This document shows, piece after piece, positions 1 to 64,000 of a DNA stretch of 64,000 nt. Every line of letters starts with the position of its first letter. Positions within the stretch are counted from its first letter, which is position 1. Source of the DNA: Hoyosella altamirensis (GTDB taxonomy: Bacteria; Actinomycetota; Actinomycetes; Mycobacteriales; Mycobacteriaceae); assembly GCF_014191505.1 (NCBI RefSeq), contig NZ_JACHWS010000002.1, positions 806,001 through 870,000 of the forward strand, given 5' to 3'. The notes below the pieces were generated by a model. That model did no database searches. It was not told the origin of the DNA and worked only from the letters and a program-made list of their open reading frames with translations. The translations under genes were made by a program, and so were the position numbers.

Positions 1-708
1 GCCACAATCCGGACGGACCGTCAGCGCAACTACGCGTGTCCCGTGAGTTTCCGGAAGCAGCAGGCGCACTGTCCGCTCCCCGCCGACAACTTCTACACTC
101 GAACCGAGCAGGGGCGTATCCGCCGGAAATCCGTGCTCACCGAGACACGCTCCGAGTGCGGATCCACTGAGCTGACCAGTTTCCGCGCGGGAACCAAACG
201 CCGAAAGCGGGCCGGTGGTCGCGTCCCCAGCTACTTGATTCGATGGCTGCGCACTGAACGCAGGCGACGCAGATGGCGTATCGAGAACCGCTACCCCGGC
301 AAATACCGCGATGCCGGCCGCCGCGGTCCCGGCGAGGACTGCGAGAACTGAACGGTTCCAGCGACGATTGCGATGCAGCTGGCTCACATTCGCGGGCTGT
401 GTCCCCGAAGTCCCCGAAGCTTCCGCTGTTGCCTGTTCGATTGCCGCGGTGAGCCGGGCAGAAAACTCGGCAGGAATGTCCTCACATGCGCCCGGCTGGC
501 ACTGCAACTGCGAGAGCTCGCTCCGGATGGTGCTGAGAGCGGCGAGCACCGGCGCTGCGTGCGGATCTGCCTGGATGTGGGCCCGCATGTGCGATGCCAC
601 GGCCTCTGGATACACGCCAGCGTCGAGATCGGCGAGGACCTCTCGACTGAAAGGAGGTTCGGGCACAACGATTGGTGCGTTCTGGGTGAGGTGCGCATCC
701 TCCGGCAT
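1..708 (-). CDS. rsmA: Anti-sigma-M factor, RsmA-like (partial)
   Basis: This frame is open from an ATG at 708 to the left edge (236 codons, no stop). A very good ribosome binding site, AAGGAGGA, sits six bases before the ATG. The N-terminal half is soluble, rich in Asp and Glu, and resembles the anti-sigma domain that holds SigM. Around residues 120-140 there is one hydrophobic segment (VLAVLAGTAAAGIAVFAGVA), which would anchor it in the membrane, followed by an extracytoplasmic domain with at least two cysteines (ACLGEHGF and PDCG). It lies 67 bases downstream of sigM on the same strand, as rsmA does in mycobacteria. Function is inferred mainly from position and topology, because anti-sigma sequences diverge fast. 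Confidence 0.8.
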   Translation of the reverse strand, partial: MPEDAHLTQNAPIVVPEPPFSREVLADLDAGVYPEAVASHMRAHIQADPHAAPVLAALSTIRSELSQLQCQPGACEDIPAEFSARLTAAIEQATAEASGTSGTQPANVSQLHRNRRWNRSVLAVLAGTAAAGIAVFAGVAVLDTPSASPAFSAQPSNQVAGDATTGPLSAFGSRAETGQLSGSALGACLGEHGFPADTPLLGSSVEVVGGERTVRLLLPETHGTRVVALTVRPDCG

Positions 709-775
709 GGCGTCCTCCTTCCCGGGCCTCTTCTTGGGCTCCCCTACCCCGGGAGCAATTTCTCTACGTGGCACA

Positions 776-1381
776 TCAGGGATAGACGCTCCGGTCAAGC
801 GTCTGGTTCCCTTCCACTCGCAAATAATTCAGCGACTGTGCGAGCTTTAGCCGTGCGCGAGCACATCGGCTCTTGATAGTTCCGGTGGGAACGCCCAAAC
901 GCTCGGCCGCCTCGGCCACCGAGAGGCCCTCAACATCGACCGCGACGACGGCTGCGCGCTGCTCGCGCGGCAACTGGAACAATGCGCGTTCGACGTCGAG
1001 CGTGAACTCGAGTTCCCCGATCGGGTCGTCCCGCCGACGGATATGTGCAGAAAGCTCCTCGTCCAGCGGCACTGTCGCTCGGACGCGATTCCGGCGAATG
1101 CGGTCCAGACAGGCGTTGACCACAATCCGGTGCAGCCAGCTCAGTACCGCGGCGTCCGCCCGGAAAGACCCGGCCATCCGGTGCGCTGACAGAAGCGCAT
1201 CTTGAAGCGCATCGGCAGCGTCATCGACGCTATAACTTGTTCTTTTTGCTACCCGCCACAAGTAGTTGCGATGCCTCTGGACTAGTTCGGTGAAGGCCCG
1301 CGAGTCCCCCGACACATGCGCGGCCAACAATTCCGAGTCCGACATCTCCCCTGCGGCGACCCCCCATGTGTGTCGCACCAC
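776..1381 (-). CDS. sigM: ECF RNA polymerase sigma factor SigM
   Basis: An extracytoplasmic-function sigma factor. Region 2 begins at SDSELLAAHVSGDSRAF and contains the core-binding segment DDAADALQDALLSAHR. Region 4 ends with the helix-turn-helix GLSVAEAAERLGVPTGTIKS, which reads the -35 element. The open frame begins with two GTG codons at 1381, but homology supports an internal ATG at 1345 (MSDSELL), giving about 189 residues; neither start has a well-spaced ribosome site. It is followed by the anti-sigma gene and preceded by the murJ operon, separated by a strong hairpin, so it probably has its own promoter. The family handles cell-envelope and oxidative stress. Confidence 0.9.
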   Translation of the reverse strand: MVRHTWGVAAGEMSDSELLAAHVSGDSRAFTELVQRHRNYLWRVAKRTSYSVDDAADALQDALLSAHRMAGSFRADAAVLSWLHRIVVNACLDRIRRNRVRATVPLDEELSAHIRRRDDPIGELEFTLDVERALFQLPREQRAAVVAVDVEGLSVAEAAERLGVPTGTIKSRCARARLKLAQSLNYLRVEGNQTLDRSVYP

Positions 1382-1449
1382 GGAAGAATAACCCGGAGTG
1401 ATTCAGAATACGAATCAAACGGACAGAAGCTACAACCTACGCAGTTCGG

Positions 1450-1491
1450 GCTTACGGGGCGCTGCTTGCTAGGGAGCAGCCCCCCGTAAGC
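1450..1491 (-). terminator. Hairpin between murJ and sigM
   Basis: An inverted repeat pairs GCTTACGGGG with CCCCGTAAGC (10 bp), continued after one unpaired base by GCTGCT/AGCAGC around an 8-base loop. It begins six bases after the murJ stop, so it can end the mutT4-DUF6049-murJ transcript. There is no clear T run on the minus strand, so termination may not be purely intrinsic. Confidence 0.65.
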
Positions 1492-1496
1492 GAATC

Positions 1497-4400
1497 TCAC
1501 CGCCGTGCAGTGAATCTCAGTTCGTTGATGGTCGACTGCATACGCCCCTCAGCCTCACTCAATTCATCAATCCAAATGAGGATGTACTGGCTTGCTGGCG
1601 CCGCACCCATCTGAATCTGCGTGACCTCATCCTCAAGGACAGTGGTGGCAATGACGTCGGTGGAATCGAAATCTGGATCGGTACTGTCTGCTGTGCGAAT
1701 TTCGACATTCGACCCTGGACGGTCTGTCCGAACCTCCACCTGAGATAGCTCGAAGGCATCATCAAACGCGACGATGAGGCCCACGCCGCTCTTGAAGGCC
1801 GGGAACTGCTGGAAGTACTGCGACGTCGTCCACGCGGTGTCGGGATCGCCATCGATGGCGAGTTCAGCGAGTCCTGGGTTGTCAGCCTGCTGCTGCGGCG
1901 AGTAGACAGTGACGCTGGACGGGAAGACGGAAAACGTGACTTGCCGCGTATTGCCTTGGCCCCCTGGAGCCTGCTCCTCTGCCGTGAACCCGAGAGGCTG
2001 ACGCGATACGGGCGTGTTTGTGCCCGACCCCATCAGTAGCTGGGTCAGCTGGGTTATCGCGATCGTCAGAATCAGCACGGTAGCGATCGCGAGCAGGGTG
2101 AGCACCGCGACCACCCGGATTGATCGGCTGCGCCGCTCCTCCGGAGTCATGAGGACCGCTTGCGGCTTGATACGGACAGCTCGGGGACGCACTTTCGCTT
2201 GCGATGCGCGAATCACCGGGATCATGTCGGTTGCCTGGTCGGCCATCGTCGCCTGATCCAGAATCTGCTGGACGGTGGCTGCGGTCCGGATACCGCTGCT
2301 TGGCTGAAGCGCACGGAGAGCGACAGCAGAGATTTCGTAGGGCACCTCGGGCCGGATGCGCCGCGGATCAACGGGGGATCCGTCCTCGGCGAATTCAGCC
2401 GCTGGCAGGCCACCAACAGTTGTGCCTGGCTTGGCGAAGGCCGCGCCTGTGTGGCGCCGGTGGGTATGCGTGGCGACGAGTGCGGGCCCCAGCTCGGCGA
2501 GTGGCCAGTGGCCGGTGACAAGCGTGTAGAGCGCCGCGCCAAGGCCGTGTACGTCGGAGGACTGGTCTGCGTCCGCAGCCGTACCAGGGAAGGCGAGCAC
2601 TGCATCCCCGGACGAGTTGATCCGAATTCGGTCCGGGTGGTCGATGGACAGCGCTGTACCCGTCCGGTGGGCAGCCTCAGCTGCACCCGCCAGCGTGCGC
2701 ACAGCCCGCGCTGCGCCCGCGGGCGAAGGATTGGTCCGGGCGATGTCCCCCAGGGACTGGCCAGGCGTCCACTCAGAGATCACGATGCCGCCCGCGCGGC
2801 CCTTCACTACATCGAGGACACGGGCCAGGCCGGGCGAATCGATCCGTGCAAGCCGCAGCGTCCGCGCGAGCAGCGAATCATGTCGTTCGCCGGACGGGCT
2901 GCCCTCCGCTGTCGCCGCCGTGACAAAGGTCAGGGCTACGTCGCGCTCGAGTTTCAGGTCCCAGGCCTGCCAGAACCGAAGGCCCCGTGCGCGGCCGTGC
3001 TCCTCCACCAGGCGGTAACGCCCACCTGCGACGATGGTTCCGGGCATCAGTCGTGGCCGACGAGTGCTGTGAGCACCGTCCTGGGCGTCGCGGTTCTCGC
3101 CCGATTCCTCTGGATGCCCGGTACTTTCCTGAGCACGGGACTCTCCCGAGTGGTTATCACCCTCGTTATCTGGCGCTGGTGTGTTCTCCAGCTCTGTCAG
3201 GGCGTCAGTTGAGTCCTTCATGTTCATTCCTTCAGCCACACGGGGTGACACGTTGGCACGGTTTGCGGCGTCGCTTTGTTCGCTTGACTGAGTGTGTTCC
3301 GGCCCAGCGTACGGCAGGTTGCGACCGGAATCAGCGTGCTGTTGCGGAGCGTCACGCGATTCCTTGCTCACAGACCCCCCTGTGGCGGCCATCACAGGCT
3401 TTCGGCGGGCTTTTCCAGCAATACGGCCCACCAGACTCCACACGAGGCGCACCTCGGGAACTCCGAGCTTCAGCAGAATGGCGTACGTGATGCCAAAGAT
3501 AATCACAGCCGAGTAGACGACGCTGACGAGGTCGCCCGTCCGGCCCCATGACTCGGTCACGGTAGGAAGGCCGAATATCAGCGAGGAGAACAGCATTACT
3601 ATTGCGCCGACCAGCGAGGCGCTGAACACCACGAACATAGAGCTGAACGTGTAGCGCAATCGGAGCGGGCCTAGGCTGCGGCGCAGCAAAGCTGCTCCCA
3701 CCACCGCTCCCGCAAGAAAGCCAGCGCCGTTGGCGAAGTGCAGCAGCGCAACGACTTGCGTTGGGTCATTGGCGACCGTAGGTGCCAGCACCGAGAGGAT
3801 GACCTTGACGACTGTGATGCCCACGATGATGAAGTTGGGAATCCATGCTTCATGCCGGGCGTAGAAGACTCGAAGATGAAGGAGTACGAGGGCGTACGGG
3901 ACGAGTGTGAACGCCGAAATTGCCAGCGTTTGGCCGAGTACCGTCGCGTCATCGTACGAGAAATTGCCACCCGTGAAGAGGAGTCGACCGATCGGAATAC
4001 CGCTGACGGTCAGGAACATGATGACCGGTATGAGGGCCACCATCGTGATCCGCGTGGCGGTCGTCAAATCATCGATAACGGCTTTGTTGTCCCCGGCAGC
4101 AGCGTTCCGGCTCATCCGCGGCATGATGGCTGTAAGCACTGCTACCCCAAGAACACCGTATGGGACCTGCAGCAGGAGCCACACTGTCGTGTAGATCAGT
4201 GCCGCACCCTCAGCGGAACCCGACGCGACGTTCATCGTGACGAAGAGTCCTACCTGGCTGATGGCGACGTAGACGACGATCGCAAGCGCCATACCGCCGA
4301 ACTTCTTCAGACGGTCGTCCAGCCCCCAGAGGGGCCGCAACGGGACGTTCGCCTTGCGCAGGAACGGAATAAGAACGAGGACCTGCGCGATTACGCCTAG

Positions 4401-5402
4401 CGTGGTCCCGACACCCAGGAATGCGATCTCACCTACGGACAGTTCAGCGGGGTCGTTCCAGATGATGTAGTAGCCACCGAGCGTTGCGATTGCAATGACG
4501 TTGTTCACGACCGGCGCCCAAGCACCAGGCCCGAAGATCCCCCGCGTGTTGAGGACGGCCGCAAAGACGGCCGTGAGGCCGTAGAACAAGATCTGCGGCA
4601 GCAACAGATAAGCGAAGGCTGTCGCCATGCTTTTGTCGACGACGGACTCGGTCTTGTTCAAGATCAGGGTCACGAGCAGCGGTGCGCATAATGTTGCAAT
4701 CACTGTCGCTCCAACAAGGAGCGTTCCTGCCAGCGTGATCAGCTGGCGGGTGAACCTCTCGCCCCCATCAGGGTCTTCACGTTCAGCACGAACAAGCACC
4801 GGAACGACAATGGCCGCCAGTACGGCTCCCAGGACGAGTTCGGCCACCATGTTCGGCAGCTGGTTAGCGACACTGAACGCATCGCCCACGAACTTGCCGA
4901 GAACCATGACGAGCAGCAAGGTCCGGAGGAATCCGGTCAGGCGGCTGATTAGCGTCGGGAGCGCCATTGAGCCTGTCGAGCGCATCAAGCTGCGGTCAGC
5001 CTCACCGTGCTTGTTCACCTGAGCAGCGGCGGGTGGGGCGCCGGCAGGCGATTCGGACGGCTGCCCCGGCAATGCGATGGGTGTGGATTGACCAGGAGAT
5101 TCGGGTTCGTTCTGGTGACCGGACAGGTGTGCGGGCGGGGTATCGGGCATGTCCGCGAGCGGGGGTGTTGCCGGTCGGGCTGGTGGCTTCGGCTCGCGTC
5201 GTTCCGTGTGATCGACCAGCCCTTTGTGGCTGGTCTTCGGGCGAACCACTTTGCGCGCGCTGGGCGACCGGTACATCGATACCGGGTAGCGTTCCCACGG
5301 CGGTTTAAGGCCGTGGTGCGAAGAGGCGGGTTCAGCGGCGTCCGAACCGGTCGTGCCTTCGCTGCGTGAGGGCAGACCGTCGGGTGTTGTGCCGTCCGTC
5401 AT
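1497..5402 (-). CDS. murJ: Lipid II flippase MurJ (MviN) fused to a pseudokinase domain
   Basis: A 1301-residue protein with the fused layout of mycobacterial MviN (Rv3910). Residues 1-135 are a Pro/Ser-rich cytoplasmic extension. From about 140 to 670 there is the polytopic MurJ core (starts near TLISRLTGFLRT, about 14 membrane segments) that flips lipid II for peptidoglycan synthesis. After a hydrophilic linker, a kinase-like domain starts near residue 790 (VAGGRYRLVEEHG). It lacks a recognisable HRD/DFG catalytic core, so it is probably a pseudokinase that binds phosphoprotein partners, as known for the mycobacterial protein. One more membrane segment near residue 1110 leads to an extracellular beta-rich domain like discoidin/carbohydrate-binding modules (AIDGDPDTAW, ELSQVEVRTD). 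The start overlaps the preceding stop by four bases (ATGA), so it is translationally coupled. Confidence 0.95.
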   Translation of the reverse strand: MTDGTTPDGLPSRSEGTTGSDAAEPASSHHGLKPPWERYPVSMYRSPSARKVVRPKTSHKGLVDHTERREPKPPARPATPPLADMPDTPPAHLSGHQNEPESPGQSTPIALPGQPSESPAGAPPAAAQVNKHGEADRSLMRSTGSMALPTLISRLTGFLRTLLLVMVLGKFVGDAFSVANQLPNMVAELVLGAVLAAIVVPVLVRAEREDPDGGERFTRQLITLAGTLLVGATVIATLCAPLLVTLILNKTESVVDKSMATAFAYLLLPQILFYGLTAVFAAVLNTRGIFGPGAWAPVVNNVIAIATLGGYYIIWNDPAELSVGEIAFLGVGTTLGVIAQVLVLIPFLRKANVPLRPLWGLDDRLKKFGGMALAIVVYVAISQVGLFVTMNVASGSAEGAALIYTTVWLLLQVPYGVLGVAVLTAIMPRMSRNAAAGDNKAVIDDLTTATRITMVALIPVIMFLTVSGIPIGRLLFTGGNFSYDDATVLGQTLAISAFTLVPYALVLLHLRVFYARHEAWIPNFIIVGITVVKVILSVLAPTVANDPTQVVALLHFANGAGFLAGAVVGAALLRRSLGPLRLRYTFSSMFVVFSASLVGAIVMLFSSLIFGLPTVTESWGRTGDLVSVVYSAVIIFGITYAILLKLGVPEVRLVWSLVGRIAGKARRKPVMAATGGSVSKESRDAPQQHADSGRNLPYAGPEHTQSSEQSDAANRANVSPRVAEGMNMKDSTDALTELENTPAPDNEGDNHSGESRAQESTGHPEESGENRDAQDGAHSTRRPRLMPGTIVAGGRYRLVEEHGRARGLRFWQAWDLKLERDVALTFVTAATAEGSPSGERHDSLLARTLRLARIDSPGLARVLDVVKGRAGGIVISEWTPGQSLGDIARTNPSPAGAARAVRTLAGAAEAAHRTGTALSIDHPDRIRINSSGDAVLAFPGTAADADQSSDVHGLGAALYTLVTGHWPLAELGPALVATHTHRRHTGAAFAKPGTTVGGLPAAEFAEDGSPVDPRRIRPEVPYEISAVALRALQPSSGIRTAATVQQILDQATMADQATDMIPVIRASQAKVRPRAVRIKPQAVLMTPEERRSRSIRVVAVLTLLAIATVLILTIAITQLTQLLMGSGTNTPVSRQPLGFTAEEQAPGGQGNTRQVTFSVFPSSVTVYSPQQQADNPGLAELAIDGDPDTAWTTSQYFQQFPAFKSGVGLIVAFDDAFELSQVEVRTDRPGSNVEIRTADSTDPDFDSTDVIATTVLEDEVTQIQMGAAPASQYILIWIDELSEAEGRMQSTINELRFTARR

Positions 5403-7843
5403 GGGCGTTCGTGACCTTCATCTGCAGGGTCGGGCTGACCGCGGAAGCGGTGCCAAAGGCGACGGCCGGCGAGTGCCAGCAACAATGCACCCGCGCAGGC
5501 GGTCAGAATCGTCATTATCTGTCCATACGCGGTGGAGCGTACCGAGATCCGGATGGCCTCCCCGAGCACATGGTGGTCAGGTGTGGTGAGCTGAATATCT
5601 ACCGCGAATTGTCGCGTGTGGCTCACTTCCGTGGGAATGGAGAGCTGTCTATGGCTTCTCGGTGGCAATTGCTCGACCCCAAGGTCCGCGATCTCGATGC
5701 CCGGCGGCGCCGACACTTGCAATCGCACCTGGACGGGCACAGGAAGATCGTTGCGCGCAACGAGGAGCAGTGGACTCTGGCCGGACGCAAGTGTGTAGAC
5801 GCCACCAGGGTTGAGCACTGTCACCTGGGTATGGAGAAAGTTCAGTGTGTCTTGGACTGTGTCGAGGCGTAACCGTGCTGCAGCGTCCGCGGAGCTGTGG
5901 TCGGTCCCGCCCTCTGGCGTTATCACCCGCCGATCGGCCGCAGTGAGGGCACGCAATAGGTCTCCCCACAATGGGGCCAGAAAAGCGTCTGGAGTGAGCG
6001 GCAGGTTCGGATCGGTGACCAGCGCAGAGCGCAGCTGTTCAAGCTCGCGAGCAGTAATACTGAGCGGCTCGAGGACGTCGTCCGATACCCGGTCGCTGTC
6101 GTTCTGCTGGGGGTACTGAACGATTCCCTCTGGATGATTGTTGCGCTCGGCGGCTGTGGCGACACCATCCAGTGGTGCGGGGGTTATCAGACCCGCGCTG
6201 AACAACTGAGTAATCGTCTGCAGTATCGCCGAGCCTTCCGCGATGTCGATCCGCCAGTTCTGCGGGGGCACCACCATCAGGGTCTGGGGGCCGGGCCCAT
6301 TCGATCCATTACCGTTCGCCGCGAGGGCCGGCCACACAAGTGCGCCGAGCGCGTCGTGCATTCGCTGCAATCGGGGTGCCTGCGCGGCGTCTCGCGAGCC
6401 CCCTGAAACGTACGAGGGCACCTGAGGGGACCCGCCCACAGCCGCCAAAGCACCGGCAGTTGCCGGATCGAACAGCGTCGCGGTCAGTGCTCGATCCGGA
6501 TCTTCGGTATTCGGCAGGCTCACGCGTGCGAAGCTGTTCCGTGCCTGTTCAGAGCTGTTTAGTGCGACCTGGTTGGACGCTACCAACGCGGTGCCACCGG
6601 TGGTGTCCGCGAGCATGCCCGCGCTCTGCTCGCTGAGCAGCCCGGACTCTGGCAGGGTGACCGCTCGAACCGGGTCGGTACCAAGAACCGCAGCGAGGAT
6701 GTCGCTAGGTGTCACAAGAGCGCGTGCGGCGAAGTCACTGTTGCCGAGACGAGCGAGCGCCTCGAGGTCAACCTGTCCATACGGTAATGCCACGGTGCAT
6801 ACGTCTTCACTGAGCTGACGCAAACGAGCAAGCCACTCTGACGCGGCAGCAGTGCCGGCACCTGGGCGGGTGACTCCGGTGGGATCGGCTGGATCTACGG
6901 CAACTTGATATCCCGGCTGCATAGCGTCAACAGCGATGAGAAGATCGGGGTCGATCGCAAGGCAAACAGATTCCGCGAGCTGCGCAGCGGATTCGCCGTT
7001 GCGGCCTATAGCCTCCTCAAGCGCGGTAAGTGCTTCGTCCAAATGACCCCCTGCGCTCAGGGATCCTGCGAGTGAATCGTCCAGCAGGCGCAGATTTCGG
7101 CCGTCCCCTGTACCGCCAGGCGCGATTTTCGGAGTCTCTGCCAGCGGCCACAGCAAAGTGATCGGAAGGGGGCGTCTGACTGTCGGCGTCACGGGGGCCT
7201 CAGACACAGCACCTGCAGCACGATCTGACTCCGGGGCTTCGCTCACCGAACGCGGCAAACCGATGACTGGGAGCAGAAACCTCGCGGTATCGGAACGAAG
7301 TCCGACTCCGCCACCCGTGGTTGCTGTTGTGCTGACGAGCAGCGGATACACGCCAGGTCCTGGGATGTGCAGCGAATTGCCGGTTTCAGATCTGTAGGGG
7401 AACGTGATGGTGAAACGTGCGGACTCCCCAGGATCAATGGAAGCTCCCACCGGCACTGTGGGTGTGATGATGCGATAGTCAGCTTCTGTCAGCTCCCCTG
7501 TCCTGCGAAGGCCTTCGCTCTCGTTCACCGCAGCGGCGCGCTGTAACCGAACGGCCGCATCCGAAATCGTGCTGCCGCTGTTGTTGGTGATCGTTCCGGT
7601 CACAATCAAAGTGGGCGACGAGTTAGGAGTCACAACTGGCGGCGCTACCGAATCGATAGTGACGGTGAGGGGCTCAGTCGCGGTGCCCGCGTCATCCGCA
7701 CCCGGCTGCCCGAAAGCCACCCCCGAGGCCACAGTGAGTATCAGTCCCAGCGCCAGCAGAAAGGCACAGGGTGCCCGCCACATACTTCTGCGGGAACTGG
7801 CCTGGCAACGGTCGCCAGCCCGTGGTGTTTGCAACGATGTCAT
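5399..7843 (-). CDS. DUF6049-family secreted membrane protein (Rv3909-like)
   Basis: An 814-residue protein with a signal sequence at about residues 22-46 ([18 protein letters not shown]), a long extracytoplasmic part and one C-terminal membrane helix ([19 protein letters not shown]) with a short basic tail. Length and position between mutT4 and murJ match the uncharacterised mycobacterial protein Rv3909. Its stop overlaps the murJ start and its start overlaps the mutT4 stop, four bases each, so the three are one operon. A periplasmic-side partner of lipid II export is plausible from context, but no catalytic motif is visible. Confidence 0.85.
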
Positions 7844-8718
7844 ATCTGGGGCTTGTCCAGTGACTCCGCAGGTTCCGGATCGTTCTGGTGTCCCCGAGTC
7901 TGCAGCTTCGGCGCCACGCCTTCATTGCCCGTACCCTCGTGATCCGGCTTCGCGGCATTCGCCGCGTCTGCGGCTAGATTCCTCAGGCCGTCAAGAGAGG
8001 ACGCCATACTTGCAATCAATTCCGCGGCCATGCGTGCCAGTTTCCGCTCATCCGCGTAGGCAAGGCGCGAATCGAGTTCAGCAAGCGGAACCCATGCGAC
8101 TTCTGACACTTCCATGTCTGCGTCGGACAGTTCGCCTCCAAGGAACCGCATGAGGTAGTGGTGAACCGTTTTGTGAACTCTGCGTCCTTCAGTTACGAAC
8201 CAGTAGTCGATACTGCCTAGTGACGCGAGAATCCGACCCTGGATTCCGGTTTCCTCTGCCACCTCGCGCATAGCGGTCTGCTCTGCTGTTTCGCCTCGCT
8301 CGATGTGTCCCTTAGGCAGCGACCAAAGGAGTCGGCCTCGCCGGTCGAGCCGGCCGATCAGCGCAGCTCGAAGCTTGTCGCGGCCGCCGTCCCACCCAGT
8401 GATGACAAGCCCGCCTGCTGACGTTTCGCGAACGGTTCGCAGCCGGCGACCGCGGTGTCCGCGGTGACCGGGCGCACTGCCATTCTGCGGTTTCGGGCGC
8501 GGCTTGCCCGATGGAGTTGCTCCGTGCTGGCTGGCGGACTGCTGCCCAGTGGTCGTGTGGACGTTGGTCTCTTTGTCGCTGTTGACCCCGGAATCAGTGC
8601 CGCTGTGTGGCGTTGTACCAGGAGAATCGTGCGTGGCGTGGCGCTGACCCCGGCCGCCGCGGCGCCGCGGGCGGCGTTTGCGGTGCCTCGGGTGCGCTGC
8701 ACGATCATCAGGGGACAC
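7840..8718 (-). CDS. mutT4: NUDIX hydrolase, MutT4-like
   Basis: A NUDIX pyrophosphatase. The Nudix box reads [22 protein letters not shown], matching GX5EX7REUXEEXG, within the conserved surroundings [13 protein letters not shown] and [18 protein letters not shown]. About 110 residues of Arg/Lys/Gly-rich, low-complexity sequence precede the domain, and a hydrophilic tail follows. The open frame extends to 8859, but the GTG at 8718 ([10 protein letters not shown]) is preferred because the extension would overlap the divergent pcnA promoter. Family members hydrolyse oxidised or other nucleoside diphosphate derivatives; the exact substrate cannot be read here. First gene of the operon with the DUF6049 gene and murJ. 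Confidence 0.88.
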
Positions 8719-8835
8719 TTTGTCATGGTAGCCGGAAGCGAGCGGTGTCCTTGTGAACTCTACTCTGATGTGCGAAGCGGCGCCGGCGGCAGTGCAGCTG
8801 AACTGGGTAAATCCGGTTCTTGGCGCGGCGCCCGG

Positions 8836-8841
8836 TAGGGT
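8836..8841 (+). promoter_or_regulatory. -10 box of pcnA (leaderless start)
   Basis: TAGGGT ends eight bases before the GTG of pcnA and no ribosome binding site intervenes, the arrangement of a leaderless actinobacterial transcript. Confidence 0.55.
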
Positions 8842-8849
8842 GTCTTGGC

Positions 8850-10310
8850 GTGGTTCCACCGTTGAGCGATGACACGCACCTGGAAAGCCTCGCCGCGCAG
8901 CAGCTTGCGACCGCGGCGGTCGCTTTACGTGACCACGACGCGCTCTTCGCGGAGCTCGGCCGGCGCTTCGACGAGATCGGCAGTGAGCTCTTTCTGGTGG
9001 GCGGATCCGTCCGCGACGCCATACTGGGCCGCTTGGGCAACGATCTGGATTTCACAACAAATGCACGGCCAGAGGCTGTGCGGGACGCCCTTCGCGGCTG
9101 GGCTGATGCAATGTGGGAAACCGGGATCGCATTCGGCACCATCAGTGCGAGCAAGCACGGTGTACAGGTAGAAATCACCACGTATCGGACCGATTCCTAC
9201 GACAGGGTTGGGCGCAACCCAGAGGTGAGTTACGGCGATTCGCTGAGTGACGACTTGGTGCGGCGGGATTTCCGCGTGAACGCGATGGCGGTACAGGTTG
9301 GCGTGAGCGGGATAGGGTCCTTCACCGACCCCCTCAACGGTCTGGCCGATCTCGTGGCGGGGGTGCTTGATACTCCGGGTGCGCCGGAGGATTCCTTCAA
9401 TGACGACCCGCTGCGCATGCTCCGTGCTGCGCGGTTTGCTTCCCAGTTGGGCTTGCAGCTCACACCTCGGGTTGATCAGGCAATCCGTGAGATGGCGGAC
9501 CAGATCAATCGAGTGACGGCAGAGCGGATTCGGGCGGAACTCGACAAGCTGATGGAAGGCAGCGACCCTATCGCTGGCCTTGAGGTTCTCGTCGGCACTG
9601 GGCTGGCTGAACATGTACTGCCAGAGGTTCCAGCGATGCAACTCGAGATTGACGAGCATCACCAGCACAAGGATGTCTATACGCATTCGCTGACTGTGCT
9701 GAGGCAGGCAATCGAACGCGAGGATGACGGGCCCGATCTCGTCCTGCGCTGGGCTGCGCTCCTGCACGACATAGGCAAACCCGCGACTCGCAAGCATGAA
9801 CCTGGCGGCGGGGTGAGCTTTCACCACCACGAGGTCGTTGGCGCGAAAATGACGCGGAAGCGGATGCGCGCACTACGCTACTCGAAGCAAATGATCGAGG
9901 ACGTCTCACGCCTTGTCTACCTGCATCTGCGCTTCCACGGCTACGGAAAGGGACAGTGGACAGACTCGGCGGTGCGGAGGTACGTCACCGACGCAGGGCC
10001 TCTGCTGGACAGACTCAATAAGCTTGTCCGCGCCGATTGCACCACTCGTAACAAACGTCGGGCGCTCGCGCTGCAACGCGCGTATGACGATTTAGAAGCC
10101 AGAATTGCCCGGATTCAGGAGCAGGAAGACTTGGAGCGCGTTCGGCCGGACCTCGACGGCAACGCCATCATGGAGCTGCTGGGGCTGCCACCCGGACCCG
10201 AGGTTGGTAAGGCGTGGAAATTCTTGAAAGAACTTCGCCTGGAGCGAGGACCGCTCAGCAGGGATGAAGCGGAGGCCGCGCTGCGCGAATGGTGGGACGG
10301 CCAGAGCTAG
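8850..10310 (+). CDS. pcnA: CCA tRNA nucleotidyltransferase / poly(A) polymerase family (PcnA)
   Basis: Adds or repairs the 3-prime CCA end of tRNAs (or polyadenylates RNA). The N-terminal nucleotidyltransferase domain has [12 protein letters not shown] followed by the metal-binding pair in DLDFTT, and the template region includes [10 protein letters not shown] and [17 protein letters not shown]-terminal HD domain is present ([16 protein letters not shown]). About 486 residues, the usual length for the actinobacterial enzyme. The GTG at 8850 ([12 protein letters not shown]) is chosen because a TAGGGT box lies just upstream; the frame stays open to 8820. Diverges from mutT4, as in mycobacteria. 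Confidence 0.93.
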
Positions 10311-10337
10311 CCCCACGACAGCTGATTACTGTTCGCC

Positions 10338-11651
10338 TCACCAGAACCAGCGATTACGCACGCGTCGCCGGGCATTGAGGGCGATACCGGCCAGCGCGAG
10401 GGCGTAGATCACCGCGCCAGCGTAAACAAGGGAAATTGATCTGCCGTCTGGAGCGACGAACGATGCCGCGATCGCGATCGCCGCGACAAACGCCGCATTG
10501 AAGACCATGTCTTGCAGCGCGAAAACCCGGCCACGCTTGCCGTCCGGAATCTCAATCTGCATCGCGGCGTCGCTGCATAGTTTGATCGACTGCCCCGCGA
10601 TCCCAAATAGGAATGCGGCGATGATCAGAGAATCTTGATCGAGCATGCGGACGAACACGACCTGCGCTGCCAGGGCGAGAATCACGCCGGAGACGATTGT
10701 TCTGGTCCGTCCGAGGCGCGGAATAACAAACGGCATGAGGACAGCTGCTATGACCATCCCCGTCGCGGTAGCGGCGATCGCGAGTCCGAACCCCGCGAGT
10801 CCTCCCGGGAGTCGCAGTGATCCTTCTGGGTCCTGCAGTAGCAGAACCATGATCAGCGTATTGACTCCGAATGTGATGCGGTGCGCGCCGAGTGCTGCGA
10901 GTGCTGTGGTTACACCAGGTGAGTGCCAAACCGCACGCGCGCCAGTGGCAAGGCCGGTGGCCACGGCAGCGACCTCGGTACGCCATGTTCGTTGCGAACG
11001 CGTCAACAACATCGTCAGCCGGCCAGGCCCGAGTGACCCTTGCGCGAACCCCCAGGCGGCCACTCCACCAGCGAGCGGCGCCAATATGGAAACCGCGGTT
11101 GCTGTGCCCGATCCGACGTCCCCCTCCCCCACAAGCGAAACAACCAGTATCGATGCGGAGGCGCCCAGTCCGGCGAACCCGGCCCCGAGCGTGACAAGGA
11201 CCGCATTGGCTGGCACCAGGTGCTGTTGCGCAACCACGTTGGGCAGCGATGCGGAAAGACCCGAGAGCACGAATCTGCTCACACCTATCGCGGCTAAGGC
11301 GATCAGAAGGAGTATTGGACCGTTGATTGACGCAAAGAGCACGATGCTCGCGGCGGCGACGAGGCCACACCGGATCACCGCAGCCCAAACGATGACTAGG
11401 CGGCGATCCCACCGATCGAGCATGGTACCGATGAACGGGCCGATCAGTGAGTACGGCAGCAGCAGGACGACGAAGCCGACAGCGATTGCGATGGGTTCGG
11501 TCTGCCGCTCGGGATTGAAGAGAATCGCGCCACCAAGCGCGGCCTGAAAGAAACCGTCACCGAACTGATTGACCCAGCGCACGACAGCGAGCCGGGCAAG
11601 GCCGGGAGAATGACGCATCGCGTCGGCAAACTCCGACATCCGATTCGTCAA
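10338..11651 (-). CDS. Major facilitator superfamily transporter (Rv0037c-like)
   Basis: A 437-residue polytopic protein with about 12 hydrophobic segments. It carries an MFS-type loop after segment 2 (GTMLDRWDRRLV) and the equivalent in the second half (PRLGRTRTIVSG). The first codon is TTG at 11651 just after GAGGAA; an ATG at 11639 (MSEFADAMRHS) is an alternative. Diverges from the UPF0301 gene, the same pair and orientation as Rv0037c/Rv0038 of M. tuberculosis. It is likely an exporter; the substrate cannot be deduced. Confidence 0.85.
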   Translation of the reverse strand: MTNRMSEFADAMRHSPGLARLAVVRWVNQFGDGFFQAALGGAILFNPERQTEPIAIAVGFVVLLLPYSLIGPFIGTMLDRWDRRLVIVWAAVIRCGLVAAASIVLFASINGPILLLIALAAIGVSRFVLSGLSASLPNVVAQQHLVPANAVLVTLGAGFAGLGASASILVVSLVGEGDVGSGTATAVSILAPLAGGVAAWGFAQGSLGPGRLTMLLTRSQRTWRTEVAAVATGLATGARAVWHSPGVTTALAALGAHRITFGVNTLIMVLLLQDPEGSLRLPGGLAGFGLAIAATATGMVIAAVLMPFVIPRLGRTRTIVSGVILALAAQVVFVRMLDQDSLIIAAFLFGIAGQSIKLCSDAAMQIEIPDGKRGRVFALQDMVFNAAFVAAIAIAASFVAPDGRSISLVYAGAVIYALALAGIALNARRRVRNRWFW

Positions 11652-11741
11652 GGTTCCTCATTTCTCTGTTCCCGCCTCGCTGTTTGCGGATGGTGCGGCG
11701 ATCAGCAAGAACTCTTCGCTTTCCGGTGCCATGATAGGGAT

Positions 11742-12347
11742 GTGTCGAGCTGGGAAGATCCTGAGGACTATCGGGCACGACTCGATCGGACTGTGAAACC
11801 GGGCAGCCTGCTGCTTGCTTCGACGGACCTGCTTGAGCCTACGTTCCGTCGCACGGTTATCTACGTCATCGAGCACAACGAGTCGGGCAGCCTGGGTGTT
11901 GTGCTTAACCGCGCTAGCGAAACTGCGGTTCACAACGTACTTCCACAGTGGACCGCACTGTCAGCGCGCCCGAAGGCGCTTTTCATCGGTGGGCCTGTCA
12001 AACGCGATTCAGCAATCTGCCTGGGAGTGTTGCGTCCCGGAACCCACATTGACGGCCTAGAGGGTATTAGGGCAGTCGAGGGCCGCGTTGTGATGATCGA
12101 CCTCGATGCGGACCCTGAGGACATGGCTCCGGTGCTGGCCGGTCTGCGGATCTTTGTCGGATATGCGGGATGGACAACCGGACAGCTAGATTCTGAACTC
12201 GCCCGCGACGACTGGATGGTCATGCCCAGCCTGCCCGCGGACGTGCTCGCACCTGCCCGCGCTGACCTGTGGGGCAGAGTGCTTCGACGGCAGTCGGTGC
12301 CCCTGGCGATGCTTGCGACCCACCCGATAGAGCTTGACCGTAACTGA
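11742..12347 (+). CDS. UPF0301 (YqgE/AlgH) family protein
   Basis: A 201-residue member of UPF0301. Recognisable family segments are PGSLLLASTDLLEPTFRRTV, LGVVLNRASE, FIGGPVKRDS and RIFVGYAGWTTGQLDSEL. The frame is open further upstream, but GTG 11742 (VSSWEDPEDYRARL) fits family length. The molecular function of the family is not established. The stop touches the stop of the convergent lysine aminotransferase gene with no gap. Confidence 0.9.
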   Translation: MSSWEDPEDYRARLDRTVKPGSLLLASTDLLEPTFRRTVIYVIEHNESGSLGVVLNRASETAVHNVLPQWTALSARPKALFIGGPVKRDSAICLGVLRPGTHIDGLEGIRAVEGRVVMIDLDADPEDMAPVLAGLRIFVGYAGWTTGQLDSELARDDWMVMPSLPADVLAPARADLWGRVLRRQSVPLAMLATHPIELDRN

Positions 12348-13667
12348 TCAGCGGTGGCGGAGCAGTGTGCGGTCTAAGGCAGATACTGCTGCGTCAAGCT
12401 CGTCCTTTGTGACTGTGAGCGACGGTCGGAACCGCACGCTGCGCTCTCCGCACGGAAGCAGTAGGACGTGCTCGCGGATGCGCAGTTCTCGGAGTACCTC
12501 GTCCCGTACTCCCCCGTCCGCGAGCGTGACCGCACACATGAGCCCCCGCCCACGGGGATCGGTCACGATCGGATGCCGCGACGCGACCTCTTGGAGGCGC
12601 GCGACGAGGTGGGTACCAAGATCCTTAGCTCTCCTGATCAGGTCACTGGTTTCAATAATCTCGAGAATGCGGCGTGCGCGCACCATGTCCGTCAGGCTTG
12701 CCCCGAACGTCGAGTTGATTCGTGAGCTCACGTGGAAGACGTTGTCGGGTATCTCATCGACGCGGCCGCCTGCCATGATTCCGCAGACGTGAGTCTTTTT
12801 CCCGAACGCGATGACATCGGGCTCTAACCCGAGCTGCTGGTACGCCCATGCTGAGCCAGTCATGCCACAGCCTGTCTGGACCTCGTCCAGGATAAAGAGC
12901 GTGTCATTCTTGTGACACAGGTCCTGCATGGCTTGCAGAAAATGTGCCCGCAAATGGTGGTCGCCGCCCTCCCCCTGGATTGGCTCGGCGATAAAGCACG
13001 CGATGTCATGGGGATTCTTGGCGAACACCGCCCGGGCCTGCTCGAGCGCGTGTTCCTCCAGCATCTCGATGTCGCGAGCGTGCCCGCTGCGATCGGTACC
13101 GGGATAGGGATTGGTAATTCGTGGCCAATCAAACTTTGGAAAGCGAGCAGTCTTGATCGGCTCCGTGTTTGTGAGCGACAAGGTATATCCGGTGCGTCCG
13201 TGAAATGCGTCATTGAGATGCATTACTCGCATCCCGAGCCTGGGATCACGACCGCAGGCTTCGTTGAGTCGGCTCTTCCAGTCGAAGGCAGTTTTGAGAG
13301 CATTCTCAACGGCGTTTGCACCCCCCTCAATGAAGAAAAGGTGCGGCAAACGATCATCACCGAGCACGCGCGTGAACGTTTGAACAAACTCAGCCATGGC
13401 AACGGTGTACATATCCGAGTTGGAAGGCTTGTTGTACGCGGCGAGCAATAGTTCACTTCGGAACTGCTCGTCCTCGGTCAGTCCGGGGTGATTCATTCCG
13501 AGCGCCGATGAAGCGAAGAATGTGAACATGTCGAGATAGCGGGTTCCGGTCTGTGCATCGACGATCCACGATCCGTGTGAGCGGGCTAGATCGAGGACAA
13601 TGTCGAATCCGTCCGCAAGCATCGACCGAGCGATCGTGGGATGGACCTCGCTTGGCACCAGGCTCAT
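12348..13667 (-). CDS. lat: L-lysine 6-aminotransferase
   Basis: A PLP-dependent class III aminotransferase of 439 residues that moves the epsilon-amino group of lysine to 2-oxoglutarate. The pattern MFTFFASSALGMNHPGL, FFIEGGANAVENALKTAFDW, HLNDAFHGRTGYTLSLTN, LFILDEVQTGCGMTG and AFGKKTHVCG (Schiff-base lysine) matches Lat of M. tuberculosis (Rv3290c). The ATG at 13667 sits six bases after a TACCAT box with no ribosome site, suggesting leaderless translation. It stands alone here; Lat is linked to stationary phase in mycobacteria and to piperideine-6-carboxylate formation in other actinobacteria. Confidence 0.92.
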   Translation of the reverse strand: MSLVPSEVHPTIARSMLADGFDIVLDLARSHGSWIVDAQTGTRYLDMFTFFASSALGMNHPGLTEDEQFRSELLLAAYNKPSNSDMYTVAMAEFVQTFTRVLGDDRLPHLFFIEGGANAVENALKTAFDWKSRLNEACGRDPRLGMRVMHLNDAFHGRTGYTLSLTNTEPIKTARFPKFDWPRITNPYPGTDRSGHARDIEMLEEHALEQARAVFAKNPHDIACFIAEPIQGEGGDHHLRAHFLQAMQDLCHKNDTLFILDEVQTGCGMTGSAWAYQQLGLEPDVIAFGKKTHVCGIMAGGRVDEIPDNVFHVSSRINSTFGASLTDMVRARRILEIIETSDLIRRAKDLGTHLVARLQEVASRHPIVTDPRGRGLMCAVTLADGGVRDEVLRELRIREHVLLLPCGERSVRFRPSLTVTKDELDAAVSALDRTLLRHR

Positions 13668-13673
13668 CTCTCT

Positions 13674-13679
13674 ATGGTA
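13674..13679 (-). promoter_or_regulatory. -10 box of lat (leaderless start)
   Basis: TACCAT on the minus strand ends six bases before the lat ATG, with no Shine-Dalgarno sequence between. Confidence 0.5.
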
Positions 13680-13773
13680 TTGCTACCGGCCCTCTCCCCT
13701 CCCCTATTGAGGTGGGTGTGCTCGATCAGGAGCCCGATCACCTGTCCGGGCGGGGTGGGCGTGCAGGCCTGAT

Positions 13774-13799
13774 CGTGGGCATGCCCGCGCGTGCCCACG
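13774..13799. terminator. Hairpin after the symporter gene
   Basis: CGTGGGCA pairs with TGCCCACG around a 10-base loop that itself contains TGCCCG. It lies downstream of the minus-strand symporter stop and upstream of lat. It shares the GGGCATG core with the hairpins near 15017 and 19910. Confidence 0.45.
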
Positions 13800-13838
13800 T
13801 CCACCTACGTGACACATCGGACCGGAGAAAACCCCTGA

Positions 13839-14876
13839 TCAATCGGCACGATCGCCCTGCTCGTGGGCATGTCCAATCCGTGACGCCAGGATCGCACACA
13901 CAACCAGCTGGATCTGATGGAAGATCATCAGCGGAAGGATGATCAGACCGACGGACTGACCGGCGAAGAGCACGGTAGCCATCGGCAGCCCGCTTGCAAG
14001 GGACTTCTTGGAGCCGCAGAAGAGGATGACGATCTGATCCTCTCGCGAGAACTTCAGCAATCGACCGGCGAATGCGGTCAGGAGAAGGACAACGCTCAAG
14101 AGGACGCAACTGATGAACACGATGATGATGACGTGGCGGACTTCGACGATCTGCCAGATACCTTCACGCATGCTCTCGCTAAATGCTGCATACACGACCA
14201 GCACGATTGATGTCCGGTCAACCAAGCGCGTCGGGCGTGCGTGTTTGATGAGAAATCCGCCAATAAATGGTCGAGCTAGCTGACCGGCCAAAAAGGGCAA
14301 GAGAATCTGCAGAACTATGTTGATTACCGCGCTGGGACTGACTTGGGCATGCCCGGTCGTGTTCATGAGCATGATCACGAGCAGGGGGGTCAGGAAGACA
14401 CCGAGAAGGTTTGACGCGGATGCACTGACTATTGCTCCGGCTATATTTCCCCGCGCGATTGAGGTGAATGCAATTGAGGATTGCACAGTCGAAGGGAGCA
14501 GACACAGAAATAGCAGTCCTGCGTACAGCCCGGGGGTGACTATTCCTGGCTCAAGGGGCTTCATCGCTATTCCTAGGAGCGGAAATACAACGAAAGTTGC
14601 GGCAAGTACGACGATATGGAGCCGCCAATGTGTAAGCCCCTTTAGCGCGTCTTGTGGGGCAAGGCGCGTGCCATACAGAAAGAAAAGCAACGCGATACAA
14701 AAGCGTGTTGCCCAAGTGGCGACGGTTTCCCATACTCCCGTGGCAGGAAGAAGGCTCGCGATGACAACGGCACCAAAAATCGCAAGGATGAAGCCATCAA
14801 TGCCGTAGCGCGAGAGTCTTTTCACGAACACAACGCTAATACCTTGATAGGCGTTGTGTTCTGCGAGGTGTATCAC
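13839..14876 (-). CDS. Bile acid:sodium symporter family (YfeH-like) membrane protein
   Basis: A 345-residue protein with about ten hydrophobic helices. It has the SBF-like hallmarks LPSTVQSSIAFTSIARGN and FCGSKKSLASGLPMA. Proteins of this YfeH-type branch are predicted secondary carriers; the substrate is not known. The frame starts with GTG at 14876, but GTG codons further in (for example VKRLSRYGIDG, residue 18) may be the true start because no ribosome site precedes either. Confidence 0.85.
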   Translation of the reverse strand: MIHLAEHNAYQGISVVFVKRLSRYGIDGFILAIFGAVVIASLLPATGVWETVATWATRFCIALLFFLYGTRLAPQDALKGLTHWRLHIVVLAATFVVFPLLGIAMKPLEPGIVTPGLYAGLLFLCLLPSTVQSSIAFTSIARGNIAGAIVSASASNLLGVFLTPLLVIMLMNTTGHAQVSPSAVINIVLQILLPFLAGQLARPFIGGFLIKHARPTRLVDRTSIVLVVYAAFSESMREGIWQIVEVRHVIIIVFISCVLLSVVLLLTAFAGRLLKFSREDQIVILFCGSKKSLASGLPMATVLFAGQSVGLIILPLMIFHQIQLVVCAILASRIGHAHEQGDRAD

Positions 14877-15016
14877 TGATGTTGCGCGAAGCGAAAGCTG
14901 TCACGTGACGGAATTAGGCGTACGCCTGTGCACCAGAGTTCCGGCCGTCAGCTTCGTCGGCCACTGTTACCCAGCGGTGACATCCTCGATTGTCGTCTGT
15001 GATGGTCATGGGTGAG

Positions 15017-15079
15017 CCTGCCCGCGGGCATGTTCGGTCAGCGTGTGAGCAGCTCACCGAGCATGCCCGAACGGGCAGG
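15017..15079. repeat. Long imperfect hairpin with CGGGCATG core
   Basis: Three nested pairings, CCTGCCC/GGGCAGG, CGGGCATG/CATGCCCG and CGGT/ACCG, give 19 base pairs around a 17-base loop. A second, weaker pairing of the same type follows (CATGTCCGG near 15113 with CCGGGCATG near 15142). It lies downstream of the minus-strand VOC gene, so it may stop that transcript, but the shared core with the hairpins near 13774 and 19910 suggests a dispersed family. Confidence 0.6.
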
Positions 15080-15168
15080 GTTTATTGTCCCGCCCGCCGG
15101 TGCCGCCCGCGTGCATGTCCGGGCAGTATCGGGGCGGTCGTCCGGGCATGGCCGCGGGGGGCAGCGGA

Positions 15169-15570
15169 TTACGTCGCGTCGGACAATGGCTGGTTAAGCA
15201 GAATCAGATTCCCGCATCCGTCATCGAGAAGCGCTTGAAGATTGGCGCCCATCTCAGTGGGGCGCATGGTGAAAACTACGCCAAGCGCCTCAAGTCGACG
15301 ATGCTCGGCCACCAAGTCGTCCACAGAGAAAACGGCCGCAGGGATACGCGCGTCGTAGAGGTTCTTCTGGTACTCTGCCGCAATCGGATTGCCGTTGGGC
15401 TCAAGAAGAAGCTCTGTCCCGTCGACGTGCGCAGAAGGAACGATGGTCAGCCACCGCGCTTCACCGACGAGAAGGTCTTTCTTCTTGGCGAATCCCAACA
15501 GTTCGGTATAGAAGCGCAGCGCCTGGTCTTGATCATCGACGTAGATGCTGAATGCGCCGAAGGTGATCAC
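15169..15570 (-). CDS. VOC (glyoxalase/bleomycin-resistance) family protein
   Basis: A 133-residue single-module vicinal-oxygen-chelate protein: FSIYVDDQDQALRFYTELLGF, a central LLVGEARWLTIVP strand, and a closing DDGCGNLILLNQP. GTG 15570 is preferred over the longer frame because GGAAGG precedes it and because it overlaps the preceding stop by four bases (GTGA). Family members bind metals and small molecules; no substrate can be assigned. Co-transcribed with the SdpI-like gene. Confidence 0.8.
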   Translation of the reverse strand: MITFGAFSIYVDDQDQALRFYTELLGFAKKKDLLVGEARWLTIVPSAHVDGTELLLEPNGNPIAAEYQKNLYDARIPAAVFSVDDLVAEHRRLEALGVVFTMRPTEMGANLQALLDDGCGNLILLNQPLSDAT

Positions 15571-15989
15571 GCGCAGCCTTCCTTGGGCGAGCAAGCTTCC
15601 GCAATGGAACAGCCGCTGCAGGTCGAGCACGCGCCGCCTGTCGCGGCGGGCACTGCGCGGGCTGCGCGAATCCCGAGATTGGCCCCCGCCCCGGCAACCA
15701 GGATCGCGGCGACGACAGCGGCCAGCATGGCGACCACGGTCAGCCAGCCGGACAACACCACGCCGCCTGTTGCCCCGATGACCAGAATGGTGCCCGCGCC
15801 AATCATTGTGGGCGCCGCGACCTTGTTGGCGACCCGAAAGGTGTCATCGTCGCGGAGCGTTTCAGGGGAACGCACCCCGGCGAAACGGTTGCGTGGGAGA
15901 CGTTCGATCGCGCCCGCTATCCCGGCGGTGATGAAGAACGCAGCGAGCACAAGGAGGACGATTGCAGCGACAAGCACGGTCACCAGCAT
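15567..15989 (-). CDS. SdpI-family-like small membrane protein with Cys-rich tail
   Basis: A 140-residue protein with three hydrophobic segments. The stretch LPRNRFAGVRSPETLRDDDTFRVAN between segments 1 and 2 resembles the SdpI/YhfL family (immunity-type and integral membrane proteins). The C terminus is unusual for the family: CSTCSGCSIAEACSPKEGCA has six cysteines in 20 residues, a possible metal or redox site. It overlaps the VOC gene by four bases. Confidence 0.7.
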   Translation of the reverse strand: MLVTVLVAAIVLLVLAAFFITAGIAGAIERLPRNRFAGVRSPETLRDDDTFRVANKVAAPTMIGAGTILVIGATGGVVLSGWLTVVAMLAAVVAAILVAGAGANLGIRAARAVPAATGGACSTCSGCSIAEACSPKEGCA

Positions 15990-16106
15990 ACGGCGGAAGG
16001 CGGCGGAGTCGGAATCTGGGCAGTGTAGCCATTACTCTTATCGGGGCACAGTGTCCGCCCCAGTGGTGGACCATCGGCGCGACGACTCGGTAGGTAGACA
16101 GCCACA

Positions 16107-19022
16107 GTGAGTGATTCAGGGACAAACACGAGGACTGGTACGGACACATCCGCACGCGATCTCACTCCGCAATTCCGGTATACAGCTGAATTGGCAGGAG
16201 AGATCGAGCGCCGCTGGCAGGAGCGCTGGAACGAACTCGGGTCGTTCCATGCGCCAAACCCGACGGGACCACTCGCAGGTGATGTCCCCGAGGACAAGCT
16301 TTTTGTCCTGGACATGTTCCCGTATCCCTCGGGCGCCGGGCTCCATGTCGGGCACCCGCTCGGATTCATCGCAACCGATGTCTACGCCCGGTATCACCGT
16401 ATGCGCGGCCACAACGTACTCCACACGATGGGCTTCGACAGCTTTGGACTTCCGGCGGAACAGTATGCGGTGCAAACCGGGACCCACCCCCGCACCACCA
16501 CGGAAGCGAATATCGAGCGCTACCTGGCTCAGATCCGGCGTCTCGGCCTGGGGCACGACGAGCGTCGCCGGGTCGCGACAACGGACACAGATTTCTACCA
16601 CTGGACACAGTGGATCTTCCTCCAGATTTACAACTCGTGGTACGACCGCGAACTCGGGCGTGCCCGCAGGATCGGGGAACTGATCGCGGAGTTCGAGTCA
16701 GGTGCCCGGGCGGTGCCCGGTGGACGTGACTGGGCGGAGCTGACGAGAGCTGAGCGCGACACTGTCCTCGAAGAGTTTCGCCTGGTGTATCACTCGAACG
16801 CTCAGGTCAACTGGTGCCCTGGTCTCGGCACCGTTCTGGCGAATGAGGAGGTAACTGCGGACGGACGCAGTGAGCGCGGGAACTTCCCCGTTTTCCGCAA
16901 AGAGCTGAAGCAGTGGATGATGCGAATCACCACCTACGCTGACCGCCTCCTCGACGATCTTGATCTGCTTGATTGGCCCGACAAGGTCAAGACGATGCAG
17001 CGCAACTGGATCGGCCGTTCGCGTGGTGCCAACGTGGAGTTCGCGACCAACTCTGGACGTGACATCGAGGTCTTCACCACGCGTCCAGACACATTGTTCG
17101 GTGCGACGTACATGGTCCTCGCACCCGAGCATGAACTGGTTGACACTCTGATTTCGGCCGAGTGGCCGACCGGTACAGACGCCCGATGGACCGGGGGAGC
17201 GGCATGCCCAGCAGAAGCCGTGGCGAAATACCGGGCCTCCATCGCATCGAAAACGGACCTGGAACGCCAAGAGAACAAAGACAAGACGGGTGTCTTCCTC
17301 GGCACCTTTGCCACGAACCCCGTCAATGGTCACAACATCCCGGTCTTCATCGCAGATTATGTGTTGACCGGCTACGGGACCGGCGCGATCATGGCAGTTC
17401 CTGCGCACGACGCTCGTGACTTCGAGTTCGCTACGACTTTCGGTCTGGAAATCGTCCGGGTGATTGCCGCCGATACAGAGGATTCCGACACTTCGGCACC
17501 GGAAACGCTCGACGCAGCGTTCACTGGGGACGGAGTGGGTATCAACTCGGCGAACGATAGCGGGCTTAACATCAACGGCCTTCGTGTAGACGATGCGAAA
17601 ACCCGTGTGATCTCGTGGCTCGAAGAGCAGGGCAGAGGGAAGGGCACCGTTCAGTACAAGCTGCGGGACTGGCTTTTCGCTCGTCAGCGTTATTGGGGCG
17701 AACCCTTCCCCATCGTGTATGACGAAGACGGAGTCACGTACGCGCTACCGGACTCGATGCTGCCAGTCGAACTCCCCGACCTGACGGACTACGCACCTGT
17801 CACTTTTGATCCCGATGATGCGGACTCGGAGCCGTCGCCTCCGCTTGCTAAGGCAACCGACTGGGTGAACGTCGAGCTTGACTTGGGTGACGGCCTGAAG
17901 ACCTACCGCCGGGACACCAATGTCATGCCTCAGTGGGCGGGCAGTTCCTGGTATCAGCTCAGGTACATCGATCCGACAAATCAGGACGAGTTCTGTGCCA
18001 AGGACAACGAGGCGTACTGGGTCGGGCCGCGCCCCGAGATTCACGGTCCACACGACCCCGGAGGAATCGACCTCTATGTCGGTGGTGTCGAACATGCCGT
18101 GCTGCACCTCTTGTACGCGCGCTTCTGGCATAAGGTGCTCCATGACCTGGGGCACGTGAGCTCGGTCGAGCCTTATCGGCGTCTCTTCAACCAGGGTTAC
18201 ATTCAAGCGTTCGCCTACACCGATTCACGTGGTGTCTACGTTCCGGCCGATGAGGTCGAGGAAAAGGGCGATAAGTTCTTCTGGACTGGGCCGGACGGGC
18301 AGACCGTTGAGGTCAATCAAGAGTACGGAAAGATGGGTAAGAGCCTTAAGAATTCCGTCACTCCTGATGAAATAGCCGAAGACTTCGGTGCCGACACGTT
18401 GCGCGTGTACGAGATGTCGATGGGACCTCTCGACGCCTCCCGGCCGTGGGCAACCAAGGACGTCATCGGCGCCCATCGATTCCTGCAGCGAGTCTGGCGC
18501 CTCGTCATCGATGAAGAATCGGGCGTTATGAAAGTCGTCGAGCGAGAGCTCGACGAGACCACGCTTCGCGTCGTGAATCGGACGATCGCCGGAGTTGACG
18601 AAGAGTATGGGTCCCTGCGCATGAACACCGCCGGGGCGAAGCTCATCGAACTGACGAACCACCTCACCAAGGCCTACCCGAATGGCGCTCCTCGATCAGC
18701 CGTCGAACCGCTCGTATTGATGATGGCGCCACTTGCCCCACACGTTGCGGAGGAGTTGTGGTCTCGGCTCGGCCACGAAACCCCGCTTGCGCACGGACCC
18801 TTCCCGAGGGCAGACGAACGATGGCTGGCGGATGAGTCCGTCGAATACCCGATCCAGGTGAATGGAAAGGTCCGCGGCCGCATCACAGTGCCAGCGGATT
18901 CATCCCGCGAACATGTGGAACAAGCGGCATTGGCAGACGGAAAAATCACGGCGATCATCGAAGGGAAGACCCCGCGAAAGGTGATCGTCGTTCCCGGAAA
19001 AATGGTGAATATCGTGGTGTAG
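16107..19022 (+). CDS. leuS: Leucyl-tRNA synthetase
   Basis: A 971-residue class I synthetase that charges tRNA-Leu. The HIGH signature appears as HVGHP within [17 protein letters not shown], and the KMSKS loop as KMGKS in [11 protein letters not shown]. Between them lies the CP1 editing domain ([37 protein letters not shown]). The C-terminal domain ends [10 protein letters not shown] and a short positively charged tail. Length is typical for actinobacteria. The start is GTG ([11 protein letters not shown]) with no clear ribosome site. I saw no T-box leader upstream. Confidence 0.97.
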
Positions 19023-19032
19023 GGGCCACCAT

Positions 19033-19710
19033 CTAGCGTCTGGCTGGCCGGAGGATCACTTCTGTCGGGTGTGCATCGCGGGGAGTGCGAATGGCATTTC
19101 CAACGGCCAGCGCCACGGTCGATGTCTTGAGGAAATCGTCGGGGTTGTACTCGTCCTTCCCCTCGGCGCTGACGATCGCACGCTGCATATCGGTGTCGAT
19201 TCGGCCCGGGTGGATCGAGGTAACCCGCAGCGACGGCTCTTCGGCTCGCAAGGCGTCGGAGAACGCCCTCAGCGCAAACTTCGACGCAGCGTAAGCGCTC
19301 CAGCCAGGGTTGACGCGCAGTCCAGCTCCTGAGTTGATGAGAACTACGTGACCACCCGCCCGTCGCAGTGCCGGGAGCAGGACTCGTGTGAGGTGAACTA
19401 CCGCAAAGAGGTTCACTTCCATTGTGGTGCGCCATGTCTCGAGCGATGTGTCTTCGATGGAGCCGATACGAGCAAAACCGGCGTTGTGCACCAGGACGTC
19501 CAATTCTTCGATTTCGCGGGCTGCTCGCTCAACTGCGTCGTGGTCGGTCAGATCCACTGTCCAGGGTTGAGCGTTCGGCAGGTGATCCGCCAGGGGGGTC
19601 AGCGCCTCAGCATCACGGCCACCGAGGAGAAGGCGGTGTGTGGACTCGAGTTCCTGGGCGATCGCAGCGCCTAAGCCACGACTTGCTCCGGTTATGAGGG
19701 CGACAGGCAT
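19033..19710 (-). CDS. Short-chain dehydrogenase/reductase
   Basis: A 225-residue classical SDR. The N-terminal NAD(P)-binding motif is TGASRGLG, the NAG motif is VLVHNAGFA, and the catalytic set is Ser in LINSGAG with YAASK (Tyr and Lys). The frame is open to 19968, but the ATG at 19710 starts right at the Rossmann strand and lies seven bases after TAGCCT, so a leaderless start is likely. Substrate unknown. Convergent with leuS. Confidence 0.88.
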   Translation of the reverse strand: MPVALITGASRGLGAAIAQELESTHRLLLGGRDAEALTPLADHLPNAQPWTVDLTDHDAVERAAREIEELDVLVHNAGFARIGSIEDTSLETWRTTMEVNLFAVVHLTRVLLPALRRAGGHVVLINSGAGLRVNPGWSAYAASKFALRAFSDALRAEEPSLRVTSIHPGRIDTDMQRAIVSAEGKDEYNPDDFLKTSTVALAVGNAIRTPRDAHPTEVILRPARR

Positions 19711-19717
19711 AGGTGCC

Positions 19718-19723
19718 AGGCTA
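19718..19723 (-). promoter_or_regulatory. -10 box of the SDR gene (leaderless start)
   Basis: TAGCCT on the minus strand ends seven bases before the ATG at 19710. Confidence 0.5.
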
Positions 19724-19904
19724 GTCGCTCCTGAATCATCCCTCTGTATGTGGGCAACTTCGATCTCCCTACATGAGCGCAATGCGTCGAGCGGGTTGTT
19801 CGAGAACCGGAACCCAACCTTGATGCGTTTGCGACCAACCCCCGCAAGGGTGGTACGCGTGGTCCGTAACGCCACTGGCAGCACCATGACCCTGACCAGC
19901 CACG

Positions 19905-19966
19905 TGACCGCTGCCCGCCCGCGGGCATGCCCGGTCGCATGACCGGACGGGTGCCCGGGAATTCGC
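19905..19966. repeat. GC-rich hairpin element with CGGGCATG core
   Basis: The 357-base gap between the SDR gene and the monooxygenase gene contains CGCGGGCATG, the palindrome GGGCATGCCC, and a tight stem CCGGTC-gcat-GACCGG. The segment CTGCCCGC..GCGGGCATG..CGGTC is also present at 15018-15039, which marks it as a copy of the same intergenic element. Otherwise the gap holds only the SDR promoter and a short AGGT-gaacc-ACCT inverted repeat near 20003. Confidence 0.5.
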
Positions 19967-20067
19967 ACTCGAATGAAACTTCCTAAAACCCCTTTTCAAG
20001 TAAGGTGAACCACCTGCTCGCCAAGCCGCCCAGATTGCGGTTCGGGCACCCGACCGACGGAGATGGC

Positions 20068-21741
20068 ATGACAGCTGCGCCGCTGCTCACGATGCTCGTT
20101 CCGGACTTCCCGTTCTCGTACGACGAGTACCTATCGCACCGAGCGGGTCTCGGCTCCATACCTCGGGATGCCCATGGGACGGAAGTGGCGGTCATCGGAG
20201 CCGGGATGGCGGGTCTCGTCGCGGCCCATGAACTAATGCGCCTCGGATTACGTCCTGTCGTGTACGAATCTGCTCACCTCGGCGGTCGGATGCGCAGCGT
20301 ACGGTTCGATGGCCCAGAATCGCCGGCGGCTGATCTCGGGGCCATGCGGTTCCCCGCGTCAGGCCGAGCGTTCTTCCACTACGTCGATGCGTGCGACGTC
20401 AGAACTAGGCCTTTCCCGAATCCGCTGTCGCAAGCGACATCCAGCACCGTCATCGAACTTGCCGGAGTACGGCACTACGCACAGACGATTCACGACCTTC
20501 CTCCGCTTTTCCGGGACGTCGCTGCAGCCTGGGCTGACTGCCTCGATGAGGTAGGGCGCGAAACGATCCAGGCCGCAATCAGTGCGCGTGACACACGCGC
20601 CATCAAACTGCTCTGGAACGAACTCGTCTGCCGACTCGACGACGAGTCGTTTTACGGGTTCCTAGCCCGTTCACGTGCTTTTCGGGCGGTGCCCTTCTCG
20701 TTCCGTGAGACATTCGGCCAAGTCGGATTCGGTACGGGCGGCTGGGATACCGATTTCCCTAACTCCATCCTCGAAGTACTACGAGTGGTCTTCACCAACG
20801 CGGACATCGATCAACGGCGCATCGTCGGGGGAGCGGACACCGTCGCGCGTGCGTTGTGGAAGCAACCAGCAACGGGCCTCATGCACTGGCCACGCGGAAC
20901 CTCGCTCGCCACGTTGCACCCAGCTGGCCCGCGGGTGGGTGTGAAGGCGGTGCACCGCGTATCACCCACAGCAATCAGCGTTGAGGACCGCCTCGGGAAC
21001 TCTGCGACGTATCCGGCCGTCGTCGCGACGTGCCAGACATGGTTGCTTTCCGCGCAAATAGACTGCGACGAATCCCTTTTTAGTCAGGAACTCTGGGCGG
21101 CAATGGAACGCAGCCACTACATGCAGTCGTCCAAAACGTTCGTCATGGTCGACCGGCCGTTCTGGCTTGACCGGGACCCCACTACTAGCCGGGACGTCAT
21201 GAGTATGACGCTCACGGACCGGCTCACCAGAGCCACCTACCTACTCGACGACGGACCAGGCCGGCCCGCGTTGATTTGCCTGAGCTACACCTGGAATGAC
21301 GATGCGCTGAAGTGGCTAGCGCTGGACCCAGACGAACGCGTGCGCCTCATGCTGCACTCATTGCGAAAGATCTACCCCGACGTCGATATAGCGGCGCACA
21401 TTCGTGGCAAACCGATCACCGTCTCGTGGGAGAGCGACCCGAACTTCATGGGTGCCTTCGGAAACAACCTTCCAGGGCACTACAGGTACCAGCGCCGGTT
21501 GTTCACACACTTCATGCAAGACCACTTTCTGGCCCGTCATCGAGGAATCTACCTGGCTGGAGATGACATCTCATTCACGTCCGGCTGGGCGGAGGGGGCA
21601 GTAACTACTGCCCTGAACGCAGTATGGGCAGTACAGAAACAGCTAGGCGGGCAGAGCCATTCCGAGAATCCGGGCCCCGGAGACCGGTTTCGCGAGCTTG
21701 CACCAGTGGATCTCGATAACATTCCCGGACAGACCAAATGA
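20068..21741 (+). CDS. Tryptophan 2-monooxygenase-like flavin amine oxidase
   Basis: A 557-residue FAD enzyme of the IaaM/L-amino acid monooxygenase family. The dinucleotide-binding motif VAVIGAGMAGLVAAHEL is followed by YESAHLGGRMRS and LGAMRFP. The second half tracks plant-pathogen IaaM closely (YTWNDDALKWLAL, DPNFMGAFGNNLPG, GIYLAGDDISFTSGWAEGAV). IaaM oxidatively decarboxylates tryptophan to indole-3-acetamide; relatives use Phe or Lys. The ATG at 20068 has GGAG five bases upstream and gives the same length as IaaM; the frame also begins at GTG 20005. No amidase (IaaH) gene is nearby, so auxin synthesis is not shown. Confidence 0.82.
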   Translation: MTAAPLLTMLVPDFPFSYDEYLSHRAGLGSIPRDAHGTEVAVIGAGMAGLVAAHELMRLGLRPVVYESAHLGGRMRSVRFDGPESPAADLGAMRFPASGRAFFHYVDACDVRTRPFPNPLSQATSSTVIELAGVRHYAQTIHDLPPLFRDVAAAWADCLDEVGRETIQAAISARDTRAIKLLWNELVCRLDDESFYGFLARSRAFRAVPFSFRETFGQVGFGTGGWDTDFPNSILEVLRVVFTNADIDQRRIVGGADTVARALWKQPATGLMHWPRGTSLATLHPAGPRVGVKAVHRVSPTAISVEDRLGNSATYPAVVATCQTWLLSAQIDCDESLFSQELWAAMERSHYMQSSKTFVMVDRPFWLDRDPTTSRDVMSMTLTDRLTRATYLLDDGPGRPALICLSYTWNDDALKWLALDPDERVRLMLHSLRKIYPDVDIAAHIRGKPITVSWESDPNFMGAFGNNLPGHYRYQRRLFTHFMQDHFLARHRGIYLAGDDISFTSGWAEGAVTTALNAVWAVQKQLGGQSHSENPGPGDRFRELAPVDLDNIPGQTK

Positions 21742-21757
21742 CGAAGGGATCAGCGCT

Positions 21758-22108
21758 ATGGGGAAAATCGTGAGGCTGATGGCCGCTGGGGCGTGCGCGG
21801 GTGTGGTCGCGGCCGGGACGATGCTCGCCGCGGGCGCCACAGGTCAAGCGCAGCAACCCGCCGACTGCCCGTACCTTCCGATGGGAGTGGCTGGGCTTTC
21901 ACTCTGTATGGAAGGAACTGGCGAGCACCGCATCGTCATGGATTGTGTAGACCGGGTCTTCCCGCAAATCGGTGGCAGCAGCCACGGTTTCACCACGATG
22001 CGAGTGACTGGCCCTTGGATGCCCGTGGGCCAGCCATCATTCGCCACATGCCTAGGTGAGGGCGGCATGCTGCCCATCACGCAGATGTTGTGGTCGGAAA
22101 CCCGCTAG
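21758..22108 (+). CDS. Small secreted protein of unknown function
   Basis: 116 residues with a typical Sec signal peptide (LMAAGACAGVVAAGTMLAAG, cleavage near TGQAQQ). The mature part of about 85 residues holds four cysteines (DCPYLP, SLCMEG, MDCVDR, ATCLGE), which could form two disulfides outside the cell. The ATG at 21758 has AAGGGA nine bases upstream. It follows the monooxygenase gene by 16 bases and is probably co-transcribed with it. I do not recognise the family. Confidence 0.7.
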   Translation: MGKIVRLMAAGACAGVVAAGTMLAAGATGQAQQPADCPYLPMGVAGLSLCMEGTGEHRIVMDCVDRVFPQIGGSSHGFTTMRVTGPWMPVGQPSFATCLGEGGMLPITQMLWSETR

Positions 22109-24177
22109 CTCTTCCACACAGCGACAACTGCCGGTCGCGGCTGTGAGGTGCCCCCGTCTGGCCAGTGTGACGCCGGTGTCTCCGCCGTGTAGTTGTCGCT
22201 TTCGCCGGGATGCTGGACGCAGACGATCACGCGTTCCTCGGTTACGATCGGCCCGCACGTTTCCGCTCCGACAGGAACTGTCAGAAACTGTTTCGTCTCG
22301 CCGCGGCGCGGGCCGTCCAGCACCACGGAAAATAGACCGTCGTTCGTTCCTAGTGCGTTTCCGTCCGTGGCGATCCAAAGGTTCCCAAAAGGATCGAAGG
22401 CGACATTGTCGGGGCAGGAAATCGGGCTGACCCGGGACTTGTCGAAACCACCAAAGTACGAGTCGGCAGTCGCGGGGTCACCGCAGACAAGCAGTATGTT
22501 CCAGGCGAATGTTGTGCCAGCGTGGTCGTCCTCCAGCTCGAGCACGTGACCATTCTTGTTGGTGTGGCGGGGGTTGGCCTCGTCGGCGCGTGGATAGCCT
22601 CCGGTACCACGCCGGGTGTTATTCGTCAGCGCCGCGTAGACCTTTCCAGTCTTTGGATTCGCCTCGACGTCTTCGGGACGGTCCATTTTTGTCGCCCCTA
22701 CTTTGTCCGCGGCCAGGCGCGTGAAAACGGCGACTTCCTCAGCGCTGAAGCCCTCCACAAATGACGTGGCACCGGCGCCTTCCGCACGCAACAGGGGCAG
22801 CCACTCGCCGCTGCCATCAAACTTTTCATCCGCTGGCAGTCGTCCTGAACCGTCGATCTCTGTCGCTGGTGAATTACCCTGGAATCGCGCGACATACAGG
22901 GTGCCCTCATCGAGAATCGTCATATTGTGACGCATCGACGCCGCCCCGTCACCCGGCATGATCTTCTTTGACGAAACGAATTTGTAGATGTAGTCGAACC
23001 GCTCGTCGTCGCCCATATACGAGACGACCGTACCGTCACCCGTGACGTATATGGTCGCGCCTTCATGTTTGAATCGCCCCATCGCGGTGTGCTTCAACGG
23101 TATTGACGCGGGATCCCACGGGTCGATCTCGACGATGTACCCAAACCGGTTGGGCTCGTTGAGTTCTCTCGTCACATCAAACCGGGGATCGAAATTCTCC
23201 CAGCGACGGTTCGACGTTTCACCCGTGATGCCGTACCTGCGCAACTGGGTGCGCGCCGGCTCCGCAGTAACCCCGTCACCATTGCCGAAATACTGGTTGA
23301 AGTTCTCCTCGCCGGAAAGAATTGTTCCCCAGGGGGTTACGCCGCCCGCGCAGTTGTTGAGCGTACCGCGCACCAGCGTCCCAGTGGGATCCGCAGTCGT
23401 ACGCACGAGAGGGCTTCCGGCTGCAGGCCCGGTCAACCGGAACTCGGACGTAGCGGTGATGCGGCGGTTCAGATTCGACATCACAGGAACGAGAGCACCA
23501 CCGCTCGGGCGACTTTGCACCTTCACGACTGATAGTCCATGCGCGGCCCACGCAATCCGGACCTGATCCTCAGTCGGTTCGTCCTCGTCGTACCCAAAGA
23601 ACATCGCCGGCTCCGTGGTGTACTCGTGGCTGACGACCAGGAGGTACTCGTTCAGGGCTCCGGCGATCGGCAGAAGTGCGGCGAAATCGTTGTTGTAACC
23701 GAACTGCTTTTCCTGGGCCGCCACCGTTTGATTGCCGAAATCGAAGTCCGGCGCTCCTGGCATCACCGGATCGCCCCACCGAATGATGACACCACTGGAG
23801 TAACCGGAGGGGACCACAAGTGCGTCTCGATTGTTCGGTGCGACGGCCTCGAAATCCAGTCCGGGAGGGGGAGGTACGAGATCTAGTAAGAAATCCCCGG
23901 ATCCGACATCGATCGAGCCTGGCTGCGCTGCAGCTGAACCAGCGCCCAAGGATAGGAGCGAACCACCGGCACTCGCCGTGAGCACAGCGAGCGCACCCCG
24001 GCGAAGGACGGTGCGCCGATTGAGGGCCACGCGCGCAACATCCCGAAAGTATTGATTGCCGGACGTATTCGGAACGGGCTGAGAGCATGCGTCGCCGCAG
24101 CGATACTGGCACGTCAGGTGTGAACGGGAGGACGTCCCATCATGTTTGACAAACAGGGACAGGGGCTGCAGTGTCAC
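22105..24177 (-). CDS. PhoX-family phosphatase (DUF839), Tat-exported
   Basis: A 690-residue secreted protein. The N terminus carries a twin-arginine signal (RRTVLRRGALAVLTASAGG) from about residue 55, after an unusual Cys-containing extension (CQYRCGDACSQP). The mature part shows the PhoX/DUF839 pattern: WGTILSGEENFNQYFG, PLKHTAMGRFKHEGATIY, YMGDDERFDYIYKFVSS, RPEDVEANPKTGKVYAALTN and CPDNVAFDPFGNLWIATDG. Family enzymes are calcium-dependent alkaline phosphatases that release phosphate outside the cell. GTG 24177 has AGGAGC seven bases upstream. Its stop overlaps the stop of the convergent secreted-protein gene. Confidence 0.9.
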   Translation of the reverse strand: MTLQPLSLFVKHDGTSSRSHLTCQYRCGDACSQPVPNTSGNQYFRDVARVALNRRTVLRRGALAVLTASAGGSLLSLGAGSAAAQPGSIDVGSGDFLLDLVPPPPGLDFEAVAPNNRDALVVPSGYSSGVIIRWGDPVMPGAPDFDFGNQTVAAQEKQFGYNNDFAALLPIAGALNEYLLVVSHEYTTEPAMFFGYDEDEPTEDQVRIAWAAHGLSVVKVQSRPSGGALVPVMSNLNRRITATSEFRLTGPAAGSPLVRTTADPTGTLVRGTLNNCAGGVTPWGTILSGEENFNQYFGNGDGVTAEPARTQLRRYGITGETSNRRWENFDPRFDVTRELNEPNRFGYIVEIDPWDPASIPLKHTAMGRFKHEGATIYVTGDGTVVSYMGDDERFDYIYKFVSSKKIMPGDGAASMRHNMTILDEGTLYVARFQGNSPATEIDGSGRLPADEKFDGSGEWLPLLRAEGAGATSFVEGFSAEEVAVFTRLAADKVGATKMDRPEDVEANPKTGKVYAALTNNTRRGTGGYPRADEANPRHTNKNGHVLELEDDHAGTTFAWNILLVCGDPATADSYFGGFDKSRVSPISCPDNVAFDPFGNLWIATDGNALGTNDGLFSVVLDGPRRGETKQFLTVPVGAETCGPIVTEERVIVCVQHPGESDNYTAETPASHWPDGGTSQPRPAVVAVWKS

Positions 24178-24458
24178 GAATCGCTCCTACGACGGATCAC
24201 GGGCGGCTGATCGTCCCGGACAGTAGAGACGTGAGGTAAGCGGCAGGGGAGGGTGCGGTAACGGCAGAGGAGACGCCCGGAGAACACGAATGCAGTAGGC
24301 CGCAAATCAGGTCTGTTCTGCAGGCGGGCACGCTGATCGATGCAGTGTCGAGACGCAAATGCCGCTATTTGTCGGTGTGAGAGGGCACACTGTTTGCCGA
24401 CGGTGATTGCTGCGTAACACGGTGTGACACTGTGAGGCACGATAGAACTGGAGTGACG

Positions 24459-25718
24459 ATGTCCTTGATCCCACGAGCGCTACTCGCAGCAGGTGCGGCG
24501 ACCGCGCTGCTGCTGACAGGGTGTTCTAACCCCTTGAGCGCTGACCAGGCGGCCGAGGAAAACCTCGACGGCCGCGGGCCTATTTCTTTCGCTATGGGCA
24601 GGAATGACGCCGCAGTGATGATGCAGGTCATTGATCGCTGGAACGAAGACAACCCGGATGAGCAGGTCGAGTTCATCGAACTTCCTGGTGAAGCCGATGA
24701 GCAGCGCAACGCTCTCGTGCAGTCCCTGCAGGCCCAGGACGGGCAGTACGACGTTATGGCGCTAGACGTCGTGTGGACCGCGGAGTTCGCGGCCCAGGGC
24801 TGGCTGCAGCCCCTCGAAGACGAACTCGCCATCGAGACATCGGGACTCCTACCCGCAACCGTGGAGAGCGCCACCTATCGCGACACTCTCTACGCGGCAC
24901 CCCAGAACACGAATGGCGCACTTCTCTTCTACCGGACTGATCTTGTGGAGACACCTCCGGAGACGTGGGATGAGCTGATTGAATCGTGCCCCGCAGCCTT
25001 TGATGAGGGAATCGACTGTTACATCGGTCAGTTCCGCAACTATGAAGGACTCACGGTCAATGTCTCGGAAGCCGTCAATGCTTTCGGTGGCGCAATTGTC
25101 GGTGATGACGGCCAGACACCCGAGGTTGATACCCCCGAGGTTCGTGAAGCACTTCAACTGCTTGTCGACGCATTCGCAGATGGTGTGATCCCGCGGAGTG
25201 CGACAGGATTCTCCGAAGAAGAAACACACTTGACCTTCACGGGCGGCGACGCGATGTACGCCCGCAACTGGCCGTACATGTATGCCATCGGTGAGGGTGA
25301 CGAGTCAGAGATCGCAGGCGACTTTGCTGTCGCTCCGCTTCCAGGCAAGGATGGCGTCGGAGCGTCGACGCTGGGTGGCTACAACAACGGCATCAGCGTT
25401 TTCTCCGAGAACAAGGCCACCGCGCGAGACTTCATCGAGTTCGTGCAGAGTGAAGAGAACCAGCGCTCCTTTATGGAGGCCGCGTTCCCGCCGGTCCTCG
25501 AATCGGTCTATGACGACGAAGAACTTCTCGAGGAATACCCCTACCTGCAGGCGCTGAAAGAATCACTGCAGAACGCGGAGCCGCGCCCAGTCACCCCGTT
25601 CTACGAGGCCATCTCGACTGCGATCCGCGACAATGCCTATGCTGCAATCCGTGGCGACAAGTCCGTGGATGAAGCGATTGCTGACATGCAATCCGCGATC
25701 GACGCCGCAGGACGCTAA
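24459..25718 (+). CDS. lpqY: Sugar ABC transporter substrate-binding lipoprotein, LpqY-like
   Basis: A 419-residue solute-binding lipoprotein with lipobox LLTGC (Cys 22). The mature region contains NEDNPDEQVEFIELPGEADEQR..., DGQYDVMALDVVWTAEFAAQGW and NTNGALLFYRTDL, closely following the trehalose-binding LpqY/ThuE family. In mycobacteria LpqY feeds SugABC, which recycles trehalose released by mycolyl transfer. The ATG at 24459 has GGAG a few bases upstream; an earlier frame start at 24432 is less likely. First gene of an operon with two permeases. Confidence 0.85.
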   Translation: MSLIPRALLAAGAATALLLTGCSNPLSADQAAEENLDGRGPISFAMGRNDAAVMMQVIDRWNEDNPDEQVEFIELPGEADEQRNALVQSLQAQDGQYDVMALDVVWTAEFAAQGWLQPLEDELAIETSGLLPATVESATYRDTLYAAPQNTNGALLFYRTDLVETPPETWDELIESCPAAFDEGIDCYIGQFRNYEGLTVNVSEAVNAFGGAIVGDDGQTPEVDTPEVREALQLLVDAFADGVIPRSATGFSEEETHLTFTGGDAMYARNWPYMYAIGEGDESEIAGDFAVAPLPGKDGVGASTLGGYNNGISVFSENKATARDFIEFVQSEENQRSFMEAAFPPVLESVYDDEELLEEYPYLQALKESLQNAEPRPVTPFYEAISTAIRDNAYAAIRGDKSVDEAIADMQSAIDAAGR

Positions 25719-25744
25719 CTCCTGGGGGACTGAAGGAGATTCAC

Positions 25745-26794
25745 TTGGCTGAATCGGCTAGGGCCGGAGGTGCAAATGCCTCCGGCCCTTCGCTGCCTCC
25801 GCAGCAGGCTGGCCCTTCGCTGCCTCCGCAGCAGGCTGGCCCACCGCGCAGGAAACGCGACTGGCGGCCCGTCTATCTCATCGCGCCGTCAATGGTCATC
25901 CTCGCTGTGGTCATCATGTACCCGGTACTCCGTGCGGTGTACTTGTCATTCCAGAGTGACCGGGGTTTTGATCAGGACACGGGCCGATTCATCGACGGCG
26001 GGTTCGCGGGCCTCGCGCACTACACCAGGTGGATCTTCCAGCAGACAACGAGTTCTCTCGGGGAGACGATCTCCTGTCCGCCGGGAACGTTGTGCTCGAA
26101 CTTCTGGGAATCGGTCGGCGTCACGTTCTTCTTCGCGGCCGTCACCGTCACGGTGGAGGTCGTGCTTGGATTCTGGATGGCCATCATCATGAGCCGGACG
26201 TTCATGGGACGTTCCTTGCTGCGCGCCAGCGTTCTGATCCCGTGGGCTATCCCGACGGCGGTCACCGCGAAGCTGTGGTACTTCATTTTCGCCGATCAGG
26301 GCATCGCGAATCGGATAATGGGCAGGCAGGTCGGCTGGCTCACCGACGATTGGGCTGCGCGATTCGCGGTCATCATTTCGGATGTTTGGAAAACTACGCC
26401 CTTCGTGGCTCTTTTGATTCTTGCGGGGCTGCAGATGATTCCGCAGGATGTCTATGAGGCAGCGAAGGTTGACGGAGCCAACGCCTGGCAGCGATTCACC
26501 CAGATCACACTTCCTCTCGTCAAGCCCGCGCTCATGGTCGCGATCTTGTTCCGAACCCTCGATGTGCTGCGGATGTACGACTTGCCCGCAATTCTGCACG
26601 GAGTTTCGGGAGCGTCGCCCACCACGACCGTGTCGATTCTGGTGGTCGCTGATATCAGGCAGGGGAACTTTAACAGCGCGTCCGCGTTGTCCACACTCGT
26701 CTTCCTAATGATATTCGGCGTCGCATTCATCATGGTGAAATGGCTGGGCGCGAACGCTATTCGAACGCAGGACGCAGAGCGAAGGGGCGCATGA
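25745..26794 (+). CDS. sugA: Sugar ABC transporter permease, SugA-like
   Basis: A 349-residue inner-membrane permease with six helices and the EAA loop EAAKVDGANAWQRFTQITLP that docks the ATPase. The start is TTG at 25745, seven bases after AAGGAG. The N-terminal cytoplasmic tail is lengthened by a perfect tandem repeat, GPSLPPQQA twice. It follows the lipoprotein gene by 26 bases and precedes the second permease by one base. Confidence 0.88.
   Translation: MAESARAGGANASGPSLPPQQAGPSLPPQQAGPPRRKRDWRPVYLIAPSMVILAVVIMYPVLRAVYLSFQSDRGFDQDTGRFIDGGFAGLAHYTRWIFQQTTSSLGETISCPPGTLCSNFWESVGVTFFFAAVTVTVEVVLGFWMAIIMSRTFMGRSLLRASVLIPWAIPTAVTAKLWYFIFADQGIANRIMGRQVGWLTDDWAARFAVIISDVWKTTPFVALLILAGLQMIPQDVYEAAKVDGANAWQRFTQITLPLVKPALMVAILFRTLDVLRMYDLPAILHGVSGASPTTTVSILVVADIRQGNFNSASALSTLVFLMIFGVAFIMVKWLGANAIRTQDAERRGA
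25784..25837 (+). repeat. 27-bp perfect tandem repeat in the permease gene
   Basis: Two identical 27-base units encode GPSLPPQQA twice in the N-terminal tail of the SugA-like permease. A multiple of three keeps the frame. Confidence 0.9.
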
Positions 26795-26795
26795 C

Positions 26796-27713
26796 GTGGT
26801 AAGCGCAACAACGGCGCCGCCTAGTCCGCACGCGCGCGAAAATTCTGGAAAGGTCACGGCAGCAAAAGCGATCGCGCAGCGTAAGCGCAGGACTCAGATT
26901 CTTCGCACTTACCTAGGCGTCGGGTTCATCTTGGTGTGGGGGCTCGCGCCCTTCTACTGGATGGTGGTTACCGCGTTCCGCGATTACCGGTACACATTCA
27001 ATACCACGCCGTGGCCGACGCACGTCACGTTCGATAACTTCCGCAGCGCACTCACGCCGCGTGCAGGAAATGATTTCATGGGCGCGATTATCAACAGTCT
27101 GATAATCGGTGCGGCCACTACCGCGATCGCGCTGCTCCTGGGGATATTCACCGCTTACGCGTTGGCCCGCCTGGACTTTCGCGGAAAGTATGTCGTCACG
27201 GGTGTGATTCTCGGCGCCGCAATGTTCCCCACCGTTTCGCTGGTTACGCCGCTGTTCCAGCTGTTCACAGACATCAACTGGATCGGAACGTACCAGGCCC
27301 TCGTCATTCCGAACATTTCGTTCGTCCTGCCGCTGACCGTGTATACGCTCACGTCCTTCTTCGGAGACCTGCCATGGGAACTCGAGGAGGCAGCTCGCGT
27401 CGATGGCGCTACACGGGCGCAGGCGTTCCGGATCATCATGCTTCCCCTGGCTGCGCCTGCACTGTTCACTACCGCCATCCTGGCTTTTATCTTCACGTGG
27501 AACGAGTTCCTGTTAGCAAGCCTCCTCTCGAACCGGTCTACCGAGCCCGTCACGGTCGCTATTGCCCGATTCTCTGGGGACAATCCGTTCGCGCAGCCGT
27601 ACTCGGCGATCATGGCCGCGGGAACCTTGGTGACCATTCCGCTCGTGATCATGGTGCTCATCTTCCAGCGGCGAATCGTCTCTGGATTGACGGCCGGCGG
27701 TGTGAAGAGCTGA
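26796..27713 (+). CDS. sugB: Sugar ABC transporter permease, SugB-like
   Basis: A 305-residue permease with six predicted helices and EAA loop EEAARVDGATRAQAFRIIMLP. It pairs with the SugA-like subunit to form the channel. GTG 26796 begins one base after the preceding stop, with AAGGGG upstream. Its stop overlaps the next ATG (TGATG). No gene for the SugC-type ATPase follows, so the importer must borrow an ATPase encoded elsewhere. Confidence 0.88.
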   Translation: MVSATTAPPSPHARENSGKVTAAKAIAQRKRRTQILRTYLGVGFILVWGLAPFYWMVVTAFRDYRYTFNTTPWPTHVTFDNFRSALTPRAGNDFMGAIINSLIIGAATTAIALLLGIFTAYALARLDFRGKYVVTGVILGAAMFPTVSLVTPLFQLFTDINWIGTYQALVIPNISFVLPLTVYTLTSFFGDLPWELEEAARVDGATRAQAFRIIMLPLAAPALFTTAILAFIFTWNEFLLASLLSNRSTEPVTVAIARFSGDNPFAQPYSAIMAAGTLVTIPLVIMVLIFQRRIVSGLTAGGVKS

Positions 27714-28027
27714 TGCACCCGGTCGGATTGCGGCAGCGCCTCGAAGTGCTCCTTGGGTTCTTGAGCTTCTTCACGGCGATAGCCTTCTTCAGTGCAGTGG
27801 CCGTTATCTTCCGGGGTGATGTGGCGCTCGGCCCATCGGTAGTGCTGCTCGTATGTGTGACGTTGCTCTGGTTTACATATCGGAAGTGGCGACGAGTCCG
27901 CGAACCCGCGCGCGCACCAGACACCCTGAATCCTGACCACACACCCCTTGTAGGCGGGTCCTGGTCGGGGCAGAGGGTGTGTGGCCGACGGGGGTCTGTC
28001 CACCCCCGTGCCGACCCCGCCGGGTAA
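27713..28027 (+). CDS. Small two-helix membrane protein
   Basis: 104 residues, start ATG coupled to the permease stop (TGATG). Two hydrophobic segments (VLLGFLSFFTAIAFFSAVAVI and ALGPSVVLLVCVTLLWF) are followed by a basic stretch (YRKWRRVREPAR) and a tail that does not look conserved. It takes the place where sugC lies in mycobacteria. The last 30 codons run through two hairpins, so the functional protein may be only the first 70 residues. No family recognised. Confidence 0.6.
   Translation: MHPVGLRQRLEVLLGFLSFFTAIAFFSAVAVIFRGDVALGPSVVLLVCVTLLWFTYRKWRRVREPARAPDTLNPDHTPLVGGSWSGQRVCGRRGSVHPRADPAG
27937..28009 (+). terminator. Double hairpin at the end of the sugar-importer operon
   Basis: CCACACACCC (27937) pairs with GGGTGTGTGG (27975), and directly after it ACGGGGGT pairs with ACCCCCGT around six bases. 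Together they probably end the operon just before the promoter of the next gene, although they overlap the 3-prime part of the small membrane protein frame. Confidence 0.55.
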
Positions 28028-28032
28028 GCGGC

Positions 28033-28038
28033 GATAAT
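28033..28038 (+). promoter_or_regulatory. -10 box of the alpha/beta hydrolase gene (leaderless start)
   Basis: GATAAT ends six bases before the ATG at 28045; no ribosome binding site lies between. Confidence 0.6.
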
Positions 28039-28044
28039 CGGGAC

Positions 28045-28830
28045 ATGGACCTCGCGTACCGCGTATTCGGCAAGGGCCCCACTCTGGTGCTGATCCATGG
28101 GATTGTGCACTGTCAGGATGCGTGGAATCCGGTGATCCCGTTGCTGGCGAAGCACCGGCGCGTCGTCACAATCGACCTGCCGAGCCATGGGCAGTCCCCC
28201 CAACTGCCCAAAGGTGAGAAGTGCCTGCAGGCCCTCGCAGATGAGGTTGAAGGGTTCCTTCCGAAAATCACGCCGGAAGGCGATGAGGTTCACGTCGCGG
28301 GGAACTCGCTCGGTGGCTGGCTTGCTTTGGAGCTGGCCGCCCGCGGCGTTGTCGCGTCAGCGACCGCCCTTTCGCCGGGCGGCTTCTGGGTCAGCAAACT
28401 TGATCGGGTGCGAACAAATAAGACTTTCCTCGCGATGCGGGCAGTTGCACGCGTAGCGAAACCAGTCAGTCGCCCGTTGCTGAACACCAAAATCGGGCGC
28501 AGCGTCGCCCTCGGCGCGTTCTTCGGGCGGCCGTGGCGGGTTAGCCCAGACGACGCGATACGCGATCTCGACTCACTGACCTCGAACACACTGATCGATG
28601 TCATCCAGGGCGAAGACTGGGCGTACTCACCGCAGGTTGACCCATCGATCCCGGTCACGGTGCAGTGGGGTGGCGGCGATCTCATTCTGCCCGTCTACGA
28701 GTCCGCGAAAGTGCGGGACTCTTTTCCGCAGGCGCGCGTCATCGTGATGCCGTGGATCGGGCACGTCCCGATGATCGACGATCCGGAGGAGATCGCCGCC
28801 ATTCTCATCGAAGGCAGCAGCGGACGTTAA
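28045..28830 (+). CDS. Alpha/beta hydrolase
   Basis: A 261-residue cytoplasmic hydrolase. The oxyanion region is LIHGIVHCQDAW, the nucleophile elbow is GNSLGG (Ser), and the late acid and histidine lie in GGGDLILP and GHVPMID. The fold and motifs suit an esterase or C-C hydrolase; substrate unknown. Convergent with the F420-type oxidoreductase gene, the two stops overlapping by four bases. Confidence 0.85.
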   Translation: MDLAYRVFGKGPTLVLIHGIVHCQDAWNPVIPLLAKHRRVVTIDLPSHGQSPQLPKGEKCLQALADEVEGFLPKITPEGDEVHVAGNSLGGWLALELAARGVVASATALSPGGFWVSKLDRVRTNKTFLAMRAVARVAKPVSRPLLNTKIGRSVALGAFFGRPWRVSPDDAIRDLDSLTSNTLIDVIQGEDWAYSPQVDPSIPVTVQWGGGDLILPVYESAKVRDSFPQARVIVMPWIGHVPMIDDPEEIAAILIEGSSGR

Positions 28831-29603
28831 CCGTTGTTTCGGGAGTCCCGCCACTTGATTGCCTCGATGACAGGTGCCATGTCGTAGTCCGGGCCGTTAA
28901 TGGGAACGGTGAAGAATGACGCGCCAGCAGCGACGAACTCGTCGGCGTCGGCCACGCCGGGGAACTGGATTGACCTCTCGATTTCGCTGGAATTGCGGCC
29001 CTCGGTCGCGCAGTGTTCAGCAAGAACACCGGACTTGTATGTGAAAGTTTCGAGGTCACCGAAGCTGTGCCAGATGTCTGCATGCCGCGCGACGAGGCGC
29101 AATGTCTTCTTGACGCCACCACCGCCGATCAGGACTGGCATGGTCCGCGTGGGAGGCGGGTTGAGCTTCTTCCATCGCTGTTCGATCCTAGGCAGGTACT
29201 CGGCGAGCAGGTTGAGGCGGGAAACCTTGGTGCCAAATTCGTAGCCGTATTCGTCGAAGTCACGCTCGAACCAGCCGGAGCCGATACTGAAGATCAGTCG
29301 GCCTCCGGACATGTGGTCGACAGTCCGCGCCATGTCGGCGAGCAGGTCAGGGTTGCGATATGCACCGCATGTGACGAGCGCGCCGAGCTCGACTCGCTCG
29401 GTTTGCTCGGCCCACGCACCGAGCATGGTCCAGCATTCGAAATGCGGGCCATCGGGTTCGCCGTAGAGGGGGAAGAAGTGGTCCCAGTTGAACACGACGT
29501 CGACTCCGGCATCTTCAGCGCGGAGTACAGCGTCACGTATAAGGCCGTAGTCGGGGGCGTGCTGGGGCTGGATCTGTACACCGATTCGAAGGGGGCGGTC
29601 CAT
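28827..29603 (-). CDS. Luciferase-like (F420-dependent type) oxidoreductase
   Basis: A 258-residue member of the luciferase-like monooxygenase superfamily. Typical segments are DAGVDVVFNWDHFFP, ERVELGALVTCGAYRNPDLLADMARTVDHMSGGRL, GWFERDFDEYG and MPVLIGGGGVKKTLRLVARHADIWH. In Mycobacteriales, proteins of this shape usually bind coenzyme F420, though FMN cannot be ruled out. The ATG at 29603 (MDRPLRIGVQ) starts at the first barrel strand; the frame continues to 29714 without homology. Confidence 0.85.
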   Translation of the reverse strand: MDRPLRIGVQIQPQHAPDYGLIRDAVLRAEDAGVDVVFNWDHFFPLYGEPDGPHFECWTMLGAWAEQTERVELGALVTCGAYRNPDLLADMARTVDHMSGGRLIFSIGSGWFERDFDEYGYEFGTKVSRLNLLAEYLPRIEQRWKKLNPPPTRTMPVLIGGGGVKKTLRLVARHADIWHSFGDLETFTYKSGVLAEHCATEGRNSSEIERSIQFPGVADADEFVAAGASFFTVPINGPDYDMAPVIEAIKWRDSRNNG

Positions 29604-29827
29604 GCTTCCACTAATACCTTGGCGGGCGCGGTTGCGCATCATCACCGGTGGCAGATAGTGAGATGATTGATCCGCACGCTGGCTCCGTGGAATTGTCGGC
29701 TCAAATTTCTGCACACCTTTCGACCATTACCACGCCAAACAAACTTTTCGTCATGAATTGTGGTATTGACACACAGGTATAGGCAGGCGCACCGTTAGAT
29801 CAACTACGGCTAAACCTGAGGTGCCCG

Positions 29828-31819
29828 ATGCCCGAGGATCTGGTTGAGCAACTCCCGCGAGCTTTGCTCGAAGTGTCATTCTTGCTGGGTGCAGCCGTTT
29901 TGATCAGTCTGATCACCCGTAAGATCCACATTCAGCTCACCGTTGTTCTCGCGGTCGCGGGACTACTCGCAACTGAAATGGGAGCAAATCTCGCCGTTTC
30001 TGAACTGCTGAGCGGCGAAGGGTTCAAGGAACTTCTCATCCATCTGTTCTTACCGATCCTCATATTCGAGGCAGCGTTGGGGCTTTCCACTCGAGAGTTC
30101 ATGCGGAATCTACTTCCGATCAGCGCCCTAGCATCTGTCGCACTCGTGATTTCTGCGCTCATCGTTGGAGCAAGTCTAACGACCTTTCTCGGCGTTCCTA
30201 TTTTTGCGGCGCTACTATTTGGAGTACTGATTTCGGCGACCGATCCGGTTGCCGTGGTTGCGATTTTTCGTGAACTCGGCGTTCCCAGGCGGCTGCTCAC
30301 TCTTGTCGAGGGGGAGAGTCTGCTCAACGACGGGGTAGCGATCGTGCTGTACAACATCCTCGCGGTTGCAGCAGTCACCGGAACCCTTTCTGTAGGCGCG
30401 GGTGCTGTGGATTTCGTTGTCGTCGTCGCAGGCGGAATTCTGACCGGTGCGATCGTTGGCACGCTGGCGGTCTTGCTATTGCCGCTTCTGGATCGTCTCG
30501 CTGCTGCTGCGATGTCCATTGCGGTGGCATACGGTGCCTTCGTCTTTGCGGAGGCGGTACTGCATGCCTCCGGGGTTATGGCTGCGGTCGCGGCCGGTAT
30601 CACAGTTGGCGGACTCCTCGAAAGCCGTGCGCAGCACGCGGCGCGTGACTTGCTCCATGAGCTGTGGGAGTCACTCGGTTACATGGCGAATGCACTCCTC
30701 TTCCTCTTTATCGGACTCGCACTCGATTTCCAGCTGATCCGGGACAATCTCGCGGCGATCGGTCTAGGCATCGCTGCGGTGCTAATTTCGCGTCCACTCG
30801 GCGTCATTCCTGTTGTGCTGACGCTGGAGCGGCTGGCGAGGATGCCCCGGGTCGGCAACCGGAATTCCGCGGTCGTTGTGTGGGGCGGTCTGCGCGGTGG
30901 TGTCGCACTTGCTCTGGCTCTCGCGCTGCCCCTGGAATTAGGGGAGCTGCGTGACCAGTTCATTGCGATGACGGGCGGAGTGGTGCTTGCCACGTTGCTC
31001 ATCAACGCAACGACTATTTCATTTGTGGTCCACGCGCTCGGGCTGGATAAACCTAGCCGCAAGGATGAGTATCTGGAGGCTCTTGCGCGCATGGTGGGGG
31101 TTCGGTCCGCGCGAGAGCGGCTAGCGGATCTGAATTTCACCGACGACCTCGTCACGGCTCACCTCGATGTGGCAGAAGCTGATGCCCGGGATCAGCTCGC
31201 TCGCACCCGGCTCACAGCACAGGAACAAGTGGACGTTCTGGAACTCCGCGGTTTGCATATTCAGCGCGAGAGTTATCAGAACCTCAGTGACGCGGGGTTG
31301 TTGCCGCCGATCGCGACGCGCACCCTCATGCAGGAGATTGATGACGAGATCGAGGAGGTCAGTGCGGGAGGGCTTCGGGTCGATGAGGCTAGACGGGCCT
31401 GTTTGCCGTGGTATGCCAGACTGCATCGGTGGACCCTGGGGAAACTTCCGCCCCCTCTCGGCGAGGATCTCGACGAGGTCGGCTATATCGAGATCTGCGC
31501 CCGGCGGCTCGCATCTCACAATGCAGCGGATGAGCTTGAGTTGTTCAAGTCCCTTCCTAATGTGGAGGTCGCGAACGTCGATATCGCGAAGGGGCTCTTC
31601 GCGCACTGGGAGGAAATGGCCAGCGCGACTCTCGAGAACCTCGGTATTTCCGAGAAGCTCGACGAGCGTGTGCTGCGCCGCCGCCAGGCCAAGGCGCTGA
31701 GCCGCATCGCGATCGTTGAGGCTCTGCAGCAAATGGTGTCCGCCGGAGTGCTTTCGCAGCAGGTCGCGGACGAAGCATCGGAACGAGTGTCCGCGGAGGT
31801 TCAGCAGGCTGGCGAGTGA
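29828..31819 (+). CDS. CPA1-family Na+/H+ antiporter with cytoplasmic tail
   Basis: A 663-residue protein. Residues 1-415 form about 12 membrane helices with the CPA1 signatures ATDPVAVVAIF (ion-binding Asp) and EGESLLNDGVAIV. Residues 416-663 are hydrophilic and helical, a regulatory tail as in NhaP-type antiporters. It exchanges cytoplasmic Na+ or K+ for protons. ATG at 29828 follows CTGAGGTGCCCG. Confidence 0.9.
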   Translation: MPEDLVEQLPRALLEVSFLLGAAVLISLITRKIHIQLTVVLAVAGLLATEMGANLAVSELLSGEGFKELLIHLFLPILIFEAALGLSTREFMRNLLPISALASVALVISALIVGASLTTFLGVPIFAALLFGVLISATDPVAVVAIFRELGVPRRLLTLVEGESLLNDGVAIVLYNILAVAAVTGTLSVGAGAVDFVVVVAGGILTGAIVGTLAVLLLPLLDRLAAAAMSIAVAYGAFVFAEAVLHASGVMAAVAAGITVGGLLESRAQHAARDLLHELWESLGYMANALLFLFIGLALDFQLIRDNLAAIGLGIAAVLISRPLGVIPVVLTLERLARMPRVGNRNSAVVVWGGLRGGVALALALALPLELGELRDQFIAMTGGVVLATLLINATTISFVVHALGLDKPSRKDEYLEALARMVGVRSARERLADLNFTDDLVTAHLDVAEADARDQLARTRLTAQEQVDVLELRGLHIQRESYQNLSDAGLLPPIATRTLMQEIDDEIEEVSAGGLRVDEARRACLPWYARLHRWTLGKLPPPLGEDLDEVGYIEICARRLASHNAADELELFKSLPNVEVANVDIAKGLFAHWEEMASATLENLGISEKLDERVLRRRQAKALSRIAIVEALQQMVSAGVLSQQVADEASERVSAEVQQAGE

Positions 31820-31823
31820 GTAC

Positions 31824-32201
31824 TCACTCCTCGGTTTCCGCTTCGCGGCGCTCCTCGTAGTCCTCGATGATGTCTTTGTTTTCCTCGTGATCAGCGAAGT
31901 CTTCGGCGAAGGCCGTCCCGGTGACCGTGCCTCCGGTGTCGGGCACCCTTACGGTGGGGCGAGCGCCCGGCTTGTACTTTTTGTTGATCCCCGCGACCTC
32001 CTCCTCGGCCTTCCGGACGACTTCAGGGTCGAGTTCAGATGTGTCTGGAACAGCTCCTGCAGCCTTACTGCTGCTGCTGCTTGTGCTGTCCTCTTTGTCG
32101 ACGCGCTGGGCTTCTTCTTCCTCAGTTGCCTCTTCCGGGGTGGTGTGGACGGGGTCGCCGCCGGTGATGTCCCCAGGCTGGCCTTTGTTTTGATCGCTCA
32201 C
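31824..32201 (-). CDS. Acidic hydrophilic protein of unknown function
   Basis: 125 residues with no membrane segment, rich in Glu, Asp, Ser and Thr (EEATEEEEAQ, a run of serines, and a C terminus EERREAETEE). The GTG at 32201 has AGGAG six bases upstream; the frame extends to 32294 without a ribosome site. Probably mostly disordered. Convergent with the antiporter gene. Family not recognised. Confidence 0.6.
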   Translation of the reverse strand: MSDQNKGQPGDITGGDPVHTTPEEATEEEEAQRVDKEDSTSSSSSKAAGAVPDTSELDPEVVRKAEEEVAGINKKYKPGARPTVRVPDTGGTVTGTAFAEDFADHEENKDIIEDYEERREAETEE

Positions 32202-32281
32202 GGTCGCTCCTCTCGGGCTGTGGTGCGCTGTCTGCCGTTGGAGGAGTACCCGATCAGGCCCGCGCGATACTTGCGCGAAAC

Positions 32282-32320
32282 AAAGCGGGGTCACAGCCGA
32301 TGTGACTGTGACCCCGCTTT
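32282..32320 (-). terminator. Intrinsic terminator of ino1
   Basis: A perfect 15-bp stem (AAAGCGGGGTCACAG with CTGTGACCCCGCTTT) and a 9-base loop lies 17 bases after the ino1 stop. On the minus strand it is followed by a T-rich stretch (TTTGTTT). Confidence 0.85.
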
Positions 32321-32336
32321 CCGCAGGCTGTGATGC

Positions 32337-33413
32337 CTATTCGCCGTCGATGAAACTTTCGAGCTGCGTACGTGCTATGTCATCAGCAAGCTGCTTCGGC
32401 GGGGACTTCATGAGGTAGGACGAAGCAGAGAACACCGGTCCGCCCACGCCACGGTCAAGGGCGATCTTCGCCGCACGGACAGCGTCGATGATGATGCCAG
32501 CGGAGTTGGGTGAGTCCCATACTTCAAGCTTGTACTCGAGGCTCAGGGGCACATCACCGAACGCGCGGCCTTCGAGCCGGACGTAAGCCCATTTGCGGTC
32601 ATCGAGCCAGCCGACGTAGTCGGAGGGTCCGATGTGAACGTCCTTGGCGACAAGTTCACGCTTGATATTCGACGTCACTGCCTGGGTCTTGGAGATCTTC
32701 TTCGACTCGAGGCGCTCACGTTCGAGCATGTTCTTGAAGTCCATGTTGCCGCCGACGTTCAGCTGCATCGTGCGATCGAGTTGTACACCGCGATCCTCGA
32801 ACAGCTTCGCCATGACACGGTGGGTGATTGTGGCACCCACCTGGGACTTGATGTCGTCACCAACGATCGGCACGCCGGCGTCCTCGAACTTCTTCGCCCA
32901 GACCGGGTCTGAAGCGATGAACACGGGCAGCGCGTTGACGAATGCCACGCCAGCGTCGATCGCGCACTGCGCGTAGAACTTGTCGGCTTCTTCGGACCCC
33001 ACAGGAAGGTATGACACGAGGACATCGACCTGGGCTTCTTTGAGCACCTGGACCACATCGACGGCTTCGGCGTCCGACTCCTCGATGGTGGCGCGGTAGT
33101 ACTTGCCCAGGCCGTCTAGGGTGGGCCCACGCTGGACGATGATGCCGCTCGGCGGAACGTCTGCGATCTTGATGGTGTTGTTCTCGCTCGCATTGATTGC
33201 TTCCGCGAGATCAGTACCCACCTTCTTGGCATCCACATCGAAGGCAGCGACGAACTCGACGTCGTTGATGTGGTACGGGCCTAGACGTACGTGCATAAGC
33301 CCGGGGACGGTGGCGGTGTCATCTGCGTTCTTGTAGTACTCAACGCCCTGTACCAGCGATGAGGCGCAGTTCCCCACGCCTGCGATCGCGACGCGTACCT
33401 TATTGTCACCCAT
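32337..33413 (-). CDS. ino1: Inositol-3-phosphate synthase
   Basis: A 358-residue NAD-dependent enzyme that isomerises glucose 6-phosphate to myo-inositol 3-phosphate, the entry to phosphatidylinositol, mycothiol and lipoarabinomannan. The N terminus [22 protein letters not shown], the middle [33 protein letters not shown] and the C-terminal [10 protein letters not shown] match actinobacterial Ino1. ATG 33413 has AAGGAG nine bases upstream. The start overlaps the PadR gene by eight bases, so the two are co-transcribed. The frame is open far upstream, but that extension is an antisense-like shadow of the PadR gene. Confidence 0.95.
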
Positions 33414-34008
33414 GTTCGGGATCTCCTTCTTTCTGGTGAAGCTCGCTGGATGGCTCAGTAGGCAGGGTGGCACCGGCGCTGCGGCTGGCTGCCCTGGCTT
33501 CGGCTGTGATGAGTTCGTTAAGCCAGCGCACTTCCCTCTCGCTTGATTCCAGAGAGAGTTGGTGCAGCTGGCGGGTGTAACGGTCGTGACTCGTGGCGCG
33601 GCGAATCGCGTCGCGAAGGCCTTCCCGTCGTTCTTCGACTTGCCTGCGGCGTCCTTCGAGGATCCGCAACCGTGCATCGGCCGGTGTGCGGCTGAAGAAC
33701 GCCAGGTGAACCCCGAATCCATCATCGCTGTAGTTCTGTGGCCCGGTGTCGGCCACGAGCTCTGCGAATCGGCTCCGGCCCTTTTCGGTGATCTCGTACA
33801 CCTTCCGGGCGCGTCGCCGAAGCCCTGTCCCCTCGGATTGCGGATCCTCCTCGATGAGCCCGTCCGCCTGCATCCGCCGCAGCGCGGGATACAGCGAGCC
33901 GTACGAGAACGCCCTGAAGGGCCCGAGGAGTCCGGTGAGTCGCTTGCGCAGCTCATATCCGTGCATGGGCGCCTCTTGGAGGAGGCCGAGAATCGCGAGC
34001 TCGAGCAC
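33406..34008 (-). CDS. PadR-family transcriptional regulator
   Basis: About 200 residues. The N-terminal winged helix follows the PadR pattern ([51 protein letters not shown]); the C-terminal part is a helical dimerisation region (PadR C-terminal family: [21 protein letters not shown]). The GTG at 34008 has AAGGAGG with good spacing; GTG 34014 aligns slightly better with relatives. Same gene pair as Rv0047c-ino1 in M. tuberculosis, so it may control inositol synthesis; target and ligand are not known. Confidence 0.85.
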
Positions 34009-34443
34009 TGCCACCTCCTTCGGGCGCTCATGGGACAGACCTGATGTGTGTGCCACGTGCAGGCGTGGCGATGCGATAGCCAACTGTATCGCACCGATAT
34101 ATTGCTCGCTACCAGAAGCCGCAGCGGGCCGCTACCGAGGAGCCGGTGACACGCCCGGCAGTAGCTTGGTCCAGTTGCACTTTTGATGCAGTGCGATTAA
34201 TCCTGAATGTCGGGAAAAGCATTTAAATTGGCTAGAGAAATACTATTGATGAGCTCGTAGAAGCCCCCGGTTGAGCTGGCTTTAATCCGAATTGTGAGGC
34301 GCTAATTCAAGGGGTTGCTTTCTGCCTTTGAGACATTCAGGTACCGTGGCGTCAGCAGGGGCTGAGTCTGGTTATGCCAGACCATGCCAGATGACGTCTC
34401 CGCTGTACGTGACGAGCACTCGCGACGTAAATAAGGAGAGCCG
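34009..34443. other. Gap with no gene between the PadR and lipoprotein genes
   Basis: A 435-base stretch, clearly richer in A+T around 34190-34320 than its surroundings. It must contain the divergent promoters of the padR-ino1 operon and of the first lipoprotein gene. I see no RNA gene or convincing frame. Confidence 0.5.
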
Positions 34444-34737
34444 ATGAATTTGAAGAGCCCGCGCGTAGCATTTGCCGCCTGTGGTGCTGTTGCCGCACTG
34501 GCGCTGTCCGGCTGTGGTGATGACGATGGCACGACGGACGACGGTATTACCGACAACGGCACAAACAACGGTGTGATGAATGACGACGGCGGGATGTACG
34601 AAGATCCCGGCATGGACCCCAACGAGGGGGGCATGTACGAAGACCCGGGCATGTATGAAGACCCCGGCATGTTTGAAGACCCAGGTATGCAGCCTGAAGA
34701 AGGCGGAATGGGCACCGAGGGCGGATCGGGCTTCTAG
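34444..34737 (+). CDS. Small acidic lipoprotein with EDPGM repeats
   Basis: 97 residues. A lipoprotein signal (FAACGAVAALALSGC, Cys 24 as lipid site) is followed by an Asp-rich stretch and four copies of a short repeat, MYEDPGM three times and MFEDPGM once, then a Gly-rich end. The mature part has no predicted fold. ATG 34444 follows AAGGAG. The leader is nearly the same as in the next gene. Function unknown. Confidence 0.75.
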   Translation: MNLKSPRVAFAACGAVAALALSGCGDDDGTTDDGITDNGTNNGVMNDDGGMYEDPGMDPNEGGMYEDPGMYEDPGMFEDPGMQPEEGGMGTEGGSGF

Positions 34738-35091
34738 CCGCTGGCACGTGAGCCTGACCTCTGACCTCGGTGGTGTGTTCTTCCCCCCGGGGTGCGTGCA
34801 GGCGCATTCATAATTCTGTGTCGACAATCCGCTGAGCTGGCATTGAGAGTCGGATAACTCCCTAAGGAATAGTTTCCGGATAGGGCGAGTAATGGCTTCT
34901 TTGGGGTGGCTTGCGATAGACACGGAATCGTTTAAACGTTCAGGATAGTTTCACCGCCTGATTCGTTCGTGTATGTTGACGGGCAGTCAGGGATGGCGGT
35001 AGTTGCGTTTGGCGGCATACATGCACCACGCGTTATTGTCGTGCTGACTTACTGCATTCGGAGATTGCCCGGAACCAGATAAGGAGTGCGA
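34738..35091. other. Gap with no gene between the two lipoprotein genes
   Basis: A 354-base stretch without a convincing frame. It contains A+T-rich segments such as GTTTAAACG and two GGATAGT-like sites (34878 and 34944), which could be promoter elements, and ends with ATAAGGAG before the second lipoprotein start. Confidence 0.4.
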
Positions 35092-35514
35092 ATGAACCTG
35101 AAGAATCCTCGCGTAGTCTTTGCGGCCTGCGGTGCGGCAGCGGCGCTCGCGGTGGCTGGCTGCGGTGACGACGCGAACGGCAACGACGTGCTCGAGGACA
35201 CGGGTGACACGCTCGGTGACATGGGCGACACCGCGACGGAAGACGTCGAGGACTTCTTCGGTCAGGGGGGCGACACCACGTGCGGCGAGTTTGCTGAGCA
35301 GGATCCTGAGACCCAGCGCACAACAGTGACGGACTACCTCGAGCAAGAGGGCCAGCAGGACCCCAGTGAGGCAGAGATTGATTCGGCACTGCTTTCGATC
35401 GATGCGATGTGCGCGCTCGAGGGTGACGAAGAAACCCCGATCAGTGAAGCCGGAGTGACCGGTGGTGATACTGGAATGCCTGAGGAAGAGGGGAACGGAG
35501 GGACTGGCTCCTAA
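35092..35514 (+). CDS. Small acidic lipoprotein, possible HdeA-like helical domain
   Basis: 140 residues. The lipoprotein signal repeats that of the preceding gene (MNLKNPRVVFAACGA, lipobox AVAGC). The mature part is acidic and holds a helical block with two cysteines about 47 residues apart (TTCGEFAEQDPETQ ... DAMCALEG), the spacing seen in HdeA/HdeB-like acid-stress proteins; this link is tentative. ATG 35092 follows AAGGAG with seven bases; the frame starts at 35086. A strong terminator follows. Confidence 0.75.
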   Translation: MNLKNPRVVFAACGAAAALAVAGCGDDANGNDVLEDTGDTLGDMGDTATEDVEDFFGQGGDTTCGEFAEQDPETQRTTVTDYLEQEGQQDPSEAEIDSALLSIDAMCALEGDEETPISEAGVTGGDTGMPEEEGNGGTGS

Positions 35515-35536
35515 GCCGGCGACTGAGGTTTCCTGA

Positions 35537-35579
35537 AAAGCGGCCCGGAGGTGCATACGTATGTACTCCGGGCCGCTTT
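35537..35579 (+). terminator. Terminator after the lipoprotein genes
   Basis: AAAGCGGCCCGGAG pairs with CTCCGGGCCGCTTT (14 bp). The loop contains the palindrome CATACGTATG, which extends the stem. The 3-prime arm ends in TTT. Confidence 0.8.
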
Positions 35580-35669
35580 CGTCTCGCGGGGCGGCCAGTG
35601 TCGGACATCACGAAGGTGTCTGGTTTACGAATTGCGCCACCAGCCTGACTGCTCGGTAGACCTCGGACG

Positions 35670-35675
35670 TACTCT
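35670..35675 (+). promoter_or_regulatory. -10 box of the DUF5318 gene (leaderless start)
   Basis: TACTCT ends seven bases before the GTG at 35683, with no ribosome site. Confidence 0.5.
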
Positions 35676-35682
35676 GGTCTAT

Positions 35683-36102
35683 GTGCGATCGCAGCGGCAG
35701 ACCGTGGACTACGCGCTTCAGCGTCGCTCCGTCCTGGCTGAAGTATTCGCTGGCAAGGTCGGAGTTGCTGAGGTGTGTGACGCGAGCCCCTATCTCCTAA
35801 GGGCTGCGAAGTTTCACGGTAGGCCAAGTACTGTGGTGTGCCCGATTTGCCGTAAGGAACAGGTAACGCTCGTATCCTGGGTGTTCGGTGACCGCTTGGG
35901 AACCGTATCGGGTTCCGCGCGGAGCAACGATGAGATCATTCGCTTGGCACAAACAAAAGATGAGTTCACGGTGCACGTAGTCGAGGTTTGCCGGACGTGC
36001 AGCTGGAACCATCTAGTGCAGTCGTATGTTCTCGGCGAGGCGCCGCCGCGGCGATCGCGATCGACAAGGACGCGGCGCAGTGCCCGGACCGCCAGTGAAT
36101 GA
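35683..36102 (+). CDS. DUF5318 zinc-ribbon-like protein (Rv0049-like)
   Basis: 139 residues. Two CxxC pairs, VCPICRKEQ and VCRTCSWNH, about 65 residues apart, could bind zinc. The central stretch SPYLLRAAKFHGRP and LVSWVFGDRLGTVSGSARS match the protein encoded just before ponA1 in mycobacteria. A basic tail closes it. GTG 35683 is preferred because a TACTCT box precedes it; the frame extends to 35551. Ends 39 bases before ponA1 and is probably co-transcribed with it. Function unknown. Confidence 0.85.
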   Translation: MRSQRQTVDYALQRRSVLAEVFAGKVGVAEVCDASPYLLRAAKFHGRPSTVVCPICRKEQVTLVSWVFGDRLGTVSGSARSNDEIIRLAQTKDEFTVHVVEVCRTCSWNHLVQSYVLGEAPPRRSRSTRTRRSARTASE

Positions 36103-36141
36103 TGCGGGCCGGATGTTAACCGCGAGGACTGGAGTTTCATC

Positions 36142-38418
36142 GTGAGTTCGACCAGAAGTGCATCTGCTGGGAAGAGGCCAGCAGCGACGAAGGGCACATC
36201 GCGCAAGGGCCTGATACTGCGGCTCATCGCGGTTGCGTTCGTCGTCATGCTTGTGCTTCCCATCGGAACCTTCATGGCCTACTACGTTGCGGCGAGCGTT
36301 CCGCGGCCGGGCGACATTCCCACCAACCAGGTGGCGACCATTTTTATGGATGATGGTGAAACCGAGCTCGCTCGCATCGTTCCGCCGGAAGGCAACCGTG
36401 TCGAAGTCTCGATTGACCAGATTCCGGACCATGTTCTGAATGCGGTCATCGCAGCGGAGGACCGCGACTTTTACACGAACCCGGGGTTCTCTGTGACCGG
36501 CCTCGCGCGAGCTGTCAGGGACAACGTTCTCGGTAGTGACGACGCAGGCGGCGGGTCGACGATCACGCAGCAATATGTGAAGAACGCATTGGTAGGAGCG
36601 GACCGCTCACTCGTTCGCAAAATGCGGGAACTCGTCATTGCGACGAAGATGGCGCGGGAGTGGTCGAAGGACGACATCCTGGTCGCGTACCTCAACACCA
36701 TCTATTACGGCCGCAACGCGTACGGAATTGCTTCCGCCGCGGAAGCGTACTTCGGGAAACCCGTCAGCAACCTCACCCCTGAAGAAGGCGCGGTCCTTGC
36801 GGCTACGATCCAGCAGCCGTCGCGTCTGGATCCAGCGCAGAACCGCGAAGCTGCCGAAATCCGCTGGGGCTATGTACTCGATGGCATGGTCGCCATCGGC
36901 GCTATGAGCGCGAGTGAACGTGCTGCGGCGCAATACCCGGAGTACCGGTCGTTAGAGGAGGCGACGGCAGCAACGACGACGCCGGGGCCCAATGGCCTCA
37001 TTCGGTCGCGTGTCATCGATGAGCTGCATTCCCTCGGCATCACGGAGCAGACCCTTAACACCGAGGGCCTGCAGATCACCACGTCTATCGACAGCACTGC
37101 ACAGGAGGGGGCGGTCCGCGCAGTCCAGAACAACTTGTCTGGCCAGCCCGACAATCTTCGTTCCGCGGTGGTGTCTGTGGATCCCCGCAGTGGCGCCGTG
37201 CGCGCATACTATGGCGGCACCGACGGTACGGGCTTCGACTACGCGCAAGCACCGCTGCAGACAGGTTCTACCTTCAAGGTTTTTGGTCTCGTTGCAGCCT
37301 TGGAACAGGGTATTCCGGTTACCCAGCCATTCGATAGCAGCCCGGTCACTATGCACGGCATCACCGTCCGGAATGTCGGTGGCGCTAGCTGTGGACGCTG
37401 CTCGATTGCTGAAGCACTGAAACAGTCGCTGAACACGTCCTTCTATCGGCTCATGCTTTCGCTTGATCGCGGGCCACTCGACGTGAAGGACGCGGCGCAC
37501 AAAGCCGGCATCCCCCGCGAAATCCGTGGACTGAACCACGAGGCTCTCACCGAAAATGGTGATCCACCGAACAACGGTATTGTGCTCGGCCAGTACCAGG
37601 TCCGCCCGATCGACATGGCGTCCTCGTATGCGACGCTCGCAGCTTCGGGTGAGTACCACGAGCCGTACTTCGTCGAGCGGGTCGTGACAGCAGACGGAAA
37701 CCTGCTGTTCGACCGTGGGAATCCGAACGGTGAACGACGGCTCCGGGCTGCTGTCGCGGACAATACGACCTCCGCGATGGAACCGATCGCGGCCTACTCC
37801 AATGGCAACGCGCTCGCTGGCGGCAGACCCTCGGCAGCGAAGACGGGGACGACCCAGCTCGGTGACAGTGGCTTCAACCGTGACGCCTGGATGATTGGCT
37901 ACACGCCATCGCTGTCCACAGCGGTCTGGGTGGGAACCAACGATGGTGATCCGCTTGTGAACGCCTGGGGCGGCCAGATTTATGGTTCGGGTATCCCCGC
38001 GACGATCTGGAAGTCGACGATGGACTCCGCGCTGGTCAACACCGAATGGGAATCGTTCCCGACGCCCGACCCCATTGGTGGTGTCTCTGGTGTCCCCGTC
38101 TACGTACCGCCGACTGAGACTGAAGAGCCTGAAGAGACTGAAGAGGCGACGGAAGAGGAGGACGAACCGGCGTCCACCGCGACAATTGAGATCGCCCCAG
38201 GTCTGACCGTGGAGATCCCGATCCCGGGTAACAACAACGGCGGAACCCCGCCTGAGCCCAATGACGACGAAGGCGACGAGGGCGAGGGCAGCCCCGGCCA
38301 GGGTGGGGCTAACCCAGGCGCGGGCGGTGGCGTGGTACCCGGCGGTGGTCGCAATCCGGCAGGACAGGGTGAGGGCGTGACAACGACGCCCGCACCGGCA
38401 ACCACTGACGCTGCGTGA
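36142..38418 (+). CDS. ponA1: Bifunctional penicillin-binding protein PonA1
   Basis: A 758-residue class A PBP. One N-terminal membrane anchor (LIAVAFVVMLVLPIGTFMAYY) leads to a GT51 glycosyltransferase domain (VIAAEDRDFYTNPG with the catalytic Glu, GGGSTITQQYVKNAL, MAREWSKDDILVAYLNTIYYG). The transpeptidase domain has the serine motif GSTFKVF, SLN in KQSLNTS, and KTGTT. The C terminus is a 110-residue Glu/Pro/Gly/Thr-rich tail (EEPEETEEATEEEDEPAS). It polymerises and cross-links peptidoglycan. GTG 36142; its stop overlaps the next start by four bases (GTGA). Confidence 0.96.
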   Translation: MSSTRSASAGKRPAATKGTSRKGLILRLIAVAFVVMLVLPIGTFMAYYVAASVPRPGDIPTNQVATIFMDDGETELARIVPPEGNRVEVSIDQIPDHVLNAVIAAEDRDFYTNPGFSVTGLARAVRDNVLGSDDAGGGSTITQQYVKNALVGADRSLVRKMRELVIATKMAREWSKDDILVAYLNTIYYGRNAYGIASAAEAYFGKPVSNLTPEEGAVLAATIQQPSRLDPAQNREAAEIRWGYVLDGMVAIGAMSASERAAAQYPEYRSLEEATAATTTPGPNGLIRSRVIDELHSLGITEQTLNTEGLQITTSIDSTAQEGAVRAVQNNLSGQPDNLRSAVVSVDPRSGAVRAYYGGTDGTGFDYAQAPLQTGSTFKVFGLVAALEQGIPVTQPFDSSPVTMHGITVRNVGGASCGRCSIAEALKQSLNTSFYRLMLSLDRGPLDVKDAAHKAGIPREIRGLNHEALTENGDPPNNGIVLGQYQVRPIDMASSYATLAASGEYHEPYFVERVVTADGNLLFDRGNPNGERRLRAAVADNTTSAMEPIAAYSNGNALAGGRPSAAKTGTTQLGDSGFNRDAWMIGYTPSLSTAVWVGTNDGDPLVNAWGGQIYGSGIPATIWKSTMDSALVNTEWESFPTPDPIGGVSGVPVYVPPTETEEPEETEEATEEEDEPASTATIEIAPGLTVEIPIPGNNNGGTPPEPNDDEGDEGEGSPGQGGANPGAGGGVVPGGGRNPAGQGEGVTTTPAPATTDAA

Positions 38419-39998
38419 CGGTCAGCCGGCGACGTCAATCAGGTCAGGCCCTTCGGGCAGGGCTCACGAAGGCCGATCGGGAACTGCCGAGTCTCACCGA
38501 CCCGACGGTGAGACGCCTCAGTACCGCCATCGGCGGCCCGGTGGGCAAGCACGCACTTATCGGCCGGGCACGTTTCCTCACGCCGCTGCGTGTCGTCCTC
38601 CTGATCGCTGTCGCTGTTATGGCGCTCGGCTGGCTCGGCAAAGCTGCATGTATCCAGCAGTATCCCGGGGGCCCGGACGGAGCGCAGACGATCGACTGGC
38701 GTGACGGACGTCAGTACGTCGCGATGTGTTACTCCGATACGGTTCCCTTGTACGGAGTGCATCAACTGAATCAGCTCGCCTTCCCCTACAAGACCGCTCT
38801 GGAACAAGAGGCGGCAGACGGGTCGATCACAACCCGGTATATGGAATATCCCGTGCTCACGGGTCTCTACCAGTTCGCGGCGGCGGCGATCGGGAGCGTG
38901 TGGTCGGAGGGAGCCCGCGCGGGTCTTCTTCCGGGAGCGCTACCGGTAGTTGTCTATTTCAATGTCTCGGCGGTGGGGCTCGCGCTAGCCTGGCTCGTCA
39001 CCGTCTGGGCGACAGCGCTGCTGGCAGGTAGGCGGATCTGGGATGCTGCGCTTGTCGCGGTCTCTCCACTTGTGATTGTGCACCTTTTCACCAACTTCGA
39101 CGCCATTGCGACGGCGTTCGCCGCAGCAGGGCTCCTCGCGTGGAGCCGCAAGAAGCCAATGCTGGCGGGCATGCTCCTCGGGCTGGGTACTGCGGCGAAG
39201 CTTTATCCGGTTTTTCTACTCGGGGCCTTTTTAGTACTCGCGATCCGGTCTGCGACTCTGCGTTCGTGGATGCAAGCAGTAGCGACGACGGCGGCGACGT
39301 GGCTGGCAATCAATTTGCCAATCGCAATGCTCTATCCGAATGGCTGGAATGAATTCTTCCGTCTCAATCGTGAACGCGGAATGGACCCGGACTCCATTTA
39401 CAACGTCATTCGCACGTTCACAGGCTGGCAAGGTTTCGATGGCCCACTTCTTCCGGGGGAGAGTCCATCAATCCTGAATTTGGTGTCTCTGTTACTTTTC
39501 CTGCTTGTGTGCGCCGGGGTCGGTTATATAGCGCTGACCGCTCCGCGCCGGCCCCGTGTCGCGCAATTGTGCTTCCTGCTAGTCGCGGGTTTCTTACTGA
39601 CGAACAAGGTGTGGAGTCCTCAATACTCTCTATGGCTCGTGCCTCTTGCAGTTCTCGCTTTGCCGCACGTCCGCATCCTCTTAGCGTGGATGGCCGTAGA
39701 CGCCCTAGTGTGGGCGCCGCGAATGATGTACTACCACGGGATCAGCAACAAAGGGCTGCCAGAGCAGTGGTTTACGGCCACAGTCGTCGTTCGTGATCTC
39801 GCGGTTCTTGCCCTCTGCGTGCTGATTATCAGGCAGATCTACCGGCCGGAGGAAGACCTGGTTCGCCAGCATGGTGTCGATGATCCTGTCGGTGGTGTCA
39901 TCACTGGCAAGCCTGACGCGCCCCCGCGATGGCTGCCGAAATGGCTGCATCCGAGGGGACATCAGTTGCGGCAGGGACAGCCAGACTTTCGGCCGTGA
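38415..39998 (+). CDS. GT87-type (DUF2029) mannosyltransferase-like membrane protein (Rv0051-like)
   Basis: 527 residues with about 10-12 membrane helices. Near the first loop it has WRDGRQYVAMCYSDTVPLYG, and the later loops show FTNFDAIATAFAAAGL and LGTAAKLYPVFLLGAFLVL, patterns of GT-C polyprenyl-phosphate-mannose-dependent enzymes. It overlaps ponA1 by four bases, the same pair as Rv0050-Rv0051. Acceptor unknown; a cell-wall glycan or lipoglycan is likely. Its last 98 bases are also read on the other strand as the end of the secreted hydrolase-like gene. Confidence 0.85.
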   Translation: MTVSRRRQSGQALRAGLTKADRELPSLTDPTVRRLSTAIGGPVGKHALIGRARFLTPLRVVLLIAVAVMALGWLGKAACIQQYPGGPDGAQTIDWRDGRQYVAMCYSDTVPLYGVHQLNQLAFPYKTALEQEAADGSITTRYMEYPVLTGLYQFAAAAIGSVWSEGARAGLLPGALPVVVYFNVSAVGLALAWLVTVWATALLAGRRIWDAALVAVSPLVIVHLFTNFDAIATAFAAAGLLAWSRKKPMLAGMLLGLGTAAKLYPVFLLGAFLVLAIRSATLRSWMQAVATTAATWLAINLPIAMLYPNGWNEFFRLNRERGMDPDSIYNVIRTFTGWQGFDGPLLPGESPSILNLVSLLLFLLVCAGVGYIALTAPRRPRVAQLCFLLVAGFLLTNKVWSPQYSLWLVPLAVLALPHVRILLAWMAVDALVWAPRMMYYHGISNKGLPEQWFTATVVVRDLAVLALCVLIIRQIYRPEEDLVRQHGVDDPVGGVITGKPDAPPRWLPKWLHPRGHQLRQGQPDFRP

Positions 39999-40779
39999 GT
40001 TTCTGTGCGATTGGGTCGTCGGCTAGCGACAAGTTCTGGGTGCGGAGGAGATCGTCGAGCCGGTCCTCAGCCGGCGTCCCGATAATGCGTGCCTCAGGAG
40101 GCTGCCACGGGCAGACATCCTGCACCGCAACTACCGTCATGGCCGCCAGGGGCGGCGAGTTCTCAGGCAGGCTGATGTGGCCTGCGAGGGTGCGGGCGTC
40201 GTTGCTGTGAACGACGGCTGTATAGCTGGGTCCGGTAGGCAGGCTGCGGTTCTCGAAAGTCGAGTACCAGCGCGCCGCGGCTTCGCCGGACGCTAGCAGG
40301 GGAGTTGAGAAGCGCGGCGCGATGCTGACTACGGACTTCACCGCGGGGGCAGCGGAAGGCCATTGGTGCAGTGTTCCGAGCGCAATCGTGGCGCCATCGT
40401 CGGAACCGACCACGCTGATACGGTCGCCGTGGACCGCCTCCATCGCGCGCACCGCGTTGACGACATACTCGGAGTAGAGATGCGGCTTGCGCGCATGGAT
40501 ATCCGGCGGTGCGAGAACGCACGCGGTGTGACCAGCGCCGAGCAATTCGTCGAGGAGTCCTTGGCTCACGGCAACTCCTGCCCCGGGAACGATGAGCAGC
40601 GGTTCGGGCCGCCTGCCCAGCTGTACCTCATGACCGGCGTGGCACGAGACCGCCTGACTAAGAGCTTCACTCGGGAGGGTGAGGTCGGGTTCTTCACTTG
40701 CGGTGGCTGGTGGAGCTGACGCGATGAGCAGGCAAATGGTGAGTATGGACATGAGAATGCCTGCGCGGTGCGCGCTCAT
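39901..40779 (-). CDS. Secreted lipase-like protein with altered catalytic elbow
   Basis: 292 residues with a Sec signal peptide (ILMSILTICLLIASAPPATAS). The layout follows secreted actinobacterial lipases: PLLIVPGAGVAVSQGLLDEL, ACVLAPPD, EYVVNAVRAMEA, then ISVVGSDDGATIAL where active lipases have GHSQGG. The catalytic Ser position holds Asp here, so normal esterase chemistry is doubtful. The C-terminal region keeps ARIIGTPAEDRLD but no obvious final His. Start chosen at ATG 40779; the frame extends to 40839. Downstream of putA on the same strand. Confidence 0.7.
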   Translation of the reverse strand: MSAHRAGILMSILTICLLIASAPPATASEEPDLTLPSEALSQAVSCHAGHEVQLGRRPEPLLIVPGAGVAVSQGLLDELLGAGHTACVLAPPDIHARKPHLYSEYVVNAVRAMEAVHGDRISVVGSDDGATIALGTLHQWPSAAPAVKSVVSIAPRFSTPLLASGEAAARWYSTFENRSLPTGPSYTAVVHSNDARTLAGHISLPENSPPLAAMTVVAVQDVCPWQPPEARIIGTPAEDRLDDLLRTQNLSLADDPIAQKLTAESLAVPAATDVPSDAAISAAIAGARQACQ

Positions 40780-40896
40780 CGCGGAGATCCCGTTCGCAGG
40801 TTCGGCCACCATACCCCCAAGCGCTGTGGTGCAGATCACATTAACACCTTGCGTGGGGGCGGATCATCGATTGGCGTGTGTACGAGATGATCTCGG

Positions 40897-41820
40897 CTAG
40901 GCGGGGCCCTCGCCCCGCAGCAAGAAGAACAGGTTTGACGGGTGTTCTGCAAGTCGCCGCATGAAGTAGGGGTACCACTCCGTCCCGAATGGGACGTAAA
41001 CGCGGACTTTCGCGCCCTCGGCTGCAAGCCGCACCTGCTCTGCGGGGCGGATGCCGTAAAACATCTGATACTCGAAATCGCCGCGCCCGCACTTGGTGCG
41101 AGCGGCGAGGCCCGCCGCGAAATCAATGAGACGGGGGTCGTGCGTCGCCACCATTGGGTAGGTATCGGAGCTCACGAGGATCGAAAGGCACCTGCGAAAG
41201 GATTCACGGACCTCCTCGCGGGTGCTGTAGACGGCGTCCGCTGGGTGCTGGTACGCACCCTTGCAAAGGCGCACCCGGGTACCAGAGTTGGCGATCTCGC
41301 GGCAGTCACTTTCGGTGCGCCGCAGGTGGGCTTGCAGAACTAGGCCGGTCTTCGGAAAGTCACGGCGAAGTTCACGGACAACGGACAACGTGAGATCCGT
41401 GGTCCCAGCTCCTTCCATGTCGACCGTTACGCACGTCCCCGCAGCATCCGCGGCCGCGCAAATCTCCTGCGCCGCAGCCAGCGTGGCAGGAAACGCGTCG
41501 CGCGTGAGGGCTGATCCAAGTGAGGAGAGCTTGACGGAGAGCTCGACACGATCGGCAATCCCGTCGTCAGCGAGTTTGTCGAGTACATCGGTGTAGAGGG
41601 TGACCGCATCACGCACGATTGAGTCGTCGGTTGTGAATTCACCAAGATGATCAAGACTCACGTACCGGTCCTGGACGAGCTCGCGAACTACGGGCAACGC
41701 GGCCTCGAGAGAGTCGCCTGCGATGAACCTGCTTACGAGCGGGCGCGCCATACGGCTGTTCTCGGTGAAGTGCCGGGCGCGCGGTGAATCCGATGCATTC
41801 AACAATAAGCGGCGGAGCAT
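40897..41820 (-). CDS. putA: Proline dehydrogenase
   Basis: A 307-residue monofunctional FAD enzyme that oxidises proline to 1-pyrroline-5-carboxylate. Barrel motifs include RYVSLDHLGEF, ELSVKLSSLGSA, CVTVDMEGAGTTDLTL, LVLQAHLRRT, RVRLCKGAYQHP, MVATHDPRLI and a closing RVYVPFGTEWYPYFMRRLAEHPSN, matching the actinobacterial one-domain enzyme. The P5C dehydrogenase gene is not in this window. ATG 41820 has no strong ribosome site. Confidence 0.93.
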   Translation of the reverse strand: MLRRLLLNASDSPRARHFTENSRMARPLVSRFIAGDSLEAALPVVRELVQDRYVSLDHLGEFTTDDSIVRDAVTLYTDVLDKLADDGIADRVELSVKLSSLGSALTRDAFPATLAAAQEICAAADAAGTCVTVDMEGAGTTDLTLSVVRELRRDFPKTGLVLQAHLRRTESDCREIANSGTRVRLCKGAYQHPADAVYSTREEVRESFRRCLSILVSSDTYPMVATHDPRLIDFAAGLAARTKCGRGDFEYQMFYGIRPAEQVRLAAEGAKVRVYVPFGTEWYPYFMRRLAEHPSNLFFLLRGEGPA

Positions 41821-42244
41821 TCTTTTACCCCTGAAGTCAATTTTGTCGGTATTGGTTAGTGAGAAAGATCCTCGTAATTACCAGTAGCTCCTCTCCCGGG
41901 TTTTGCTGCAGATTATTCTCGCAGGTGTCACCGGATCATCGCGATTGGACCCACTTCCACCCAGGTCTGACCGATTCTGTGGAATTAACTGGGGGGTGTG
42001 CCCGCGTTCGAACTGACCGCACGGGTCCGACGTCGGTGCCGTGTTGCGAGGGTACTAATCGTGCTGCCCATGATCCGATTGTGCGCCTATTTCGGCGATC
42101 ATGTGTCGGTTCTTTGTCCGACAGCAATATTGCCGGATTGTGCATGCCCGTTCTGTGGCGTTCAATGCAGGTAGCGTACGCGTCCAGCAGATGCCTGCGG
42201 CGAAACATCCGTCGGGACGTGCAAGCGAGAGGGGCAGTGGCGAA
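41821..42244. other. Gap between divergent putA and the pseudo-receiver gene
   Basis: A 424-base stretch that must hold two divergent promoters. The first 60 bases are A+T-rich (TTTTGTCGGTATTGGTTAGT). Frames in it have no recognisable protein, though the downstream gene stays open from 42101. No RNA gene seen. Confidence 0.4.
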
Positions 42245-42856
42245 GTGAGGCTTGTCGAGGCGGCAGCGGTGGGCAAGTGGATCGGGATCGTGGGCCGCGG
42301 CGATTTCCTGGATGACGCTCTGGCAGCACTGCTGAGGGAACGCGGGTACAGGGCTGCGCAAGTTGACGCGGGAAACGGCTCATCGACGTTCGACCTCGTT
42401 ATCTACCGCACAGTTGGTGCAGGGCGTGACGCGGACCGTTTCCGGGTGCTAGCACCCCGTGACGCGCCGGTGGTCGTTTTGGGTGCGCGTGACCCAGTGA
42501 TGGCAACTGCCGTACCAGATGCGGCGTGGCTGCACTACGCAATCGATACAAAGACTGTCGTTTCAACCGTAGAACGCTTGATCGGACCAGCGGACGATGG
42601 ATTTGCGCGGACTGCACCACAACTTTCTGCGCGGGAGAAGGACGCGGTCATCGCTTACACGATGGGCATGACAGTGCGCGAAGTTGCTGCGGAGCTTGGC
42701 GTTGCCCCCACTACGGTGTCCACTCACCTCGACAGGGCGCGAGCAAAGTACATTTCTGCTGGTCGCCCTGCTGAGGGCAAGGTGGGCCTGCTGCGATGCG
42801 CGCTGGAAGATGGGCTTATTCCGTGTCCATGCCACAACCGCTGGTCGTCAGCCTAG
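42245..42856 (+). CDS. Pseudo-receiver / LuxR-type HTH regulator
   Basis: About 203 residues from GTG 42245 (GAGAGGGG upstream; ATG 42191 is an alternative). The first 110 residues look like a response-regulator receiver in strand order (WIGIVGRGDFLDDALAALLRERG, STFDLVIYRTVG, APVVVLGAR), but the usual phosphorylated Asp is missing and replaced by a Tyr/Arg stretch. The C terminus is a LuxR-type HTH (LSAREKDAVIAYTMG, REVAAELGVAPTTVSTHLDR). That HTH and its tail (ARAKYISAGRPA) match two neighbours. Ends overlapping the convergent HTH gene by four bases. Confidence 0.72.
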   Translation: MRLVEAAAVGKWIGIVGRGDFLDDALAALLRERGYRAAQVDAGNGSSTFDLVIYRTVGAGRDADRFRVLAPRDAPVVVLGARDPVMATAVPDAAWLHYAIDTKTVVSTVERLIGPADDGFARTAPQLSAREKDAVIAYTMGMTVREVAAELGVAPTTVSTHLDRARAKYISAGRPAEGKVGLLRCALEDGLIPCPCHNRWSSA

Positions 42857-43194
42857 AGTTCCTCGAGCTGGACGAGTCCATCCTGGAGCGCGCGGGCTAC
42901 AAGCGCGGCCTTCGTTGGCGCGGTGCGGCCAACCGCGGCGTACTTCGAGCGAACGCGGGCAAGGTGGGTGTTCACTGTACCGAGGGAAACTGAAAGATTA
43001 CTGGCCACCGTTGTTTTTGAATCACTTGCGAACCAGGCGCGCAGAACTTCGATTTCGCGCGGGGACAGTGCGGGCCGATTTCGGGCCGAGCGGACGAGTG
43101 CGAGGTGCCGAAGGGCGGGCTCGACCGTGCGAGCCTGGCCGACCTCGTGCTGTGGATGCAGAGGTGATGGGGCACTCATGAGATCGGACCTCAC
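42853..43194 (-). CDS. Stand-alone LuxR-type HTH protein
   Basis: 113 residues (98-108 from internal starts; GTG 43194 or ATG 43179). After a short N-terminal region the whole protein is a LuxR-type HTH: LSPREIEVLRAWFASDSKTT, VASNLSVSLGTVNTHLARVR, then RSKYAAVGRTAPTKAALVARALQDGL. There is no receiver domain. It closes the signalling gene set downstream of the kinase-like gene and may bind the same targets as the full response regulator, competing with it or dimerising with it. Confidence 0.75.
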   Translation of the reverse strand: MRSDLMSAPSPLHPQHEVGQARTVEPALRHLALVRSARNRPALSPREIEVLRAWFASDSKTTVASNLSVSLGTVNTHLARVRSKYAAVGRTAPTKAALVARALQDGLVQLEEL

Positions 43195-43341
43195 TTCTGT
43201 GTTGTCAATCTTGCCGGAGTGAGGGGAGTACCCACCTCCGATAATGCAAACATTAGGCGATGTCCGATTAGTTGGAAATCCCCTAGTTCTAGTGCCCCTA
43301 AAACTAGGGGCAACAGGTAGTTTCTCTGTGCGATCGACTGG

Positions 43342-44403
43342 TCACAATGTTGGAGAGACGCGGGTCGGTTCACGGTTCCACTCTGTTTCGCCGTGTCTGT
43401 TAATTGTGATTCTTGTCGTGAAATCGTTGCTAGTACTGAGAATCGTCGCCAATACGTCGCGCCCATTCGGCAATACTCGGGCCGTGACCCGGCCGTTCAG
43501 CGCGTCGTCGAGGACTGAACTGATCGCTTTGCGCACCCGCGACACAATTTCGGCGCTGGCTCCGGTGAGGCCACCGTCATCGAGCAGGACAACGTCGACC
43601 CCGCGCTGCCTGGCGTGCTTCGCTGATTCCTGGATGGGCGCGACGGCGAGTGCCCTCGCCCGGAGCGAGTCCCGCAGCTGGCCTTCGATCAGCCTGCACT
43701 CTTCTCGCTCGTCCGCAGTGAGCTCCGTGCCGGACGCGATGAGTTCGAGGAGTGGGCGCACAAGCTCATTTAGGCGCTGCAGCCGCTCGTCCCGCTCCTC
43801 GAGTATCGCGGTTGTGGATGCTTGTTCCGCGGCTCGCTGCAGTGCCCCCTCCTGCAGCGCGAATACCGTCCGCGCGACGGGCCGCATCGTGAACGCGAGG
43901 ATGGTCGCGAGCAGCAGCAGGTTGGCTGAGAATGCGGTGCGCCAGAACCCGAACGCTAGCCCCTCACCGTGGCTGAGTCCCCACCACGTCAGCACGGCAG
44001 CCATCATGCCCATGCTGATCCATGCAATCAGGATCCGGCCCCGCAGTGCGGTGAAGCACACGATGAATGTCACAGCATTGACGTACCAGGTGGCGTTATG
44101 CGGGAGTTCTCCCGGCGTTAACTGAAACGAGAAGAGCAGTGCCAGCACTGGAGCGATGGCGCCAAGCGGTAGCGCAGCGCGCAGAGGCAACGGGTCGCTC
44201 TTGGCGAATACGATGGCGAACCCGCCGAGCGCGATCGCCGTGATTGCCACTGCTGCGACGACGGGATATTCGAGGACGCTGGAACTGCGGGCGGCGACGA
44301 TGACGTATGCCGCCACCACGAACACGACCACACTCCACGCTGCTGAGCTGCGAAGACCCAAGATGGCGGGGATATCACGGTGACGGAAGGGGCTGTCAAT
44401 CAT
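43342..44403 (-). CDS. Membrane sensor-like protein lacking a kinase ATPase domain
   Basis: About 353 residues from ATG 44403, which has GGAG six bases upstream and overlaps the preceding histidine kinase gene by eight bases. About six membrane helices (residues 20-170) are followed by a long helical stretch (ILEERDERLQRLNELVRPLL) and a C-terminal region that keeps kinase-like spacing (LIEGQLRDSLRARAL) but shows no N box or G boxes. It is probably a degenerate kinase that partners the real one. Confidence 0.7.
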   Translation of the reverse strand: MIDSPFRHRDIPAILGLRSSAAWSVVVFVVAAYVIVAARSSSVLEYPVVAAVAITAIALGGFAIVFAKSDPLPLRAALPLGAIAPVLALLFSFQLTPGELPHNATWYVNAVTFIVCFTALRGRILIAWISMGMMAAVLTWWGLSHGEGLAFGFWRTAFSANLLLLATILAFTMRPVARTVFALQEGALQRAAEQASTTAILEERDERLQRLNELVRPLLELIASGTELTADEREECRLIEGQLRDSLRARALAVAPIQESAKHARQRGVDVVLLDDGGLTGASAEIVSRVRKAISSVLDDALNGRVTARVLPNGRDVLATILSTSNDFTTRITINRHGETEWNREPTRVSPTL

Positions 44404-45643
44404 CGCTGCTCCGCCAGAAAAGTGTGACGTTGGTGCCGCCACCAGGGGTGCTTTCAACTCGCGAGCTTCCCCCTGGGACACGTGCCATTCTGCCTCGGAT
44501 ACTCACTGCGAGTCCTAGGCGATCAGCAGGGGTGCTCCGAGGGTCGAAGCCTTTGCCGTTGTCGTGCACGGAGACCCGGCACCGCTCGGGGTACATCGAT
44601 ATCGACACTGTCCGGTGCGTCGTGCGCCCAGGCACGTCGGCGTGCCGAATGCTGTTAGTAAGCGCTTCAGCGAGTCCCGCACCGATCGCGCGCACGGCAT
44701 ATGCGGGGATTGTGAAGCTGTCCATCTCGTGCGGGGCATCGAGGTTGACGACTGCGTCTTCCGAGATGTCCATTGCCGCTGAGCGTAAGTACGCGACTGC
44801 TTCAGAGCCACGGAATGCCTGCGCTGCCTCTACTCCGGCACGCAACCCGTCGATTTGATCGAGAGTGCGGCGCGACTGGCGCGCTAGCACCGCAGTGTCA
44901 CCGCCCTGTGAAGCGTTGAGGAGCGTGGAGATCACGCCATCGTGGATCAGCCCGTCGATGCGTTCACGTTCCTGGTTCCGTGCTGCGGTGGCGGCCGCTT
45001 TCGCCGCGCGTGCTTGTGCGCTCGCTTTGATTTCGTCCAGCCGCCAGCCCGTGTTGAGACCGATCAGCCCCATCGAAACGTAGACGGTAGCCGCTGTTGT
45101 CGCCATCGCAATGTCTTCAATGACGTTGCCCCATTCGGAGTACTCGGCCGCATATGCGTTGAGCAGGACGCTCCCAGCGGGGATCAATGCCAGGTAGGGC
45201 AGAGCTATTCGGGGCGGCCAGGCGACGGCGGCCGCCATTGCCGCGAGCGCGTTAACAGACCACAGCCAGCAGCGGAAGTCATCCTCGAGCGGCGGCCCAG
45301 AGTGCGCGAGTGGCCACGTGATCAGTGCCAGAACATAACCGATGGATATGGTGCGGAGCAGGAAGCACAGAATCCGGATGGGCGCGAAGTATGCGGTAAG
45401 AGCCAGGACGAGGGTGGAGGCGAACACGGCGGCCAAGGCGGGGATGCTCCACCACAACGGCAAGATCTCGAATTCACGCGCTACACGCTGCTGATTGAGC
45501 AGCCCTAGAGAAACACCAGCGACACCAAGCACGAGCGCGAATGTGCGGAAGACCTTGTGGTACGCGGCCGGGGTTATCGGCTCGGCGACAGTGACGGCCG
45601 ATTGTTCCTGAGTGTGAGGCGTGGCCAGTACTGCGGTAGACAC
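44396..45643 (-). CDS. Sensor histidine kinase
   Basis: 415 residues: N-terminal membrane domain of about six helices (35-195), a linker helix, a short HisKA_3-like dimerisation helix (QERERIDGLIHDGVIS, phospho-acceptor candidate His 234), and a HATPase domain with N box EALTNSIRHA, G1 DNGKGFD, G2 LGLAVSIRGRM and G3 TPGGGT. It would autophosphorylate and pass phosphate to the response regulator encoded 10 bases upstream. Next gene overlaps it by eight bases. Confidence 0.87.
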   Translation of the reverse strand: MSTAVLATPHTQEQSAVTVAEPITPAAYHKVFRTFALVLGVAGVSLGLLNQQRVAREFEILPLWWSIPALAAVFASTLVLALTAYFAPIRILCFLLRTISIGYVLALITWPLAHSGPPLEDDFRCWLWSVNALAAMAAAVAWPPRIALPYLALIPAGSVLLNAYAAEYSEWGNVIEDIAMATTAATVYVSMGLIGLNTGWRLDEIKASAQARAAKAAATAARNQERERIDGLIHDGVISTLLNASQGGDTAVLARQSRRTLDQIDGLRAGVEAAQAFRGSEAVAYLRSAAMDISEDAVVNLDAPHEMDSFTIPAYAVRAIGAGLAEALTNSIRHADVPGRTTHRTVSISMYPERCRVSVHDNGKGFDPRSTPADRLGLAVSIRGRMARVPGGSSRVESTPGGGTNVTLFWRSSDD

Positions 45644-45653
45644 GGCAGGCTCC

Positions 45654-46340
45654 TCACGAGCCGGGATGTTCAGGAACGGGCAGCCAGCCGTCTTCGACCG
45701 CCCGCTTGAACAGATCAGTTTTGGTCGGGGCGGGCCGGCCTGCCTCGGCGTACTTCTGCCGGATCCGCGCTAGGTAGTCATACACGGTCTGCTCAGCGAG
45801 GCCGGTGAGATGCGCAACGCGGGTTGCTTTCTCGCCGGACGCGTACAGCGCCAGCACTTCCTGCTGACGTGGGCTGAGGCCCACGTTGGGCAGGTGCGGA
45901 TCGCCATCGATGGCGGCGGCCCAGTCGGTGGTGACGACCTGCTCGCCTGCGGCTGCGCAGCGGATTGAATCGACGACCGCCGCAGCCGGCTCGGATTTGC
46001 GGACGACACCAAGGACACCAGCCCGGGCGGCCGAGCGAACTAGGAAGGGATTTTCCGCACCGGTAAACGCAAGGACCTTCAGGCCATGTGAATGAAGCGA
46101 ACTGACGTTGCTTTTCGGCGAAGATCCGTCGCCGAGCCGCAAATCAAGGACGACCAGATCGAGGTCCTGCTCCTTGTCCAGAAGGTTCTGAACGGTGCGC
46201 GCCGTGACCACAAGTTCCAGATCTGGGTAATCCGCCAGGATGGTAGCGAGTCCGATCGCCACCGACTCGTGATCCTCAACGAGGCCGATTCTCCGTACGC
46301 GTGCGTGTGCCTCCGACGTGTGCCCGGTGCTCGCCGACAT
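45654..46340 (-). CDS. Response regulator, NarL/LuxR type
   Basis: 228 residues. Receiver domain with acidic pair in GLVEDHES, phospho-acceptor Asp 66 in LVVLDLRLGDG, Thr in VLAFTGAEN and Lys in VVRKSEP. The C-terminal HTH (LSPRQQEVLALYASGEKATRVAHLTGLAEQTVYDYLARIR) ends with QKYAEAGRPAPTKTDL, the same tail found in two neighbouring proteins. First gene of the operon with the kinase and the kinase-like protein. The signal is unknown. Confidence 0.9.
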   Translation of the reverse strand: MSASTGHTSEAHARVRRIGLVEDHESVAIGLATILADYPDLELVVTARTVQNLLDKEQDLDLVVLDLRLGDGSSPKSNVSSLHSHGLKVLAFTGAENPFLVRSAARAGVLGVVRKSEPAAAVVDSIRCAAAGEQVVTTDWAAAIDGDPHLPNVGLSPRQQEVLALYASGEKATRVAHLTGLAEQTVYDYLARIRQKYAEAGRPAPTKTDLFKRAVEDGWLPVPEHPGS

Positions 46341-46425
46341 CGCTACCTCCCCAGAAGCGTCCCGCCACGACGCCGCCCATTGTCATTCAAACAAATGATC
46401 GTACTACGGCATTGAGAACGCAGGA

Positions 46426-47766
46426 TTACGGGCTGGATGTTTTGGTATACGCGTCCACAGGTGACGCGTCACGCGACATTGTGTTGCTTTCGTCCGGCAC
46501 GTAGGACGCTCGCAGGAAGAGTACGTAGAAGACGACAAGCCCAGCCGCTCGGCCCCACACCCCGACTTGTGTCACAAGTTCCGAGCCGCCAGACGGATCG
46601 ATGCCTGCGCCGAGATCGTAGAAATACCGGAATACGCCGATGCCGATAGCGATATCGGCGAGAAGATATGCGCCGATCAGTTGCCACGGAACGCGAAGAA
46701 GAATGAAGAACGGGATAAGCCACAGAGCGAACTGTGGCGAATGAACCTTGTGGAAAAGCAGGAAACCGCACAGCATCGCCGCCGAGACTCCCACCCACGG
46801 GTACGTTCCGTGCCGGTGGTAGATCCACCATCCGACTGCGGCCGCGACGGCGAAGGAAGCAAGGATGAGTGCAGGTGAAAGCAACTCCACCCAGGCGTCG
46901 TAGACAGTCTCGTCTTCCATCCTGGGGAGGAGGCCCCAATACCAGATCGAGTTTGTTGTGATATCAGCCCGGCGGAGTGACTGGAACTCGAATGAGGCCC
47001 GCCATCCCTCGAAGCCAGCAATAGCGAATGGCGCGTTTATCGCGACTACGGTTGCGACAGCGGCACCGGCAACCGAAATCGCACCTCGGAAATCGAAGTG
47101 TCCGCGCTCTCTCTTCCCCTCCGTTAAGACATAGAGAGCCAATGGGAGAACGAAAATTCCGGGATACAGCTTCAGGCACAGGCCGATTCCGAGCAGGACA
47201 GCGGCGACAATACCGCGCGTTCGAATGCTCCACGTTTGGGCCGTCGTCACGACGTATATCGCGGCCACAGCGGTGAAGACGACGGGTAATTCCCAATTGT
47301 GGAAGCCGTACAGAATGAGCGCGGGAGTTGCGACAAACAGCAGAACGCGGTGGCCGCCCAGCTTGGCAAGCATCCAGGCCGTCAGCAATGCGAAGGGGGT
47401 GAGCAGGAGAGCCGAGTAGAAGAGGAACTCTGCGTCGTTCGAGGAGGGGATGGCGCCGAGCCACATCAGTACGCCGGAGAGCACCGGGTATTCAACGGTG
47501 CCGCCGAAAAGCCGTCCATCAGGGGTGATACCGCCCTCGATAAATGGGAAGACGTGGCGGTCGATGTCACGTCCCAGCCACAAGAGCTGAATATCCGAGT
47601 AGCAGACCAGCTGGTTCTTGTACAGATCGAAATTCTCACTGCGCCCGAATTCGCTGAACACGGGCCCAGCACACCGGGCCTTGTTGAGGTATGCCAGCAG
47701 CAGGGAGAATGCCGCCAGCACCACTGCAATCAGTGGCAGGTGCCTGCGCACAGCTGTCATCACCAC
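46426..47766 (-). CDS. GT87-type (DUF2029) mannosyltransferase-like membrane protein
   Basis: 446 residues with about 10 membrane helices. FDLYKNQLVCYSDIQLLWLGRD, GGTVEYPVLSGVLMW, LGIGLCLKLYPGIFVLPLAL and FLLFHKVHSPQFALWLIPF track the GT87 protein encoded after ponA1, so the window has two paralogs. It should use a polyprenyl-phosphate mannose donor; acceptor unknown. Three in-frame starts are close together (GTG 47766, GTG 47763, ATG 47760) after GAGGAG. Confidence 0.82.
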   Translation of the reverse strand: MVMTAVRRHLPLIAVVLAAFSLLLAYLNKARCAGPVFSEFGRSENFDLYKNQLVCYSDIQLLWLGRDIDRHVFPFIEGGITPDGRLFGGTVEYPVLSGVLMWLGAIPSSNDAEFLFYSALLLTPFALLTAWMLAKLGGHRVLLFVATPALILYGFHNWELPVVFTAVAAIYVVTTAQTWSIRTRGIVAAVLLGIGLCLKLYPGIFVLPLALYVLTEGKRERGHFDFRGAISVAGAAVATVVAINAPFAIAGFEGWRASFEFQSLRRADITTNSIWYWGLLPRMEDETVYDAWVELLSPALILASFAVAAAVGWWIYHRHGTYPWVGVSAAMLCGFLLFHKVHSPQFALWLIPFFILLRVPWQLIGAYLLADIAIGIGVFRYFYDLGAGIDPSGGSELVTQVGVWGRAAGLVVFYVLFLRASYVPDESNTMSRDASPVDAYTKTSSP

Positions 47767-47795
47767 GAAACTCCTCGCAGACGTCTTGATGCAGC

Positions 47796-48587
47796 TTAAT
47801 TGCTGGCGGGTTGTGACTGCGAAAGCGTCTCACGCAGAAATTCGATGTCGTCCTCGAGCCCCTCGGCCGGCGTCTCGAGAACCACAGGTGCACCCGCCTG
47901 GCGAACGACTTCGGTGAGTAGTTGCGGGTCGATCGTTCCGTCAGCAAGGTTCGCGTGACGATCTCGCGCAGAGTTGAACTCATCGCGCGAGTTGTTCAAG
48001 TGGACGAGGTCGATGCGGCCCGTGATCGACCTGATGCGCTCGACGGCGTCGACGAGGTTCTCTCCGGCCGCCCATGCGTGACACGTATCGAGGCAGAAGC
48101 CGGCCCCGAATTCGCCGACGTGATCCCAGAGCCGTGCGATGGAATCGAAGTACCGCGACATCGCAGAGTCCCCGCCTGCGGTGTTCTCGATCAGAATCGG
48201 AACAGCGAAACCGCCCTCATCGTCCTGCCGTTCGAAGAGCTTGCGCCAGTTGGTGAAGCCCTCCTCGACGGCCTCCCCTTGCCGCACGTGGCCGCCGTGT
48301 ACTACCAACCCGAAAGCGCCAAGCTCCGCGGCGGCTGTGGCCTGCTGCTGGACGGCCTTGCGGGAGGGGATCCGAATACGGTTGTTCAAGCTCGCCACGT
48401 TAATGACGTACGACGAGTGAACTACTACGTCTATTCCACTTTTCCGCAGCTGATCGGCCTGGGGGTGCGGCTTGGGCTTGTTCCACTTCTGAGGGTCAGT
48501 GACGAAGAGCTGAACAACCTCAGCTCCATATCGCTGAGCGGAACCAAGGGGATCAGCATCATCCCGGACGTGGGCACCGATTCGCAT
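47796..48587 (-). CDS. nfo: Deoxyribonuclease IV (endonuclease IV-like)
   Basis: A 263-residue TIM-barrel AP endonuclease that nicks DNA at abasic sites during base-excision repair. Metal-binding motifs of the family are visible: VVHSSYVINVAS, LVVHGGHVRQGE, PILIENTAGGDSAM, GFCLDTCHAWAAGENL, LVHLNNSRDEFNSARDRHANLADG and VLETPAEG. Length is close to the actinobacterial enzyme. Start is ATG 48587. Confidence 0.9.
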   Translation of the reverse strand: MRIGAHVRDDADPLGSAQRYGAEVVQLFVTDPQKWNKPKPHPQADQLRKSGIDVVVHSSYVINVASLNNRIRIPSRKAVQQQATAAAELGAFGLVVHGGHVRQGEAVEEGFTNWRKLFERQDDEGGFAVPILIENTAGGDSAMSRYFDSIARLWDHVGEFGAGFCLDTCHAWAAGENLVDAVERIRSITGRIDLVHLNNSRDEFNSARDRHANLADGTIDPQLLTEVVRQAGAPVVLETPAEGLEDDIEFLRETLSQSQPASN

Positions 48588-48718
48588 GTCACCAGCCTAA
48601 GCGACAACTGCCCATGGGACCGGCCGGAACCCCCCGAGGTGATGGCCGGGCGGACGAATTCGCTTTGGCCGGGATGAACTGGTAGCTTTCGGGGGTTACT
48701 GACGTAACGACCCTCCTG

Positions 48719-48735
48719 CCACGGAACGTCCGTGG
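48719..48735 (+). promoter_or_regulatory. Hairpin in the rpsF leader, possible S6:S18 binding site
   Basis: CCACGG pairs with CCGTGG around AACGT, followed by CCGTACAAGCCC. The nearby CCG and ACA resemble parts of the known bacterial S6:S18 leader motif that feeds back on rpsF operons, but I cannot fit the whole structure. Confidence 0.3.
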
Positions 48736-48767
48736 CCGTACAAGCCCGTAGGAGGTGATGTGGTCCC

Positions 48768-49055
48768 GTGCGTCAATACGAACTGATGGTGATTCTCGAT
48801 CCTAGATTGGACGAGCGCACCATTGCCCCTTCACTAGATACTTTCCTCAACGTCATCCGTCAGGGCGGCGGCTCCATCGACACTGTCGATATCTGGGGTA
48901 AGCGCCGCTTGGCATACGAAATCAACAAGCACAGCGAAGGCATCTACGCAGTCATCAATGTGTCGGCTGAGCCTGCAACCGTGAAAGAACTTGACCGTCA
49001 GCTCGGGCTCAATGAGTCAGTTCTGCGTACCAAGGTCCTGCGGGTCGCGAGCTGA
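48768..49055 (+). CDS. rpsF: 30S ribosomal protein S6
   Basis: 95 residues, the full length of S6: [15 protein letters not shown] at the start, [22 protein letters not shown] in the middle and [15 protein letters not shown] at the end. It binds the central domain of 16S rRNA together with S18. GTG 48768 follows GGAGGTGAT. First gene of rpsF-ssb-rpsR-rplI. Confidence 0.97.
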
Positions 49056-49090
49056 TTTACCCAGATCTAGACCCAGTGCCCTGTGGCCCA

Positions 49091-49109
49091 CCCGGGCCGT
49101 ATGCCCGGG
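49091..49109 (+). repeat. Hairpin between rpsF and ssb
   Basis: CCCGGGC-cgtat-GCCCGGG, flanked by GGCC-like bases, lies in the 76-base gap. It may tune the relative amounts of S6 and SSB mRNA. Confidence 0.5.
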
Positions 49110-49131
49110 GCCGCCGACGAACGGAGGATTC

Positions 49132-49635
49132 ATGGCAGGCGACACCGTAATTACGGTGATCGGCAACCTCACCGCAGACCCAGAACTCCGCTTCACTCCT
49201 GCGGGGGCAGCCGTCGCGACGTTTACCGTTGCGTCGACACCGCGGAAGTACAACTCGCAGACCAGCCAGTGGGAGGACGGCGACGCGCTGTTCCTCCGGT
49301 GCAACATCTGGCGTCAGGCTGCGGAGAACGTCGCGGAATCACTGCAAAAGGGAATGCGCGTCATCGTGAACGGACGTTTGCGCCAGCGCAGCTTCGAAAC
49401 CCGAGAGGGTGAGAAGCGCACGGTGATTGAGCTTGAAGTCGACGAAGTCGGTCCCTCGCTCCGTTACGCGACCGCCAAGGTCAACAAGGCGGGCCGTAGC
49501 GATGGTGGTCAGGGAGGCGGCGGACGTGGTGGTGGTGGCTTCACAGCCGGTGCCGCAACCGCAGCCAGTGATCCCTGGGGCAGTGCTCCTCCGGCTGGCG
49601 GATTCGCTGCACAGGATGACGAACCGCCATTCTGA
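49132..49635 (+). CDS. ssb: Single-stranded DNA-binding protein
   Basis: 167 residues. The OB-fold covers about residues 1-115 ([69 protein letters not shown]). A Gly-rich linker leads to the acidic tip DDEPPF that recruits repair and replication partners. ATG 49132 has GGAGG upstream. Located in the ribosomal operon as is usual. Confidence 0.97.
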
Positions 49636-49685
49636 GCAGGGTCTGGGTCTGACCTTCAGACACCAGGAATACACGGAGAACGACC

Positions 49686-49922
49686 ATGTCCAAAGCGCTT
49701 ATGCGCCCGGCAAAAACAAAGGTCTGTGCGTTCTGTAAAGCTACAGAAGCGCAGATCAACTACAAAGATGCGACGATGTTGCGGAAATTTGTCAGTGATC
49801 GCGGCAAAATCCGTGCACGTCGCGTAACCGGTAACTGCGTCCAGCACCAGCGGGACGTTGCTACAGCAGTCAAAGTTTCACGAGAGATGGCCTTGCTGCC
49901 GTACACCTCAACGGCACGCTAA
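49686..49922 (+). CDS. rpsR: 30S ribosomal protein S18 (zinc-binding type)
   Basis: 78 residues. CAFCK near the N terminus and NCVQHQ further on give the Cys residues of the zinc-containing (C+) form; [25 protein letters not shown] is the family core. Mycobacteria carry this form in the rpsF operon and a Cys-free copy elsewhere under zinc control; no second copy is visible here. Confidence 0.95.
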
Positions 49923-49941
49923 GGAACGGGAGGACCCAAGA

Positions 49942-50397
49942 ATGAAGCTCATCCTCACAGCTGACGTTGAGCACCTCGGCGCTCCTGGCGACACCGTCGA
50001 GGTCAAGGACGGCTACGGCCGCAACTACCTGCTGCCCCGCGGATTGGCGATTCGTGCCACCCGCGGTGCTGAAAAGCAGGTCGAGGAATTGCGGAAGGCA
50101 CGCGAAACGCGCGCTGCCCGCGACCTCGAGGCGGCCAAGGAAGGCCAGAAGAAGCTCGAGGAGCTCGGCACCCTCACCCTTGCTGTTCGTACGGGTGCAG
50201 GTGGCAAGCTCTTTGGCTCAGTGAGCGCTGCCGACGTCGCAGACGCACTCAAGAATGCCACCGGCCTTGCGGTTGATCGCCGCAACGTCGAACTGCCGTC
50301 AGCTCACCTGAAAGCAGTTGGCAAGTACTCGGTGGCAGTGCAGCTGCACTCGCAGGTATCAGCGAAGCTGAACCTGCAGATTCAGCCAGCTAGCTGA
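49942..50397 (+). CDS. rplI: 50S ribosomal protein L9
   Basis: 151 residues. The N domain [34 protein letters not shown] binds 23S rRNA, a long helix ([20 protein letters not shown]) connects to the C domain ([14 protein letters not shown]). ATG 49942 has GGGAGGA upstream. Last gene of the operon. Confidence 0.97.
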
Positions 50398-50410
50398 ATT
50401 AGCCACAGCA

Positions 50411-50443
50411 TCTAGCCCCAGGGGTCTTTCCCCTGGGGCTAGA
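50411..50443 (+). terminator. Terminator of the rpsF-ssb-rpsR-rplI operon
   Basis: TCTAGCCCCAGGGG pairs perfectly with CCCCTGGGGCTAGA (14 bp) around the loop TCTTT, 14 bases after the rplI stop. There is no long T run afterwards. Confidence 0.8.
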
Positions 50444-50448
50444 TGTGC

Positions 50449-50796
50449 TTGTGGATAGTCTCTTCGCGCCGAATTTTGATGACTCCACAGCAACGCCGCT
50501 GCGAGACCTCTCTCGTTCGTCACATCCGTGTTTCGACGCGCTCATCGTCGGACGCTCACTACAGCAAATTGTGGTCCGCATCACTGCAGGTAGGCGAACA
50601 TTCGGCGACAACACGCCGAAATTCTGGAACTCAGCGACACGCCGTACACAGGGTTGTCCACAGTATCAACAGCCCGTTTCTGGTTCTTACCAGCGCTAAC
50701 AATGTCCACTATGTTGATTGTCCCCAAGTTATCCCCAGCCTGTACACAGACCGCTCCTGGTCTATCCACAAACTGTGCACAGGTCTGTGCACAGGT
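50449..50796. promoter_or_regulatory. Cluster of DnaA-box-like sequences upstream of dnaB
   Basis: The 527-base spacer between rplI and dnaB has no gene but holds at least seven 9-mers close to the DnaA box TT(A/G)TCCACA. TTGTCCACA at 50654 is an exact match. One-mismatch sites are TTGTCCCCA (50718), TTATCCCCA (50729), CTATCCACA (50762, and on the minus strand at 50450). CTGTGCACA at 50773 and 50785 and CTGTACACA at 50740 are weaker. They may let DnaA control dnaB or titrate DnaA. This is not the usual dnaA-dnaN origin site. Confidence 0.6.
50773..50796 (+). repeat. Tandem 12-bp repeat CTGTGCACAGGT
   Basis: Two perfect adjacent copies of CTGTGCACAGGT, each containing the 10-bp palindrome CTGTGCACAG. 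One turn of helix apart, they would place a dimeric protein on one face of the DNA. Confidence 0.85.
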
Positions 50797-50924
50797 GATC
50801 TTGCGGTTATCGATCCGAGTCCCTAGCGTCGAGCGCGCAGAGCCGTCAGGGCCGTCCGGCAACATGTCGTACCCCTCGGGTATGAAAGTTTCGAGCGTTC
50901 ACGATCGGTGCTTAGGAGGGGTGC

Positions 50925-53900
50925 GTGGGGGTAGTCGACGACCGGGGTTATGTCGCACCGAGCGATGGGGACGAGGCCCCGGGTGATGGCAGCAGCCACA
51001 ACAGCAATGGGAACCGCACAGATTCCCGCGCTGACGGCCTGCTACGTCAGCCGCCGCAGGACCTCGGAGCCGAACAAGCCGTGCTAGGCGGCATGCTCCT
51101 GAGTAAGGACGCGATTGCGGACGTTGTCGAGAAGCTACGCCAGGGCGATTTCTATCGGCCAGCCCACCAGGACATTTACGACAGCATCCTCGATCTGTAT
51201 GGGCGAGGCGAACCCGCCGACCCGGTCACGGTTGCCGCCGACTTGGAGCGCCGCGGTGACTTGAGGCGCATCGGTGGCGCGCCTTACCTGCACACACTCA
51301 TTTCCACGGTTCCTACTGCCGCCAACGCAGGCTTCTATGCGGAAATCGTCGCAGAGAAGGCGATCCTGCGTCGGCTGGTTGAAGCGGGAACACGAATCGT
51401 TCAGTACGGCTACGCAGGGGCGGACGGCCAGGACGTGGCCACTGTCGTCGACCGGGCACAGGCGGAGATCTTTGAGGTCACTGAACGTCGTACCACCGAG
51501 GACTACGTTGCGCTAGAGGAACTCCTCCAGCCCACCATGGATGAAATCGACTCGATCGCTTCCCGCGGTGGCATTTCACTCGGGGTTCCGACAGGTTTTG
51601 TGGAGTTTGACGAGCTCACCAATGGGCTGCACCCCGGTCAGATGATTATCATCGCGGCCAGGCCTGGGGTTGGAAAGGCGCTTTCCCTGGATACCCCGCT
51701 CCCGACACCGTCCGGTTGGACCACGATGGGTGACGTCGAGGTGGGCGACTATTTGATTGATGCTCAAGGTAAGCCGACACGAGTGGTAGCCACAACGGAC
51801 GTGATGCGGGGCAGACCCTGCTACGAAGTGGAGTTCTCCGACGGATCGATACTGATTGCTGACGCGGAGCACCAGTGGCTAACCGAGACTCGAGCGTCTA
51901 GGAAGTCTGCACAGGCGGCAGCCATCGGGTACAACCGGCACCGCAATCAGCGGACCTTCGCTGAGGTGAGAACCACACGCGAGATAGCCCAGACGATACG
52001 GTGCAGGACGAAAGATCTGCGCCTCAACCATTCTGTGGTGAATGCCAAGCCGATCGCATTGCCAGACCGTTCGCTTCTCCTTCCGCCGTACACACTCGGT
52101 GCGTGGCTGGGTGACGGAACAACGGCATGCGCGCAGCTCACCTGCGCTGACCCAGAGATCGTCATGAACATCGAGGGTGAAGGCATTCTCGCGATCGCAT
52201 CCAAGTCAGCACGCCTGCGCTATTACCTTCGGCTGGAAAATGACACCGCGCAAGCTCGGCTGAGGACGATCGGCGTACTCGAGAACAAACACATCCCCAC
52301 CGAGTACCTCCGCGCATCTGAAGCACAACGAAGGGCCTTACTTGCGGGATTGCTAGATACCGACGGCACGGTGACGCACGGCGGTGCGGTGCAGTTCTCG
52401 AATACGAACAAACGTCTGATTGACGACGTGGTGGAATTGGTTGTCAGCCTTGGCTACCGAGCGCACGTTAGTCGCAAGCAGGTCAAGGGCCGCCGCGAGG
52501 AAAGCTCGACTGCATTCACAATTACGTTCTCGACCGCGGATGACGTCTTCCGACTTCCACGGAAGATGTTGCTGCATAAGGAGCGGAGGCCATCGCACAG
52601 CACGGCGCGTTCCCACTCCCGTTTCATCGTGGACGTGCGATCCATTCCGAGCGTGCCAGTGAGGTGTCTCGAAGTCGATAACGCAGAGCATCTCTACCTC
52701 GCGGGGCGCTCGATGATTCCGACCCACAATTCCACCCTGGGAATGGATTTTTTGCGGTCGTGCTGCATCAAGTACGGAAAAGCGGGTGCGCTCTTCTCCC
52801 TCGAAATGAGCAAGACAGAGATCGTTATGCGGCTGCTGTCCGCTGAGGCGAAAATCAAACTCGCAGATATGCGTTCGGGCAAGATGAACGATGACGACTG
52901 GACGAAACTAGCCCGCCGAATGAGTGAGATCAGCGAGGCGCCGCTCTTCATCGATGACTCACCAAATCTGACAATGATGGAGATCCGGGCGAAAGCGCGT
53001 CGTCTCAAGCAGAAGAACGACCTCAGTCTCGTCATCGTCGACTACCTGCAGCTCATGTCTTCCGGCAAGAAGCACGAGTCACGGCAACAGGAGGTCTCTG
53101 AATTCTCGCGAAGCCTGAAGCTGCTGGCGAAAGAACTCGAAGTCCCCGTTATCGCGATCAGCCAGCTGAACCGAGGCCCTGAACAGCGCACAGATAAGCG
53201 CCCGCAGGTCTCTGACCTGCGCGAATCGGGATGCCTCCCGGCTTCGACGCGAATCTTGCGGGCCGACGACGGATCAGAGGTGACGTTAGGCGAATTACTC
53301 GCCACCGGTGAGCAGCCTCTGGTTTGGTCACTTGATGAGCGGATGCGGATGGTTGGCCGACCGATGGTGAAGGTATTTCCCAGCGGGCAGAAGGAAGTGT
53401 TCCGAGTACGGATGGCGTCAGGCCGCCAGGTGGACGCCACCGCGAATCACCCGTTCATGACGGTTGATGGCTGGATTAGCCTCGAGCATCTGAACGTCGG
53501 GGACAGGGTGGCCACACCTCGATTGGTCCCCGAACCCGTGCACACACGGTCACTTCCAGAAGCGGAGGTGGTGCTGCTCGCGCACATGATTGGCGACGGC
53601 TCTTGCGTCAAACGTCAGCCGATCCGATACGCGAGTATCGACGAAGAAAACCTGCTCGCCGTGACCACAGCCGCCCAGCATTTCGGAGTCACAGCGGTGC
53701 GCGACGAGTACCCCGCAGCGCGCTGCGTCACGCTGCGTTTGCGGGCGCCGGAACGTCTCGCCCGAGGTAAGCGGAACCCTATTGCTGCGTGGCTCGATGA
53801 TCTCGGATTGTTCGGGCTGCGAAGCTATGAGAAGTTCGTGCCGCATCCTGTATTCACGCTTCCTAACTATCAAATTGCGCTCTTCTTGCGCCACCTCTGG

Positions 53901-54689
53901 GCAACGGACGGATCCGTGCGCTGGGACGCTACGGGTCGTCAAGCCCGGATCTACTATGCGTCGACTAGCCGAAGGCTGGTGGACGGTATCGCCCAACTGC
54001 TCTTGCGGCTAGGGATCGCAAGCCGAATCAGGGTTGTGCGCAAGCCGGGCTACCGCGACTGTTGGCATCTCGTACTCGAGGGGGCAGAGAACCAACTGAA
54101 ATTCCTCCATGAGGTGGGTGTCCACGGAAGTCGTGGTGAGGCGGTGCGGACAGCCGCTGATGAACTTGAAGCCATAGCCACCAACACGAATGTGGATACG
54201 GTACCGAAGGAAGTCTGGACGAAAGTCCGCGATTTGCTCGCCGCCAAAGAGATGACACACCGTGAGTTCGCTGCAGCCATGGGTTCGCGGTTCTGTGGTT
54301 CCACCATGTGGAAGCGCTCGCCAAGCCGCTCTAGGCTCGCGCGGGTCGCGAACATCCTCGATGACGAAGATATCGAAATGCTGGCGACAAACGATGTCTA
54401 CTGGGATCGCATCGTCGAGATCAAAAGCCTAGGTGAACAAGAGGTCTTCGACGGAACCGTACCGGGGACGCACAACTTCATCGCTGACGGCGTTGCCGTG
54501 CACAACTCTCTGGAACAGGATGCCGACATGGTTATTCTGCTTCACCGGCCAGATGCGTTCGAGCCAGACGACCCGCGCGGGGGAGAAGCGGACATCATCG
54601 TGGGCAAGCATCGTGCCGGACCGACTGCGACCATCACAGTCGCTCACCAACTGCACTTTTCGCGGTTCGTGGACATGGCGCGAGGATAG
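50925..54689 (+). CDS. dnaB: Replicative DNA helicase DnaB with two inteins
   Basis: 1254 codons; after removal of two inteins the exteins make a 478-residue helicase. N-terminal domain: PQDLGAEQAVLGGMLLSKDA (residues 44-63). The Walker A motif is split: GVGK (residues 248-251) and S603 TLGMDF rejoin on splicing to RPGVGKST. Further motifs are SLEMSK, IVDYLQLM (Walker B), AISQLNRGPEQR, SDLRESG|SLEQDADMVILLHRP and IIVGKHRAGPT. It unwinds DNA at the replication fork. GTG 50925 has AGGAGGGG upstream. Activity depends on both splicing events because the first intein breaks the ATP-binding loop. Confidence 0.97.
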   Translation: MGVVDDRGYVAPSDGDEAPGDGSSHNSNGNRTDSRADGLLRQPPQDLGAEQAVLGGMLLSKDAIADVVEKLRQGDFYRPAHQDIYDSILDLYGRGEPADPVTVAADLERRGDLRRIGGAPYLHTLISTVPTAANAGFYAEIVAEKAILRRLVEAGTRIVQYGYAGADGQDVATVVDRAQAEIFEVTERRTTEDYVALEELLQPTMDEIDSIASRGGISLGVPTGFVEFDELTNGLHPGQMIIIAARPGVGKALSLDTPLPTPSGWTTMGDVEVGDYLIDAQGKPTRVVATTDVMRGRPCYEVEFSDGSILIADAEHQWLTETRASRKSAQAAAIGYNRHRNQRTFAEVRTTREIAQTIRCRTKDLRLNHSVVNAKPIALPDRSLLLPPYTLGAWLGDGTTACAQLTCADPEIVMNIEGEGILAIASKSARLRYYLRLENDTAQARLRTIGVLENKHIPTEYLRASEAQRRALLAGLLDTDGTVTHGGAVQFSNTNKRLIDDVVELVVSLGYRAHVSRKQVKGRREESSTAFTITFSTADDVFRLPRKMLLHKERRPSHSTARSHSRFIVDVRSIPSVPVRCLEVDNAEHLYLAGRSMIPTHNSTLGMDFLRSCCIKYGKAGALFSLEMSKTEIVMRLLSAEAKIKLADMRSGKMNDDDWTKLARRMSEISEAPLFIDDSPNLTMMEIRAKARRLKQKNDLSLVIVDYLQLMSSGKKHESRQQEVSEFSRSLKLLAKELEVPVIAISQLNRGPEQRTDKRPQVSDLRESGCLPASTRILRADDGSEVTLGELLATGEQPLVWSLDERMRMVGRPMVKVFPSGQKEVFRVRMASGRQVDATANHPFMTVDGWISLEHLNVGDRVATPRLVPEPVHTRSLPEAEVVLLAHMIGDGSCVKRQPIRYASIDEENLLAVTTAAQHFGVTAVRDEYPAARCVTLRLRAPERLARGKRNPIAAWLDDLGLFGLRSYEKFVPHPVFTLPNYQIALFLRHLWATDGSVRWDATGRQARIYYASTSRRLVDGIAQLLLRLGIASRIRVVRKPGYRDCWHLVLEGAENQLKFLHEVGVHGSRGEAVRTAADELEAIATNTNVDTVPKEVWTKVRDLLAAKEMTHREFAAAMGSRFCGSTMWKRSPSRSRLARVANILDDEDIEMLATNDVYWDRIVEIKSLGEQEVFDGTVPGTHNFIADGVAVHNSLEQDADMVILLHRPDAFEPDDPRGGEADIIVGKHRAGPTATITVAHQLHFSRFVDMARG
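51678..52730 (+). other. Intein 1 of DnaB, class 3 (WCT) with LAGLIDADG endonuclease
   Basis: Residues 252-602 (351 aa), inserted between Lys and Ser of the Walker A motif. It starts with Ala, not Cys or Ser, and ends THN before Ser. The class 3 triad is present: Trp 318 in block B (DAEHQWL), Cys 581 in block F (VRCLEVDN) and Thr 600 in block G (IPTHN). In that class the block F Cys starts splicing by attacking the N-terminal junction directly. Two endonuclease motifs, LGAWLGDGTT and LLAGLLDTDGTV, suggest a homing enzyme that may still be active. Confidence 0.9.
53232..54506 (+). other. Intein 2 of DnaB, class 1 with LAGLIDADG endonuclease
   Basis: Residues 770-1194 (425 aa), inserted in SDLRESG|SLEQDAD. 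It begins with Cys (CLPASTRILRADDG), block B is ATANHPFMTVDG, and it ends VPGTHNFIADGVAVHN before Ser, all as in a canonical intein. Endonuclease motifs are LLAHMIGDGSC and LFLRHLWATDGSV. An extra segment (about residues 1090-1150, VRDLLAAKEMTHREFAAAMG) looks like a small helix-turn-helix, perhaps for binding the homing site. Confidence 0.92.
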
Positions 54690-54716
54690 GTGCCTTAGAA
54701 CTGGTGCCTTAGAACT
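54689..54716 (+). repeat. 14-bp tandem duplication after dnaB
   Basis: GGTGCCTTAGAACT occurs twice in direct tandem, beginning in the last base of the dnaB stop codon. Confidence 0.9.
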
Positions 54717-54733
54717 GAGACAAGGGGACAACT

Positions 54734-56347
54734 ATGCCGCATCCGCTGCGCGAGGCTCGCTCTTGGTGGGGATGGGGCGCCTCGCACGAGGAACTGTCTG
54801 AGAGGGAGACAGAGGCGCTGGTGGCTCGTGTGCAGGCCTTGCTTCCGGCGCACGACTTCAGCGATCACGCACCGCCCAATCCGGAAGCACTGCCAATCCC
54901 GTCTGCCCGGGTAAGTGCCCCGGGGTCACTCGTCGCTACTGCCAGCGATGACCCTGTGGACCGCCTCTCCCACGCTCGGGGCAAAGCGTTCCGGGACGTC
55001 ATCAGAAATCTGCACGGGGACGTGTCGAGTGTGCCGGATCTCGTTCTGCGGCCCCGAAACGAGCAAGACATCGTGGACGTTCTCGATTGGTGTTCATCGG
55101 CCGCGATCGCGGTCATTCCCTATGGCGGCGGCAGCTCAGTGGTCGGTGGCGTGGAACCCCGGTTCGACGGCCCGGCGGTGAGCCTGGATCTCGTGCATCT
55201 GAACCAGGTTCTGGAGATCGACGATGTCAGCCGCGCCGCACGTGTCCAGGCAGGTATTTACGGTCCCGCGCTGGAGGACCAGCTTCGGCCGGAAGGATTG
55301 ACACTGCGGCACTTCCCGCAGTCTTTCGCCTACTCCACTCTCGGCGGGTGGCTCGCCACCCGCGCCGGTGGCCACTTTGCGACCTTGTATACGCATATCG
55401 ACGACCTGACCGAGTCGTTGCGTGTGGTGACTCCGGCCGGTGTCAGCGAATCACGACGCCTGCCTGGCTCCGGCGCGGGCCCGTCACCGGACCGGATGTT
55501 CCTCGGTTCTGAGGGCATCCTCGGTGTCATCACCGAGGCGTGGATGCGTGTGCAGAACCGACCGAAGTGGCAGGTCACCGCATCGATCACATTCGAGACC
55601 TACGCCGCTGCGGTCGCGGCGACCCGCGCGATCGCCCAGTCCGGCCTGTACCCGGCGAACTGTCGGCTGCTCGATCCGGCCGAGGCGTTCATCAACGCCG
55701 GAGTAAGCACGACCGGCGGGTTGCTCATCATCGCGTTCGAGTCGGCCGACCACCCGGTCGACGCATGGCTGAACCGGGCGATCGATATCGCGACGAGCCA
55801 TCGCGGCCAGGTGGCCGCGAAGAACCCCGCGTCGCGGACAGGCAGGGATAAATCGACCGGCGATTCTGCCGCTGCCTGGAAGTCGTCATTCCTGAGGATG
55901 CCGTACCAGCGCGATGCGCTCGCCCGTCGCTCCATGATCGTCGAAACCTTCGAAACCGCCTGCACTTGGGACAACTTCGAACGTTTCCATGCCGCGGTCA
56001 CCTCGGCGGCGAACACCGCGCTCGCCGAGGTGTGCGGCGGCGGCGTCGTGACCTGCCGGTTCACCCATGTGTACCCAGATGGGCCTGCCCCGTACTACGG
56101 GATATACGCGCCCGGACGCTGGGGAAGCTCGCTTGCTCAATGGGACGACATCAAAGCGGCCGTATCAGAGGTCATCAACGCCTGCGGCGGCACCATCACC
56201 CATCATCATGCGGTCGGCCGTGATCATCGTCCCTGGTACGACCGGCAACGCCCAGAACCGTTCGCTGCCGCACTTGCCGCCGCCAAGTCCGCTCTGGACC
56301 CGGCCGCTATCCTCAACCCCGGAGTTCTCATCCCCACAGTCGGGTGA
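54734..56347 (+). CDS. FAD-linked oxidase, alkyldihydroxyacetonephosphate synthase-like
   Basis: 537 residues. The start MPHPLREARSWWGWG, the FAD-binding PCMH domain (VLRPRNEQDIVDVLDWCSSA, VIPYGGGSSVVGGVEP, LRHFPQSFAYSTLGGWLATRAGGHFATLYTHIDD, MFLGSEGILGVITEAWMRVQ) and C-terminal THHHAVGRDHRPWY match the actinobacterial AgpS-like family (Rv3107c). True ADAPS makes ether lipids; in these bacteria the substrate is not proven and lactate/glycolate-type oxidation is an alternative. ATG 54734 has AAGGGGAC upstream. Confidence 0.85.
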   Translation: MPHPLREARSWWGWGASHEELSERETEALVARVQALLPAHDFSDHAPPNPEALPIPSARVSAPGSLVATASDDPVDRLSHARGKAFRDVIRNLHGDVSSVPDLVLRPRNEQDIVDVLDWCSSAAIAVIPYGGGSSVVGGVEPRFDGPAVSLDLVHLNQVLEIDDVSRAARVQAGIYGPALEDQLRPEGLTLRHFPQSFAYSTLGGWLATRAGGHFATLYTHIDDLTESLRVVTPAGVSESRRLPGSGAGPSPDRMFLGSEGILGVITEAWMRVQNRPKWQVTASITFETYAAAVAATRAIAQSGLYPANCRLLDPAEAFINAGVSTTGGLLIIAFESADHPVDAWLNRAIDIATSHRGQVAAKNPASRTGRDKSTGDSAAAWKSSFLRMPYQRDALARRSMIVETFETACTWDNFERFHAAVTSAANTALAEVCGGGVVTCRFTHVYPDGPAPYYGIYAPGRWGSSLAQWDDIKAAVSEVINACGGTITHHHAVGRDHRPWYDRQRPEPFAAALAAAKSALDPAAILNPGVLIPTVG

Positions 56348-56450
56348 GCCACCCGAAGCTGACCCGCGCTCTTTCGCATCCACCGATCGGCTGATTCTCG
56401 CCCCGAAATAGCCGATCGTCTTCGCCGATGCCTCCGACAAGACTGGCATC

Positions 56451-57617
56451 ATGAGCAGCCCCGTTGTGTATCCTTCCAGCAAGTTCGGGTCTACCACCAG
56501 CAAGCGTGCGCTCGCACCCGACCTCGCGCGCGGGCTGATGCTTGGTCTGATCGCCCTCGCGAACGTTGGGCTCTACCTCTACGCGCGCGAGTACGGGTTC
56601 CGGCAGCAGATTGTCGAGAGCGAGCCCATAAACCAGCTGACCCGAGCCTTGACGACGCTACTTGTGGATGGGCGCGCCTATCCGTTGTTCGCGGCACTGT
56701 TCGCGTTCGGAATGATGCAGATCTACCAGAATCAGCAGCGGCGAGGTGTACTTCTTCGTCGCTGCGGCTGGCTCGCCGTGTTCGGGCTCATCCATGCAGC
56801 GCTGCTGTTTCCGGGCGATATTCTGGGCACATACGCACTGGTCGGATTAATGGTCGTTGCGTTGCGTAATGCGTCTGATCGGGCATTGTTGTGCTGGGCG
56901 GCCGGATGGTTCGCGGCGACCGGGCTGATCGCGGCGGCGATCAACTACGATGTTGGTCCGCATGAGGACCGCCACTACATGTGGTCCTTCACAATGGACG
57001 AACCATTACAGGCCCTGGGGTGGAGGCTCATCGACTGGCTGCACGTACCCTTCGGTGTCACTGGAGTGTTCAGCGCCGCGATGGTCGGCATGTGGGCGGC
57101 ACGTCACGGTATCCTTCACAATCCCGGAAACCATCTGCATCTGCTGCTGATTACCGCGGTCGCGGGGCTGAGCCTGGGGTTCGCCGGTGCAGCTCCAGCC
57201 GCGTTTGTCGCGGGCGGCCTTTGGGCGCCTGACACTGGCGCGCTGATCGGAGCCCTGCATGCGGTAACTGGAATCCTCGGGGGTATCGGATACCTTGCCG
57301 CGATCACACTGTTCGCGCAACACCTGCAGCAGCGCTCGGGTTACGTCACTGCAGCGCTGGCCGCGTGCGGTGCCCGCTCCTTGACCTGCTACCTGGCTCA
57401 ATCGTTTGTTTTCGTGGCGCTGTTCGTTCCCTACACGCTCGGGCTGGGTGCGACGATCGGCAGTGCGGCGGCCGCTCTCATCGCGCTCTGCACCTGGGTC
57501 GCGACGGTTGTCGCCGCTTGGGTGATGGCGCGGTGTCACTACGCGGGCCCGGCGGAGATTGCGATCCGGCGGCTCACGTACCGGACACCGCGAGCGTCTG
57601 TCAGGCTGGAGTCGTGA
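56451..57617 (+). CDS. DUF418/YeiB-like polytopic membrane protein
   Basis: 388 residues with about 9-10 membrane helices. It begins with a short cytoplasmic tail and APDLARGLMLGLIALANVGLYLY, then RAYPLFAALFAFGMMQIY and the C-terminal CGARSLTCYLAQSFVFVALF, all typical of the DUF418/YeiB family. Function unknown; family members are proposed transporters or acyltransferase-like proteins. Its stop overlaps the start of the sensor kinase (GTGA), so it belongs to the two-component operon and may be its sensory partner. Confidence 0.82.
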   Translation: MSSPVVYPSSKFGSTTSKRALAPDLARGLMLGLIALANVGLYLYAREYGFRQQIVESEPINQLTRALTTLLVDGRAYPLFAALFAFGMMQIYQNQQRRGVLLRRCGWLAVFGLIHAALLFPGDILGTYALVGLMVVALRNASDRALLCWAAGWFAATGLIAAAINYDVGPHEDRHYMWSFTMDEPLQALGWRLIDWLHVPFGVTGVFSAAMVGMWAARHGILHNPGNHLHLLLITAVAGLSLGFAGAAPAAFVAGGLWAPDTGALIGALHAVTGILGGIGYLAAITLFAQHLQQRSGYVTAALAACGARSLTCYLAQSFVFVALFVPYTLGLGATIGSAAAALIALCTWVATVVAAWVMARCHYAGPAEIAIRRLTYRTPRASVRLES

Positions 57618-58894
57618 CGACACCTCGTTGGTCGCCCGCCGCGGAGGTACCCGGTGGCGCAGCTGTCGATCGCGCAGACACCACTGAACGCTACGACCTG
57701 TGGTGGAACCGCCTGTGGAACGCGCTCCCGTACACCGCTTTCGCGCTGACCGTCGTGGTTGCGCTGGCACGGGTGGGTGCGCCGCTCGGGCCACGTCTTA
57801 CGGCGGTGGCCATCGTCGGCGTAGCGACAGTGTGGCACTGGTGGTGGGTGACGCGGCACCCACAGTGGCAGGAGCGCGTACCCCTGCCGATGCTGGTGTA
57901 CTTCGTCGGCTTGCTCGCATTGACCGCAGCCGGATTAATCGTTGATGAGGCGCTCATCGTGCTTCTAGTGGCGTGCTTTGCCATCAGTTTCGTCGTGCTT
58001 CCCGGCAAGTTCGCCTACCTAGGAGTTCTAGCTACTGCCGCAGCTCTCCCACCGGTCTGGTCGTACGGCGATCTCGCTGCGCCGTGGCACGTCCGGATGA
58101 CGTTGTTCGCATCGTCCGCAGCCCTCGCCGCCGGTATCGGCTTCGCGATTCGGCACATGGAGGCAGAAGCAGCGCGACGTGCAGAGGCGAACCGTCAGCT
58201 TCGTACTCTCCTTGCGCGCAACGCGATGCTGAGCGAGCGGGTCGCCGAACGTGAACGCGCGGCCGGGGCGGCAGCGGAGCGTGAGCGGGTGGCGCGGTCG
58301 ATCCACGACACCCTCGCGCAGGGGCTGGCGGCCATCAATGCTCAGCTGAGCGCCGCAGAGGCTGAACTTGACCTTGCTCATCCCATATATCGGAGAGTCG
58401 TCGTCGCTCGTGACCAAGCTCGCGAAAGCTTGCGTGAAGCCCGCAGATCAATAGACGCGCTCCGCCCGTCCGCGCTCGAATCTGCCGAGCTCGATTCGGC
58501 GATAGAGGAACTGGTGAGCGTGTGGAACGAGCGTCACGGCATGGACGCCCGGTTCACGGTCACCGGCAGGCCATTCCCCTTGTCGCACGACGCGGAGGAC
58601 GCACTGGTGCGGGCGCTGCAAGAAGGCCTCGCGAATATCCACAAGCATTCTCGCGCGCGGAGCGTGTCCGTATCCCTGTCGTACGGGACAGGCGGTGTGC
58701 TGCTGGACGTCGGCGACGACGGCGTCGGGTTTCAGGAGCGGGCTGTTCCCCGGTCAAGCTTCGGCCTCGAGGCGATGCGTCAATGGGTCCGTGACGCGGG
58801 CGGTGCGGTGTTCGTGGAATCGGCGCCGGGTGAGGGAACCACGGTGAGTGTCCGGATGCCAGCACACACGTCCGCGGCCGACGAGAATGACTGA
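57614..58894 (+). CDS. Sensor histidine kinase, NarL-system type
   Basis: 426 residues from GTG 57614, which overlaps the preceding stop by four bases; the frame is open to 57365 only as a shadow of the membrane-protein gene. Five or six membrane helices (residues 35-185) lead to a coiled linker and a HisKA_3 domain (ERERVARSIHDTLAQGLAAI, His 231). The HATPase domain has the N box ALQEGLANIHKHS, G1 DDGVGFQ and G2 FGLEAMRQW, G3 PGEGTT. It would phosphorylate the regulator encoded next, with which it overlaps by eight bases. Confidence 0.92.
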   Translation: MTTPRWSPAAEVPGGAAVDRADTTERYDLWWNRLWNALPYTAFALTVVVALARVGAPLGPRLTAVAIVGVATVWHWWWVTRHPQWQERVPLPMLVYFVGLLALTAAGLIVDEALIVLLVACFAISFVVLPGKFAYLGVLATAAALPPVWSYGDLAAPWHVRMTLFASSAALAAGIGFAIRHMEAEAARRAEANRQLRTLLARNAMLSERVAERERAAGAAAERERVARSIHDTLAQGLAAINAQLSAAEAELDLAHPIYRRVVVARDQARESLREARRSIDALRPSALESAELDSAIEELVSVWNERHGMDARFTVTGRPFPLSHDAEDALVRALQEGLANIHKHSRARSVSVSLSYGTGGVLLDVGDDGVGFQERAVPRSSFGLEAMRQWVRDAGGAVFVESAPGEGTTVSVRMPAHTSAADEND

Positions 58895-59543
58895 CGTGGC
58901 TGCGATCAGGATTGTTATTGCCGACGACCATCCTGTGGTTCGTGACGGGATTCGGGCGATGCTGTGCAGCCAAGGTGATTTCGATGTAGTTGGTGAGGCT
59001 GCAAACACGGAGGAGGCACTCCTCGTGGTCGCGCGGAAGCAACCGGACCTGCTGCTCACTGACTTGCGGATGCCAGGCGGGGGTGTCGAACTGATTCGGG
59101 AAGTCCGCGTACGGTTCCCAAACACGCATATCGTCGTATTGTCCACGTTCAGCAGCAGTGACGACGTGCGGTCTGCGATCGAAGCTGGAGCTCACGGGTA
59201 TCTGCTCAAAGACCTTGGCCGCGCGGAGCTCGCTGACGGGATCCGGGCGGTGGCAGCGGGGCAGACGCGCCTGGCGCAAGCTGCGTCAGCCAGCCTCATC
59301 CGGGCAATGCAGGCCTCCCATGAGGGGTTAGCGCCCCGCGAGCGGGAGATCCTTTCAATGGTCGCAGATGGTTTGACCAACCGGCAGATTGCCAGAAAGC
59401 TGCTCATCTCCGAAGCCACTGTGAAGACTCACCTGCAGCATCTGTACAGCAAATTGGATGTGCGCGACCGTGCTTCGGCGGTGGCTTCGGGCTACAAGCT
59501 GGGGTTACTGCCCGGAGGGTCGGAGGCTGGTGACGGCATTTAG
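58887..59543 (+). CDS. Response regulator, NarL/LuxR type
   Basis: 218 residues. Receiver: IVIADDHPVVRDGIRAML, phospho-acceptor Asp 59 in LLLTDLRMPGG, VVLSTFSS and GYLLKDLGR. HTH: LAPREREILSMVADGLTNRQIARKLLISEATVKTHLQHLYSKL. ATG 58887 overlaps the kinase stop. This is a typical NarL-type partner; targets unknown, perhaps the DUF418-like gene of its own operon. Confidence 0.94.
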   Translation: MTDVAAIRIVIADDHPVVRDGIRAMLCSQGDFDVVGEAANTEEALLVVARKQPDLLLTDLRMPGGGVELIREVRVRFPNTHIVVLSTFSSSDDVRSAIEAGAHGYLLKDLGRAELADGIRAVAAGQTRLAQAASASLIRAMQASHEGLAPREREILSMVADGLTNRQIARKLLISEATVKTHLQHLYSKLDVRDRASAVASGYKLGLLPGGSEAGDGI

Positions 59544-59574
59544 CGCGCATTTTTTTGGATCGCGTTTCTGTCTG

Positions 59575-61032
59575 TCATCCAATGCGGCGCAGCGACGGCC
59601 ACACGGCGTCCCACTGCGCTGAACGATCGGTGCATAACCATACCGGTCGTCCCTGTTCGTCATTGTCAAGATTCACCTGGTTGTCGATCGTCGCGGCGTG
59701 CTGGAGATTGTTGCAAAGCCCTCTCAGCATGTCTTCCGGATAACCCACGGCGAGGAACGGTGCGTCGCGTTCCGGGGGAGGTCCCCACGACCAGTAACTG
59801 TTGTGCCCACTGAACACGGGAATGTGCGGCAGGAATTTTTCGATCGCTCCTGCCTCACCGTAGTTCCCCGCAAGGACGATCGTCCCGGTGTCCTCTGTTC
59901 CGCGGTGCGCGGCGTCGATTGTGGCAGTGAATTCGCGCCAGCCAATGGTTTCTCCAGCGTCGTAGTTGATTGCTGGAATGGGCGTCTTGTGCAGTTCCGC
60001 GGCGGGGACAATAGGGAGGAACAGCAGCGCGGAGGTCACCGCGGTCGTCACTACAGCGAGAACTGCAAGACCACGCCGCACGGCAGAATGCAGCCACCGG
60101 ATGACGGGCTCCGCGCCGGCCGCAAGCAGAACGGGGTACATGCCGGCGAGGTAGTAGGGTTTACCGCCCGCCACCAGAAATATCACTGCTAGCAGGAAGT
60201 ACGCGATTGCAAAGAATCGCCACGATCGCATCCTGGGGTCGTGCAGCAGCCTCCAGATTCCCGCAAGCCAAATCGGTGCGAGCAGTGGGCCAATCAGAAC
60301 GAGCTGAAATGGCAGGAACAGCCACCGCGACTCACTCGTCCCGGAGCCGCCTGCCGCAATCGATTCCGACAATTCGAACTGGGGCCACCCGTTCGCTGCT
60401 TGCCACCAGATATTCGGCAGCGCGATCAACACCGTAAGCGTGACGCCACCCCACATCCAGGGATCGCGCAGGACAGTGCGCGGCCCGACTATCACGATGG
60501 CGGCGACCAGCGCTGCGAGGAAGAACACCACGAGCGACTTGGTGAGCAATCCGATTCCTGCGACTGCGCCGACGGCCAACCAGCGCGATCCCTGGACCTT
60601 GACCGCCCGAATGACCAGCCAGCACAGCAGCGCCCAGACCAGCAGGTCGAATGTGCTCGTGGAGAGCAAGTGACCAACCGCGATGAGAACCGCTGATGCC
60701 GCCATCGCCGCTGCTGCCAGCACCTGCCCCCAACGTCCCGCCCCGAATTCTCTTGCGATGAGCGCAGTCACGACAACAACCGCGCTCGCCGCTACCGCCG
60801 ATGGGATGCGCAGCGCGACCAGCGAGCCGCCAGACAGCGAATCGAGCATGTACGCGAGCAGTGGCACGAGGGGTGGCTGATCCGCGTACCCGACGGCCGG
60901 GCGGCTTCCAGCGGCAATGAAGTACAGCTCGTCTCGGTGATAGCCATACCCACCTGCCGCGGCGCACAGTGCGATGAACAGGACGGCTGCGATCGCTGCC
61001 GTTCCGCGCCAGGCAAATCGTGGACGCTCCAC
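59575..61032 (-). CDS. GT39/ArnT-like glycosyltransferase, polytopic
   Basis: 485 residues with about 11 membrane helices. The first loop YGYHRDELYFIAAGSRPAVGYADQPPLVPLLAYM has the Asp/Glu pair of GT-C/PMT_2 enzymes. Later GHLLSTSTFDLLVWALLCWLVIRA and GIGLLTKSLVVFF follow the same family, with a C-terminal soluble domain of about 110 residues. It transfers a sugar from a polyprenyl phosphate; acceptor unknown. GTG 61032 lies six bases after TAAGGT, so a leaderless start is likely. Confidence 0.85.
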   Translation of the reverse strand: MERPRFAWRGTAAIAAVLFIALCAAAGGYGYHRDELYFIAAGSRPAVGYADQPPLVPLLAYMLDSLSGGSLVALRIPSAVAASAVVVVTALIAREFGAGRWGQVLAAAAMAASAVLIAVGHLLSTSTFDLLVWALLCWLVIRAVKVQGSRWLAVGAVAGIGLLTKSLVVFFLAALVAAIVIVGPRTVLRDPWMWGGVTLTVLIALPNIWWQAANGWPQFELSESIAAGGSGTSESRWLFLPFQLVLIGPLLAPIWLAGIWRLLHDPRMRSWRFFAIAYFLLAVIFLVAGGKPYYLAGMYPVLLAAGAEPVIRWLHSAVRRGLAVLAVVTTAVTSALLFLPIVPAAELHKTPIPAINYDAGETIGWREFTATIDAAHRGTEDTGTIVLAGNYGEAGAIEKFLPHIPVFSGHNSYWSWGPPPERDAPFLAVGYPEDMLRGLCNNLQHAATIDNQVNLDNDEQGRPVWLCTDRSAQWDAVWPSLRRIG

Positions 61033-61038
61033 GTAAGA

Positions 61039-61044
61039 ACCTTA
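61039..61044 (-). promoter_or_regulatory. -10 box of the GT39-like gene (leaderless start)
   Basis: TAAGGT on the minus strand ends six bases before the GTG at 61032. Confidence 0.5.
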
Positions 61045-61129
61045 TCTACGTTGGATGCTCACTTGCCGTGGTTGTGGCATCAGAACGACGCGACTACCGG
61101 ATAGCGAGGGGTCAGGACTCGAGTCGGTC

Positions 61130-61186
61130 TGCCAGCTCCCTGCGCTTGAGTACATGCGCCGCGGTGACATGCTCACCGTTCAGGAA
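61130..61186 (+). pseudogene. Fragment of a serine recombinase gene
   Basis: The bases encode PALEYMRRGDMLTVQEV, which matches the segment AALEYLRPAGMLTV of the recombinase at the right edge and continues with the QEV expected next in that family. The rest of the gene is absent on both sides. It looks like a scar left by a rearranged or lost mobile element. Confidence 0.6.
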
Positions 61187-61197
61187 GTGACTGCTCT

Positions 61198-61553
61198 GTG
61201 CTGTATTGCCTGCACTATCGGTGGCTCCGTGACGAGGACCGTCCCTGGTATGTGCAGGTGATGGAAGGCGCTGCCGAGGTGGCTCGTGTCGAGCTGGATA
61301 ACCCTGGCGGTATCAACCCGGACTACGCAGGGGTGCCGAAACTCTGTCCGGAACGGCTGGAGATTCAGTTCATCGAAGTGGCCAGTGCGGCGGGGGCCGC
61401 GGTATTGGAACCCAGGTGGTGCGCGCGCGGGAGCAGCGGCACGGGGATTGGCGGGACACGCACAGCTTCTGGGCATCCCTGGGGTGGGAGCGGTTCGAGC
61501 ACGGAGAGGGTGAGAAGATCCACCGGCCACTGTTCATCCAGCCGGCACTGTGA
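61198..61553 (+). pseudogene. GNAT acetyltransferase gene with a frameshift
   Basis: Codons from about 61198 read LHYRWLRDEDRPWYVQVMEG and LEIQFIEVASAA, a GNAT N-terminal half. At the G5 run at 61392-61396 the frame is lost; resuming one base off from 61395 gives GRGIGTQVVRAREQRHGDW and FWASLGWERFEHGEGEKIHRPLF to the stop at 61551. GRGIGT is the acetyl-CoA pyrophosphate loop. A single missing base explains it. It is either a real pseudogene or a sequence error at the G run. Confidence 0.65.
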
Positions 61554-61893
61554 ATGGCTGATTTTTGCCGGCCCCCTTGTGCCGCGATTCTGCGCAAATG
61601 TGCAGGCAGCCTGGTCGAACGGGGTGTTTATGCGCAACGATCCATGCAGGGGAGGCTCTTCTTCCGTAAGGACTGGACTTCGGGCTGGCGAACGCATCCC
61701 ACAACAGCTCCCTCAGGGGTGACACACTTCGCGGAGGCAATGGGCGGACTGTTGCTGACGACGGGAGTGCTCTGCACGAGTTACGTCCCGACTGCTGCAA
61801 CCCCAGTCTTCTGAATCCAGCTACCCTTATTCGGGCGCGTACGATCAGATTCAAAATGGGATCGCAACAGATCGCGCGCGCCCTGGAGATGTT
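61554..61893. other. Gap with no convincing gene
   Basis: A 340-base stretch. Short frames on both strands have no recognisable protein and no good start. It may be debris of the same rearrangement as the neighbouring pseudogenes. Confidence 0.4.
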
Positions 61894-62478
61894 ATGCGGT
61901 GGTTAGGTCACAACAGGCACTGGTCAGTGCGGGAAAGCGATGGTGGGCTTCTCCTGCTGACGCTGCATCTCCGTGATCAACTGGGCTTTAATACCCAAAT
62001 TTCTGAACCTGTAATTCCGCGTCTGCATCCCCCTGTTGATACTCAGCTTGCTGAAGTGGACCCAGATGCTGCCGGAAGGTTCTTTTCGTACTGGATTCAG
62101 CGGGCAATTATTGAGATAGGCAAAGGGTTTCCAATCGAGCGTTACGAAGCCGTTTACTGGCACGACCAGCTAAGCCAGTTAGGCATCCCGGTCGATGCTC
62201 TGCGAAGCGCGCAGACGTGGCGAGAATGCCGAGGGAATGAGGCACGCTCAGTCACCAGCCGTGGGCCTGCTGCCGCTGGAGGGCCCACCAATCTCACGGC
62301 TGTGATCGAGAAGCTCCTGCAGGCACGCAGACTGTCGTCCTTCCACATCACACTCATCACGCTGCCGCTGGAAGAAGATTGGCAATACCGATCCGGGCAG
62401 GCGCTCTTCTTATCCCCATCACTGCGCAACAGCGATACCAGAATGGAGCAACTGCTCGAATCATTTCCGAGCCTGTGA
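61894..62478 (+). CDS. Hypothetical protein, possibly mobile-element cargo
   Basis: 194 residues, no membrane segment or signal peptide. ATG 61894 has GGAG five bases upstream, which supports translation. It contains RFFSYWIQRAIIEIGKGFPIERYEAVYW and LTAVIEKLLQARRLSSFHITLITLPL. I do not recognise a family. It lies between two serine recombinase sequences. Confidence 0.55.
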   Translation: MRWLGHNRHWSVRESDGGLLLLTLHLRDQLGFNTQISEPVIPRLHPPVDTQLAEVDPDAAGRFFSYWIQRAIIEIGKGFPIERYEAVYWHDQLSQLGIPVDALRSAQTWRECRGNEARSVTSRGPAAAGGPTNLTAVIEKLLQARRLSSFHITLITLPLEEDWQYRSGQALFLSPSLRNSDTRMEQLLESFPSL

Positions 62479-62761
62479 AAGGCTGCAGCCACACGTGTGG
62501 AAAGCCTCGGAGGTCGTCAAGCTCTCGTTTGGCGGAGTCCGCGCATATACGAAGGAGATTTCAAGCCGCGTACTCTGCGATGCAGAGTCGATCGTTATGT
62601 GTGGCGAGTTTGCGCTGCTGTGCAGCTTGTCCCGTTGCGCAGGCATCTCTTCCTGCGAGGCGCGCCCAGTCTCAGCCTGTTCGGGAAATGGAACGACGTC
62701 CCGGCCAGCGGCGTCTCATATACCTAGTACATACCGCACAGTAACGACCGGAGATTTGAGA

Positions 62762-63439
62762 ATGCTTAGTAAACGAGGCACAGCACAACTTTCGCTTTCT
62801 GTAACCTTCCTTGCGGCGTCACTGCTAACGGCGTGCACAACACAGCCAGCTCCTGCGGGTGAGGAAAACGGACCGACGGCTGCGCACTCTCACGGTGTAT
62901 GGACTTTCAACCGATTTGACCAGGAAGAACTTGCAGGATTTGCAGACGCCGTTTTTGTTGGGAGGGTGCTTGAGCAGTCTGGAAGTGAACAGACTGAATC
63001 ATCGCTGCCGCAAACGCAGTTCATCGTGAGCGTCCGATCCGCGCTCAAGGGTGACGTTCCTCAACGGGTGACTGTTAACCAGCAGGGCGGTGTAAACGAG
63101 GACACAGGCCAGCTGGAGCTTCTGGAAGGTGACACGCTCCTTGAGCCGGGCCGGACATACCTATTCGCTGGACGCTACACATCGCTGCACGACTGGTACA
63201 CCGTGGTTCCGCAAACTGGAAATGTCCTCCTGAATGCCCGCGAAGTCCAAGGTCTTGAACGGGCTGAGCAACAGCGAAATCAGTCGCTAGAACCCGAAGT
63301 GATACAGGAAATGCGTGCGGCGATCCGAAACGCAGTGCCGTTTGACGACCCCCAGCCCCGCAGGTACGGACAGGGGACTACGCCTCGGCCCGGTGACGTT
63401 CCCACCATCGAGCCGCTCCCAGAGCGCCCGCCTCGGTAA
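62762..63439 (+). CDS. Lipoprotein of unknown function
   Basis: 225 residues from ATG 62762 (GGAG upstream); the frame extends to 62495 without homology. Lipobox LLTAC (Cys 25) follows a short hydrophobic leader. The mature part has FADAVFVGRVLEQSGSEQ, LKGDVPQRVTVNQQGG and LLEPGRTYLFAGRYTSL, a beta-rich pattern seen in small secreted proteins of actinobacteria, ending in a Pro/Arg-rich tail. Function unknown. Confidence 0.68.
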   Translation: MLSKRGTAQLSLSVTFLAASLLTACTTQPAPAGEENGPTAAHSHGVWTFNRFDQEELAGFADAVFVGRVLEQSGSEQTESSLPQTQFIVSVRSALKGDVPQRVTVNQQGGVNEDTGQLELLEGDTLLEPGRTYLFAGRYTSLHDWYTVVPQTGNVLLNAREVQGLERAEQQRNQSLEPEVIQEMRAAIRNAVPFDDPQPRRYGQGTTPRPGDVPTIEPLPERPPR

Positions 63440-63814
63440 GCCCAACCGTGCTGCTGTGCTCGAGTGTTGTGGTTTCGGGGCTGCAGTGGTCAATCTCGCC
63501 GCGATCAGTGCCGCGCGGGACGAGGTCCGTAAGACTTGCAGCAACTGAAAGTGGCAGGAGCTGGCCGCCCTTAGAGCCGTTTCCCATGCTTCTAGCTGCT
63601 TTCCGGTGAGGTCACGCCGCCGATCGCCCCGATGAGTTCAGGAACCTGGCCAAGGTCACAGGGCCGTTCGGAAATCGGCCGTCTACCGAACACGAAAACA
63701 CTGCCGCACCCGACACGCCATTCTCGCAGGAACCGGTGTTCGGGAACCCGTTCATTTCGAGTAGTGCCCGAGTAGGTTGTGGAACACGTTTGCTGAACGT
63801 GCGGAGGGTTGTGG
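63440..63814. other. Gap upstream of the recombinase gene
   Basis: A 375-base stretch without a convincing gene on either strand. Resolvase-type recombinases often have their recombination site just upstream, and short inverted repeats such as TTCGGGAACCCG near 63747 occur here, but I cannot define a site. Confidence 0.35.
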
Positions 63815-64000
63815 GTGGCGCTGGTTGGTCTTGTGCGGGTGAGCACGAGCAGACAGGAAACTCAGCGTCAGCATGATGATCTCGATCCGATCTGTGTGAA
63901 GGTGTTCGAGGAAAAGGTCAGCGGTGCACTGAAAATCGCCAATCAGCCTGGTTTGCGGGCCGCGCTTGAGTACCTGCGCCCCGCTGGCATGCTCACCGTT
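63815..64000 (+). CDS. Serine recombinase, resolvase/invertase family (partial)
   Basis: Open to the right edge (62 codons). VGLVRVSTSRQETQRQHDDL contains the catalytic Ser 10 and the conserved RVST..RQ pattern; VFEEKVSGALKIANQPGLRAALEYL and GMLTV follow the catalytic-domain order of Pin/Hin-type enzymes. GTG 63815 has GGAGG eight bases upstream. It cuts and rejoins DNA at specific sites and probably belongs to a transposon or invertible segment that continues outside the window. Confidence 0.85.
   Translation, partial: MALVGLVRVSTSRQETQRQHDDLDPICVKVFEEKVSGALKIANQPGLRAALEYLRPAGMLTV

Follow-up and report, generated by a model that had tools for sequence, protein, structure and literature searches.

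An endonuclease-bearing class 3 intein in the Walker A loop of DnaB in Hoyosella altamirensis, with a second intein in the same gene

The gene for the replicative helicase DnaB of Hoyosella altamirensis is interrupted in its ATP-binding loop by an intein, here called intein 1. The gene lies in a stretch of 64,000 nucleotides (positions 806,001 to 870,000 of the forward strand of contig NZ_JACHWS010000002.1, assembly GCF_014191505.1), which was analysed as a whole and is referred to below as the window. Very probably, intein 1 is of class 3, belongs to the DnaB P-loop kind and bears an endonuclease; it would splice to restore the GKS motif and would be present mostly through mobility. A second intein, intein 2, follows further downstream in the same gene. 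The positions of all features are collected in Table 1.

Table 1. Features of the dnaB gene, numbered from the first base of the window
Feature	Position	Strand	Basis or remark
dnaB precursor, replicative helicase with two inteins	50925..54689	+	GTG start; ORF, Pfam, NCBIfam
Intein 1, 351 aa, class 3 signature, splits Walker A Lys/Ser	51678..52730	+	
Cys48 codon, matches disulfide partner of M. smegmatis DnaBi1	51819..51821	+	aligned to Cys48 of 6bs8
Trp67 codon, W of WCT, block B	51876..51878	+	
Homing endonuclease domain of intein 1 (approximate extent)	52083..52577	+	Pfam Hom_end, aa 463-537
Endonuclease acid codons of intein 1, D146 and D229	52113-52115; 52362-52364	+	
Cys330 codon, C of WCT, block F, presumed initiating nucleophile	52665..52667	+	aligned with block F Cys of 6bs8
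Thr349 (T of WCT), His350, Asn351	52722..52730	+	+1 Ser at 52731-52733
Middle extein, between the insertion sites	52731..53231	+	6/501 bases differ from relative G002
Intein 2, 425 aa, class 1 features, LAGLIDADG endonuclease	53232..54506	+	Pfam, sequence split

The precursor is 1254 aa long, of which 478 aa are left once both inteins are removed. Its product is matched by the Pfam profiles DnaB and DnaB_C and by the NCBIfam DnaB equivalogs, and all 1254 codons are open with no frame break. In actinobacteria, dnaB is usually sited after the genes for Ssb and ribosomal protein L9; the products of the two upstream ORFs, at 48991-49635 and 49858-50397, are presumably an Ssb and an L9, respectively. 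Beyond the end of dnaB, the window has no blastn match in the two stretches of the close relative G002 (L174 and L175), and gene order seems to break directly 3' of dnaB between these two genomes. DnaB is single in the genome, with only one further protein matched by the PF03796 profile, which we take to be RadA. Since this genome has one DnaB, splicing is probably obligatory.

Intein 1 takes up residues 252-602 of the precursor, where it is preceded by RPGVGK and followed by STLGMD. In G002 the site is empty and reads GVGKSTLGMD without interruption. The initial annotation, made from the window alone, had placed an intein in the Walker A loop at this location; its boundaries are exact to the base and its residue numbers are likewise correct. 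It had assigned the intein to class 3 by a WCT triplet of Trp318, Cys581 and Thr600 (positions 67, 330 and 349 of the intein), and the junctions and the alignment with solved inteins agree with that assignment. The three residues stand in blocks B, F and G, block B reads DAEH, the C-terminus is THN with a +1 Ser, and the insertion falls between the Walker A Lys and Ser, as in the DnaBi1 family. The proposed first residue, Ala, which is no nucleophile, is also at position 1 in the alignment to class 3 inteins, and that column holds Ala in 116 of 118 aligned inteins, the window's included. The solved chains closest to intein 1 are 6bs8 (E = 4.4e-44), 6rix (1.9e-43) and 6riy (9e-43), each of which is annotated as 'Replicative DNA helicase'; the aligned segments comprise the N-terminal 71-80 and the C-terminal 33-35 residues, with both junctions covered. 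We take 6bs8 to be the M. smegmatis DnaBi1 intein and 6rix and 6riy to be the M. chimaera DnaB1 intein, presumably the structures 6RIX/6RIY of the paper on the latter. The next-best structural matches are endonucleases such as PI-SceI, at E = 5.8e-5 and weaker. H65, W67, C330 and T349 are kept in all 156 distinct aligned relatives (window included), a count with partial ascertainment in that 74 of the aligned loci came from six search peptides, two of which cover W67 or C330.

One could also suppose that the element belongs to class 1 or 2, or is no more than a dead insertion, and that its WCT residues occur by chance. We give this next to no credence: nothing was found in its support, Ala1, W67, C330, T349, H350 and N351 align with the solved class 3 inteins, and the frame remains open across all of its codons, which speaks against a dead insertion. 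Judged by these residues, intein 1 is class 3, with classes 1 and 2 excluded, and it belongs to the known DnaB P-loop kind, at the same site as M. smegmatis DnaBi1.

The site, the class, the pairing with a second intein, the endonuclease and the proposed switch are all already known, from the M. smegmatis DnaBi1 papers and a survey of class 3 inteins. M. smegmatis DnaB is described as having two inteins, the P-loop class 3 mini-intein DnaBi1 and the class 1 intein DnaBi2, which lies in motif H4 and has an endonuclease (PMC6195587). Intein 1 shares with DnaBi1 its class, the P-loop site, Ala1, W67, the block F Cys, the Thr-His-Asn end, the +1 Ser and Cys48, and its residues 1-71 and 317-351 align with that intein. 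However, DnaBi1 is a mini-intein with a 139-residue chain and two Cys, whereas intein 1 has 351 aa, an endonuclease and five Cys (48, 109, 151, 156 and 330). The M. chimaera DnaB1 intein (PMC7664689), represented by the 6rix match given above, is likewise class 3 with WCT, but its solved form has 145 residues and no endonuclease. More similar in size are the large class 3 inteins of Mycolicibacterium sphagni, Nocardia, Rothia, Microbacterium and Actinomadura, which share the DnaB P-loop site, WCT and Cys48 and range from about 285 to over 400 aa; in many relatives of ~400-417 aa, extra sequence is found near position 190 of the window intein, inside the endonuclease domain. Intein 1 has both acids of a LAGLIDADG endonuclease, D146 and D229, as well as the Pfam Hom_end match, and from these its endonuclease is predicted to be active. 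Its retention is common to most published class 3 inteins; the 2020 survey gives LAGLIDADG motifs for 82.5% of 1701 class 3 inteins (PMC7891396).

A splicing pathway can be proposed from what has been published on homologues, from which the branched intermediate, the transfer to the +1 Ser, the Asn cyclisation and the disulfide pause are all taken. After translation, attack of Cys330 on the Lys-Ala1 bond would create a branched thioester; the N-extein would then be transferred to the +1 Ser, and Asn351 would cyclise, with ligation of Lys and Ser restoring GKS. Intein 2 would splice independently by the Cys1 pathway. DnaB should be inactive until intein 1 leaves, with the Walker A Lys and Ser held apart; the earlier proposal that DnaB must splice before it can bind ATP is supported by the sequence on this point. 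Through its endonuclease, intein 1 would invade dnaB alleles that lack it, and its presence is most likely due to such mobility. Under oxidation, splicing could be paused by a disulfide between Cys48 and Cys330. We infer, in short, that intein 1 splices, that the precursor is inactive, that the endonuclease cuts and that oxidant slows splicing.

The same residues could be read as a host-adapted redox or metal switch, with the intein kept because an oxidative pause in DnaB maturation benefits the cell. Both cysteines of the presumed redox toggle, Cys48 and the block F Cys330, are indeed in intein 1, and the genome has the one DnaB only. In M. smegmatis, DnaBi1 is described as slow to splice and reversibly inhibited in the cell by H2O2, with a Cys48-Cys118 disulfide detected by mass spectrometry, and all seven Cys48 substitutions tested are reported to have abolished splicing (PMC6195587). 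The Cys48-Cys118 distances given for the M. smegmatis structure are 11.0 and 12.1 Å (PMC6195587). Later reports describe inhibition of DnaBi1 by zinc (PMC7360933) and by reactive chlorine (PMC8557812), so the control of mycobacterial DnaB inteins by oxidation and metals through Cys, cited in the initial annotation, is on record for DnaBi1. The M. smegmatis authors also tie the loss of the endonuclease to maintenance by function (PMC6195587). For intein 1 we nonetheless consider a host-adapted switch unlikely. The close relative G002 is without any DnaB intein, the intact-looking endonuclease means that the element could persist through mobility, and Cys48 is equally fixed in large and mini inteins; as its substitutions in DnaBi1 abolished splicing, its conservation needs no explanation beyond splicing. 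Because of its endonuclease domain, intein 1 is indicated as a mobile element at least as much as a host switch. The overall interpretation in the initial annotation thus stands as regards class 3, the P-loop site and splicing ahead of ATP binding. Its 'single exposed Cys in block F' does not, as there are five Cys, including the disulfide partner Cys48, and it had overlooked intein 2 and the endonuclease.

The case for Cys48 as a family feature comes from an alignment of relatives. From 133 loci, 123 complete inteins were obtained, 118 of them distinct (the window's included), and a further 20 stretches of genome sequence, together with 20 records from phages or plasmids, enlarged the alignment to 156 distinct inteins. 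DnaB was assigned as host by the Walker A sequence preceding the junction, which applied to 119 of the 156: 60 from named genome contigs, 57 from other genomes, one viral and that of the window. Cys48 is found in 118 of these 119 distinct DnaB P-loop inteins, large or mini, where only identical sequences were collapsed and near-identical strains were counted separately; none of the search peptides spans position 48, and W67 and C330 were partly selected for. By length, it is present in 99/100 inteins of at least 280 aa, 11/11 of 200-279 aa and 8/8 of less than 200 aa, and also in 76 of the 77 with both endonuclease acids. The sole exception, from Nocardiopsis lucentensis (L037), has Ser48 and keeps both endonuclease acids. 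Among the 37 inteins of other hosts (terminases, other ATPases and one phage DnaB-like helicase), 27 have Cys48 and the remaining 10 have T, S, L, V, I or a gap. In these 37, Cys48 tends to go with Asp62: 21 have both residues and 9 have neither, 6 have just the Cys and 1 just the Asp (Fisher p = 0.0003, a statistic that ignores relatedness, with Asp62 falling within a search peptide). We treat the coupling as a lead only.

The 2018 discussion of the M. smegmatis intein terms Cys48 'non-conserved' (PMC6195587). By the counts above, this wording suits class 3 inteins at large and not the DnaB family. No statement of Cys48 conservation in DnaB inteins was found in the literature, among the matches listed. 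The naturally split class 3 AceL NrdHF intein is reported to splice without its only other Cys, which is differently placed, and by analogy this speaks against Cys48 as a general rule for class 3 inteins. In the DnaB family, the loss of splicing with every tested substitution of Cys48 in M. smegmatis is enough to account for its conservation, and redox sensitivity therefore need not postdate the loss of the endonuclease. Cys48 probably predates any regulatory use, given its presence in large and mini inteins alike. As far as the aligned relatives tell, the Cys48/Cys330 pair is a family-wide trait and not a special adaptation of this host. The three further Cys and the endonuclease domain could, however, change the redox behaviour of intein 1. 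When WCT was grafted on the class 1 gp41-1 intein, the outcome was reported as mainly cleavage, with at most trace spliced product (PMC7664689). In 6riz, a solved gp41-1 chain with the grafted Trp, the position equivalent to Cys48 is Ser, and Cys48 is a candidate for the compensatory change missing in that construct. As a separate observation, the P-loop intein of Mycobacterium hubeiense (L065) ends in His-Thr, not His-Asn, in an open frame; its splicing may be incomplete, or the genome may be misread there.

Mobility is consistent with how the inteins are distributed. Among 101 family genomes, DnaB is unsplit in 43, split at the P-loop only in 49, at the second site only in 2 and at both in 6, as counted by hand, with a split scored solely from a break in the profile match; G097 was left unassigned, and G046, with one split and one unsplit DnaB, was counted as P-loop. 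At least 55 of the 101 sampled genomes thus have a DnaB interrupted at the P-loop. We claim no linkage of the two inteins in the 101 genomes from these counts (6 with both, 2 with the second site only). Within the genus, represented by three genomes, the window has both inteins, G001 the second-site intein only and G002 none, and by this comparison intein presence comes and goes between close relatives. The nearest intein 1 by splicing domain is that of Mycolicibacterium sphagni (L021), at 86%, with an extein identity of 82% in the alignment. The nearest extein among carriers is that of another locus (L101), at 88%, with an intein identity of 82%. When 118 loci are ranked by their identity to the window, the intein and extein rankings correlate at 0.56. 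Since the two identities rank differently, the history is not simply vertical, which hints at a lateral history of intein 1. In the literature on Hoyosella or Amycolicicoccus, no mention of inteins was found among the matches listed. In three family genomes, class 3-like inteins of 554-558 aa were also seen after a GGxTGxGK loop in a non-DnaB protein, in frames of about 1450-1500 aa (L134, L135 and L136).

Intein 2 occupies residues 770-1194 of the precursor, preceded by DLRESG and followed by SLEQ. It has Cys1, TANH in block B, a C-terminal His-Asn and a +1 Ser, as expected for class 1, and Pfam matches it with Intein_splicing (780-1194) and LAGLIDADG_3 (984-1065). In its class, Cys1, His-Asn end, +1 Ser and endonuclease, it is like M. 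smegmatis DnaBi2 and the M. tuberculosis DnaB intein, a likeness drawn from their descriptions; judged by its place in the protein, it would occupy the same second site as DnaBi2. In the dnaB of G001 (L129), intein 2 has GYG in its first LAGLIDADG motif, as against GDG in the window, and its splicing ends look intact. With Tyr in place of the first LAGLIDADG acid, the endonuclease in G001 is probably dead.

The exteins suggest that homing into this dnaB was recent. Between the window and G002, 83 of 1437 extein bases differ, and 81 of the 83 changed codons are synonymous. These differences are unevenly spread: the middle extein has very few (Table 1), compared with 77/936 (about 8%) in the remainder (Fisher p = 2e-9). 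The ratio of synonymous divergence in the middle extein to that in the N-extein is 0.12, against a median of 0.98 in 153 other dnaB pairs, which share loci and hence are not independent. Of the 153, a single pair has a ratio of 0.15 or less; it is from Rothia and likewise has the P-loop intein. One and the same Rothia locus recurs in two further pairs, whose ratios are 0.23 and 0.26. In one reading, which rests on three genomes, a close relative of G002 was the donor of the window's middle extein along with the inteins. In a Rothia pair (L015/L049), the sequence after the P-loop site is 0.7% different and that before it 11%, possibly another homing tract.

The chance that this low-divergence tract is instead an ordinary recombination tract or a product of constraint, unrelated to homing, falls just short of even. 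Similar tracts occur elsewhere: of 165,116 overlapping 485-base windows outside dnaB, 0.63% have at most 4 differences. These fall at four locations, among them 48655-50070, just upstream of dnaB. Counted as independent blocks, the low tracts are 3 of 349, in 181,849 aligned bases at 6.1% divergence. The upstream edge is also gradual, since there are 7 differences in the 153 bases that precede the P-loop site and 57 in the 600 bases further upstream, so that the 153-base segment lies between the tract (p = 0.016) and the region beyond (p = 0.052). The downstream edge, on the other hand, is sharp, with 13/183 bases different after the second site. Constraint alone is an unlikely cause, considering how far the synonymous ratio lies below that of the other pairs and that the middle extein of the window is 18% different from that of G001. 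Differences that co-conversion from a distant donor might have left beside the insertion points were not in excess within 10 bases (5 vs 2.43 expected, p = 0.078), nor at wider distances; what the exteins show is the reverse, too few differences between the sites.

If the middle extein did arrive by homing, a tract with its end at any point within intein 2 would give the same picture, and stepwise homing is therefore as compatible with the data as double homing. Entry of two inteins together into an empty allele is reported to be highly inefficient in Haloferax (PMC10643990), which would favour a history in which intein 2 was already in place when intein 1 homed in. Because G002 is empty, its lineage would have to be polymorphic.

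Both lines of evidence can be joined in a reading, possible though less likely than not, where the cysteine pair is an old and near-obligatory part of splicing, the sensitivity to oxidant is its by-product, and both inteins arrived recently. The pair would then be common to mobile and immobile members of the family, with the sensitivity not gained after the loss of the endonuclease, and the 0.5 kb between the sites would derive from a G002-like donor, through one double homing or stepwise.

Intein 1 is ordinary for its family. Its use is that it separates two ideas that M. smegmatis DnaBi1, which has lost its endonuclease and is redox-sensitive, cannot. At the same site, it has the same two cysteines beside an apparently intact endonuclease, and so would provide a test of adaptation against by-product. 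The occurrence of none, intein 2 only and both within a single genus would likewise offer a natural system for the study of neighbouring bacterial inteins. If the cysteine pair is indeed an old part of the splicing machinery, oxidant sensitivity in these inteins would be a by-product of splicing chemistry in selfish elements and not an adaptation.
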